Source of the DNA: Oscillospiraceae bacterium
GTDB taxonomy: Bacteria > Bacillota > Clostridia > Oscillospirales > Acutalibacteraceae
Length of the DNA stretch: 41,564 bases
Assembly: GCA_015065685.1 (NCBI GenBank)
Contig: SVPU01000013.1
Location: 1 to 41,564, forward strand
Reading direction: 5' to 3'
Under the pieces are notes generated by a model, which saw only the letters and a list, made by a program, of their open reading frames with translations, was not told where the DNA came from and did no database searches. Shown here piece after piece: positions 1 through 41,564 of the stretch. The stretch's first letter is position 1; the number at the start of each line of letters is the position of its first letter. A program made the translations under genes and the position numbers.

Positions 1-234
1 AAATCCGTATGTAATCTGCCTTTCATAGCCTTTTACAGTGCGATTTTTACGAGTGAAATTCATATGTCGTACAGGACAGATGTTATTAACCATCTGTCCG
101 CCGATAGAACCAGCCTGTTTAGATGTGAGGTCACCGTTGTAACCCTGCTTTAAGTTTACGCCTACCTCGTTAGCGGCTTCCATCTTAAAACGGTTGAGTG
201 CATCTTTAGCCTCAGGTACTACATTCTTAGCCAT
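1..234 (-). CDS. alpha/beta-type small acid-soluble spore protein, C-terminus abnormal and running off the left edge
   Basis: SASPs of this class coat and protect DNA in the dormant spore and are degraded by the protease GPR at germination. Residues 1-49 match the family closely: a KMEAANEVGV block (GPR-cleavage region) followed by GYNGDLTSKQAG and GGQMV. A typical SASP then continues with a K-K-M-I-E type helix and stops within about 15 residues. Here the frame instead reads N-N-I-C-P-V-R and stays open to base 1 with no family resemblance. The start ATG at 234 has a good upstream GGAG-type site on the minus strand. The similarity ends within a perfect 9-bp inverted repeat (74-82 and 91-99). 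Identity of the N-terminal part is secure. Whether the gene is intact, interrupted or an assembly join is open. Confidence 0.85.
   Translation of the reverse strand, partial: MAKNVVPEAKDALNRFKMEAANEVGVNLKQGYNGDLTSKQAGSIGGQMVNNICPVRHMNFTRKNRTVKGYERQITYGF
74..99. repeat. 9-bp perfect inverted repeat at the point where SASP similarity ends
   Basis: GGACAGATG (74-82) and CATCTGTCC (91-99) are exact reverse complements separated by 8 bases. On the minus strand the second arm encodes the G-Q-M end of the conserved SASP sequence, and the other arm begins the unfamiliar tail. It may be a recombination site, a chance hairpin or an assembly artefact. Confidence 0.55.
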
Positions 235-360
235 TGTTAAATTCTCTCCTAAATATTTGTTTTGCGTTTGCAATATTATCTTGTGAAGAATTAAAGATAA
301 TATTTAAGGTAATTAATTGTAAAAAAGAGAGAAAATGAGAAATTTTGAAATTAAACAGAT

Positions 361-397
361 AAAAAATCCTGAAAGTTTTATACTTTCAGGATTTTTT
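361..397 (-). terminator. intrinsic terminator of the XRE regulator gene
   Basis: A 13-bp stem (363-375 with 383-395) and a 7-base loop are followed, on the minus strand, by a run of T. The stop codon of the XRE gene (386-388) lies inside the stem. The A/T runs on both sides could allow function in both directions. Confidence 0.85.
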
Positions 398-997
398 ATC
401 GTTAGATTTATATTTAAGATTCGACCATAAATAAATTATCACTTGCGCGGGAACTCCGAGAATAAACAGTTTCCAAAAATTAATCGAAAAGGGAAGAAGT
501 GATATGTAAATCGTGGCTAAACTGCTCCACATAAGGAATGAAACAATTAAAAAATTTCTTCTTTTGTTAAACCAAATTGAGTTAAAAATCAACCAAACAA
601 CCATTGAAACAGGAACGGCATAAATAAATGAGAGCCAATGCAGTTTAATATCACCAATAGTAATATCAACCAAAACGAAGATAAGCGTTGCAATAAGCCA
701 AACGCAAATAATGCTCATACCAGTAATAAATCCGCGGTTTCGAATTTTTCCCTTAATTGCTTCTTTAATAGTAGTCTTAATTGGGTGGTCTTTTGTGATA
801 AGATAATCAACCGTAACGCCGAAAAGGTCGGCTATCTCTTTTAAAACAACTATGTCGGGTATTGATTCGCCGCGTTCCCATTTAGAAACCGATTTATCGG
901 AATAATTAAGTTTTTCTGCAAGTTCGATTTGTGTGAGCCCGTTTTGCTTTCGAAGTTCTGCAATATTATGGGCGATAATCAGTTTAATTTCTTCCAT
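386..997 (-). CDS. XRE-family regulator with C-terminal membrane segments
   Basis: Likely a membrane-anchored DNA-binding regulator of 203 residues. Residues about 7-62 form a Cro/C1-type helix-turn-helix (NIAELRKQNGLTQIELAEKL, then a VSKWERGESIPD recognition segment). Residues about 88-195 hold four hydrophobic stretches that look like transmembrane helices, ending in a Lys/Asn-rich tail. This architecture is common in Firmicutes, where the ligand is usually unknown. The ATG at 997 follows an AAGGTG site. It has its own promoter overlapping the end of the downstream-reading glycosidase gene, and a terminator at its stop. It might autoregulate or control the adjacent glycogen genes, but nothing in the sequence proves this. 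Confidence 0.85.
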   Translation of the reverse strand: MEEIKLIIAHNIAELRKQNGLTQIELAEKLNYSDKSVSKWERGESIPDIVVLKEIADLFGVTVDYLITKDHPIKTTIKEAIKGKIRNRGFITGMSIICVWLIATLIFVLVDITIGDIKLHWLSFIYAVPVSMVVWLIFNSIWFNKRRNFLIVSFLMWSSLATIYISLLPFSINFWKLFILGVPAQVIIYLWSNLKYKSNDKKS

Positions 998-1027
998 AAT
1001 TTCACCTTGAAAAAATATTCTAAAATT

Positions 1028-1056
1028 ATTTTATCATAATTTTATTCTTTAGTCAA
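1028..1056 (-). promoter_or_regulatory. SigA-type promoter of the XRE regulator
   Basis: On the minus strand TTGACT (1051-1056) and TAAAAT (1028-1033) are separated by exactly 17 bases. The -35 box overlaps the stop codon of the GH13 gene (1053-1055). Confidence 0.65.
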
Positions 1057-2918
1057 TTTTTGCAAGAAAAATTTACAATTGCAAAACTCATGGGAGACAA
1101 ATTGAGGTTACCGTCTTTAATACTTTCCCACAATTCTGTATTTTCGTAAATGTACTGTTCGGGTAAGGGGAAAGTAAATTCAGTATCACCACGATTCACC
1201 GCAATCAGAACGCCGCCATCATCGTTTTTACGGATAAAAGCAAAGGCATTATCATCAGTAATGACGGGCACAAACTCACCCGAAACGAACGCTTTACAGC
1301 CTCTTCTGAATCTGCCGAGGCTCTTGTAAAATTCCAAGAGTTCTGCGTTTTCATTGCCCCACGGATAAGTTGCTCGGCAGAAAGGGTCGCCATAGCCCTC
1401 AAGTCCCGCTTCATCACCATAATATAAAGAGGGAACACCGGGCAGGGTGTATTGCAAAACTGCCGCAAGCTTTAAAAGTCTTATTCCGTTTTCCTTTTCA
1501 CTTTCAGAAAGCTTTGCTTTTGATTGGCTTTCACGGTCATTTTCATAAACTTGGTTACTGCCCAATCTTGTTAAAATGCGCGCAGTATCGTGTGTGCCTA
1601 TGTGATTCATTAAAAGCCTTGTAACCTGAGGCGGATAGTTTTCAATAACGCTTAAAACAACATCGCAAAGCTGCTCTGCATTGCCGCACTTTAAAAAGTC
1701 AACAATCGCATTTGCAAAGGGATAATTCATGACCGAATCAAGCTGCTCGCCGCGCAAAAATCTTCTGCGGCGGTTATAGCTTATTTTGTTGCTCGCATCC
1801 TCCCAAACCTCGCCTAAAAGGAATTTGTCTTCACCCTCAGATTTAACAGCGAGGCGAATTCTATCAAGAAACTCATCGGGCAATTCATCTGCAACATCAA
1901 GCCGCCAACCTTTAATTCCTTTTTTAAGCCAATACCTAATAACCCCGTTCTCACCTGTGATAAATTCAGTGAAGGAGGGGTTGTTTTCATTGGTTTCAGG
2001 GAGAGTTGGAACTCCCCACCAAGCCTCATATTTATCGGGGAAGTCGGTAAATTTATACCAATTGTGATAGGGTGAAGCCTTGGATTGATATGCTCCAACA
2101 GAAGAATATCTGCCCTGCTTGTTGAAATAAATGCTGTCATCGCCCGTGTGGGAAAAAACACCATCAAGAATTATGCTAATGCCGTATTTTTCGGCTTTTT
2201 TTGTGAGTCGGCACAAATCTTTTTCAGTGCCTAAGGAAGGGTCAATTTTAAAATAATCGGCGGTGTTATAGCGATGGTTTGAGTGGGCTTCAAAAATGGG
2301 ATTAAGATATATGCAGTTAACACCCAAACTTGCAATGTAATCAAGCTTTTTTTCAATTCCCTTAAGGTCGCCGCCATAGTAGTCGTTACCCAAGCTGCAT
2401 AGGGCATCGGTCTGTCTGAACTCGGGCTGCTTCGACCAGTCCTCACAGATGAATCTATCAGTTGGTATGTTCTTAACCTTAACTCCCGAAGAGGAGAATC
2501 TATCGGGGAAAATTTGATAAATTATTCCGCCGTCAAGCCAATCGGGTGTTTTAAAATCTTTTTTGAAAACTGTTTGCTGCCAACTGGAAAATTCGTGCGA
2601 TACTATACCGCGTGAACCTCCGCTTTTTGAAACGAAAAACGGACCATAATCACTTGTATATTTAAAGCCGTACCAATAAAGGCCTTCATCCAATGCGATT
2701 TCGCACTCATAAAATCTGTAATCCTCGAGCCATTCTGCGCCCGGCATTGAAATTTCTTTAAAGCAAGACTCATTATCGTTTTTAATCAAGAGATACACAT
2801 TATGAACCTTTGCATCGTTATGAAGCAAAAGCCTTAGCCGAAGAGTTTCCCCCTCGGCTAAGGCTCCGATTTTACTACGGTATAACGAATTTCTCGAATC
2901 AAACGGATAATATTGCAT
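1053..2918 (-). CDS. GH13 family alpha-glucosidase / neopullulanase-type amylase
   Basis: Hydrolyses alpha-1,4 (possibly alpha-1,6) glucosidic bonds in maltodextrins or glycogen. The 621-residue protein has an N-terminal beta-sandwich-like region (about 1-120) and then a TIM barrel opening with GGIIYQIFPDRF. The three catalytic acids are visible: Asp341 in GWRLDVAD (nucleophile), Glu370 in LLGEVWED (acid/base) and Asp444 in NHIGTHDTAR. There is no signal peptide, so it should act in the cytoplasm. It begins 16 bases after the glycogen phosphorylase stop, with an AGGAAG ribosome site, so the two form an operon for breaking down stored glycogen or imported maltodextrin. The exact subfamily and specificity cannot be set from sequence reading alone. 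Confidence 0.9.
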   Translation of the reverse strand: MQYYPFDSRNSLYRSKIGALAEGETLRLRLLLHNDAKVHNVYLLIKNDNESCFKEISMPGAEWLEDYRFYECEIALDEGLYWYGFKYTSDYGPFFVSKSGGSRGIVSHEFSSWQQTVFKKDFKTPDWLDGGIIYQIFPDRFSSSGVKVKNIPTDRFICEDWSKQPEFRQTDALCSLGNDYYGGDLKGIEKKLDYIASLGVNCIYLNPIFEAHSNHRYNTADYFKIDPSLGTEKDLCRLTKKAEKYGISIILDGVFSHTGDDSIYFNKQGRYSSVGAYQSKASPYHNWYKFTDFPDKYEAWWGVPTLPETNENNPSFTEFITGENGVIRYWLKKGIKGWRLDVADELPDEFLDRIRLAVKSEGEDKFLLGEVWEDASNKISYNRRRRFLRGEQLDSVMNYPFANAIVDFLKCGNAEQLCDVVLSVIENYPPQVTRLLMNHIGTHDTARILTRLGSNQVYENDRESQSKAKLSESEKENGIRLLKLAAVLQYTLPGVPSLYYGDEAGLEGYGDPFCRATYPWGNENAELLEFYKSLGRFRRGCKAFVSGEFVPVITDDNAFAFIRKNDDGGVLIAVNRGDTEFTFPLPEQYIYENTELWESIKDGNLNLSPMSFAIVNFSCKN

Positions 2919-2934
2919 AACAGCTTCCTGATTT

Positions 2935-5337
2935 TTATTTTAAGGGTTTTACATTCCAAATGTCTCTAGCATAGTCTTCTATCGAGCGGTCTGCAGAGAA
3001 AATGCCCGATTTTGCTATATTTGTGAGCGACATTCTGTTCCACACATTTTTATCATTATAAAGCTCAGATGCTTTTTGTTGTGCTTTTCTGTAATCTGCA
3101 AAGTCGGCCAATGCCATATAGCGATCATAATTCTTAAGTGAATTATAAATGTTATCAAACTGTTGGCCTAAAGTGCCCTTGCCGATAAAATCAAGCGCTT
3201 CTCTGAGCTCGGGGTTATTGTTATAATAACCAATTGGTGAGTAGCCGTGCTTCTGAAGAGAAAGCACTTCGGGAGTTTGCATACCAAAGATTATAATGTT
3301 ATCATCGCCAACTGCATTGTGAATTTCCACATTGGCACCGTCTTCAGTACCAAGAGTGATAGCACCGTTCATCATAAGCTTCATGTTTCCTGTGCCGCTT
3401 GCTTCTGTAGAGGCTAGGGAAATCTGTTCACTTATGTCTGCAGAAGGTATCATAATCTCTGCAAGGCTAACGCGATAATCTTCAAGGAAAATAACCTTTA
3501 ATTTATCGCTTACCGCACGGTCGTTTTCAATGGTTTTTGAAAGGCGATAAATCATTTGAATAATTTCTTTTGCGAAGAGATATCCTGCGGCTGCTTTGGC
3601 ACCGAAAATATAGGTTTTTGGTGTGAATTCTGCGTTTGGATTATTCTTGAGATAGAGATAATCGCTTATGATATTAAGCGCATTAAGATGTTGGCGCTTA
3701 TATTCGTGAAGGCGTTTAACCTGCATATCGAAAATCGAATCGGGGTTAAGAGTTTCTTTAAAGTGTTCTTTAACATAATTTGAAAAACGAACCTTGTTAT
3801 TTCGCTTAATTTGCTGCAGATGCTCAAGAACAGCCTTATCGTCCTCAAAATTCATAAGCTTTTCAAGCTCACTAGCATCGCTTATAAAGCCATCGCCGAT
3901 AATGTCGATCAAATACTTTGTAAGCTCAGGGTTTGCTTGACATAACCAACGTCTGTGTGCAATACCGTTAGTAACATTTTTGAATTTTTCGGGAGTGGTT
4001 TTCACATAGTCCTTAAACAACTCATCAACCAATATTTTGCTGTGAAGCTTTGAAACGCCGTTAACTGTGTGGCAGGTTGCAACACAAAGGTTTGCCATTC
4101 TCACAAAGCCGCTGCTTATAATTGCGGTGCGCTCAACAAGCTCACTGTCATTAGTGGTTGCAAGAATTTCGGCTCTGTATCGGCGGTCAATTTCCTTAAT
4201 GATTTGATAAATTCTCGGAATTCTTGTCTCAATCAAGGATTCGGGCCAACATTCGAGCGCTTCGGCCATAATGGTGTGATTAGTATAAGCAACGGTGCCC
4301 TTAACCAATTCCCACGCTCTTTCCCAGCTGTAACCACATTCATCTAGTAAGAAGCGCATAAGCTCGGGAATGCAAAGGGTGGGGTGGGTATCATTAATAT
4401 GAATAGCAACCTTTTCGGGCAGATTTTCAAGGGTGCTGTATTTTCTTAAATGTCTGTGAAGAATATCTTGAACCGAAGCAGAAACGAGGAAATATTGCTG
4501 ACGAAGTCTCAAAGACTTACCCTCAATGTGATTATCCTCAGGGTAAAGAACCTTTGAGATGGTTTCGGTCATAGCGCGTTGCTCAAGTGCGCGAATATAG
4601 TCGCCCTGATTGAATGCAGACATATTAAAATCTTGACATTCGGCACTCCAAAGTCGCAAAGCATTAACGGTTTTACCATCTTTTCCCGCAACCATAAGGT
4701 CGTAAGGAACGGCACGAACGGTTTGATAATCGGTGTGCTCAATATGATGATAGCTGCCATCCCACCATTCGTTAACCTTACCATCAAAATTAACATCAAC
4801 TGCTGAAGCGGGGCGGGGAACAAGCCAAACGCTGCCTCCGGGCAACCAAAAATCAGGCATCTCGGTCTGCCAGCCTTCAATTAATTTTTGGCGGAAGATA
4901 CCGAGCTCATATTTTATGCAATATCCCATAGCAGGATAACTACCCGAAGAAAGCGCTTCAAGGAAGCAAGCGGCAAGACGGCCCAAACCACCGTTACCGA
5001 GGCCTGCATCGGGCTCTAATTCATAGAGATTATCGAGCTTAACCTTGAATTTTGAAAGCGCCTTTTTCATATTTTCGGTTAATTCCAAATTGTAAAGGTT
5101 GCTCTTTAGGGAACGACCCATAAGGAATTCCATACTCATATAATAAACAGTTTTTGCCTCTGCTTCATCTGTGGCTTTTCTGAAATCTGCACGGCGCTCA
5201 CTCATTATATCATTAAGAACAAGCACGCAAGCCTTATAAAAGAGTTCATCAGAAGCCTGATCTGGCGTAACACCGAAATTGTGTGAAAGCTTCTTTTCTA
5301 TCATTGAACTAAGGTTTGCTGAGGTATATTTTGCCAT
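2935..5337 (-). CDS. glgP: glycogen/maltodextrin phosphorylase
   Basis: Releases glucose-1-phosphate from the non-reducing ends of alpha-1,4-glucans with pyridoxal phosphate as cofactor. The 800-residue length is typical for bacterial GlgP/MalP. The family signature EASGTGNMKLMMNGA is present, with the PLP-binding lysine at residue 653, followed by GTEDGAN. An N-terminal GLGNGGLGRLAACF block and VAIHINDTHPT are also standard. The ATG at 5337 lies behind a GGAGATG site. It is the first gene of an operon with the GH13 enzyme, which would trim branches or short dextrins the phosphorylase cannot use. A SigA-type promoter lies 56-84 bases upstream of the start. GlgP and MalP types are not separable here. 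Confidence 0.96.
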   Translation of the reverse strand: MAKYTSANLSSMIEKKLSHNFGVTPDQASDELFYKACVLVLNDIMSERRADFRKATDEAEAKTVYYMSMEFLMGRSLKSNLYNLELTENMKKALSKFKVKLDNLYELEPDAGLGNGGLGRLAACFLEALSSGSYPAMGYCIKYELGIFRQKLIEGWQTEMPDFWLPGGSVWLVPRPASAVDVNFDGKVNEWWDGSYHHIEHTDYQTVRAVPYDLMVAGKDGKTVNALRLWSAECQDFNMSAFNQGDYIRALEQRAMTETISKVLYPEDNHIEGKSLRLRQQYFLVSASVQDILHRHLRKYSTLENLPEKVAIHINDTHPTLCIPELMRFLLDECGYSWERAWELVKGTVAYTNHTIMAEALECWPESLIETRIPRIYQIIKEIDRRYRAEILATTNDSELVERTAIISSGFVRMANLCVATCHTVNGVSKLHSKILVDELFKDYVKTTPEKFKNVTNGIAHRRWLCQANPELTKYLIDIIGDGFISDASELEKLMNFEDDKAVLEHLQQIKRNNKVRFSNYVKEHFKETLNPDSIFDMQVKRLHEYKRQHLNALNIISDYLYLKNNPNAEFTPKTYIFGAKAAAGYLFAKEIIQMIYRLSKTIENDRAVSDKLKVIFLEDYRVSLAEIMIPSADISEQISLASTEASGTGNMKLMMNGAITLGTEDGANVEIHNAVGDDNIIIFGMQTPEVLSLQKHGYSPIGYYNNNPELREALDFIGKGTLGQQFDNIYNSLKNYDRYMALADFADYRKAQQKASELYNDKNVWNRMSLTNIAKSGIFSADRSIEDYARDIWNVKPLK

Positions 5338-5392
5338 AAATTCAACATCTCCGAAAATTACATATTTAATATAATAATATTTTATACATTAT

Positions 5393-5421
5393 ATAATACA
5401 ATATTCTCTGCATTTTTTCAA
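5393..5421 (-). promoter_or_regulatory. SigA-type promoter of glgP
   Basis: On the minus strand TTGAAA (5416-5421) and TATTAT (5393-5398) are 17 bases apart. This lies in the AT-rich 286-bp divergent gap between glgP and ypeB. I found no other coding feature in that gap and no clear promoter for ypeB. Confidence 0.6.
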
Positions 5422-5623
5422 GTAGTATCTATGTATTGTATTTTCGATATTTTTATTCATTTTAAACAAAAAAATATTTATTTTCAGGAAAAACAAAAAA
5501 ATATTCAGCAGTTAATACAATTTTTAATCATTTTTTAAAAACAGTTAGCCGAAATAACCGCACAGAATTTATATAAAATGAAAAAAATTGGTAAAACTTA
5601 AAATTAGAAAGGAACTGTTGTTT

Positions 5624-6949
5624 ATGAAAAAAAGAAATGTTATAAGGCTTGCCTCTTTTTTGACTGCTGCATTATTGGTTTTGGGCGGCGTGCTTATTAA
5701 ATCAGAACAAAAGAATAAAAGATATGAACTCGAAATACAAAACGGATATTCCCGTAATTTAGATGACTTCAACACTGCTATGAATAATATATCCACAACG
5801 CTTAATAAGGCGCGGTTTGTTACAACTCCCAAGCAAATAAGCTCAATTGCGGCCAAGCTCTTAACCGAGGCGGAAATTTCAAAAGCAGCGCTTTCACAAT
5901 TACCTTCCTCACAAGAACTCACATCGCTTAATAAATTTCTCTCGCAGGTGGGGAATTATGCTATGTCGCTTTCTAAAAATTTAATAAGCGGCGGAGAAAT
6001 TTCACAGGCCGATAGCGAAAACATTGTGAAGCTAAGCGACACTGCCAACAAAATTTCCGAGCTTGTTACGGATGCCCACATAACCTACAATAATGTTGAT
6101 TATTGGGCAAAGGAGTTAGATAATCAGTTGACTGATTTGGTGGATGATAATTCATTGGCAGTTTATATGAATGATATGGAGGATGAATTTGAAGATTATC
6201 CAACCCTTATTTACGATGGACCATATTCTGACCATATTTTAGAAAAAGAGCCTGAGATGATAAAGCAGGCGGAAGCAGTATCAGAAAACCAAGCCTTAAG
6301 AGCGGCGGCGAAAATAGCACAGTGCGATACCGCCGACCTAAAGCCTGATGGTGTATCACTTGGTAAAATACCCGCCTTTAGATTTATCGGCGATGGTGTG
6401 ACTGTTACCGTGAGTAAAAACGGGGGTTTCCCCGTGTATCTTAGAAGAGAGAAAAATGCAGTCGATTCTATTTTAAACTATGAACAAGCAATTGATAAGG
6501 CTGCGAGATTTCTTGAGAGAATAGATATGTCCGGTTTTGCAGAAACCTATTATTTTGAAAATAACGGTGTTTGTGTTATTAATTTCGCATATTTAGATGG
6601 TCAAACCATTTGTTATACCGATTTAGTTAAGGTTGGCGTGGCGATGGACACAGGCGAAATAATGCTTTATGAAGCGAGCGGGTATCTCACAAATCACAAA
6701 GACAGAGCCTTTCAAACACCCGTTTATACTGTGGAGCAAGCAGAAGAAATTTTAAGTGAAAATGTTACGGTTAACCATTCTTCCTTGGCGCTGATTCCTT
6801 CAAAAGCAGGGGAGGATGTGCGGTGCTATGAATTTGCGTGCACCGCAGAAAATGGGCAAGAAATTCTTATATATATTAACACCGCAACCCTTGATGAAGA
6901 AGAGGTTTTAATACTTCTTAAAAGTGATGGCGGAATTTTGGTAAAATAA
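5624..6949 (+). CDS. ypeB: germination protein YpeB
   Basis: In Bacillus, YpeB partners with the cortex-lytic enzyme SleB in the spore inner membrane, and each protein stabilises the other. The 441-residue protein has an N-terminal transmembrane anchor (about residues 5-23), a helical region, the diagnostic stretch DYPTLIYDGPYSDHI near the middle, and C-terminal PepSY-like repeats. The length matches B. subtilis YpeB (about 450). I chose ATG 5624 because an AGAAAGGA site lies 10 bases before it and the membrane segment then sits at the N-terminus; a TTG at 5588 is less likely. sleB, normally directly upstream, is absent: the upstream neighbour is divergent glgP. Expression is expected late in the forespore. 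Confidence 0.92.
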   Translation: MKKRNVIRLASFLTAALLVLGGVLIKSEQKNKRYELEIQNGYSRNLDDFNTAMNNISTTLNKARFVTTPKQISSIAAKLLTEAEISKAALSQLPSSQELTSLNKFLSQVGNYAMSLSKNLISGGEISQADSENIVKLSDTANKISELVTDAHITYNNVDYWAKELDNQLTDLVDDNSLAVYMNDMEDEFEDYPTLIYDGPYSDHILEKEPEMIKQAEAVSENQALRAAAKIAQCDTADLKPDGVSLGKIPAFRFIGDGVTVTVSKNGGFPVYLRREKNAVDSILNYEQAIDKAARFLERIDMSGFAETYYFENNGVCVINFAYLDGQTICYTDLVKVGVAMDTGEIMLYEASGYLTNHKDRAFQTPVYTVEQAEEILSENVTVNHSSLALIPSKAGEDVRCYEFACTAENGQEILIYINTATLDEEEVLILLKSDGGILVK

Positions 6950-6952
6950 TAC

Positions 6953-6981
6953 TTGATTTTTTTGAAACTGTGTGGTAAAAT
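6953..6981 (+). promoter_or_regulatory. SigA-type promoter of rplS
   Basis: TTGATT (6953-6958), a 17-base spacer and TAAAAT (6976-6981) preceded by TGG (extended -10). It lies 4 bases after the ypeB stop. Confidence 0.75.
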
Positions 6982-6984
6982 GTT

Positions 6985-7105
6985 TAAGCATTTGATTTCA
7001 CTTAGGCCTTACTAAGTGGGTTCATGCCGAAAAAATCGACATTGAAGCGGACGGTCCTCTGAAGAATTTTTAATTTGCTTGTATGAACGTCTGAACAAAA
7101 ATTAA
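6985..7105 (+). promoter_or_regulatory. 5' leader of rplS, probable L19 ribosomal-protein leader
   Basis: About 120 untranslated bases separate the promoter from rplS. They include a clear hairpin, CACTTAG pairing with CTAAGTG around 7000-7019, followed by a G/C-rich segment unlike the surrounding AT-rich spacers. Firmicutes rplS transcripts are known to carry an L19 leader that allows feedback by the protein. I assign it by position and structure, not by a covariance-model match. Confidence 0.5.
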
Positions 7106-7117
7106 GGAGGAAGAAAG

Positions 7118-7459
7118 ATGGACGTAATTAAGGAATTAACTGCTGAATGCCTCAAGAACGATGTTCCTGAAATTCTTATCGGTAGCACTGTTAAGGTTCA
7201 CGTAAGAATCAAGGAAGGCGAAAAAGAAAGAATTCAGGTATTTGAAGGAACTGTTATCGCAAAGAATAACAGCGGTATCGCTGAAACCTTTACTGTTCGC
7301 CGTGTATCATACGGTGTAGGCGTAGAACGTGTATTTCCGGTTCATTCACCTAATGTTGCAAAGGTTGAACTTGTTCGTAAAGGTAAAGTTCGCAGAGCTA
7401 AGCTCTACTACTTGCGTGACAGAGTGGGTAAAGCTGCAAAGGTTAAGGAACTTATATAA
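7118..7459 (+). CDS. rplS: 50S ribosomal protein L19
   Basis: Structural protein of the large subunit at the interface with the 30S subunit. The 113-residue length and the segments [18 protein letters not shown]-like core, [20 protein letters not shown] and [18 protein letters not shown]-like tail are canonical. An AAGGAGG site precedes the ATG. It heads a block with lepB, rbgA, rnhB and yraN, an order also seen in Bacillus (rplS-rbgA-rnhB). A G/C-rich hairpin after the stop (about 7479-7519) could partly uncouple it from lepB. Confidence 0.97.
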
Positions 7460-7478
7460 GTTAATTTTTGAGCTTGGA

Positions 7479-7524
7479 GGGGAGAACAGGGCACTGCGCC
7501 TTGATTCTCCCTTTGTTTTATCTG
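7479..7524 (+). terminator. possible terminator or attenuator after rplS
   Basis: GGGGAGAA followed by CAGGGC pairs imperfectly with GCGCCTTG and TTCTCCC, and TTTGTTTTA follows. It may lower transcription into lepB, since ribosomal protein L19 is needed in larger amounts. Confidence 0.5.
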
Positions 7525-7546
7525 AGATTAGATTGGAAGGTAATCT

Positions 7547-8224
7547 ATGAAATTTTTGAAATACATCAAACGCCAAAATAATGAGCCCGAGTTTCAATAC
7601 GGCTTTTCGGTGGACACAAGTAATGTTTATGATTTTAAGGAAGAGGCACCACGGAAACAATCCATAATGGAATGGGTGCTTGATGGTCTCGATACAGTTG
7701 CGATTGCAATAATTGCCGTGATAATAATTTTCACCTTTATTTTTAGAATGGCAACAATAAGCGGAGACTCTATGAAGAACACTCTTTTTGAGGGAGACCG
7801 CGTGATTATTACTAATTTTGCCTATAAGCCTCAGCAAAATGATATTGTGGTTGTATCCCGCAATGCCGAAAACTCTGTTGATGAGATTTCTTCGAGCAAG
7901 GGCCCAATTATTAAAAGGGTTATTGCAGTTGGCGGTCAAACAGTGGATATTGACTTTGAAAAAGGCGAGGTTTATGTTGATGGGGAAAAATTAGTTGAAG
8001 ATTATATCAGCTCTTCAACCGTTAACAGTTATGATGTTGAATTTCCTGTGTTTGTTCCTGAGGGACATATATTTGTTCTGGGCGATAACCGTGCCGTTTC
8101 ATTGGATAGCCGTTCTTCAAGCATAGGCGATAACGGTGTTATAGATGAGCGTTATGTTTTGGGAAAAGCGGTTTATAGAATTTTCCCATTTAACAGAATA
8201 GGAAGGCTAGACGAAAATGAGTGA
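7547..8224 (+). CDS. lepB: signal peptidase I
   Basis: Membrane-bound serine protease that removes signal peptides from exported proteins. The 225-residue protein has a roughly 45-residue cytoplasmic N-terminus, one transmembrane segment (about 48-68) and an extracytoplasmic catalytic domain. The catalytic dyad is visible: Ser75 in ISGDSMKNTL and Lys123 in IIKRVIAVGGQ. The C-terminal box GDNRAVSLDSRS is also typical of the S26A family. It overlaps rbgA by 8 bases, so the two are translationally coupled. The peptidase-like gene at 33317 is a different, S26B-like type. Confidence 0.95.
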   Translation: MKFLKYIKRQNNEPEFQYGFSVDTSNVYDFKEEAPRKQSIMEWVLDGLDTVAIAIIAVIIIFTFIFRMATISGDSMKNTLFEGDRVIITNFAYKPQQNDIVVVSRNAENSVDEISSSKGPIIKRVIAVGGQTVDIDFEKGEVYVDGEKLVEDYISSSTVNSYDVEFPVFVPEGHIFVLGDNRAVSLDSRSSSIGDNGVIDERYVLGKAVYRIFPFNRIGRLDENE

Positions 8225-9086
8225 AGCATCACAAAGCATACAGTGGTTTCCAGGCCATATGGCCAAAACACGCAGAAAAATCAAGGAAATATTACCGCTT
8301 ATTGATGCGGTTGCCGAAATTGTTGATGCGAGAATACCGTTTAGCTCTAGAAACCCCGAAATTAAAGAGATAATCGGCGATAAACCGCACATTATCCTGC
8401 TTAATAAGTGCGATATGGCAGATAAAAAGGTTACTGAAGAATGGATAAAGCATTACAAGGCAAACGGAATAACCGCCATTGCGGTTGACTGTAAGTCGGG
8501 CAAAGGGCTTAATTTATTTAAAGATACTGTTAAAACTGCGCTTTCTTCAAAACTTGAAGCATATGCCCAAAAAGGTATGGTTGGAAAACCGCTTCGAATT
8601 ATGATTGTTGGAATCCCAAATGTGGGTAAATCTTCGTTTATTAACCGAATAGCAGGTGGAAATAAGGCAAAGGTTGAAAACCGTCCCGGTGTTACAAGGG
8701 GAAATCAGTGGTTTACCATTGATAAACAGCTCGAATTGCTTGATACCCCCGGAGTTTTATGGCCTAAATTTGAAGACCAAACGGTTGGTGAACATCTCGC
8801 TTTTACGGGTGCTGTTAAAGACAGAGTTTTAGATATTGAGCTTCTTTCTATGAGGCTTCTTGAAAATCTTCGTGATAATTACCCCGAGCTCTTAACAAAG
8901 CGATATGGCGAGCTTGATTTTGAGTGCGATAGCTATGATTTGCTTTGTCAGGTTGGCAAAAAAAGGGGAATGGTTATCAGAGGCGGCGAGACCGATACCG
9001 AAAGAGCGGCGAATATGCTGCTGGAAGAATACAGAAACTGTAAAATAGGGTTTATTTCTCTTGAAAGGGTAAATGATTATGCCTGA
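8217..9086 (+). CDS. rbgA: ribosome biogenesis GTPase RbgA (YlqF)
   Basis: Circularly permuted GTPase needed for late assembly of the 50S subunit in Firmicutes. It opens with the family hallmark QWFPGHMAKTRR. The permuted order is visible: the G4 motif NKCD (about residue 61) comes before the G1 P-loop GIPNVGKSS (132-140) and the G3 DTPG. The 289-residue length is normal. It overlaps the end of lepB, and its 3' end overlaps the start of rnhB, forming a tightly packed operon with the ribosomal protein gene rplS. Confidence 0.96.
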   Translation: MSEASQSIQWFPGHMAKTRRKIKEILPLIDAVAEIVDARIPFSSRNPEIKEIIGDKPHIILLNKCDMADKKVTEEWIKHYKANGITAIAVDCKSGKGLNLFKDTVKTALSSKLEAYAQKGMVGKPLRIMIVGIPNVGKSSFINRIAGGNKAKVENRPGVTRGNQWFTIDKQLELLDTPGVLWPKFEDQTVGEHLAFTGAVKDRVLDIELLSMRLLENLRDNYPELLTKRYGELDFECDSYDLLCQVGKKRGMVIRGGETDTERAANMLLEEYRNCKIGFISLERVNDYA

Positions 9087-9687
9087 TTTTGAAATCGAAA
9101 AGGAAGCATATAACAAAGGTTTTAAATATGTTTGCGGTGTTGATGAAGCAGGGCGAGGTCCTCTGGCGGGCCCTGTTTGTGCGGCAGCAGTAATTCTGCC
9201 TGAGGGTACCGAAATTGAAGGACTTAACGATTCAAAAAAGTTGAGCGAGAAAAAGCGTGAGGCTCTTTTTGATGTTATAAAAGAAAAGGCAATAGCATAC
9301 AGTATCGCTTTCGGCACACTCGAAGAAATCGAAGAATTTAATATTCTCGAAGCCACTTTTATCGCAATGAACAGAGCAATAAACGGACTTGAAATCAAAG
9401 CGGATTATGCTTTGATTGATGGTAACCGTGTGCCAAAGGGAATAGAAATTCCTTGCGAAACGGTTATTAAGGGCGATGCAAAGTCAAGCTCAATTGCCGC
9501 GGCATCAATTCTTGCAAAGGTAACGCGAGACCGTTTGCTTATGGAATATGATGAAAAATATCCTGAATATAATTTTAAAAAGCACAAAGGTTACGGCACA
9601 AAAGAGCATACAGACCTTATTTTAAAATACGGTCCGTGTGAAATTCACCGTATGTCATTCCTTAAAAAGCTTTTGGGTGAAAAATAA
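9079..9687 (+). CDS. rnhB: ribonuclease HII
   Basis: Cleaves the RNA strand of RNA-DNA hybrids and removes single ribonucleotides from DNA. The signature CGVDEAGRGPLAGPV is present, with metal-binding Asp22 and Glu23. The downstream ALIDGNRVP and SIAAASILAKVTRD blocks carry the remaining acidic residues. It is 202 residues from ATG 9079. An ATG two codons earlier (9073) sits too close to the GAAAGGG site, so I prefer 9079. It overlaps rbgA by 8 bases and touches yraN at one base (TAATG). Confidence 0.95.
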   Translation: MPDFEIEKEAYNKGFKYVCGVDEAGRGPLAGPVCAAAVILPEGTEIEGLNDSKKLSEKKREALFDVIKEKAIAYSIAFGTLEEIEEFNILEATFIAMNRAINGLEIKADYALIDGNRVPKGIEIPCETVIKGDAKSSSIAAASILAKVTRDRLLMEYDEKYPEYNFKKHKGYGTKEHTDLILKYGPCEIHRMSFLKKLLGEK

Positions 9688-10049
9688 TGAATATTGGTGT
9701 TATCGGAAAAAGCGGTGAGGATAGAGTTGCCGCTTTTTTGCGTAAAAATGGGTTTTCGGTTATAAAAAGAAATTATCAATGTCGTTTCGGTGAAATTGAC
9801 ATAATCGCACAAAACAGCGAGTATATTATCTTTGTTGAGGTTAAAACCCGAAATAAAGATTTTCTCGTTTCTCCCGCCGAGGCGGTTGATTCTGCAAAGC
9901 AAAAAAGAATTATGTTAACCGCAGAAGATTATATTTCAAAAACCTTTTGCGATTTGCAACCAAGATTTGATGTTGCAGAGGTTATAGTTTCAAAGGGTGA
10001 TGATGGGCGCATAAGTTTTAATCTCAACTATATCGAAAACGCTTTTTGA
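9687..10049 (+). CDS. YraN/UPF0102 family endonuclease-like protein
   Basis: Conserved 120-residue protein with a restriction-endonuclease-like fold. The motif FGEIDIIA followed by IIFVEVKTRN gives the E...D...E-V-K pattern of that superfamily, though the cellular role is not established. It commonly sits next to rnhB across bacteria, as here, where the start codon shares a base with the rnhB stop. The next gene begins at its own stop codon (one-base overlap at 10049). Confidence 0.9.
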   Translation: MNIGVIGKSGEDRVAAFLRKNGFSVIKRNYQCRFGEIDIIAQNSEYIIFVEVKTRNKDFLVSPAEAVDSAKQKRIMLTAEDYISKTFCDLQPRFDVAEVIVSKGDDGRISFNLNYIENAF

Positions 10050-10909
10050 TGGGTGATTATTTGAGATATTTTGATTTGCACTGTGATACTGCTTATGAAT
10101 GTTATGTTAAAAGCCAAGAGTTTTATGTAAACCAATTGGTTGTTAATGGTAAAGGAACTGACCTATTCGATGAATGGTGTCAGTTCTTTGCAATTTGGGT
10201 AAAGGATGATAAGGAAAATCCGTTCTCGTTTTATAAATCGGTATTTAATGATTTTAAAGTAAAGCTTTCACGCTCAAATAATGCGCCGATGCCGTTTTTC
10301 TCGGTTGAGGGAGGTGCGGTTCTAGAGGGCGATTTAGAGCGTTTATATATTTTAAAGAATGATGGAATTAAGCTTTTAACACTCACTTGGAACGGTGAAA
10401 ATGCTCTTGGCGGCGGTTGCAAAAGCGAAAAGGGCTTAACCGATTTCGGCAAATCAGCAATAAAGCTTATGAATTCGCTTAAAATCGGTTGCGATTTATC
10501 ACACCTTAACCGCAAGAGCTTTTATTCTGCGGTTGAATTTGCCGAATATCCTTTGGCTTCACATTCCAATTGCCGAAAACTGTGCGATAATCCGCGTAAT
10601 CTTGATGATGAACAGATACGACTTATTTGTGAAAAAAACGGCATTATAGGCCTATGCTTTTACCCCGATTTTTTAGGTGAAAATGTTTTTGAAAGTTTGT
10701 ACCAAAATATTTTTTATCTTTGCGATAAAGGGTATGAAAATAATATCGCTATAGGGTCAGATTTCGATGGCGGAGTTATGAACGAACAACTTGATAAGGT
10801 CGAAAAAATACCCGTTTTGTATGATTTTTTAAGCCGAAAGGGTTTGAATACTGCTCTGCTTGATAAAATATTTTACAAAAATGCTTATAATTATATTGCA
10901 AAATTATGA
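10049..10909 (+). CDS. M19 family membrane-dipeptidase-like protein
   Basis: Putative zinc dipeptidase of the renal-dipeptidase family, 286 residues. Visible metal-site motifs are FDLHCDT near the N-terminus (His-x-Asp), SVEGG (bridging Glu), SHSNCR (His) and IGSDFDGG near the C-terminus. There is no signal peptide, so it should be cytoplasmic and may hydrolyse dipeptides or their variants. I start it at ATG 10049, which overlaps the yraN stop; a TTG at 10046 or 10061 is possible. It is the last gene before the thrC promoter. Confidence 0.85.
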   Translation: MGDYLRYFDLHCDTAYECYVKSQEFYVNQLVVNGKGTDLFDEWCQFFAIWVKDDKENPFSFYKSVFNDFKVKLSRSNNAPMPFFSVEGGAVLEGDLERLYILKNDGIKLLTLTWNGENALGGGCKSEKGLTDFGKSAIKLMNSLKIGCDLSHLNRKSFYSAVEFAEYPLASHSNCRKLCDNPRNLDDEQIRLICEKNGIIGLCFYPDFLGENVFESLYQNIFYLCDKGYENNIAIGSDFDGGVMNEQLDKVEKIPVLYDFLSRKGLNTALLDKIFYKNAYNYIAKL

Positions 10910-10924
10910 TTTAATAGTTATAAT
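10896..10924 (+). promoter_or_regulatory. SigA-type promoter of thrC
   Basis: TTGCAA (10896-10901), a 17-base spacer and TATAAT (10919-10924). The -35 box lies in the last codons of the dipeptidase gene. Confidence 0.6.
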
Positions 10925-10958
10925 TTAATAGTATTATTGTCCAAAAGGGGAAGTTAAA

Positions 10959-12446
10959 GTGAACTATGTTAGTACAAGGGATAAATCAATAAAGGTTACT
11001 GCCGCAAAAGCGATTGCGCAAGGCATTTCGGTTGAAGGCGGACTTTTTGTGCCTGATGAATTTCCTTTTTTAACTGAGAAAGATTTCGAGAATTTAAAAG
11101 TGCTCGACTATAAGGGAAGAGCAAAATATATTTTAAAGGAATTTCTTAACGATTTTTCCGAAGAAGAAGTTGATTATTGTATCGAGGGTGCATATACCGG
11201 CAGTTTCGATAACGAACAACCTGCACCTATTTCTCTTGTTGGAAAAAATGCTAACATATTAGAGCTTTGGCACGGACCTACCTGTGCTTTTAAGGACTTG
11301 GCTTTGCAGTTACTTCCTTATTTGCTCACAACCTCAACCAAAAAGGTTAACGACGGTAAAAAAACTGTTATCTTGGTTGCCACCTCGGGAGATACAGGTA
11401 AGGCTGCGTTAGAGGGCTTCAAGGATGTTCCCGACACTGAAATACTTGTTTTCTATCCCAGTGATGGTGTAAGCCCAATGCAAAAGCTCCAAATGGATTC
11501 ACAAGCGGGCGAAAATGTTCATGTTTGTGCTATAAAGGGCAATTTTGATGATGCCCAAACAGGCGTTAAAAATATTTTCACAGATAATGCTGTTAAAGCA
11601 AAATTAGCTGAAAACAATATGCTGTTCTCATCGGCAAACTCTATCAACTGGGGCAGACTTGCACCGCAAATTGTTTATTATATCTCGGCTTATTGCGACC
11701 TTTTAGAGCGCGGTGAAGAAATTCAAGATGGTTTTAATATCGTTGTTCCAACAGGTAACTTCGGAAATATTTTAGCGGCTTATTATGCTAAAAAAATGGG
11801 TGTACCCGTTAATAAGCTTATTTGCGCTTCGAACATCAACAATGTTCTCACCGATTTCATAAACACCGGTAAGTATGACAGAAACCGCAAATTCCACACA
11901 ACAATTTCACCTTCAATGGATATTCTGATTTCAAGCAACCTTGAAAGAATGTTGTTTGAGCTTTCGGGCAATAATGATAAAGAAGTGGCCGAGCTGCAAG
12001 CCTCACTTTCTAAGAACGGAGCCTTTACTGTGTCAGACAGTGTGAAAGAAAAACTTCAGAATCTATTCTGGGGCGGCTGTTGCGATGACGAAGCAACAAT
12101 AGCCACAATTGGTAAATATTTTTCGGAATTCGGTTATCTTTGCGATACTCACACTGCGGTAGCGCTTAATGTTTACGAGCAGTATATTCAAAATACGGGT
12201 GATGATAGGCCAACTGTTATTGCATCAACCGCATCGCCTTATAAGTTTGCAAAGAGCGTTCTTTCTGCTGTTAGCGAAAAGCAGGGCGACACCGAATTTA
12301 ATACCGTTAAGCTTTTGAGTGAAGAAACCAACACAGAAATACCGGCACCTATTAAGGCGCTCGAAAATGCAAAGGTTCGTTTTAAGGAAATTTGTGAAAA
12401 GGATGAAATGCTATCGGCAGTTTATTCCGCGCTTTCAATTAATTGA
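10959..12446 (+). CDS. thrC: threonine synthase
   Basis: Converts O-phosphohomoserine to threonine using pyridoxal phosphate. The 495-residue length and the opening YVSTRDKSIKVTAAKAIAQG match the long (E. coli/yeast-like) class. The PLP-binding lysine is Lys112 in TCAFKDLALQLLP. ATSGDTGKAALEG (phosphate-binding loop) and NFGNILAAYYAKKMG are also typical. It starts with GTG behind AAAAGGGGA. It appears to be a single-gene unit with its own promoter and a downstream hairpin. Other threonine-pathway genes are not in this window. Confidence 0.96.
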   Translation: MNYVSTRDKSIKVTAAKAIAQGISVEGGLFVPDEFPFLTEKDFENLKVLDYKGRAKYILKEFLNDFSEEEVDYCIEGAYTGSFDNEQPAPISLVGKNANILELWHGPTCAFKDLALQLLPYLLTTSTKKVNDGKKTVILVATSGDTGKAALEGFKDVPDTEILVFYPSDGVSPMQKLQMDSQAGENVHVCAIKGNFDDAQTGVKNIFTDNAVKAKLAENNMLFSSANSINWGRLAPQIVYYISAYCDLLERGEEIQDGFNIVVPTGNFGNILAAYYAKKMGVPVNKLICASNINNVLTDFINTGKYDRNRKFHTTISPSMDILISSNLERMLFELSGNNDKEVAELQASLSKNGAFTVSDSVKEKLQNLFWGGCCDDEATIATIGKYFSEFGYLCDTHTAVALNVYEQYIQNTGDDRPTVIASTASPYKFAKSVLSAVSEKQGDTEFNTVKLLSEETNTEIPAPIKALENAKVRFKEICEKDEMLSAVYSALSIN

Positions 12447-12454
12447 TAAAAGAA

Positions 12455-12487
12455 TAAGGGATACCCTATGTTTAGGATATCCCTTAA
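12455..12487 (+). terminator. hairpin between convergent thrC and the DUF1540 gene
   Basis: AAGGGATA with CC pairs with GG and TATCCCTT across a loop, with one mismatch. The T-run on the plus side is weak (TTAATTT). On the minus strand the stem is followed by ATTCTTTTATC. It probably serves both convergent genes. Confidence 0.6.
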
Positions 12488-12501
12488 TTTACGGCTTTAA
12501 A

Positions 12502-12663
12502 TTACTTCGCCTTGAAGGTATCGCAGCAGGTGTCCTTTGCGGTTGAAGCCGAGCCGTTACCGACTTGAATTTTTCCTGCGTTGCACATATCATTTTCGGT
12601 ATGATAAACACAGTTTTTAACACTACAAGCTACACAGGATTGGGTTTTACAAGAATTTTCCAT
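12502..12663 (-). CDS. DUF1540 domain small cysteine-rich protein
   Basis: A 53-residue protein read on the minus strand. It carries the cysteine pattern of DUF1540, with CVACSVKNCVYH and then M-C-N-A-G-K-I-Q-V-G and a C-terminal D-T-C-C-D-T-F. Six or more cysteines suggest metal binding. Proteins of this family are widespread in spore-forming Clostridia and their function is unknown. The ATG at 12663 has an AAAGGA site 11 bases upstream. It is transcribed divergently from the metallophosphoesterase gene and convergently with thrC. Confidence 0.85.
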   Translation of the reverse strand: MENSCKTQSCVACSVKNCVYHTENDMCNAGKIQVGNGSASTAKDTCCDTFKAK

Positions 12664-12747
12664 TTCAAATCAAGTCCTTTCTGACCTTTTGGGTCGGTTA
12701 TATTGTTACCGCTAAATTTGTGATTATTCTAAGAAAGGAGGAATGTT

Positions 12748-13425
12748 ATGAGTATTTACACTATTTCTGATTTGCATTTATCGTTTGGCACTAACAAGCC
12801 TATGAATATTTTTAAGGGCTGGGACAATCATATTGAACGCCTTACTGCTAACTGGAAAAGACTGGTTAAGGAAAACGACACGGTGGTTTTGCCGGGCGAT
12901 TTTAGCTGGGCACTGAAAATTGAAGAAGCGCTTGAGGATTTCAAATTTATAGATTCGCTTCCCGGAAAGAAAGTATTACTTAAAGGGAATCACGACTTGT
13001 GGTGGAGTACGGTTAAAAAAATCAGAGAGTTTTGGCAGCAAAATAACATTTCTACCTTTGATATTGTTTTCAATAACTGCGTTATAGCAGATGGCTTTGC
13101 AATTGCGGGAACACGAGGCTGGTTTTATGATGAAAAGGGCACTGCGAAGATTAAAATGCGAGAAGCGGGAAGACTTGATGCATCTCTTACAGCGGCCGAA
13201 AAAACGGGGATGCCGATTCTCACTTTTTTGCATTATCCACCCGTTTATGCCGATAGTGTTTGCGAAGAAATTTTAGATGTTCTTAAAAAACATAATGTTA
13301 AAAAAATATATTACGGACATATTCACGGTGCGGGTTTTAATAATGCTGTTTATGAATATGAAGGCATAAAAATGACTCTTGTATCGTGCGATTGTATTGA
13401 CTTTACACCATATTTGTTAATATAA
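12748..13425 (+). CDS. metallophosphoesterase (calcineurin-like)
   Basis: Two-metal phosphoesterase of 225 residues. The metal ligands are seen in order: ISDLHLSF (Asp-x-His), VVLPGDFSW (Gly-Asp), LLKGNHDLWW (Gly-Asn-His-Asp), a central FLHYPP and IYYGHIHG (Gly-His-x-His). There are no membrane segments. An AAAGGAGG site precedes the ATG. The substrate cannot be told; family members act on phosphodiesters, nucleotides or phosphoproteins. It appears to be a single gene upstream of the tig promoter. Confidence 0.9.
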   Translation: MSIYTISDLHLSFGTNKPMNIFKGWDNHIERLTANWKRLVKENDTVVLPGDFSWALKIEEALEDFKFIDSLPGKKVLLKGNHDLWWSTVKKIREFWQQNNISTFDIVFNNCVIADGFAIAGTRGWFYDEKGTAKIKMREAGRLDASLTAAEKTGMPILTFLHYPPVYADSVCEEILDVLKKHNVKKIYYGHIHGAGFNNAVYEYEGIKMTLVSCDCIDFTPYLLI

Positions 13426-13467
13426 TTATATAAATTATACAAATTTGGGATTTATTTGAAAATTTGC

Positions 13468-13496
13468 TGGAAAATGATTTTATACTGTGATATAAT
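13468..13496 (+). promoter_or_regulatory. probable promoter of tig
   Basis: TATAAT at 13491-13496 is preceded by TGA (extended -10), with a weaker TGGAAA at 13468-13473, 17 bases upstream. Confidence 0.5.
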
Positions 13497-13563
13497 AATT
13501 TGAAGAATTGAGAAAGTGTGTAATTTGCGTTACATATTTTCATATATGCGGAGGTTAAATAAA

Positions 13564-14943
13564 ATGAGTTTGAAAGAAACAAAAAAGGTTGCTGCCAACA
13601 GATATGAATTGGAGATTATCGTTGAAGCACCAAGATTTCAAGAGGCCATTAAGGAGGCTTACAAGCAAAACGGAAGCAAAATAATGGTTCCCGGCTTCCG
13701 AAAGGGTAAGGCACCTTTAAGCTTTGTTGAAAAATATTATGGAACTGAAATCTTCTTTGAAGATGCAATTAACCTTATCTATTCCGATGTTGTTGAGGAG
13801 GCAATTGAGGAATCCGGTCTTAAGGTTATTAACGATAAAATGGATTTTGATATGGTTTCTATTTCTAAGGAGGAGGGTGTTGATTTCAAGGTAACTCTCA
13901 CCACATATCCTGAAATTGAAATCGGTGAATATAAGGGTCTTAAAGCAGAAAAGGTTATTGCAAAGGTAAGCGAGGGCGAAATCACTGCACAGTTAGAAGC
14001 AATGGCTGAAAGAAATGCAAGAATGATTTCTGTTGAAGACAGAGCGGCTGCTTTGGGCGACACAGCAGTTATTGATTTCGAAGGCTTTGTTGACGGTGTT
14101 GCTTTTGACGGCGGTAAGGCTGAGGGCCATAACTTAGAGTTGGGCTCGGGTCAGTTTATTCCCGGCTTTGAAGACCAAATTGTTGGTCATAACATCGGCG
14201 AAGAATTTGATGTTAATGTAACCTTCCCCGAGGAATATGGCGCAGCAGAGCTTGCAGGCAAGGAAGCAGTATTCAAGATTAAGCTTCACGAAATCAAGCT
14301 TCGCGAATTGCCTGAAATCGATGATGAGTTTGCAAAAGATGTTAGCGAATTCGATACACTCGCTGAGTTAAAGGCTGATTTAGAGGCAAAAGCACTCGAG
14401 CGCAAAACAAAGGCTGCCGAAGAAGAGGTTGAAAATGACCTTGTTCAGCAGATTGTTGACAGTATTAAGGGCGAAATCCCCGAGGCAATGTTCGAAAACC
14501 GTTTGAATCAGAGCGTTGAAGAGTTTGCTTATCGTTTGCAGTCTCAGGGACTTGATATGAACACTTATCTTAAGTATACAAACGCTTCTATGGATGATTT
14601 TAAGGCTTCTTTCCGTCCTCAAGCTGAATCACAGGTTAAGTTCAGACTTGCTCTTGAGAAAATCGTTGAGCTTGAAAAGATTGAAGCAACAGAAGAAGAA
14701 ATTAACGAACAGTTTGAAAAAATGGCTAAGGATTACGGTATGGAGGCTGACAAGGTTAAAGCCGCTATTCCCGCAACCGAAATTGCTAAGGATTTAGCAG
14801 TTGGCAAGGCTATTGACTTTATAAAGGAAAATGCGGTAATTACTGAGGTTGAAGCAAAAACCGAGAAGAAACCTGCCGCTAAAAAGACTGCAGCCAAGAA
14901 AACAACAAAAAAGGCTGCTGAGGAAAAGAAAGACGCTGAATAA
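13564..14943 (+). CDS. tig: trigger factor (ribosome-bound chaperone, peptidyl-prolyl isomerase)
   Basis: Binds next to the ribosome exit tunnel and folds nascent chains. The ribosome-docking signature GFRKGKAP is at residues 44-51. An FKBP-type isomerase domain follows at about 150-240 (GDTAVIDFEGFVDGVAFDGG). The rest is the helical chaperone domain. ATG 13564 has GGAGG 9 bases upstream; an upstream frame extension to 13516 lacks such a site. It is 459 residues, slightly long because of a Lys/Ala-rich tail (about residues 430-459) with repeated A-A-K-K-T units. It is followed by clpP and clpX, the same order as in many bacteria. Confidence 0.96.
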   Translation: MSLKETKKVAANRYELEIIVEAPRFQEAIKEAYKQNGSKIMVPGFRKGKAPLSFVEKYYGTEIFFEDAINLIYSDVVEEAIEESGLKVINDKMDFDMVSISKEEGVDFKVTLTTYPEIEIGEYKGLKAEKVIAKVSEGEITAQLEAMAERNARMISVEDRAAALGDTAVIDFEGFVDGVAFDGGKAEGHNLELGSGQFIPGFEDQIVGHNIGEEFDVNVTFPEEYGAAELAGKEAVFKIKLHEIKLRELPEIDDEFAKDVSEFDTLAELKADLEAKALERKTKAAEEEVENDLVQQIVDSIKGEIPEAMFENRLNQSVEEFAYRLQSQGLDMNTYLKYTNASMDDFKASFRPQAESQVKFRLALEKIVELEKIEATEEEINEQFEKMAKDYGMEADKVKAAIPATEIAKDLAVGKAIDFIKENAVITEVEAKTEKKPAAKKTAAKKTTKKAAEEKKDAE

Positions 14944-15075
14944 TTGATTAAGATTATTCATAATCGTCAATAATATGGGGGCTGTCTTGATGTACTTAAT
15001 AGGTTTATCAGGCGGTCCCTTTTTGAAATTTTAAACCATGGCGCCGTTGCCATAAAAACGGAGAAGGAGATTATT

Positions 15076-15669
15076 ATGAGTATTGATATGACTATGATTC
15101 CTTATGTTATTGAACAAACGGGTAGAGGAGAGCGTTCTTACGATATTTTCTCGCGCCTTTTAAATGACCGTATTATTATGCTTAACGATCAGGTTGATAA
15201 CGCAAGTGCAAGCGTTATTATTGCTCAGATGCTTTATCTTGAGGGTCAGGACCCCGAAAAAGACATAAGCTTTTATATTAACAGCCCTGGCGGTTCTGTT
15301 TCGGCAGGTATGGCTATTTATGATACAATGCAATACATTAAATGCGATGTCAGCACTATTTGTATGGGCATGGCGGCTTCTATGGGCGCCTTCCTTTTGG
15401 CTGCGGGCGCAAAGGGCAAGAGATTGGCTCTTCCCAATAGTGAAATTATGATTCATCAGCCTTTAGGTCAAGCTCAAGGTCAGGCAACAGATATTCTTAT
15501 CCACGCAAATCACATTGAAAAAACAAGGGCAAACCTTAACAGAATCCTTTCTGAAAACACCGGCAAACCGCTTGATGTTATTGCGCGCGATACAGAAAGA
15601 GATAACTTTATGTCGGCGGTTGAGGCTCAGGAATACGGTCTTATCGATAAGGTTATTACAAAGAGATAA
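15076..15669 (+). CDS. clpP: ATP-dependent Clp protease proteolytic subunit
   Basis: Serine peptidase that forms the double-heptamer chamber used by ClpX. The catalytic triad is Ser102 (GMAASMGAF), His127 (MIHQPLG) and Asp176 (RDTERDNF), with the same spacing as E. coli ClpP. The 197-residue length is normal. A GGAGAAGGAG site precedes the ATG. The 132-bp gap after tig shows no clear SigA promoter. clpX follows after 11 bases. Confidence 0.97.
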
Positions 15670-15680
15670 AAGGGGATATT

Positions 15681-16913
15681 ATGCCTAATAAAACAAGTGA
15701 TGAAATCCGTTGCTCCTTTTGCGGTAAAACGCAAGAAGAAGTGACCCGTCTTGTTGAAGGACCAGGGGTTTATATATGTGACGGATGTATTGAATTTTGC
15801 AATTCCTTGCTTTTTGATGATGAAATAGGTGCGAAAAGCCGTTCGAAAAAGAAAGGCAAAGAGGAATTTGTGCTTCCAAAGCCGATTGAAATCAAACAAA
15901 AGCTTGATGAATATGTAATCGGTCAGGATGAGGCTAAAAAAACACTTTCGGTTGCGGTTTATAACCATTATAAAAGAATTTTCAAAAATACGGATTCGGA
16001 TGTTGAACTCAATAAGAGTAATGTGCTAATGCTTGGACCTACGGGTGTGGGCAAAACCTTGCTTGCACAAACCTTGGCAAAAATTCTCGATGTGCCGATT
16101 GCCATAACCGATGCCACAACACTTACCGAAGCGGGCTATGTTGGCGAGGATGTTGAGAATATTCTGCTGCGCTTAATTCAGGCTGCCGATTATGATATTG
16201 AAAAGGCAGAGCGCGGAATCATTTATGTTGATGAAATTGATAAGATTGCGCGCAAATCTGAAAACGCTTCAATAACCCGTGATGTCAGCGGTGAGGGTGT
16301 GCAACAAGCACTTCTTAAAATTCTTGAGGGCACTGTTTCTAATGTTCCGCCGCAGGGTGGCAGAAAGCATCCCCAACAAGAGTTTATTCAGATTGATACA
16401 ACAAACATTCTGTTTATTTGTGCGGGTGCATTTGATGGCATTGAAAAGGTTATTGAAAAGCGAATGGGCGGCTCTAGCCTTGGTTTTGGCGCAGATGTTA
16501 AATCTCCTAAAAGCATCGAGGCAGAGGCTTTATCGACAAAGGCCACACATCAGGATTTAGTTAAGTTTGGCTTAATTCCTGAGCTTGTGGGCAGAATGCC
16601 TGTTATCACAGCACTCAAGGGTATGGATAAAGAAACCCTAATTCGCATTATGACAGAGCCTAAAAATTCAATTGTAAAGCAATATAAAACTCTCTTTGAA
16701 ATGGATAATATTGAACTTGAATTTGAGGATTCGGCGCTTGGTAAGATTGCCGAGCTCACAATAGAGCGCAAAACCGGTGCCAGAGGCTTGCGTTCAATTA
16801 TTGAGGGCGTTTTAGGGGAATATATGTTCAGTGCCCCATCGGATGAAAAGATTAAGAAAATAACCATTACCGGCGAAACCGTTATGGGCGGAGAAGCGGT
16901 TATTGAACAATAA
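15681..16913 (+). CDS. clpX: ATP-dependent Clp protease ATP-binding subunit ClpX
   Basis: AAA+ unfoldase that feeds substrates to ClpP. It has an N-terminal C4 zinc-binding domain (CSFCG near residue 11, then CDGCIEFC), Walker A GPTGVGKT at 119-126, Walker [11 protein letters not shown], and the pore-loop and sensor regions in the order expected. The 410-residue length is standard. It is directly downstream of clpP with an AGGGGA site, and ends at a strong terminator. All canonical features are intact. Confidence 0.98.
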
Positions 16914-16920
16914 TGAATTT

Positions 16921-16952
16921 TAAAAATGCCACTTATAAAGTGGCATTTTTGT
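16921..16952 (+). terminator. terminator of the tig-clpP-clpX unit
   Basis: AAAAATGCCACTT pairs with AAGTGGCATTTTT across a 3-base loop, with the T-run forming part of the 3' arm. Confidence 0.85.
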
Positions 16953-17001
16953 GCGTTTTAATTTAATGGTTTAAATATTTTTTGGATTCGAAGTGAATTA
17001 G

Positions 17002-18393
17002 ATGTTAAAAAATAAAGATGTTAATATGCTTAGCGGTCCACTTTTTAAAAACATCGTTTTGTTTACAGTGCCGATAATTATAACCAATTTTCTGCAGCTC
17101 GTTTTTAACACAGCCGATTTAATTATTGTTGGGAGATTCTGCGGCAGTGTTTCGGTTGCGGCTGTAGGTGCTACGTCATCGTTAACACATTTAATGATAA
17201 ATCTTTTTATAGGACTTTCTGTAGGCGCGGGTATATCGGCAGCACAGGCAATAGGCGCAAGGGATGAGGACCAAGTAAAACGAATTGTTCATACAGCAGT
17301 TCCCGTTGCGGTTATAAGCGGAATAATTATAACCGTTGTTGGCGTTTTGGGTGCGGAATATTTGCTTGAGCTTATGGAAACACCTAAAGAAGTGTTCTCA
17401 CTTTCTGTTTTGTATCTTCGAATTTATTTTGCGGGCATCACCGCCACAATGGTTTATAATTTCAGTGCGGCGATTTTGAGGGCAGCAGGGGATACCCGAT
17501 CTCCACTCACTTTTCTGCTTTTATCAGGTGTTTTTAATGTAATTTTAAATGTTGTTTTCGTAACGGTTTTTGATATGACTGTAGATGGTGTTGCATTAGC
17601 AACGGTAATTTCACAGATTTTGTCGGCAACTTTAACAGTCAGAGCGCTTATGAAAAGAACAGATGCCTGTAAATTAATATTAAAGGAAATACATATATAT
17701 AAGGAGCCGCTTATTAAGTTTATAAAAATCGGAATTCCTGCCGGTATACAAAATTGTACTTTTTCGATTTCAAATGTTATAATTCAGTCTTCGGTAAATT
17801 CCTTTGGTCAGGCGGCCATTGCGGGAAATTCCGCAGGGGTGAATATTGCAGGTTATATTAATGCTGTAATGATTGCATTTCAGCAGACAACTGTTAATTT
17901 TGTAGGACAGAATGAGGGAAATAATAATTATAAACGGATTAAGAAAATATACGCTATGTGTCTTGCACTTGTTTTTGTCATTGAAGCACTTATGGGCGCT
18001 TTGGCATTTATTTACAGAAAACCGTTGCTTTCGCTTTTTATAACCGATTCTTCCGAGGCGATTGCAATAGGTACTTTAAGAATAGGAATAGTTTGTACGA
18101 CTCAATTTCTGCTGGGTTTAATGGAGGTTACAACAGGTACTATAAGGGGCATGGGTGTTTCGCTTGCTCCAATGGCATCAAGCATGATTGGTGTGTGCGG
18201 GTTTAGAATTCTTTGGATATTCACCATTTTCAGAATTCCTGACTATCATTCGGTTACCTCAATTTTTGTTTCTTACCCGATTTCATGGTTTTTAACATTC
18301 CTCATCGAATTGATAATATTCACAGTAATAATAAAATATAAGCAAGAAAAATATAAACAAATAAAAGAACAAGTTTTGCTTGACAAATTGTAG
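17002..18393 (+). CDS. MATE family multidrug / cation efflux protein
   Basis: Integral membrane exporter of 463 residues with about twelve hydrophobic segments in two similar halves. It begins MLSGPLFKNIVLFTVPIIIT, a typical MATE N-terminus, and has AAILRAAGDTRSPL near the end of the first half, the conserved R-A-x-G-D motif. It would use a Na+ or H+ gradient to expel cationic compounds, but the substrate cannot be read from sequence. The ribosome site is weak (GAAGTGA). The C-terminal tail is short and lysine-rich. It stands alone between the clpX terminator and the rplU promoter, which overlaps its 3' end. Confidence 0.92.
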   Translation: MLKNKDVNMLSGPLFKNIVLFTVPIIITNFLQLVFNTADLIIVGRFCGSVSVAAVGATSSLTHLMINLFIGLSVGAGISAAQAIGARDEDQVKRIVHTAVPVAVISGIIITVVGVLGAEYLLELMETPKEVFSLSVLYLRIYFAGITATMVYNFSAAILRAAGDTRSPLTFLLLSGVFNVILNVVFVTVFDMTVDGVALATVISQILSATLTVRALMKRTDACKLILKEIHIYKEPLIKFIKIGIPAGIQNCTFSISNVIIQSSVNSFGQAAIAGNSAGVNIAGYINAVMIAFQQTTVNFVGQNEGNNNYKRIKKIYAMCLALVFVIEALMGALAFIYRKPLLSLFITDSSEAIAIGTLRIGIVCTTQFLLGLMEVTTGTIRGMGVSLAPMASSMIGVCGFRILWIFTIFRIPDYHSVTSIFVSYPISWFLTFLIELIIFTVIIKYKQEKYKQIKEQVLLDKL

Positions 18394-18408
18394 TTAGCGT
18401 GGTAAAAT
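18380..18408 (+). promoter_or_regulatory. SigA-type promoter of rplU operon
   Basis: Consensus TTGACA (18380-18385), a 17-base spacer and TAAAAT (18403-18408). It lies over the end of the MATE gene. Confidence 0.85.
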
Positions 18409-18410
18409 GT

Positions 18411-18488
18411 GTAAGCCGCATATTGTGGGCTTTTTAAAGTTGCGCCAAAAAGGTGCACGCCTTCCGTAGCGAGACTGAAAAAAGAAGC
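18411..18488 (+). promoter_or_regulatory. L21 ribosomal-protein leader of rplU
   Basis: The untranslated region contains an AAGCC...GGGCTTTTT hairpin and the segment around AGGTGCACGCCTTCCGTAGC at 18449-18468, characteristic of Firmicutes L21 leaders. It likely gives feedback control by L21. I recognise it by sequence pattern and position, without a covariance search. Confidence 0.7.
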
Positions 18489-18500
18489 AGGTGGAAAAAG

Positions 18501-18806
18501 ATGTACGCAATTATCGAAACAGGCGGAAAGCAGTACCGTGTTCAGAACGGTGACGTTATTTACGTTGAGAAGCTTGAAGCTCAGGTTGATGAGGAAGTTA
18601 CCTTCGACAAGGTTGTTGCTGTAAACAACAGAACTTTAAAGGTTGGTAAGCCTTATGTGAAGGATGCTTTTGTTAAGGGTACTGTTCTTAAGAACGGTAA
18701 GGGTAAGAAAATCACAGTATTTACTTACAAACCCAAGAAGGGCAGCGCACGCAAAATGGGTCACAGACAGCCTTACACTAAAGTTCAGATTACCGAGATT
18801 GGTTAA
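18501..18806 (+). CDS. rplU: 50S ribosomal protein L21
   Basis: Large-subunit protein of 101 residues that binds 23S rRNA. The N-terminus [20 protein letters not shown] and the C-terminal [14 protein letters not shown] are canonical. The start is ATG 18501 behind AGGTGG; an ATG at 18453 lies inside the leader RNA and is not the start. It opens the conserved trio rplU-prp-rpmA, with prp 2 bases downstream. Confidence 0.97.
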
Positions 18807-18808
18807 TT

Positions 18809-19141
18809 ATGACTAGTGTAAAATTTCTGGCTGATGAAAATGGTCTTTATGGCTTTGAAATCAGCGGTCACAGTTCAAGAAACGGTGACGATGAAATCGG
18901 AAAAATAGTTTGTTCTGCGGTTTCAAGTGCAGCGTATATGGCTGCAAACACCATAACCGAAATAATAGGTGATAAAGCCGATGCGGTAGTAGATGAAGCG
19001 GTAATGAGATTTAAGGTTTTAAATCCGAGTGAGGCTTCTAAAGTGGTGCTAAAAGGTTTGGAATTGCATTTAAGAGAGCTATCCGATGACTACAGTAATA
19101 ACATCAAAATTTACGGAGGTGCAAATTATGTTAAAGATTAA
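18809..19141 (+). CDS. prp: ribosomal-processing cysteine protease Prp
   Basis: Cleaves the N-terminal extension of L27 in Firmicutes, which is needed before L27 can function. The 110-residue protein shows the catalytic pair His21 (ISGHSSRNG) and Cys35 ([10 protein letters not shown]). It lies between rplU and rpmA, overlapping rpmA by 14 bases. The partner L27 here does carry the expected cleavable N-terminus, which supports the call. The old name for the family is YsxB. Confidence 0.95.
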
Positions 19142-19406
19142 CATTCAGTTATTCGCTCATAAAAAGGGTGTGGGTTCAACTAAGAACGGCCGTGACAGTG
19201 AGTCCAAGCGTTTAGGTGTTAAACGTGCAGATGGTCAGTTCGTTTTAGCAGGTAATATCTTAGTTCGCCAAAGAGGAACTCATATTCACGCTGGTAATAA
19301 CGTTGGTCGTGGTTCAGACGATACACTTTTTGCTCTTATCGATGGTAAAGTAAAGTTTGAGCGTTTGGGCAGAGACCGTAAGCAGGTAAGCATTTACGCT
19401 GAATAA
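19128..19406 (+). CDS. rpmA: 50S ribosomal protein L27 with Prp-cleavable N-terminal extension
   Basis: L27 reaches the peptidyl-transferase centre with its N-terminus. The 92-residue precursor begins [20 protein letters not shown]. By analogy with characterised Firmicutes L27, Prp cuts after the IQLF segment and exposes AHKKG, the mature N-terminus. ATG 19128 has ACGGAGG upstream and lies inside the 3' end of prp. A strong terminator follows. Confidence 0.97.
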
Positions 19407-19428
19407 GGCTGCTTTGAATCAAGAAACG

Positions 19429-19464
19429 AATCCGAGTGCTCTCAGCGCTCGGATTTATTTTTTA
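19429..19464 (+). terminator. terminator after rpmA
   Basis: A 12-bp stem (19429-19440 with 19444-19455, one G-T wobble) and a 3-base loop, followed by TATTTTTT. Confidence 0.9.
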
Positions 19465-19489
19465 AAATATTCTGAAAGGAATAAATGTT

Positions 19490-19882
19490 ATGAAAATCTG
19501 TCATGTTTGTGGTAAGGAATACGAGGATAATGCAGAAGTTTGTTCTGTGTGCGGAGCGGTATTAAAAACCGAGCAAGAGCTTTTGGCAGAAAAAGAAACG
19601 GATGTGTTAGAAAATCCCGTTTTATTAGCATCTTTTGAGGATATCGTGTCGCAAGAAATTTTCAAGGATATACTAAAAGATAACGGAATACTATTTACAG
19701 ATGATTCTGCTTTAGATGACGGAAGTATGCAGGTTGTTTTTGGTGGAAATTTGGTTGTGGGAAAAATTTTTGTTTCTTCAAAGGATTTTGACAAGGCAAA
19801 TGAACTTTTCACAGAGTTTTTAGAGTCTGAAACGGATTTTGAAGACTTTTTCGAAGAAAATGAGACAGATGGAGAAGACTGA
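19490..19882 (+). CDS. zinc-ribbon protein with DUF2007-like domain
   Basis: A 130-residue protein of unknown function. Residues 1-30 form a zinc ribbon with two C-x-x-C knuckles (CHVCGKEY and CSVCGAVL). Residues about 45-112 resemble the next protein: Q-E-I-F-K-D-I-L-K-D-N-G-I, then F-G-G-N-L-V-V-G-K-I-F-V and a D-F-D-K-A-N-E-L-F helix. This matches the DUF2007 style (putative signal transducing fold). The C-terminus is very acidic. GAAAGGA precedes the ATG. It runs straight into the next gene (one-base overlap) and then obgE. Confidence 0.7.
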   Translation: MKICHVCGKEYEDNAEVCSVCGAVLKTEQELLAEKETDVLENPVLLASFEDIVSQEIFKDILKDNGILFTDDSALDDGSMQVVFGGNLVVGKIFVSSKDFDKANELFTEFLESETDFEDFFEENETDGED

Positions 19883-20166
19883 TGTTTTTTAAAAGAAAAA
19901 AAGAGCAAGATGAGATAGTTTTGGCTGAGGCTATTGCCAATACTGTGGATTCCGAGATTTTTCAAGGTATATTGCGTGAAAATAATATACCCTTTATATG
20001 TCGTCAACAAGGCGCAAGTGGATATTTAAAGCTCATTTATGGCGGCTTGTTCGCAGTTGACCATATTTATGTTAATAAAAACGATCTTGAAAAAGCAAAA
20101 GAATTGTATGAGTCTTTTGTTAAAGCTAATGAAGATATCGAGATACTCGACAGTGAGGAAAAATAA
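19882..20166 (+). CDS. DUF2007-like small protein
   Basis: A 94-residue protein that resembles the upstream neighbour without its zinc ribbon: S-E-I-F-Q-G-I-L-R-E-N-N-I-P-F, then Y-G-G-L-F-A-V-D-H-I-Y-V and D-L-E-K-A-K-E-L-Y. The pair probably arose by tandem duplication. DUF2007 proteins have a ferredoxin-like fold related to PII-type signalling domains, but no ligand or partner is known. The stop shares a base with the obgE start, so all three are translationally coupled. Confidence 0.7.
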   Translation: MFFKRKKEQDEIVLAEAIANTVDSEIFQGILRENNIPFICRQQGASGYLKLIYGGLFAVDHIYVNKNDLEKAKELYESFVKANEDIEILDSEEK

Positions 20167-21434
20167 TGTTTGTTGATATAGCGAAAATACATTTAAAGGC
20201 CGGTAAGGGTGGCGATGGTGCCGTATCTTTCCATAGAGAAAAATATGTGGCAGCAGGCGGACCCGATGGCGGCGACGGTGGCAGGGGAGGAAACATTGTC
20301 TTCAAGGCAGACAGTAACCTTTCAACTCTCGCAGATTTCCGTTATAAAAGAAAATATGTTGCAGAATCGGGTCAAAACGGTGGCACTTCGCGCTGCACAG
20401 GAAAAAGTGCACCTGACCTTATTATATCGGTTCCGGTTGGAACACTTGTTAAAGAGAGCGAAACGGGCAGAATTATTGCTGATATTTCTGATGAGGAACC
20501 CGTAATCATCGCAAAAGGCGGTAACGGCGGTTGGGGTAACCAGCATTTTGCCACTTCCACACGGCAGATTCCGCGTTTTGCAAAAAGCGGCGCTGCGGGT
20601 GAAGAGCTTGATGTAACACTCGAGCTTAAGCTTTTGGCCGATGTGGGCCTTATCGGTTTCCCAAATGTTGGAAAATCAACCTTGGTTTCGGTTGTGAGTG
20701 AGGCTAAGCCCAAAATTGCTAACTATCATTTCACAACACTAACACCCGTGTTGGGCGTGGTTAGAATGGGCGAGGGTTCATCATTTGTTATGGCCGATAT
20801 CCCCGGTCTTATTGAGGGCGCGGGCGAGGGAATAGGCCTTGGCCACGAATTTTTGCGCCATGTTGAGCGTTGCCGTATGCTTTTGCATGTGATTGATGTT
20901 TCAGGCAGTGAGGGAAGAGACCCGATTGACGATTTTAATAAAATCAATCACGAATTAGAGGTTTTTAGCAGTGAGCTTGCAAAACAACCTCAGATAGTTG
21001 TGGGTAACAAATGCGACCTTATCGATGAGGCTGAGGTTAAGCGTTTGGCTGAACATTTTGAAAATTTGGGTTATAAATTCTTTCCAATTATGGCGGCTAT
21101 CGCTGAGGGTACTGATGAGCTTATCAATACCGTTGCGGCTGAGCTTACAAAGCTTCCGCCAATTCTTAAATATGAGGCAGAGCCGAAACCTGAAATGGAA
21201 ATTAAACTCAAAAAGGATTTCACAATCCGTGTGGATAACGGAATCTTTTATGTTGAAAATTGTGATTGGCTCGATGATGTTATGAACAGGGTAGACCCTG
21301 ATGATTATGAATCGTTACAGTATTTTGAAAGAGAACTCAGACAAAGCGGTATTATTAAGGCCTTAGAAGATGCCGGTGTTACTGAGGGCGACACTGTAAA
21401 TGTGCTCGATGTTGAGTTTGATTTCGTGCCGTAG
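20166..21434 (+). CDS. obgE: Obg family GTPase
   Basis: Essential GTPase linked to 50S assembly and stress or sporulation signalling. The 422-residue protein has the glycine-rich Obg fold (about 1-158, with PDGGDGGRGG), a G domain with P-loop GFPNVGKST at 164-172, DIPGLIEGA (G3) and NKCD (G4), and the C-terminal OCT domain (about 345-422) common in Firmicutes. It starts on ATG 20166, overlapping the upstream stop by one base, and is followed by mrnC after 8 bases. Confidence 0.97.
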   Translation: MFVDIAKIHLKAGKGGDGAVSFHREKYVAAGGPDGGDGGRGGNIVFKADSNLSTLADFRYKRKYVAESGQNGGTSRCTGKSAPDLIISVPVGTLVKESETGRIIADISDEEPVIIAKGGNGGWGNQHFATSTRQIPRFAKSGAAGEELDVTLELKLLADVGLIGFPNVGKSTLVSVVSEAKPKIANYHFTTLTPVLGVVRMGEGSSFVMADIPGLIEGAGEGIGLGHEFLRHVERCRMLLHVIDVSGSEGRDPIDDFNKINHELEVFSSELAKQPQIVVGNKCDLIDEAEVKRLAEHFENLGYKFFPIMAAIAEGTDELINTVAAELTKLPPILKYEAEPKPEMEIKLKKDFTIRVDNGIFYVENCDWLDDVMNRVDPDDYESLQYFERELRQSGIIKALEDAGVTEGDTVNVLDVEFDFVP

Positions 21435-21442
21435 GTGAAAAA

Positions 21443-21826
21443 ATGGAAAATGTTAATTTATTGAGCCCTTCGGTGCTTTGCTTTGTGGGAGATGCGGTTT
21501 ACGGGCTTTTGGTAAGAGAAAAGCTGGCTGAAATAAACCGACCTTCAGGTGAGCTGCACAAGCTTTCGGTTGTAATGGTTAACGCCACCGCACAAGCTAA
21601 GGCTTATAAAATAATCGAGCCTTTGCTTACCGAAAAAGAAGAGGCCATTTTCAAAAGAGGCAGAAATTTTCATACCTCGAACACACCGAAACATTCAACC
21701 GCGGGGGAGTATCATACCGCAACGGGACTTGAATGTCTTTTTGGGTTTCTTTATTTAGTTGGAGAAAAAGAGAGAATAAAAGAGATTTTTAATATGATTT
21801 GGGAGGAAAGTAGAAATGAAGCTTAA
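21443..21826 (+). CDS. mrnC: Mini-ribonuclease 3
   Basis: Ribonuclease III-like enzyme without a dsRNA-binding domain, which matures 23S rRNA ends in Firmicutes. The 127-residue protein has FVGDAVYGLLVRE (catalytic Asp17), KRGRNFHTSNTPKH, and the second acidic motif GLECLFGFLYL. The length is typical. It usually lies near cysS/rlmB in Bacillus, while here it follows obgE. The MFS gene start overlaps its end by 11 bases. Confidence 0.94.
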   Translation: MENVNLLSPSVLCFVGDAVYGLLVREKLAEINRPSGELHKLSVVMVNATAQAKAYKIIEPLLTEKEEAIFKRGRNFHTSNTPKHSTAGEYHTATGLECLFGFLYLVGEKERIKEIFNMIWEESRNEA

Positions 21827-23108
21827 TTACAAACGCACGATTCTTATAGGATTTGCTTTTATGTCTATTTTAGCGTTTTGGCAGTTTTATGACCAAGTAA
21901 TTCCTTATGTTTTAGAAAAGGTTTTTGGTTTAAAAACCTTGTTTGCAAATTCTATAATGGCTATTGATAATGTTCTTGCAATTTTTATGTTACCTCTTTT
22001 TGGTGCGATTTCTGACCGTACTAATACTAAACTTGGGAAAAGAACACCCTATATTCTTTTTGGAACCATTGCGGCTGTGATTTTGCTTGTGCTTTTAGGC
22101 TTGTTTGAGGAATCGGTTCACTTCTTAGGATTTATGATAACACTCTTTTTGCTATTGGTTACAATGGCAGTTTATAGAACCCCTGCCGTTGCATATATGC
22201 CTGATGTTACCGAAAAATCCCTCAGGAGTAAGGCAAATGCTATTATAAATCTCGTTGGATATATAGGCGGTATTTTCGCAACGGTTGTTATGATGTTTAT
22301 GCTGAAAAGTGAAAAGAATTCCGAGGGGGAAAAGGTTTATTCGGCTGACCAATCTTTCTTGCCTGTTTTCATAGTAATAGCTATATTTATGTTGGTTTCG
22401 GTTTTGATTATGGTTTTAAGCATAAAAGAAAACAAGCTTCCTCATGTTGTTGGTCAAGAGGAAAAGGTTGAAAAAAATCAGCAGAAACTTTCAAAACCCG
22501 TTTTCAAAAGCTTGGTTTTGATTTTGGCTTCGGTTTTCCTTTGGTTTATGGCTTATAATGCTGTTACAACCGCTTTTTCAAGATATTGCGTTAATGTTTG
22601 GAAAACCGATTTAGGAACCTCTTCAAGTTATCTTTTGGTTGCAACCATTGCGGCCATTGCGGCGTTTGTTCCGCTTGGATTTTTATCAAGTGCAGTTGGA
22701 AGAAAGAAAACCGTTCTTATTGGGATACTTCTTATGACCGTCTGTTACGCAGTCGCTATATTTATTAAGCACCAAACACCAATAATGTATGCTATTTTTG
22801 GACTTGTTGGTATTGGATGGGCGGCCATAAATGTTAACTCATATCCAATGGTTGTTGAGATGAGTAACGGTTCCGATGTTGGTAAATATACAGGATTTTA
22901 TTATACTTTTTCAATGGCAGCCCAAATAACAACTCCTTTACTTTCGGGCTTACTTATTGATGAATTAGGTTGGGGATATTCTATTTTATTCCCTTATGCA
23001 GTTGTTTTTTCTATTCTTTCATTCACAACTATGTTGTTTGTAAAACACGGTGATTCGAAACCTATAGCAAAGAAAGATTTATTGGAAAATTTTGATTTAG
23101 AGGATTAA
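21816..23108 (+). CDS. MFS transporter, SLC45/GPH sugar-type
   Basis: Membrane transporter of 430 residues with about twelve hydrophobic segments. The loop between segments 2 and 3 reads AISDRTNTKLGKRTPYIL, which resembles the sugar/cation symporters of the GPH and sucrose-transporter (SLC45) families. The substrate is not determinable; glycosides or disaccharides are plausible. GGGAGG precedes the ATG, which lies inside the mrnC 3' end, so it is probably co-transcribed with obgE-mrnC although functionally unrelated. Confidence 0.85.
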   Translation: MKLNYKRTILIGFAFMSILAFWQFYDQVIPYVLEKVFGLKTLFANSIMAIDNVLAIFMLPLFGAISDRTNTKLGKRTPYILFGTIAAVILLVLLGLFEESVHFLGFMITLFLLLVTMAVYRTPAVAYMPDVTEKSLRSKANAIINLVGYIGGIFATVVMMFMLKSEKNSEGEKVYSADQSFLPVFIVIAIFMLVSVLIMVLSIKENKLPHVVGQEEKVEKNQQKLSKPVFKSLVLILASVFLWFMAYNAVTTAFSRYCVNVWKTDLGTSSSYLLVATIAAIAAFVPLGFLSSAVGRKKTVLIGILLMTVCYAVAIFIKHQTPIMYAIFGLVGIGWAAINVNSYPMVVEMSNGSDVGKYTGFYYTFSMAAQITTPLLSGLLIDELGWGYSILFPYAVVFSILSFTTMLFVKHGDSKPIAKKDLLENFDLED

Positions 23109-23113
23109 TTTTA

Positions 23114-23911
23114 ATGACCCCTTTTATTATTCTCGCAATAGTTTTTTTAATTATTGTATTTATGTTGTTCCCGTCAACTAGGCGCCATCCCGACAGAAAA
23201 CTTCTTGAAAGTTTGTTTATCGCGCACAGAGGTCTTCATAACGCCAAAGAGGGAATTCCCGAAAATTCGATTCACGCATTTATCGAGGCTGTTGTTAACG
23301 GATATGCCATCGAAAACGATATTCACGTTACATCAGATGACGAGGTCGTGGTTTTTCACGATAACACTTTGGATAGAATGTGCGGTGTTTCGGGGAGGAT
23401 AGAGGATAAAACCTTATCAGAGCTTCGCGAGCTTAGACTGCTTGATACAAACGAGCGAATCCCAACCCTTAAGGAATGTCTTGAGGTTATTGATGGCAGA
23501 GTGCCGTTGCTTATCGAATTTAAGTGCGAAACGCTTGATTGCAGCAAGCTTTGTGAGGCGGCAAATAAAATATTGTCAGATTATAAGGGCATATATTTTA
23601 TTCAGTCCTTTAACCCCAGTGTTGTGCATTGGTATAAGAAAAACAATAAAAATGTGCTAAGGGGACAACTCGCGTTTCATTATAAGGGAAAAAGCTTATT
23701 AAAGCATACGATTAACAGATTCTTTGCGAATTTTTTGGTTAAACCTGATTTTGTGGCTTATGATCAAAAATATGCCGATGATTTCAGATTTAAACTTCAA
23801 AAGCTTTTCGGGGCAATGCCGATTGCCTGGACATTTAAAAGTGAAGAAGAGCTAAAAAGAGGTAAACTGAAGGTTAAAAGTTATATTTTTGAAAATTTCA
23901 GACCGAAATAA
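23114..23911 (+). CDS. glycerophosphodiester phosphodiesterase family protein
   Basis: Hydrolyses glycerophosphodiesters from membrane lipids or teichoic acids. The 265-residue protein begins with one transmembrane segment (about 3-20), so the catalytic domain is membrane-tethered. Active-site motifs are present: IAHRGLHN (His-Arg), PENSIHAF, ENDIHVT (Glu and His) and VVFHDNTLDR (catalytic His). It starts 5 bases after the MFS stop and ends at the 23.9-kb hairpin, closing the operon that began near 19.5 kb. Confidence 0.92.
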   Translation: MTPFIILAIVFLIIVFMLFPSTRRHPDRKLLESLFIAHRGLHNAKEGIPENSIHAFIEAVVNGYAIENDIHVTSDDEVVVFHDNTLDRMCGVSGRIEDKTLSELRELRLLDTNERIPTLKECLEVIDGRVPLLIEFKCETLDCSKLCEAANKILSDYKGIYFIQSFNPSVVHWYKKNNKNVLRGQLAFHYKGKSLLKHTINRFFANFLVKPDFVAYDQKYADDFRFKLQKLFGAMPIAWTFKSEEELKRGKLKVKSYIFENFRPK

Positions 23912-23945
23912 AAAAGGAGAGAGGCGGTTATCACCGTCTCTCTCT
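23911..23945. terminator. bidirectional terminator between the GDPD gene and the minus-strand tiny-ORF unit
   Basis: GAGAGAGGCGGT (23917-23928) pairs with ACCGTCTCTCTC (23933-23944) with one wobble and a 4-base loop. On the minus strand a CCTTTTTTA run follows directly, so it is a good terminator for the minus-strand unit; on the plus strand the tail is only TAAAATTATT. Confidence 0.8.
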
Positions 23946-23990
23946 AAAATTATTACAAAGTTATTTATACCCTGAAACTAAAATTATAAT

Positions 23991-24256
23991 TGTACATTGG
24001 AATCACCCATAAAAATTTATTTTGTTAAATATTTTCTCACAATCATAATATTCACCATTTGGGTTTATATAAAATTTCTTAAATTCAGAAATACTAAAAT
24101 TTTAAATTTAAACTGTGCATCGGACTCACCTTTATAATTTATTTTTCATCAAGACGAATTATTTTCATAACAGCATCACCGTTAATTTCTTTTGAATCTG
24201 AGCACTTAAAATTCTGAAACTAATTAAATTACTTCATTGGAATCACGCCTCTCGAG
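23991..24256 (-). repeat. three degenerate repeats, about 120 bp apart, each with a GGTGATTCCAATG-type core
   Basis: Read on the minus strand, the core occurs at 24235-24249, 24118-24130 and 23995-24008 (steps of 117 and 123 bp). Each core is preceded by an AAAATAA that closes a tiny ORF (about 9-12 codons, the first being the one at 24257-24295) and is followed by an A/T-rich AGTTTCAGAATT-like stretch. The GGTGA would fit as a ribosome site for the adjoining ATG. After two of the cores the ATG opens ORFs of only 8 and 10 codons (M-H-S-L-N-L-K-F and M-Y-N-Y-N-F-S-F-R-V); after the 24235 core it meets a stop within two codons. No longer protein is open here on either strand that I find credible. 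Confidence 0.65.
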
Positions 24257-24295
24257 TTATTTTTCAAAACTTGCAGGTGGAGCTTCTATTTTCAT
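24257..24295 (-). CDS. 12-residue leader-like ORF MKIEAPPASFEK
   Basis: A tiny minus-strand ORF with an unusually strong ribosome site (AAAGGAGG, GGAGG 10 bases before the ATG) and a perfect SigA promoter 30 bases further up. It is the first ORF of the transcript that includes the three repeats. It could be a leader peptide or a small functional peptide; no family is recognised. Confidence 0.45.
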   Translation of the reverse strand: MKIEAPPASFEK

Positions 24296-24327
24296 TTTGA
24301 GTTCTCCTCCTTTCCTTTTCTGATTTT

Positions 24328-24356
24328 ATTATAATGCAAAGTATACAATTTGTCAA
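24328..24356 (-). promoter_or_regulatory. consensus SigA promoter of the minus-strand tiny-ORF unit
   Basis: On the minus strand TTGACA (24351-24356), a 17-base spacer and TATAAT (24328-24333), a full match to consensus. It is divergent from the rplJ promoter about 100 bp away. Confidence 0.8.
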
Positions 24357-24456
24357 GCAAAAGTTAATAATTTTTGTTAAAAAATAATAATAAATTTCAA
24401 AAATTATACAAATTAATAAATTTGTGTAATAATTATAAAAAAACACAATAAAAACC

Positions 24457-24485
24457 TTGACAAACGGCTTTTGGTGTTGTATAAT
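24457..24485 (+). promoter_or_regulatory. consensus SigA promoter of rplJ-rplL
   Basis: TTGACA (24457-24462), 17 bases, TATAAT (24480-24485), as expected for a highly expressed ribosomal operon. Confidence 0.9.
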
Positions 24486-24494
24486 CTTAGTGTT

Positions 24495-24631
24495 GTATTC
24501 CAAAGACAGTAGGTGGCATTGTGCCGTAAGTTTAACGCCTACCGAGGTGCACGCAGAAATTTAACTTTATTTTTTTTATGTTATTTTTATGCCTGTTCCT
24601 TATGTCTTGGAACAGGCATTTATTGTTTTCT
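24495..24631 (+). promoter_or_regulatory. L10 leader with attenuator hairpin upstream of rplJ
   Basis: The 5' region has the classic L10-leader elements CAAAGACAGTAGGTGGC and CGCCTACCGAGGTGC, whose AGGTGGC/GCCTACC arms pair. A hairpin ATGCCTGTTCC/GGAACAGGCAT follows (24589-24622) with a T-rich tail, which can act as an attenuator. The L10(L12) complex is expected to bind and lower its own expression. Confidence 0.85.
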
Positions 24632-24646
24632 CGGAGGTGAAATACA

Positions 24647-25153
24647 TTGCCAAATGCATTAGTTTTAGAGAAAAAGCAGCAACAGGTTGCAGAGCTTGCT
24701 GAAAAGCTTTCTGCTGCAGTTACAGGTGTTTTAGTTGATTACAAGGGTATCACCGTTTCTGATGATACTAAGCTTCGTAAAGAGCTTCGCGAAGCAGGTA
24801 TTGATTATTTTGTTGTTAAAAACACAATTCTCAGCCGTGCGATTGAAGGAACTGCTCTTGACGAAATGAAATCAGTTCTCGAAGGAACAACAGCTATCGC
24901 TCTTTCGAATGAGGATTACACCGCAGCTGCAAGAATTCTCAGCAAATATGCTGAGTCTCACGAAAACTTTAAGGTTAAGTCCGGTTTTCTTGATGGCGAG
25001 GTTGTAGATGTTGCAACTATCGATTCACTCGCAAAACTGCCTTCCAAGGAAGTTCTTCTTGCAACAGTTTGCAGTGCCTTCCAGGCACCTATCGCGGCAT
25101 TTGCCCGTGCAGTTCAGGCTATCGTTGATAAAGACGGTTCTGACGCAGAATAA
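24647..25153 (+). CDS. rplJ: 50S ribosomal protein L10
   Basis: Base of the ribosomal stalk, binding 23S rRNA and the L7/L12 dimers. The 168-residue protein has the usual ALVLEKKQQQVAELAEKL start, DYFVVKNTILSRA and a C-terminal helix for L12 binding. It starts on TTG 24647 with GGAGGTGA 6 bases before, the only frame-consistent site that fits. It is followed by rplL. Confidence 0.97.
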   Translation: MPNALVLEKKQQQVAELAEKLSAAVTGVLVDYKGITVSDDTKLRKELREAGIDYFVVKNTILSRAIEGTALDEMKSVLEGTTAIALSNEDYTAAARILSKYAESHENFKVKSGFLDGEVVDVATIDSLAKLPSKEVLLATVCSAFQAPIAAFARAVQAIVDKDGSDAE

Positions 25154-25201
25154 TTAAATTAAAAAACAAAAACAAAAAAACATATTATGGAGGAAATTAA
25201 A

Positions 25202-25579
25202 ATGGCATCAGAGAAAATTACAGCTATGATTGAAGAGTTAAAGACTCTTACCGTTCTTGAGCTTTCAGAGCTCGTTAAAGCAGTAGAAGAGGAGTTTGGC
25301 GTATCTGCAGCAGCTGCAGTAGCAGTAGCAGCACCTGTAGCAGGTGGTGCAGCAGCAGCTGAAGAGAAGACCGAATTCGACGTTATCCTTAAGGAAGCTG
25401 GCGCAGAGAAGATTAAGGTTATTAAGGCTGTTCGTGAAATCACAGGTCTTGGCCTTGCAGAAGCTAAGGCTCTTGTTGATGGCGCACCTAAGACTCTTAA
25501 GGAAGCTGCTTCTAAAGAAGAAGCTGAAGAAATCAAAGCTAAACTTTCAGAAGTTGGCGCAACTGTTGAGCTTCAGTAA
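25202..25579 (+). CDS. rplL: 50S ribosomal protein L7/L12
   Basis: Flexible stalk protein that recruits translation GTPases. The 125-residue protein has an N-terminal dimerisation domain, an Ala/Val-rich hinge (about 40-60), and the C-terminal domain with [21 protein letters not shown]. The start is ATG 25202 with ATGGAGGAAATTA upstream; the ATG inside that ribosome site (25187) is in frame but too early. A strong terminator follows. Confidence 0.98.
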
Positions 25580-25590
25580 TTTTAAAAATG

Positions 25591-25625
25591 AGACCGAAGG
25601 AAAATTCCTTCGGTCTTTTTTTAAA
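25591..25625 (+). terminator. terminator of rplJ-rplL
   Basis: A 12-bp perfect stem (25591-25602 with 25605-25616), a 2-base gap between the arms, then seven or more T. Confidence 0.92.
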
Positions 25626-25631
25626 AACTAC

Positions 25632-25660
25632 TTGACTATTTATATCTTTTGTGGTATTAT
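25632..25660 (+). promoter_or_regulatory. SigA-type promoter of tRNA-Gly
   Basis: TTGACT (25632-25637), 17 bases, TATTAT (25655-25660), 15 bases before the tRNA. Confidence 0.75.
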
Positions 25661-25675
25661 ACATTTTGTTCGAAT

Positions 25676-25750
25676 GCGGGTGTAGTTCAATGGCTAGAAT
25701 TCCAGCCTTCCAAGCTGGCCGTGTGGGTTCGATTCCCATCACCCGCTCCA
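25676..25750 (+). tRNA. tRNA-Gly (anticodon UCC)
   Basis: The acceptor arms GCGGGTG and CACCCGC pair fully. The anticodon arm CCAGC-CTTCCAA-GCTGG gives anticodon TCC, and GGGTTCGATTCCC forms the T arm. The 3' CCA (25748-25750) is encoded. It reads GGA/GGG codons. Confidence 0.96.
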
Positions 25751-25786
25751 AAAATCCCTTAGACGCTAAGTCTGAGGGATTTTTAA
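25750..25786 (+). terminator. terminator of tRNA-Gly
   Basis: AAAAATCCCTTAGAC pairs with GTCTGAGGGATTTTT, with a 5-base loop and a T-run in the 3' arm. Confidence 0.85.
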
Positions 25787-25800
25787 CTTTTACTTTTTCG

Positions 25801-25991
25801 CTATTCACTTTTCACTATAGAAAAGGGATTTTTGGAAAGTAATATGTAATATGTAATAGTGAAAAGGTTAGGTGTCGGCTGAGCCGACAAATATTTATAA
25901 ATAATAAATCAACCCTCGAGACCTTGATTGGTTTCGAGGGTTTTTAATGTAAGAGTAAAAAAGATAGGGGGACGGTTCTGTGTCCTGTAAT
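25801..25991. repeat. gene-free spacer with inverted repeats and mobile-repeat-like motifs
   Basis: A 10-bp inverted pair (TTTTCACTAT at 25809-25818, ATAGTGAAAA at 25856-25865) flanks short TAATATG direct repeats. A palindrome TGTCGGC-TGA-GCCGACA is at 25873-25889. A terminator-like hairpin is at 25911-25945. The motif AGGGGGACGGTTCTGTGTCC is near 25967-25986. Such pieces resemble MITE or REP-type elements scattered in Clostridia genomes. No ORF is credible here. Confidence 0.5.
25911..25947. terminator. terminator-like hairpin without an obvious plus-strand gene
   Basis: AACCCTCGAGACC pairs with GGTTTCGAGGGTT (one G-T), followed by TTTAA on the plus strand. The only plus-strand gene nearby, tRNA-Gly, has its own terminator, so this may belong to the repeat or serve the minus-strand gene ending at 25992. 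Confidence 0.55.
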
Positions 25992-26576
25992 TCAATTTTC
26001 CTTAAAATCAAACAATTTTGTGTTATACACCAATAAAATTGTATTTTTGTTTACCACCGCCAAATAGAATTCATCGCCCACCTCGGCATAACGGTAAACA
26101 CCTTTTGCTTCCATTGTATACATTTCAGAACACACATAGTTCTTATTTCTCTTTATACAATAATCTCCGTTAACCATAAAAAACAAATGATAATTTAGTT
26201 TATCAAAATAGTAGTGGTTATATGCACTAATTAACTTTTTAAAACCATAATAGTCCCATCTGGCATAAATCTCTTTCTTGTCAACGCATTCATCTGTTTC
26301 AATTCTAAAGTTATCGGTTTTAACTAAGTATATGTATCTATATAAAATTACTGCTCTAATAATATAAGCAAAACAAATTATCAGAACACACGAAATTGGT
26401 AGACAAGCTAAAAATATCGAAAAGTCAAAACTGATAAGTTTGAAACCAAGGTAAACTATTGCTGAAGCTGGTAACAAGAATATAAGAAAATGAATTAATA
26501 TTTTTTTAATGTCAGAATATAAAGACAGAAGCAATTCCTGTTTGATTTTTTCTCTTGTTAAAGTTTCTTTTTTCAT
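25992..26576 (-). CDS. small membrane protein of unknown function
   Basis: A 194-residue protein that I do not recognise. It has a basic N-terminus, two transmembrane segments (about 27-48 and 53-77), and then a roughly 115-residue mixed soluble domain ending V-Y-N-T-K-L-F-D-F-K-E-N. The pattern (two helices, then a beta-rich domain) resembles PH-like/YcxB-type membrane proteins in shape only. It is low in GC compared with its neighbours and borders a repeat-bearing spacer, so it may be an accessory gene. There is no clear ribosome site beyond GGTGA. Confidence 0.6.
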   Translation of the reverse strand: MKKETLTREKIKQELLLSLYSDIKKILIHFLIFLLPASAIVYLGFKLISFDFSIFLACLPISCVLIICFAYIIRAVILYRYIYLVKTDNFRIETDECVDKKEIYARWDYYGFKKLISAYNHYYFDKLNYHLFFMVNGDYCIKRNKNYVCSEMYTMEAKGVYRYAEVGDEFYLAVVNKNTILLVYNTKLFDFKEN

Positions 26577-26663
26577 ATAATCACCTAATGCATACAGCTA
26601 TACCACTATTATATATTATAAATCGATTTTTTTCAATATGTAACCATCGAGTTGTGTTTTCCT

Positions 26664-26697
26664 AAAAAATAATCCCCGATTGAAAATCAATCGGGGT
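26664..26697 (-). terminator. terminator of the ylxM-ffh-rpsP-khpA operon
   Basis: On the minus strand CCCCGATTGA (26687-26696) pairs with TCAATCGGGG (26674-26683), followed by ATTATTTTTT. Confidence 0.88.
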
Positions 26698-26718
26698 AAA
26701 ATTTTGTTTGAAACCGAA

Positions 26719-26952
26719 TTATTCAATTTCAACAGAAATATTCTGATTTTGTCTGCTTGCTGCGGCACGCATTACAACGCGGATAGCATTGGCGATTCTG
26801 CCTTGCTTTCCAATAACGCGACCCATATCCTTTTCTGCAACATGCAAACGGTAAACAGTAACACCTTCAGCGTTAGGCTCATCAACTGTTACAGTTACCT
26901 CATCGGGATTTTCAACAAGTCCCGAAGCTAAAGAGATAAGAAGCTCTTTCAT
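26719..26952 (-). CDS. khpA: KH-domain RNA-binding protein KhpA
   Basis: A 77-residue single KH-domain protein that binds RNA, usually with KhpB, and affects cell elongation and division in Firmicutes. The GxxG-type loop is seen as VIGKQGRIANAIR. The start is ATG 26952 behind GCGAGGAAA; a TTG 18 bases upstream is in frame but lies within the ribosome site. It follows rpsP by 20 bases, the conserved ffh-rpsP-khpA order. Confidence 0.93.
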   Translation of the reverse strand: MKELLISLASGLVENPDEVTVTVDEPNAEGVTVYRLHVAEKDMGRVIGKQGRIANAIRVVMRAAASRQNQNISVEIE

Positions 26953-26972
26953 TGATAAATTTCCTCGCAAAA

Positions 26973-27215
26973 TTAAAGTATACCGTTTTTCTTAAGCAAA
27001 GCTTTAACAGTATCTGTGGGCTGAGCACCGTTAGAAATCCACTTTTTAGCCTTTTCACCGTCAATGTTAACGGCTGCGGGATCTTTAGTGGGATCATAGG
27101 TACCGATTTCCTCGATGAAACGACCATCACGGGGGAATCTTGAATCAGCAACAACTACACGATAGAAAGGAGCACGCTTTGCGCCCATACGACGAAGTCT
27201 GATTTTAACTGCCAT
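26973..27215 (-). CDS. rpsP: 30S ribosomal protein S16
   Basis: Small-subunit assembly protein of 80 residues. The N-terminus [20 protein letters not shown] and then [19 protein letters not shown] are canonical. The start is ATG 27215 with GGAGGTG upstream; an ATG at 27230 overlaps the ribosome site and is not used. It lies between ffh and khpA. In Bacillus, rimM, trmD and rplS follow, while here rplS is about 19 kb away and rimM/trmD are not in the window. Confidence 0.97.
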
Positions 27216-27273
27216 GGTATACACCTCCATAAAAAATAATTATATGTTTTAAAAGATAATGCAAAAACAAATC

Positions 27274-28626
27274 TTAAAAACCAAAATTAGAAAAATTATT
27301 TGGCAAATTCATTCCACGCATCATTTTGCGTTTAGCAGCAGGGGAATTCATCTGCTTGAACATCTTCTTCATCTGTTCATATTGCTTTATAAGACGGTTA
27401 ACATCTTCAACCTTAACACCGGCCCCTGCGGCAATTCGCTTGCGGCGCGATGCATTTAAAATATCCGGCTTAGCACGTTCTTTTTTGGTCATCGAAGTTA
27501 TGATTGCTTCAATTCTTAAAAGCTGTCTATCATCAACATCAACATCCTTTAACTGTCTGTCCATACCGGGAAGCATTGAAAGAACGCTTTTGAGAGAGCC
27601 CATTTTCTTTATTTGGTGGAACTGGTCTAAAAGGTCGTTCATATCAAATTTATTTTCTTGCAAACGGCGTGCGGTTTCTTCGGCTTTCTTTTCATCAACC
27701 TCAGATTCAACCTTTTCAATAAGGCTTAAAACATCGCCCATACCAAGAATACGGGATGCCATTCTGTCAGGGTGGAATTCCTCAAGCTCGTGAAGCTTTT
27801 CGCCCACACCTGCATACATAATCGGCTTGCCCGTTACCGCTTTAACCGATAATGCCGCACCGCCTCGTGTGTCGCCATCGAGCTTAGTGAGAATAACACC
27901 GTCAAGCTCTAAAATATCGTTGAACGATTTTGCAATGTTAACGGCATCCTGACCTACCATAGAGTCAACAACGAGCAAGATGTTGTGAACCTCAATAGCA
28001 TTTGTAATGCGTTTTAGCTCATCCATAAGCTCAGTGTCAATATGCAAACGACCCGCGGTGTCAAGAATGAGGAAATCGTGCCCATAGTCCTTAGCGTAAG
28101 CCACGGCTTTTTTAGCAATGATTTCGGGTTTTTCTGTGCCCATTTCAAAAACGGGCGCATCGACTGCTTTGCCCACAACCTTTAACTGCTCAATAGCAGC
28201 GGGGCGGTAAATATCACAAGCGGCAAGCATTGGTCTGTGACCTTGGCTGCGAAGAAGCTTTGCAAGCTTTGCAGAGTGTGTGGTTTTACCCGAACCCTGA
28301 AGACCGCACATCATAATAACGGTTGGAAGTTTGTTTGAAATGTTAAGCCTTGCTTGTTCGCTGCCCATTAAGGCGGTGAGCTCATCGCGCACAATTTTAA
28401 TAACCATTTGTGCGGCGGTAAGGCTTTCCATAACATTTTCACCAATGCATTTTTCTGCAACCGAATTGGTGAAATCCTTAGCAACTTTATAGTTAACATC
28501 CGCTTCAAGAAGTGCAAGTCGCACCTCACGCATAGCGGTTTTAACATCGCTTTCGCTGAGCTTACCCTTAGAACGCAGGCGTTTAAATACGCCATTTAGT
28601 TTTTCGGATAAATTATCAAACGCCAT
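27274..28626 (-). CDS. ffh: signal recognition particle protein Ffh (SRP54)
   Basis: GTPase that binds signal sequences on nascent membrane proteins together with SRP RNA. The 450-residue protein has an N domain (1-90), a G domain with P-loop GLQGSGKT (108-115, Lys114), DTAGRLHID and TKLDGDTRGG, and a C-terminal M domain with SMLPGMDR and a Met-rich end (KRKMMRGMNLPNN). A GGGAGT site precedes the ATG. It lies directly after ylxM, which is a common arrangement. Confidence 0.97.
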   Translation of the reverse strand: MAFDNLSEKLNGVFKRLRSKGKLSESDVKTAMREVRLALLEADVNYKVAKDFTNSVAEKCIGENVMESLTAAQMVIKIVRDELTALMGSEQARLNISNKLPTVIMMCGLQGSGKTTHSAKLAKLLRSQGHRPMLAACDIYRPAAIEQLKVVGKAVDAPVFEMGTEKPEIIAKKAVAYAKDYGHDFLILDTAGRLHIDTELMDELKRITNAIEVHNILLVVDSMVGQDAVNIAKSFNDILELDGVILTKLDGDTRGGAALSVKAVTGKPIMYAGVGEKLHELEEFHPDRMASRILGMGDVLSLIEKVESEVDEKKAEETARRLQENKFDMNDLLDQFHQIKKMGSLKSVLSMLPGMDRQLKDVDVDDRQLLRIEAIITSMTKKERAKPDILNASRRKRIAAGAGVKVEDVNRLIKQYEQMKKMFKQMNSPAAKRKMMRGMNLPNNFSNFGF

Positions 28627-28638
28627 TTAGTTCACTCC

Positions 28639-28947
28639 CTACAGCTCGTCAATTAAATTAAGAATATCTTTTATTTTTTCAGTGTTGCCGCCCTTGATAT
28701 CAGAGGATAACTCTTTAAGGGTTGCAAATTTCTTGCAATATCCGCACTTTTCTTCAAGCTCATTCAATTGCATAACCGCGCGTTTTATAAGGTCATTAAC
28801 GCCTTGGCGGGTTATACCCTCGTTTTCGGCTATTTCCGAAAGGGATAAATCCTCGTTATAGTAATATTCGGTGAGCATTCGCTGTTTCTCACTTAAAAAG
28901 CCACCGTAAACATCAAGTAATTCAGATACAAACAAATTTTTATTCAT
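28639..28947 (-). CDS. ylxM: YlxM family helix-turn-helix protein (UPF0122)
   Basis: A small (102-residue) SRP-associated protein. It resembles sigma-70 region 4: LLSEKQRMLTEYYYNEDLS, then LSEIAENEGITRQGVNDLIKRA. In streptococci and Bacillus, YlxM is linked to Ffh and SRP RNA. Here it precedes ffh by 12 bases in the same operon and has a consensus promoter upstream. Confidence 0.93.
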   Translation of the reverse strand: MNKNLFVSELLDVYGGFLSEKQRMLTEYYYNEDLSLSEIAENEGITRQGVNDLIKRAVMQLNELEEKCGYCKKFATLKELSSDIKGGNTEKIKDILNLIDEL

Positions 28948-28967
28948 ACGTACCTCACCGAGAAAAG

Positions 28968-28996
28968 ATTATAACACAAAAGAAGACGAGTGTCAA
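28968..28996 (-). promoter_or_regulatory. consensus SigA promoter of ylxM-ffh-rpsP-khpA
   Basis: On the minus strand TTGACA (28991-28996), 17 bases, TATAAT (28968-28973). It starts 21 bases before the ylxM ATG. Confidence 0.85.
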
Positions 28997-29128
28997 GTTT
29001 TTTTCTTTACACCTGTGAAAAAATCTGCTTTTGTCCTCAATATTGTGATTAATATATGGATTTATGCTTTTTTACAACTTGAAATGTGAGAAAAACACGT
29101 AAAACAGGCAAAAAAATCTTGAAAAACA

Positions 29129-29157
29129 TTGACTTTGCTTTTTAAAAGGTGTACAAC
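29129..29157 (+). promoter_or_regulatory. possible promoter of the secreted-protein/peptide locus
   Basis: TTGACT (29129-29134), 17 bases, TACAAC (29152-29157). The -10 is weak. It is the best candidate in the roughly 300-bp gap between divergent ylxM and this gene. Confidence 0.35.
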
Positions 29158-29244
29158 TATTGTGTATCCATATAAGGAAAATTACAATTCAAAAAAACTA
29201 TACTGAGGCTGAATTGTAATGTGTTTAAAAGGAGAGTGTATTAT

Positions 29245-31497
29245 ATGAAAAATTGTAAAAAGCTTCTATCGGTGATGCTTGCAATTGTTATGCTTCTCGC
29301 AGTTGTACCGCTTGGTGCATTCTCTGCAGTGGCTGAAGGTAGCGCAGCACAAATCGGAGAAACAACTTACGAAACTTTCGATGCCGCTTGCAACGCAGCT
29401 GTTTCAGGTGACACAATCAAACTTATTGCTAACGCAGAACTTACTGAATCTGTAACGATTTCCGGTAAGACCGTAACTCTTGACCTTGGCGAATATACAA
29501 TTACGGACAAGAGCACAACAGTTCTTAAGAACAATAGCAATGTTTGGGGATTAATCGAACTTAAGAATGGCGCGAACCTCACTGTTACCGGTAATGGTAC
29601 TATTGAGTGTAATTATACTAATGTTACCGCAACCACTTGGAAGGGTATGGCTTACGCTATCAACGTTGATTCTTCATCCAAGCTTACTGTTGAAAGCGGT
29701 ACTTTTATCAACGGTAACGGCGGCATCCAGACTCAGGGCGAGGTAACCGTTAATGGTGGTACTTTCGTTTCTCACAACGGTGGATGCTGTATCTTCGCAA
29801 GTTATACAGGAAAGGTAACTGTAAACGACGGTACATTTAAGGATTACATTGATGAATCTGATGTTTACACCGGCTCAGGCGCTGTATGGTCCGGCTTTGG
29901 TGCAACTGTTGAAATTAAAGGCGGTACCTATGACTTTGCTGCTGATCCTGAACACGGAAATGTAGTATGGACCTTGTTCCCCGCACAGCATGTAATCGCA
30001 GGTCAGAAAAACTTTGATATAAATATGACCGTAAGTGGTGGTACATTCCATAACTTTAACCCCGCAACCGATGTTGTAGTTGACTACTCTCCATCTGCAG
30101 GCTTCACACTTGGCAGTGTTGTTGAAGAGGGATTTGCTGCCTTTGAGATAGTTGATGGCGTATATTCGGTTAAAGAACTTCCTGTTCTTCCCGATGCTGA
30201 GGTTAAAGATATTAAGTCTGAACTTACCAATAATGAACCCGACCTTACCTTCGCTCTTAATTTCTCAATTAAAGACCTTGATACCTTCACTGAAGAATAT
30301 ATTAATGAGTTGATGGAGGCTTATGGCGACCACTATGTTGACTATGTTTTAACAATTGACGGTCTCTCACAAGAAAGCGTAACATTCAATGCTGATGGCA
30401 GTGCAGACGGTTATCTTGCAGGTCAGTATGATAGTTGGAACGAGAGTTGGTTATCTGTTCCTTTCGATGATGTAACAGTTAATAACGGTGACAGCCTTTA
30501 TATTATGTCTTATGCTGCTCAGCTTATGAATAAGCAAGGCTTACGTTTCACTCTTGCAGAGGTTGCAGAATATGTTGTAAGTTTCAACTGTGGTATTTAT
30601 TTCACTCCCGAATTCCTTGCCGCTAACCCGAATCTTGATGTGAATCTTGAACTCAAGATATTTACCGAAGATGAAAACGGTAACGTTATTCTTACCAAGC
30701 AATTGGCTGAAAACAATTTCGATACAGAAGATGTTGTTGCAATTGTTAGCGGCAGAAATAAACAGAGTGTATATTACAGCACTCTCGGTACTGCACTTCA
30801 GGCAGCAGTAGCGGGCGATACTGTAACACTTATTAGAGATGTTACCGAAGGTTATGTTCTTGTAACTCCCGGTGTAACTCTTGACCTTAACGGCAAGAAA
30901 CTTACAGCGAACTATCTCGTTGGTTTCAATGGCTCTAATGTTGTTGACAATGGCGTTGGTGCTGACGGCGAACTTTCTGTTGAAGGTAGACTTATCATTG
31001 CAAAGGACAACGTTGTTCTTGATAAAGCAAATGCTCAGACACCAATTTATGATGCAGAAAATGGATGCTATGTATTTATAACTGTAGATTTGGGAACAAG
31101 AGAAAATCCCAGATACAAATTCAACATAGCCGACTGGTCTTATAGTTTTTCACCGAAGTTTGGTGTAACTCACGAAATAAGAACCAAGGCTAATCCGCTT
31201 CTTTTAACAGGATATGATAACCATGGCGTTAAGGTTGTTGTTCGTGTTACTTGGATAAAAGAAGGCGAATATGAAGGCCATCAGGATTTTGCTTTCTTAG
31301 ATGCAAAAACCACTTTTGTAGTTGGAAGTTACGGCGATAAATCGCCAACCGGTTATGCAAATATGTTCAAAGTTTATTTTGATGCAGATGATATTACTGA
31401 TTCGGCCTCAGTTGCAATTTCTACTGTGATTATCAGTGACACCGGCGCTGAATTCGAAAGCAGTAAAATTATTGTTGAAAACGGCGAAATAAAATAA
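29245..31497 (+). CDS. large secreted protein with beta-helix-like repeats
   Basis: A 750-residue exported protein, function unknown. It starts at ATG 29245 behind AAAAGGAGAG with a classic signal peptide (KK, a hydrophobic core, then A-F-S-A-V-A-E). Residues about 40-280 contain repeated G-G-T/G-T-F and V-T-V-N-G-G-T-F turns typical of right-handed parallel beta-helix (pectin-lyase-like) surface proteins. The segment Y-E-T-F-D-A-A-C-N-A-A-V-S-G-D-T-I near residue 42 recurs as Y-S-T-L-G-T-A-L-Q-A-A-V-A-G-D-T-V near 520, so there are two copies of the same module. No LPxTG anchor is seen. No terminator separates it from the 33-residue peptide gene 35 bases downstream. Confidence 0.8.
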   Translation: MKNCKKLLSVMLAIVMLLAVVPLGAFSAVAEGSAAQIGETTYETFDAACNAAVSGDTIKLIANAELTESVTISGKTVTLDLGEYTITDKSTTVLKNNSNVWGLIELKNGANLTVTGNGTIECNYTNVTATTWKGMAYAINVDSSSKLTVESGTFINGNGGIQTQGEVTVNGGTFVSHNGGCCIFASYTGKVTVNDGTFKDYIDESDVYTGSGAVWSGFGATVEIKGGTYDFAADPEHGNVVWTLFPAQHVIAGQKNFDINMTVSGGTFHNFNPATDVVVDYSPSAGFTLGSVVEEGFAAFEIVDGVYSVKELPVLPDAEVKDIKSELTNNEPDLTFALNFSIKDLDTFTEEYINELMEAYGDHYVDYVLTIDGLSQESVTFNADGSADGYLAGQYDSWNESWLSVPFDDVTVNNGDSLYIMSYAAQLMNKQGLRFTLAEVAEYVVSFNCGIYFTPEFLAANPNLDVNLELKIFTEDENGNVILTKQLAENNFDTEDVVAIVSGRNKQSVYYSTLGTALQAAVAGDTVTLIRDVTEGYVLVTPGVTLDLNGKKLTANYLVGFNGSNVVDNGVGADGELSVEGRLIIAKDNVVLDKANAQTPIYDAENGCYVFITVDLGTRENPRYKFNIADWSYSFSPKFGVTHEIRTKANPLLLTGYDNHGVKVVVRVTWIKEGEYEGHQDFAFLDAKTTFVVGSYGDKSPTGYANMFKVYFDADDITDSASVAISTVIISDTGAEFESSKIIVENGEIK

Positions 31498-31532
31498 TTT
31501 ATAATTTTTAAAAATTTAAGGAGGTTTTACCA

Positions 31533-31634
31533 TTGAAAACTTATCAAAAACCAGATGCAATTTATATTGAACTTTCAACTTTAGAAAGCGTTACCGCTAC
31601 AACAAGCACACCTGAAAATGAATTTGACGACTAA
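31533..31634 (+). CDS. 33-residue peptide, candidate precursor of a modified peptide
   Basis: A small ORF starting at TTG 31533 with a perfect AAGGAGG 8 bases upstream. It reads M-K-T-Y-Q-K-P-D-A-I-Y-I-E-L in its first half and ends in a Thr/Ser- and acid-rich tail (TATTSTPENEFDD). The Y-x-x-P spacing near the start resembles the motif that RRE/PqqD-like proteins bind in lasso-peptide leaders. It lies between the secreted protein gene and an HPr-kinase-like gene, 5 bases before the latter and two genes before a PqqD-like gene. The translation is well supported. The role as a precursor is inference. Confidence 0.65.
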   Translation: MKTYQKPDAIYIELSTLESVTATTSTPENEFDD

Positions 31635-31639
31635 TACTA

Positions 31640-32365
31640 ATGTTGGATTCAATTCTTTGTAAAATTGCAGAACTTATAACTGAAATTCCTGCAGAGGGTG
31701 GACTCGTCCCCCTCTGCAGTGATTATCTGCTAGAGAAAAAAGAAAATATTGTTCCCGATATTATTATTGATAAGGAACAATTTAATTTTAGTAAATACCC
31801 TGATTTTTCAAACGAAGATGTTTTCTATATGGAATCGGGAAGGCAGTTCAACGCGAAACTTCTTGATTTTAACGGCTTTTATCTGCATTCTTCTGCAGTT
31901 GAATTTGAAGGAAAAGCATTTTTATTTTCGGGGCATTGCGGTGTGGGAAAATCCACCCATACAAAACTCTGGCAATCCACCTTTGGTGAAAACGTGCATG
32001 TGTTTAACGATGATAAACCGGCACTCCGCAAAATTGATGATACTTGGTATGTTTACGGTACACCTTGGAGCGGTAAAAATCATATAAACCTTAATATTAA
32101 AGCACCGCTTTGTGGAATTTGCTTTTTGAAGCAGTCGGAAGAAAACCGTATACGGCGCCTTTCGGCTTTTGAAGCTACGCAAAAAATTCTTTCTCAAACT
32201 TTTCATAAGTTTAAAAGAACAGAGCGTTTGGATGCAATGTTAACCCTTATTGAAGATATAGTTTCTTCCATACCTGTTTTTGAGTTGGAAAACCGCCCCG
32301 AAGAAGAGGCGGTAAGGCTTAGTTACACAACTATGCTTTCGGCGGCAAAGGAGTTAGGATTATGA
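31640..32365 (+). CDS. HPr-kinase-like protein
   Basis: A 241-residue protein with an HprK-type P-loop GHCGVGKST (98-106, Lys104) followed by a VFNDDKPALR block, as in the kinase domain of HPr kinase/phosphorylase. The N-terminal HprK domain is absent. Stand-alone HprK-like proteins of this size occur in peptide-modification clusters (for example the kinase in paeninodin-type lasso clusters, which phosphorylates the precursor). No good ribosome site is visible; the start lies 5 bases after the peptide stop, so translation is probably coupled. It overlaps the next gene by 4 bases (ATGA). Confidence 0.85.
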   Translation: MLDSILCKIAELITEIPAEGGLVPLCSDYLLEKKENIVPDIIIDKEQFNFSKYPDFSNEDVFYMESGRQFNAKLLDFNGFYLHSSAVEFEGKAFLFSGHCGVGKSTHTKLWQSTFGENVHVFNDDKPALRKIDDTWYVYGTPWSGKNHINLNIKAPLCGICFLKQSEENRIRRLSAFEATQKILSQTFHKFKRTERLDAMLTLIEDIVSSIPVFELENRPEEEAVRLSYTTMLSAAKELGL

Positions 32366-32628
32366 AATTAAAAGAAGGCTTTGTGCTTAGAAAAGTTGCG
32401 GGTAATTTTGTTGTTTTTCCCGTGGGAGAAACAACTGTTGACTTTAGCGGTATGCTTGCCCTTAACGAAACGGGCGCATTACTTTGGGAAAAACTTTCTG
32501 AAGGCGCTCAAAAATCTCAACTTTGCGATGCGCTTTGCACAGAATATGAAATATCTTATGACACTGCTATTGCAGATGTGGATGCATTTATTAAAAAACT
32601 TGCAGATGCGGGTTATATCGAATTATAG
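32362..32628 (+). CDS. PqqD-like peptide-binding (RRE) protein
   Basis: An 88-residue protein with the PqqD fold pattern: LREGFVLRKV-like start (here LKEGFVLRKVAGNFVVFPVG), a beta-hairpin, LALNETGALLWEKL, and a C-terminal helix V-D-A-F-I-K-K-L-A-D-A-G-Y-I. These proteins bind the leader of ribosomal peptides and present them to modifying enzymes. It overlaps the HprK-like gene by 4 bases, indicating a joint function. A terminator hairpin follows. Confidence 0.9.
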   Translation: MKLKEGFVLRKVAGNFVVFPVGETTVDFSGMLALNETGALLWEKLSEGAQKSQLCDALCTEYEISYDTAIADVDAFIKKLADAGYIEL

Positions 32629-32640
32629 TAATATAATTAG

Positions 32641-32673
32641 GAGCAAGTTTTCAGCAACTTGCTCTTTCTTTTA
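32641..32673 (+). terminator. terminator or attenuator after the PqqD-like gene
   Basis: GAGCAAGTT (32641-32649) pairs with AACTTGCTC (32656-32664), with a 6-base loop and TTTCTTTT. It divides the locus into peptide/kinase/RRE and lipoprotein/peptidase/transferase parts. Confidence 0.85.
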
Positions 32674-32699
32674 ATATTTCCTTGAAAGGAATTCTTGTT

Positions 32700-33320
32700 A
32701 TGAACATTAAGTTGATTTCGCTTGTTTTAGCGTTTATTCTTGTTATTTTTGTTTGTGTGGGTTGTTCTGCACCAAAGAACAATTCTTCTGATGGCGCAGA
32801 TTCTCTTGTAACCGAAGGTGCCGATGGCTCTTCTAATGAAAACACAAAGGAAGAAAGCGCAGAAAATTCTACGGGCGAAAAAGATTCTTTAAATGAGGAA
32901 GGTAGCGAATCATCAAATCCGGGTTCTTCCGCAGTTACAAATAGCACTAATAAAAACCAGTCATCAAAAGAAAACCAAACTTCTTCAAATAAAACGGAAG
33001 AATCAAATAAACAAAACTCCGGCGAGGCGGATAAAAACAACAGTGCTCAACCGCCCAAGGATAATAACAGCAACGAAAATAATAATAGCAACGGCTCGGA
33101 TACCGAAGATGCTCCAAGCGTGGAAGTTCCTTTGCCCAGCGAAGTAACCTATGAAATTTACCACGATATGACACCAACCGAACAACAGGCATTCTTTAAA
33201 AGTTTCAATGGTTTCGAAAACTTTTTTGATTGGTACAAAAAAGCCAAGGAACAATATCAATATGAGCATCCCGACATAGAAATTGACGGGTCTATTGACC
33301 TTGGGGGACTTATTGGATGA
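32700..33320 (+). CDS. putative lipoprotein with Ser/Asn/Glu-rich linker
   Basis: A 206-residue exported protein of unknown function. The signal peptide ends in a lipobox, with the modified Cys at residue 22 (V-C-V-G-C-S). Residues about 25-145 are a low-complexity Ser/Asn/Lys/Glu linker, probably spanning the cell wall. The C-terminal 60 residues (S-E-V-T-Y-E-I-Y-H-D-M-T-P-T-E-Q-Q and then F-E-N-F-F-D-W-Y-K-K-A-K) form a small conserved-looking domain. AAAGGA precedes ATG 32700. Its end overlaps the peptidase-like gene by 4 bases (ATGA), tying it to that gene. Confidence 0.8.
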   Translation: MNIKLISLVLAFILVIFVCVGCSAPKNNSSDGADSLVTEGADGSSNENTKEESAENSTGEKDSLNEEGSESSNPGSSAVTNSTNKNQSSKENQTSSNKTEESNKQNSGEADKNNSAQPPKDNNSNENNNSNGSDTEDAPSVEVPLPSEVTYEIYHDMTPTEQQAFFKSFNGFENFFDWYKKAKEQYQYEHPDIEIDGSIDLGGLIG

Positions 33321-33787
33321 GCAATGAAAAAATCCAACTGAATGTGCCTTCTGCATCGCTTGTTCCGCTTATAGAAGAGCAGTTATCTGAAGGCAAAACA
33401 GTTAAGTTTGCTCCAAAGGGGACCAGTATGCTTCCGCTACTTCGCGAAGGGCGTGACACCGTAACCCTTTGCGCCATTAATAGACCGCTTGAAAAGTATG
33501 ATATTGGGTTTTATCGCCGCCAAAACGGTCAATATGTTTTGCACAGAATAGTTGATATTAAAGACACTGTTACCTGTTGCGGAGATGGTCAGTTTTGGCT
33601 TGAAAAAGGACTGTTACCATCTCAATTTATAGGTGTGGTTTGTGCTTTCTCGCGGGATAATAAAACTTATAGCGTCACATCTTGGAGTTATAAATTTTAC
33701 TGTCGGATTATACATTTTAGCCGCCCTTTGAGGCACTTTATTTCAAGGGCAACGGCAAAATTGAAGAAAATTTTAAAAGGTGGGTGA
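33317..33787 (+). CDS. S24/S26 family signal-peptidase-like protein
   Basis: A 156-residue protein with the serine motif KGTSMLPLLREGRD (Ser37) and YVLHRIVDI (His76). The Lys of bacterial signal peptidase I is replaced by His, as in the S26B group (SipW/Sec11 type), which uses a Ser-His pair. It has no clear N-terminal membrane segment; a moderately hydrophobic, basic C-terminus (about 125-156) could contact the membrane. It could cleave a peptide leader or an exported substrate of this locus. Overlaps with both neighbours suggest a coupled operon. It is distinct from lepB at 7547. Confidence 0.82.
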   Translation: MSNEKIQLNVPSASLVPLIEEQLSEGKTVKFAPKGTSMLPLLREGRDTVTLCAINRPLEKYDIGFYRRQNGQYVLHRIVDIKDTVTCCGDGQFWLEKGLLPSQFIGVVCAFSRDNKTYSVTSWSYKFYCRIIHFSRPLRHFISRATAKLKKILKGG

Positions 33788-33791
33788 TATC

Positions 33792-35009
33792 TTGCAGAAT
33801 GAAGGTCTTCTTTCGGTTACCAAAGAGCTTATATATCTGATATCCTGTGCTCTGAATGATACAACACCAAACGCAGATATTATTCGCAATTTCGACCTCT
33901 CTCAAGTGTACAAATTAGCAGAAAAACATTCACTGGAAGCAATATCTTATAGCGCTTTAGAAAAATATTTAAACGCTTTGACCCACGATAATTCAGACAT
34001 TTCCGATGAAATAAAAACCGAATGGTCCTCTAAGCGCGAAGAAACCGTTAAAAAAAGTGTTATGTTCGGTTTTGAACGCGAAAAGATTTTTGCCTTTTTT
34101 GAAAAGGAAGGTATTTGGTATCTGCCAATGAAGGGACTGCATCTTTGTGGCCTTTATCCGGTTAATGGGTGGCGTAATTTCGTTGATAACGATATCTTAT
34201 TCGATTCTTCTAAGCGCGATCTTGTACACGATTTTATGTTAAAAAACGGATACACTGCGGAATCTTACGGTATTTACAACCATGATATTTATTTAAAACG
34301 TCCTTTTTATAATTTTGAAATGCATGTTTCTCTTTGCAAAGAAGATAATAAATTGGGGAAAATGGGTAAACTCAGTATCTACTATAGCGATTTTTTCAAA
34401 AAACTTATACGAAATTCTGAAGACTCGTATGAGTATCATATGAGCAATGAAGATTTTTATATCTATAGTATTGTACATTCATATATGCACCATATAACAA
34501 ATGGCACAGGCTTGCGCACATTTGTTGATATTTTTGTTATTCTAAAAGCACTCGGTCAACGGTTGAATCGTGATTATATTGACGGGGAACTCGAAAAAAT
34601 GGGAATTCTTGAGTTTGAAGAAAGAGTTCGAAAAATCTCACAAAAACTTTTTTCCATAGACATGCAGTTCTCTTTAAGTCCCGCAGAGGAAGAATTCTTA
34701 CTTTTTTATTCGAGTTCAGGCACATATGGCAACTTGAAAAATAGAATTACTAATAAACTCTTGCGAATTTCTAACAATGAAGAAAACGAAAAAATTTCTG
34801 CCAAAACAAAAACAAAGTATTGTTTTAGCAGAATATTTCCTTCAATGGATTTTTATAAAAAGCACTATCCTAGTGTTTACAAATGTAAGATACTTGTCCC
34901 TTTTGTTATTCCTTATCGATTAGTAAAAGGAATATTCATAACTAAAACCGCTTTGGGAGAACTCAAGCATCTTTCTAAAATAAAAAATATAAATAAAAGC
35001 GGCGATTAG
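33792..35009 (+). CDS. nucleotidyltransferase family protein (NTP_transf_5-like)
   Basis: A 405-residue protein resembling uncharacterised nucleotidyltransferases. The core W-Y-L-P-M-K-G-L-H-L and then R-N-F-V-D-N-D-I-L-F-D gives a K-G...D-x-D-I-L type active site near residues 115-140. Similar proteins are found in lasso-peptide and cell-surface clusters. I choose TTG 33792 because AGGTGG lies 8 bases upstream; GTG 33780 is in frame but has no site. It starts just after the peptidase-like gene stop and ends before a terminator. The donor nucleotide and acceptor are unknown. Confidence 0.78.
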   Translation: MQNEGLLSVTKELIYLISCALNDTTPNADIIRNFDLSQVYKLAEKHSLEAISYSALEKYLNALTHDNSDISDEIKTEWSSKREETVKKSVMFGFEREKIFAFFEKEGIWYLPMKGLHLCGLYPVNGWRNFVDNDILFDSSKRDLVHDFMLKNGYTAESYGIYNHDIYLKRPFYNFEMHVSLCKEDNKLGKMGKLSIYYSDFFKKLIRNSEDSYEYHMSNEDFYIYSIVHSYMHHITNGTGLRTFVDIFVILKALGQRLNRDYIDGELEKMGILEFEERVRKISQKLFSIDMQFSLSPAEEEFLLFYSSSGTYGNLKNRITNKLLRISNNEENEKISAKTKTKYCFSRIFPSMDFYKKHYPSVYKCKILVPFVIPYRLVKGIFITKTALGELKHLSKIKNINKSGD

Positions 35010-35021
35010 TCCACCGATTAG

Positions 35022-35051
35022 AAAAGACGGGAAAATTTCCTGTCTTTTTTA
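35022..35051 (+). terminator. terminator of the 32.7-35.0 kb operon
   Basis: AAAAGACGGG pairs with TCCTGTCTTTT (one wobble) around an AAAATT loop, followed by T. Confidence 0.8.
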
Positions 35052-35071
35052 TTGCATTTGTTTCGGCTTTG

Positions 35072-35100
35072 TTGACAAGGGGATAAATAGGGTTTATAAT
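35072..35100 (+). promoter_or_regulatory. consensus SigA promoter of typA
   Basis: TTGACA (35072-35077), 17 bases, TATAAT (35095-35100). Confidence 0.88.
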
Positions 35101-35132
35101 ATTTTTTATGTGATAAATAAGGATGTATTTTA

Positions 35133-36956
35133 ATGACTGAAATTAAAAATTTAAGAAATGTTGCAATTATTGCTCACGTTGACCATGGTAAAACCACTCT
35201 GGTTGACCAATTGCTTAAACAAAGCGGAACTTTCCGTGCCAATGAAAATGTTGATGATAGAGTTATGGACTCTAACGACCTTGAAAGAGAAAGAGGAATA
35301 ACCATTCTTTCAAAAAACACAAGCGTTATGTATAACGGGGTTAAAATCAATATTGTTGATACTCCCGGCCACGCTGATTTTGGCGGTGAGGTTGAGAGAA
35401 TTCTTCAAATGGTTGATGGCGTTTTGTTGCTTGTTGATGCATTTGAGGGTTGTATGCCACAGACTCGTTTTGTGCTCAAAAAGGCTTTGGCACTCGGAAA
35501 AAAAGCGGTTGTTGTGGTTAATAAAATTGATAGACCAATGGCGCGACCACACGAGGTTGTGGATGAGGTTCTTGACCTGTTTATCGAACTCGGTGCTGAT
35601 GATGAGCAGATTGAGTTTCCCGTTATTTTCGCAAGCGGAAGAGATGGATATGCCTCATATTCACCCGATATTAAGGGAGAGGATATGAAGCCGCTTTTTG
35701 ATGCGATTGTTAACGAAATTGAAGCGCCCAAGGGCGAGACCGAGGGCCCTTTGCAGATTCTATTTACGAATATTGAATATGATGATTATCTTGGAAGAAT
35801 CGGCGTTGGCCGTGTGATTCGCGGTAGCGTTAAGGTGGGACAAACCGTGGCACTTTGCCATAAGGATGGCAGCGCAACAAATGTGAAAATTGCAAAGCTT
35901 TTTATGCACCGCGGCTTAAAGCGTGTTGAAGAAGAAACCGCAACTGTCGGAGATATAATTCAAGTTTCAGGCATAGCTGAGCTTGAAATAGGTGAGACCG
36001 CGTGCGATTTAACCTGTGTTGAGCCGTTACCTTTTGTTAAAATTGATGAGCCCACACTCGCAATGAATTTTATGGTTAACAACTCGCCGTTTGCAGGAAA
36101 GGACGGAAAGTTTGTAACCTCACGTAATCTTCGCGACCGACTTTTTAAAGAGGTTATGACTAATGTGAGCCTCAGGGTTGAAGAAACCGATTCTGCCGAT
36201 ACCTTCAAGGTTTCGGGAAGAGGAGAGTTGCACCTTTCAATTCTTATTGAAACAATGCGCCGTCAGGGCTATGAATTTCAGGTTTCACCGCCTGAGGTTA
36301 TTTATAAAAGAGATAAAGATGGCGGTCTTTTAGAGCCAATTGAGCTACTTATGATTGAGGTGCCCGATGAATATGTTGGCGCTGTTATGGAAAGACTCGG
36401 CACCAGAAAGGCTGAAATTAAGAATATGGGCAGCCGTGAGGGTGGTACTTCGCACCTTGAATTTTTAATTCCCGCGCGCGGACTTCTCGGCTACCGTTCA
36501 CAATTCTTAACCGATACTAACGGCAACGGTATAATGAACCATGTGTTTGATAGCTATCAAGCCTATAAGGGCGATATTGAACAGCGTTCAACAGGTTCAA
36601 TTATCGCGCACGAGCAGGGTGAAGCCACCGGTTACGGACTTTTTAACACCCAAAGCCGCGGAAGACTCTTTATAGGTCCAGGTGTTCCTGTTTATGAGGG
36701 AATGATTGTGGGCGAAAACCCGAAAAATGATGATATTGTTTGCAATGTGTGCAAGAAAAAGCAGATGACCAACACAAGAGCCTCGGGCTCGGATGATGCT
36801 TTGCGCCTTGTTCCGCCATCAAAATTAAGCCTTGAACAGTCACTTGAGTTCATCAAAAACGATGAACTTGTTGAAATCACACCTAACAATATAAGACTTA
36901 GAAAAAGAATTTTAAATAAAGAAGAAAGAATGAAAGCAGAGTCGAGAAAGAAATAA
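35133..36956 (+). CDS. typA: translational GTPase TypA/BipA
   Basis: Ribosome-associated GTPase of the EF-G family, involved in ribosome assembly and stress adaptation. The 607-residue protein has the P-loop [10 protein letters not shown] near residue 14, [25 protein letters not shown] and the TypA-specific C-terminal domain. AAGGA precedes the ATG, with a consensus promoter just upstream. Its stop shares a base with the next gene start (TAATG). All motifs are intact. Confidence 0.97.
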
Positions 36957-37867
36957 TGAAGTATATTATTCTTGATTTAGAATGGGACAGTGTTTATTTC
37001 AAACCGCAAAAAAGGTTTATTAATCACATTCTCCAAATAGGCGCAGTAAAACTTGATGAAAATTTCAATACCATTGATACTTTCAGTCAGATTGTGCGCT
37101 CGGATATTACCAAGAGGGTAACAAGCAGATTTGCCAAACTCACGGGTATTACAAGTGAAGATATGCGCGGCGGTGTGCCTTTTGGTGAGGCGGTCGAGAT
37201 GTATAACCGTTTTGCTAAGGATGCAGAGGTTACAATGACTTGGAGTAATTCTGACCTTCACACAATAGTTGAAAATGAGGAAATTTTGCTTAATAACAAG
37301 TTGAAGTTTAAAATAAGTAAATATTTAGACCTTCAAAAACTTGTTCAGAGCCATCTTTACACTAAAGGTTATGAGAATAAAAACCAAATAGCGCTTGAAT
37401 CTGCGGCAGAACTGTTGGAAATTGAAACCGAAAGTTATGATTTGCACACAGCACTTGATGACTGCAAAGTTTGCGCTTTAATGCTCAAAAAATGCTATGA
37501 TGAGGTTAAATTCAACCAGTTATTAAGAGATGCTAAAGCACCCGATTTCTTTAAACGTCTAAAGTTTAAGGCCTATCCTATTTCCGATATTAACGATAGC
37601 CAAATCAAAAAGTCGGAACTTGAATTTAAGTGTCCCGAATGCAATGCAAAAGCAAAACGCTTAAAGCCTTGGAAATACCGTAACAGGTGGTTTGTTGCAG
37701 ATTTTAAATGTGATTCCTGCGGTCATAAGTTCAACGGAAGAGTCACCTTTAAAAAAACCTTTGATGATTTGATTGTAAAGCATAAAGTTTGTGAATACAG
37801 ACCAAAAAAGAGGAAAGAAAATGAAATGCAGCCTATGCCCGAGAAAGTGCCAAGCACAAAGAACTGA
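36956..37867 (+). CDS. DEDDh 3'-5' exonuclease domain protein with zinc ribbon
   Basis: A 303-residue nuclease of the DnaQ/RNase T superfamily. The catalytic acids are in ILDLEWD (Asp7, Glu9), a central W-S-N-S-D-L-H, and the final H-T-A-L-D-D-C motif (His and Asp) near residue 165. Residues about 222-265 form a zinc ribbon, with CPEC and CDSC. It probably removes nucleotides from RNA or DNA ends; the substrate is unknown. It is coupled to typA by a one-base overlap and overlaps the radical SAM gene by 47 bases. Confidence 0.88.
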   Translation: MKYIILDLEWDSVYFKPQKRFINHILQIGAVKLDENFNTIDTFSQIVRSDITKRVTSRFAKLTGITSEDMRGGVPFGEAVEMYNRFAKDAEVTMTWSNSDLHTIVENEEILLNNKLKFKISKYLDLQKLVQSHLYTKGYENKNQIALESAAELLEIETESYDLHTALDDCKVCALMLKKCYDEVKFNQLLRDAKAPDFFKRLKFKAYPISDINDSQIKKSELEFKCPECNAKAKRLKPWKYRNRWFVADFKCDSCGHKFNGRVTFKKTFDDLIVKHKVCEYRPKKRKENEMQPMPEKVPSTKN

Positions 37868-38696
37868 AGATAAAAATTTAAACGGTTTTTGCAAAATGCC
37901 TTTGCTACCAAGAGTGGCAAGGGCTGCTTTGCATTTTTGGGAGGAGCCCTGTATTAGCGGTCAAAACGGTTCGGGAACAGTTTTCTTTAGCGGTTGTTCG
38001 CTCTCATGTGTTTTTTGTCAGAATTATGATGTTTCGCATAATGGTTACGGAAAAGATATCACTACCGAACGTTTGGCAGAAATTTTTAGAGAACTTGAGC
38101 AAAAAGGCGCTCATAATATAAATCTTGTCAGCCCCACGCATTATGCTCTTGCAATAAAAAAGGCGCTCGATATTTATAAACCGAATATACCGATTGTTTA
38201 CAATTCAAATGGGTATGAAAGCAAAGAAACTTTAAAACTTTTAGAAGGATATATTGATATTTTTCTGCTTGATTTTAAGTATTTCGATGATGAAAAGGCG
38301 CTGAGATTCTCTGCTGCTAAGGATTACCCACAAGTTGCCAAAGAGACAATTCTTGAAGCCTATCGTCAACAGCCAAACTGTGTATTTGGAGTCGGTATAA
38401 TGAAAAAAGGGGTTATAATCCGCCATCTGTTAATGCCTCAGGCAACAAACGATGCAATTAATATTTTTGAGTGGGTAAAGAATAACACTCCAAACGCTTA
38501 TTTTAGTCTTATGAGCCAGTATATACCTTACGGAGAGGCGGTTAATATTAAGCCTGTAAACCGCAAAATAACAAAAAGAGAATACGAAAAGGTTTTGAAT
38601 TATATTTTAGAAAGCGGTTTTCAAAATACTTATTTTCAGGAAAAGGAAAGCGCAAGTGAAGAATTTATTCCCCGATTTGATTTAAGCGGAGTGTAA
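37821..38696 (+). CDS. radical SAM protein, PflX-type (COG1313)
   Basis: A 291-residue iron-sulfur protein. It has an N-terminal CSLCPRKC zinc or Fe-S motif typical of PflX/AmrS-type proteins, then the radical SAM cluster motif GCSLSCVFCQN (C-x3-C-x2-C) near residue 65. It resembles pyruvate-formate-lyase activators, but the substrate of this group is unknown. I start at ATG 37821 (AGAGGA upstream); an in-frame extension to 37791 lacks a site. It lies inside the 3' end of the exonuclease gene, and its stop lies in a terminator hairpin. It is about 3 kb from the peptide locus and in another operon. Confidence 0.88.
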   Translation: MKCSLCPRKCQAQRTEDKNLNGFCKMPLLPRVARAALHFWEEPCISGQNGSGTVFFSGCSLSCVFCQNYDVSHNGYGKDITTERLAEIFRELEQKGAHNINLVSPTHYALAIKKALDIYKPNIPIVYNSNGYESKETLKLLEGYIDIFLLDFKYFDDEKALRFSAAKDYPQVAKETILEAYRQQPNCVFGVGIMKKGVIIRHLLMPQATNDAINIFEWVKNNTPNAYFSLMSQYIPYGEAVNIKPVNRKITKREYEKVLNYILESGFQNTYFQEKESASEEFIPRFDLSGV

Positions 38697-38716
38697 TGAA
38701 AGTTACCTCCGTTTTT
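38687..38716 (+). terminator. terminator of the typA operon
   Basis: CGGAG with GTAA pairs with TTAC and CTCCG around TGAAAG, followed by TTTTTG. It overlaps the stop codon of the radical SAM gene. Confidence 0.8.
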
Positions 38717-38835
38717 GTTTCACACCTTGTCTTAAAATTTCATATTATGTAAAGAAAAATAACATTATTTGATTATTTTCTAAAATGTCAGGCAAGAATA
38801 TAATTACAAATATCAAACGAGAGTGTGAAATACTA

Positions 38836-39180
38836 ATGAATATAAAACGGGGAGAAATCTACTATGCAGATTTAAGTCCGGTGATAGGCTCTGAGCAAGG
38901 CGGTATCAGACCGGTACTTATAATTCAAAATGATGTTGGAAACCGTTACAGTCCGACAGTTATTGCAGCCGCAATAACGAGTCAGCGAGATAAAACAAAA
39001 TTACCCACTCATATTTCGGTTGAGGCAAACGACTGCGGTCTTGCTAAAGATTCTATTGTTCTGTTAGAACAGGTGAGAACTATCGATAAGCAGAGACTTA
39101 AAGAGAAAATGGGCAGCCTTGATAACGCATCTATGAGTATGGTGGACAAAGCGCTGACCGTGAGTTTTGGATTGGGTTAA
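38836..39180 (+). CDS. mazF: MazF/PemK family endoribonuclease toxin, no antitoxin adjacent
   Basis: A 114-residue mRNA-cleaving toxin close in size to B. subtilis NdoA (116). Signature segments are [42 protein letters not shown] and the C-terminal [15 protein letters not shown] 38836 begins the conserved part; an in-frame upstream start at 38785 would add an unconserved 17-residue segment. The ribosome site is poor. Normally a small antitoxin gene lies directly upstream, but the 139 bases before this gene hold none. Confidence 0.92.
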
Positions 39181-39226
39181 ATTCCGTGCATATTAACAGT
39201 GAGATTTATAGATTTAATAATATTTT

Positions 39227-39262
39227 CGGACCAAAGTAAAGTCGCTTTGGCCCGATTTTTTA
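39227..39262 (+). terminator. terminator after mazF
   Basis: CGGACCAAAG (39227-39236) pairs with CTTTGGCCCG (39245-39254) with one mismatch, followed by ATTTTTTA. Confidence 0.85.
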
Positions 39263-39362
39263 TATTTAAAACAGAGTGTTTTCGAGAATTTTTTTGTTTG
39301 TTAAAGAATAACAATTGAATATATTTGTATTTAGTGGAAATATACGAAGATATGACGGCTAA

Positions 39363-39392
39363 TTGACAAAATAAATCGTAGTATGGTATTAT
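39363..39392 (+). promoter_or_regulatory. SigA-type promoter of the transglutaminase lipoprotein
   Basis: TTGACA (39363-39368), 18 bases, TATTAT (39387-39392), with a further TATAAT just after. Confidence 0.75.
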
Positions 39393-39421
39393 ATAATATA
39401 CAAATAGTTTGAAAGGATATG

Positions 39422-41005
39422 ATGTTTTTGAAAAGAGTCATAGCGATTTTTTTAATAAGTTTCCTTTTGGCTTGCTTATGTTCTTGCAATTCATTAAAAA
39501 CATCTAGTGATATTGAGTCGTCTGAGATTACCGAAACCTCGGGAATTCTAACTGGGGATGAGAGTCAGTATGACTTTGGCGAAGGCTTCGATAAGGATTT
39601 TACAACCTCTGTGCAAGAATCAACTGTTGAATCAGGCTCATCTCAAGGAGCTTCGACCACTCCTCAAATTAACGGAGCGGGATTACAGTCGGGTAAAATC
39701 GAATCGGGCAGTAATCAAAAAATTGAGAGTAGTAACGACACTATAACCTCTAAACCCGTTGTTAAGCCCAACACACCCACCGACGAAAAAACCGAAAGCG
39801 GTAATGAGGTTACAAATCAGGGCGACATTAAGGTTGAAAATGTGCCCACAACTGAGGATATTCCCGAGCAAGAAGAAGTTCCTGAGATTAAGGAAGAAAT
39901 AGTTGTTCAAACTCAGCATGTTGCCTTGGCGGCTAACGATTATTATCAATATAATTCGCTCGATGCATCCAAGAAGGCGGTTTATAGCGAAATTGTAGAG
40001 TCAATCAAAGCGACAAAGAATGTTATAAACATTAAGAAATATAATGTTCCTTATAGTGAAAGCTTGTTAATTTTAAGAAAAGTTATTACTGATTATCCGC
40101 AGTTTTTCTATGTTTCGAAGAATATGAGCGCTTCATATAATCCCGAAACAAACACGGCGACGGCACTTTTTATTTATTATACCGACGGTAAGACAATTGA
40201 TAAGCTAAACGATGAAAATGAGCTTGTTTTTGTTTCTGACCGCAACGAAATTGCCAAGCAAATTAAAGCGTTTAACAGCAAGGTGGAAGAGGTGTTGAAA
40301 AAAATACCGGCTTCTTATTCGGCAATTGATAAGGAAAAACTGATTCACGATTATATTGTTAAGAATAACAAATATGATTATGATGCTCTTAATTTGCAGT
40401 TTTCTCACGGCGATGCCGTTCCGCATTCTTGGGATGCTTACGGTGCTTTGTGTGAGGGCAAATCCGTTTGCGAGGGCTACACAAAATTGTTCCAATATCT
40501 CTGCTATTGTGTTGGAATAAACTGTACTGCTGTCAGTGGAACGGGCAACGGCGGAGCACATATGTGGAACGCGGTTTCGATTGACGGTGCATGGTATATG
40601 ACCGATCTTACTTGGGATGATAACACATCCAACTTCCCGGTTTATAGTTATTTCAATTTAACCTCTAAGGCTTTGGGTCAAGACCATGTTATTGATACCG
40701 ATTTAGCATATCCGAGCTGTTCTTCTGTTAAAGCTTCGTATAACAGTAATTTTGCTATGACCATTGAGGGCGGCAAGCTTGCTTCAAATTATAAAATGGT
40801 TATTGATAAGGTTGTATCTCACAACGATGAATATCTTCAGATTTATATTGGCAATGCCGATATCAGCTCATCGTTTTTATATGAAAATTTCATTTCAAAC
40901 AGTTCGCCCGTTAAAAAATATATAAATAATAAAAATTATAAAATTGATTTTTACGATAGCTATGCGATGTATGGCGAATATGTTTGTTTGAAAATAAAAA
41001 GATAA
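39422..41005 (+). CDS. transglutaminase-like lipoprotein
   Basis: A 527-residue exported protein. The signal peptide ends in a lipobox (L-C-S-C, modified Cys22). A low-complexity Ser/Thr/Glu-rich linker follows (about 25-165), and then a helical region and a transglutaminase-core domain (about 290-430). The cysteine-protease-like triad is complete: Cys350 (KSVCEGY), His380 (GGAHMWN) and Asp395 (YMTDLTWDD). Such surface proteins may cross-link or cleave peptides, but the substrate is unknown. I prefer ATG 39422 because AAGGA is better spaced; ATG 39419 is one codon earlier. It is a single gene with its own promoter and terminator. Confidence 0.88.
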   Translation: MFLKRVIAIFLISFLLACLCSCNSLKTSSDIESSEITETSGILTGDESQYDFGEGFDKDFTTSVQESTVESGSSQGASTTPQINGAGLQSGKIESGSNQKIESSNDTITSKPVVKPNTPTDEKTESGNEVTNQGDIKVENVPTTEDIPEQEEVPEIKEEIVVQTQHVALAANDYYQYNSLDASKKAVYSEIVESIKATKNVINIKKYNVPYSESLLILRKVITDYPQFFYVSKNMSASYNPETNTATALFIYYTDGKTIDKLNDENELVFVSDRNEIAKQIKAFNSKVEEVLKKIPASYSAIDKEKLIHDYIVKNNKYDYDALNLQFSHGDAVPHSWDAYGALCEGKSVCEGYTKLFQYLCYCVGINCTAVSGTGNGGAHMWNAVSIDGAWYMTDLTWDDNTSNFPVYSYFNLTSKALGQDHVIDTDLAYPSCSSVKASYNSNFAMTIEGGKLASNYKMVIDKVVSHNDEYLQIYIGNADISSSFLYENFISNSSPVKKYINNKNYKIDFYDSYAMYGEYVCLKIKR

Positions 41006-41027
41006 CTTGACAAACTGAATAAATTCA

Positions 41028-41064
41028 CAAAAGAGATTGCTTTTGGGCAATCTCTTTGTTTTTT
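41028..41064 (+). terminator. terminator of the transglutaminase lipoprotein gene
   Basis: CAAAAGAGATTGC pairs with GCAATCTCTTTG around a TTTTGG loop, followed by TTTTTT. Confidence 0.88.
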
Positions 41065-41107
41065 AAAAATGCAAGGGAAATGTGTCGAAACAAAAAATAT
41101 TTTTAAA

Positions 41108-41137
41108 GTTTATTAATATGGGCCTCTGGTAATAATT
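41108..41137 (+). promoter_or_regulatory. SigF-type forespore promoter of sigG
   Basis: GTTTA (41108-41112), 15 bases and GGTAATAATT (41128-41137) fit the forespore SigF pattern (GYWTA and GGNRANAHTR) except for the last base. SigF control of sigG is known in Bacillus. Confidence 0.55.
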
Positions 41138-41164
41138 TTAATGAATATTACGGAGGTGCCGATT

Positions 41165-41564
41165 ATGTATAATAAGGTTTCAATTTGTGGGGTAGATACA
41201 TCAAAGCTTCCTGTTTTAAAGGAGAATGAAAAAATAAGGCTTTTAAGTGAAGTGAGAAACGGAAATGCATTGGCGCGAGAAGAACTAATCAACGGAAATT
41301 TAAGACTTGTTTTAAGCGTAATACAACGTTTTACCGGTAGGGGAGAAAATTTGGATGACCTGTTTCAAGTGGGCTGTATCGGGTTGATAAAATCAATTGA
41401 TAATTTCGATACAAGTCAGAATGTTAGATTTTCAACCTATGCGGTTCCAATGGTTATAGAGTGTCGAAATCCACGAAAGGATTTTGAAAGCTATGACCAG
41501 AAAAACCGCATTATTACAGGCAATTTCGCAACTCTCAGGAGACCAAAAGAATACCGAGATTTGC
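41165..41564 (+). CDS. sigG: RNA polymerase forespore sigma factor SigG, family similarity ends at residue 98
   Basis: SigG directs late forespore transcription, including SASP genes. Residues 1-98 are clearly SigG: N-K-V-S-I-C-G-V-D-T-S-K-L-P-V-L, then G-N-L-R-L-V-L-S-V-I-Q-R-F and D-D-L-F-Q-V-G-C-I-G-L (region 2), then FSTYAVPMVI. The family continues with G-E-I-R-R-Y-L-R-D-N, but here the frame reads E-C-R-N-P-R-K-D and stays open without similarity to the window end. CGGAGG precedes the ATG. The switch falls right after ATGGTTATAG at 41450-41459. I cannot tell an inserted element from an assembly join. Confidence 0.85.
   Translation, partial: MYNKVSICGVDTSKLPVLKENEKIRLLSEVRNGNALAREELINGNLRLVLSVIQRFTGRGENLDDLFQVGCIGLIKSIDNFDTSQNVRFSTYAVPMVIECRNPRKDFESYDQKNRIITGNFATLRRPKEYRDL
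41493..41564 (+). CDS. start of a possible mobile-element ORF within sigG, partial
   Basis: A different reading frame from sigG opens at ATG 41493, with AAAGGA 11 bases upstream, and reads M-T-R-K-T-A-L-L-Q-A-I-S-Q-L-S-G-D-Q-K-N for 24 codons to the edge. It looks like a normal protein start and resembles small proteins I recall beside serine recombinases in Clostridia, but this is memory of a pattern, not a match I can show. Confidence 0.35.
   Translation, partial: MTRKTALLQAISQLSGDQKNTEIC

Follow-up and report, generated by a model that had tools for sequence, protein, structure and literature searches.

A probable LPP-type RiPP cassette of a Clostridia lineage, with precursor genes behind those of large secreted proteins

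What is made from a 33-residue peptide whose gene directly precedes those of an HprK-like kinase and a PqqD-like protein? The question arises from a 41,564-nt stretch of DNA of an Oscillospiraceae bacterium (the window), in which the three genes form one coupled plus-strand unit (31533–32628), with a gap of 5 bases between the peptide and kinase genes and an overlap of 4 bases between the genes of the kinase and the RiPP recognition element (RRE). An initial annotation had proposed this unit, and its coordinates proved exact. It had also taken the trio for the whole unit and had seen no described family for it, and here we disagree: a gene for a secreted protein ends 35 bp upstream, genes for a SipW-like protease and an NTP_transf_5 protein follow downstream, and the enzyme set matches that of the Linear Polyphosphorylated Peptides (LPP), described by Popov et al. 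in May 2026 from the lpp cluster of Paenibacillus alginolyticus (PMC13381572). The locus is a real cassette and a clear variant of the 2026 LPP family, with no undescribed class of RiPP chemistry. In our judgement it is most probably an LPP-type RiPP cassette, belonging to a Clostridia lineage, whose precursor has a large secreted protein as its partner and whose RRE, kinase, protease and nucleotidyltransferase (B, K, S and N) mature the peptide.

Enzymes of the locus and related systems

According to PMC13381572, an LPP cluster has as its core a precursor, an HprK-like kinase, an RRE, an SpI leader peptidase, an NTP transferase and an MsbA-like exporter; the kinase adds several phosphates to core Ser3, the peptidase and the RRE remove the leader, deletion of lppN changed nothing detectably, and the biological role is stated as unknown. 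The window contains the whole enzyme set K, B, S and N (Table 1) and shares with LPP the HprK-like kinase, the discrete RRE, the SpI/SipW-type leader peptidase, the NTP transferase, a YxxP leader and the lack of a cyclase. It differs in that no exporter was found in the window at E ≤ 1e-20 with a profile of the exporter of locus L098 (Acetivibrio alkalicellulosi), an ABC transporter, and in that precursors here are dispersed and mostly paired with exoproteins. Among 136 related kinase loci an MsbA-like exporter occurs within 5 kb in 42, and in 14 it is joined by K, B, S and N, all within 5 kb. For 30 of the kinases, neither B, S and N nor an exporter is encoded on the same strand within 5 kb, which means that part of the family functions in other contexts.

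Table 1. Features of the locus in their order along the plus strand, from the exoprotein to the second hairpin
Feature	Coordinates	Strand	Basis or detail
Exoprotein, 758 aa, secreted	29221..31497	+	signal peptide by eye; start GTG 29221 or ATG 29245
Precursor-like peptide, 33 aa	31533..31634	+	TTG start, YxxP leader (Y4–P7), Thr/Ser and acidic tail
HprK-like kinase K (LppK-like)	31640..32365	+	predicted fold, PDB matches, invariant motifs
PqqD-like RiPP recognition element B (LppB/B1-like)	32362..32628	+	PF05402 E 1e-16; PDB profile matches
Intrinsic-terminator-like hairpin after RRE gene	32639..32666	+	
Ser/Thr/acidic-rich lipoprotein, 206 aa	32700..33320	+	
S24/S26-fold serine peptidase S (LppS-like), archaeal/SipW-type signal peptidase relative	33317..33787	+	
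NTP_transf_5 nucleotidyltransferase N (LppN-like)	33780..35009	+	PF14907 E 3.8e-35
Intrinsic-terminator-like hairpin at unit end	35019..35051	+	

The first hairpin parts S and N from the peptide, K and B, which counts against the preferred LPP-type reading; terminator-like sites in the region number 9, with 5.1 expected from shuffles. No Rfam element was found in 28500–35300 at gathering scores. Beyond the second hairpin a perfect TTGACA-17-TATAAT promoter-like site (35072–35100) stands before a gene that by eye encodes a translational-GTPase-like protein.

No Pfam match at E ≤ 0.001 was obtained for any of 40 members of the kinase family. Their alignment shows H83, S85, G103–H107 (GKSTH, P-loop) and N123–P127 (NDDKP) to be invariant, and the predicted model of K (pLDDT 95.4) matches HPr kinase/phosphorylase and PEP carboxykinase in a PDB fold search. 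Fold and motifs bear out the HprK type proposed in the initial annotation, as the Pfam match in Table 1 does for the RRE/PqqD protein. The best NCBIfam match of the kinase is to the SynChlorMet cassette, which also pairs a kinase with a PqqD protein (ScmC, HprK-like, and ScmD, PqqD-like, by their NCBIfam names), but it lies below cut-off: the ScmC/ScmD equivalogs are not reached by the kinase (22.1 bits versus 125) or by the PqqD-like protein (18.4 versus 100). The SynChlorMet cassette includes radical SAM genes, whereas by eye there is none among the ORFs of the unit, as had been noted initially for radical SAM and cyclase genes alike.

The HprK-like kinase, the RRE and the NTP_transf_5 protein are known lasso accessories, and the locus could be read as a degenerate or atypical lasso-peptide cluster. 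Paeninodin-like phosphorylated lasso peptides share with it the kinase, the RRE, the nucleotidyltransferase and a [Y/W]xxP leader (per PMC13381572), and among profiles made from PDB entries the window RRE matches TbiB1 (44 bits), PbaB1 (38) and TfuB1 (34) at least as well as LppB (33.4). However, the lasso B2 cysteine protease (PF13471) has no match at E ≤ 0.01 in the organism's own genome (91% complete), no cyclase-like (Asn-synthetase-like) ORF is seen among those of the unit, and an SpI-type protease is present instead. The missing B2 match and cyclase-like ORF disfavour a lasso cluster, which we regard as highly improbable.

The assignment of S comes largely from its family. At E ≤ 0.001, a level not necessarily over the model cut-offs, TIGR02228 (archaeal-type signal peptidase I) has matches in 50 of 60 aligned members, SipW in 20 of 60 and PF00717 (Peptidase_S24) in 17; the window protein alone is below every cut-off (E 0.021). 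S37, H76 and D90 are invariant in the family, and the predicted model (pLDDT 91.7) has the LexA/signal-peptidase fold, its best PDB match being at E 0.002 with none under 0.001. As for N, a second NTP_transf_5 gene (C12 18295–19008, L235) lies away from both kinase loci of the genome and adjoins a gene that by eye is polysaccharide-biosynthesis epimerase/dehydratase-like. Two further PqqD-family matches in the genome (C10 101878–102048 and C7 75528–75695) adjoin neither kinase locus.

The kinase has matches at E ≤ 1e-10 in 99 of 198 genomes (the own genome and 197 relatives), and two loci were found in the own 1.5-Mb genome, one in the window and one on C7. Kinase–RRE–protease loci are also seen on contigs labelled as planctomycete or Thermoguttaceae MAGs (L100, L114, L128).

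The window peptide and its leader

The peptide (YQKPDAIYIELSTLESVTATTS) has its start codon 8 nt 3′ of AAGGAGG, a good Shine-Dalgarno sequence, and its residue at P+16 is Thr23. Its precursor-like character was claimed in the initial annotation, and we agree. The motif is confined to this position: among RBS-preceded start sites upstream of kinases, 22 of 70 show [YF]xxP, and none of the 256 control sites does, a count made with the motif known beforehand, with the window among the 22 and with L125 repeating L057. The nearest relative by kinase identity (L085, 55%) says nothing on this point, its sequence beginning 19 bases before the kinase match. In the second nearest (L086, 51%) a YTKP peptide stands after a 1604-aa ORF and before the kinase; the profile missed this peptide, which was spotted by eye.

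The main weakness is that the window peptide was not recovered by a leave-one-out profile of 67 peptides from which it had been excluded: it scores 1.5 bits with Met as first residue, and the raw ORF comes 1,304th among the 13,219 ORFs scored, not above shuffled decoys. No Pfam or NCBIfam model reaches its cut-off for it either. It might be that the 33-codon ORF is not a substrate and that K, B and S act on another protein, for instance the exoprotein or the lipoprotein encoded between B and S. Lipobox-bearing Ser-rich ORFs are found near the kinase in four other loci (L038, L060, L147, L153); in L060 and L153 their tails are alike, YYDDWE..DNVI.FSELLG. Against another substrate speak the good Shine-Dalgarno site, the YxxP leader with a matching Asp in the RRE, the motif control and the YTKP peptide at the equivalent place in L086, and we find this explanation quite unlikely. 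What speaks for the window peptide as a precursor is its Shine-Dalgarno site, its location after the exoprotein and before the kinase, the YxxP motif, the Asp of the RRE and the motif control.

For the leader, the LppB structure offers a direct comparison: there Asp70 anchors the Tyr of the leader, with Asn33 as a support for the turn at its Pro (PMC13381572). The window RRE keeps the equivalents of N33, D70 (here D72) and F74, a further likeness to LPP. A difference from that system is that in many loci the leader Tyr is replaced along with loss of the RRE Asp. A first pass over 25 loci, with L125 and L154 omitted, gave 16 with Tyr and Asp, 8 with neither (the leaders have Phe or Leu and the RREs are non-acidic) and 1 with Tyr and Gly (L092). 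With automatic regex labels on more loci the table is 18/1/2/15 (p 4.9e-7). After hand checking, in which misparsed peptides were corrected and four below-threshold peptides added so that 41 of the 101 RREs found are labelled, there are 24 Tyr/acidic, 1 Tyr/non-acidic, 0 non-Tyr/acidic and 16 non-Tyr/non-acidic loci (p 1.6e-10), L092 being the exception. On an RRE tree built without the covarying column the leader changes 5 times, the RRE residue 6 times and the joint state 6 times, versus a mean of 12.8 changes (minimum 7) with shuffled leader labels. The own genome holds both states, as the window RRE has Asp with a Tyr peptide and the RRE of the second locus (C7) has Ala with Phe peptides. 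Thus the pairing of RRE and leader, predicted from sequences, is supported by covariation and by the published LppB structure.

There may be a second covariation. In L127, L129 and L141 the RRE has Thr in the Asn33 column, and the adjoining short ORFs lack YxxP; RREs with Ser in this column also occur, and some of them keep YxxP (L220). We take the Thr cases to be only suggestive.

Dispersed precursors and large secreted proteins

A profile made from 12 peptides, three of them seeds from the own genome, finds nine family peptides on seven contigs of that genome, six of the nine being non-seeds. Profile matches to the peptide family at E < 0.05 number 43, with the best shuffled decoy at E 0.32, and 55 of the 198 genomes have a match at E ≤ 0.01. 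When eight and a further six family peptides were compared with NCBIfam and Pfam, no model was over cut-off (best E 0.13). The initial annotation suggested looking for the trio in other genomes: among the 197 relatives peptide and kinase co-occur in 51, 47 have the kinase without a peptide, 3 the peptide only and 96 neither (p 3.6e-16, merely indicative as the genomes are related and the value ignores this). It had also named kinase and PqqD genes kept without any peptide ORF as evidence against itself, and such loci do occur, a profile-detected peptide lying within 4.6 kb of only 36 of 101 RREs; four more peptides were seen by eye, and peptides also occur away from the kinase.

The family differs from LPP in its motif. 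PMC13381572 gives YxxPxVLxHQxIxFETxxS / Px9Fx[T/A] for LPP precursors; Px9Fx[T/A] is in 0 of 79 distinct peptides here, the window one included, and Px6F is in 63. Tyr-leader peptides tend to Y-x-x-P-E-[LI]-E-[IV]-x-x-F-x-x-x-D-[VI]-[IL]-T-x-S. At P+16, 85% of the 41 distinct Tyr peptides carry Ser or Thr, compared with 38% of 26 others, and in most Tyr-leader relatives the residue is Ser. By eye, none of the eight F-class peptides of the own genome has Ser/Thr from P+14 to P+16; the phospho-site is therefore not transferable to them and, if any, lies elsewhere. Several of them end in DST[IV][FI].

Eight of the nine peptides of the own genome lie 30–38 bp behind a large gene, C22 being the exception. 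A signal peptide is recognised by eye in six of these eight exoproteins; for C24 the start of the gene is outside the contig, and C7b has no signal at the first start codon, yet is 90–95% identical to C7a. Over all genomes sampled an ORF of at least 400 aa ends no more than 60 bp upstream of 46 of 80 peptides, versus 162 of 1,588 background genes, and with a signal-like start, cut genes being counted as misses, the figures are 26 of 80 and 70 of 1,588. With a looser limit (same strand, at least 300 aa, at most 80 bp) 48 of the 80 peptides, from the own and other genomes, have such an ORF: 26 of these ORFs are complete and begin with a signal-like segment (regex), 19 are truncated where the analysed sequence ends, and 3 are without such a start. 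As to the other 32 peptides, 5 have an ORF of 120–300 aa, 5 follow another peptide in a tandem, 3 adjoin a contig edge and for 19 there is none.

The seven exoproteins before F-class peptides of the own genome have a common C-terminal domain (39–95% identity over 84–260 residues), while for 14 of the 21 pairs among them alignment outside it extends over 65 residues at most; those of C7a, C7b, C23 and C24 are related outside the domain as well (29–90% over 253–474 residues). The window exoprotein is without this domain, and no Pfam model reaches its cut-off there; a weak alignment (23% identity, E 0.009) links the last ~250 residues of the protein to the 1604-aa ORF of L086. Four exoproteins of G068 are 90–98% identical in their C-terminal 130 residues and 25–40% in other parts, and near-identical peptides follow directly after them. 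The two long exoproteins compared in G195 resemble each other beyond the domain as well (44% over 664 residues). Seven of the 11 full-length domain matches in the own genome are followed by a peptide, three are not (C10 twice, C2), and for C12 the ORF runs on past the analysed sequence; in G068, 7 of 8 domain copies with a visible gene end have a peptide behind them.

Two more general links were rejected. Exoprotein tails do not resemble peptide cores as a rule (in 55 pairs the own tail is no better than mismatched ones, mean percentile 0.45), and a C-terminal 'ARAY' domain, present in 12 of the 62 ORFs (at least 300 aa long) that precede a peptide versus 9 of 828 others, is enriched but not a general partner. 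The sole resembling case of the 55 is L086 (893–5707), where the C-terminus of the 1604-aa ORF, GGWETETENPEGWE, is similar to that of the following peptide, GGWETDVSLPEGWM. An S-layer-homology protein is encoded between peptide and kinase in L098 (8538–9683, Pfam) and L089 (8558–9829, by eye).

The peptide might instead be an independent secreted LPP-like product, a signal or a bacteriocin, with exoprotein adjacency reflecting co-regulation or hitch-hiking in surface-protein operons. The 19 of 80 peptides without an adjacent exoprotein fit this, and PMC13381572 reports polysaccharide loci next to LPP and paeninodin clusters. It is harder to reconcile with G068, where near-identical C-termini precede near-identical peptides despite divergence elsewhere, and with the one C-terminal domain type that precedes seven F-class peptides and is absent from the window exoprotein. 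An independent product seems rather unlikely to us. The exoprotein-less peptides and the three domain copies without a peptide nevertheless count against the exoprotein-paired LPP-type cassette that we prefer.

Proposed maturation and its implications

Under the preferred reading, the RRE would bind the Tyr-x-x-Pro leader of the 33-aa peptide and would most likely present it to the kinase and the protease. K would phosphorylate a Ser/Thr just past the leader (column P+16; Thr23 in the window peptide), S, aided by B, would remove the leader, and N may further modify the phosphate. For phosphorylation, leader cleavage and the role of N we rely on PMC13381572. The initial annotation suggested a phosphorylated (or nucleotidylated) small peptide as a possible outcome; a phosphorylated linear peptide is the likely product in our reading too. 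The Thr at P+16 counts against phosphorylation of the window peptide, given that PMC13381572 reports Ser3Thr to abolish phosphorylation by LppK.

The mature peptide, as we infer from the pairing of genes, would act with the exoprotein encoded upstream, at or on the cell surface. The precursors of the own genome, at least nine, would share two enzyme loci acting in trans, of which the one in the window has an RRE that fits a Tyr leader and the other an RRE that fits Phe leaders. Peptide–kinase co-occurrence, exoprotein linkage and the folds are established by computation. The main text of PMC13381572 does not mention clostridia, extracellular, surface, secreted or orphan, and our literature search found no paper on exoprotein-paired peptides of this kind.

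More tentatively, the system may be a dispersed one, in which each surface protein has a C-terminal recognition domain and a peptide of its own, a few sets of kinase, RRE and protease work in trans, and the product docks on or anchors the domain. We see this as possible, with the odds against it. If true, it would be a logic of surface-protein sorting or assembly with a separate modified peptide as the tag.

That the leader Tyr and the RRE Asp change together supplies evidence from nature for the contact seen in the crystal structure of LppB, and could help to match orphan precursors with their enzymes. LPP-like precursors directly behind surface-protein genes, several per genome, in a branch of gut Clostridia give a testable hint of function, namely that the peptide may be a partner of a cell-surface protein.
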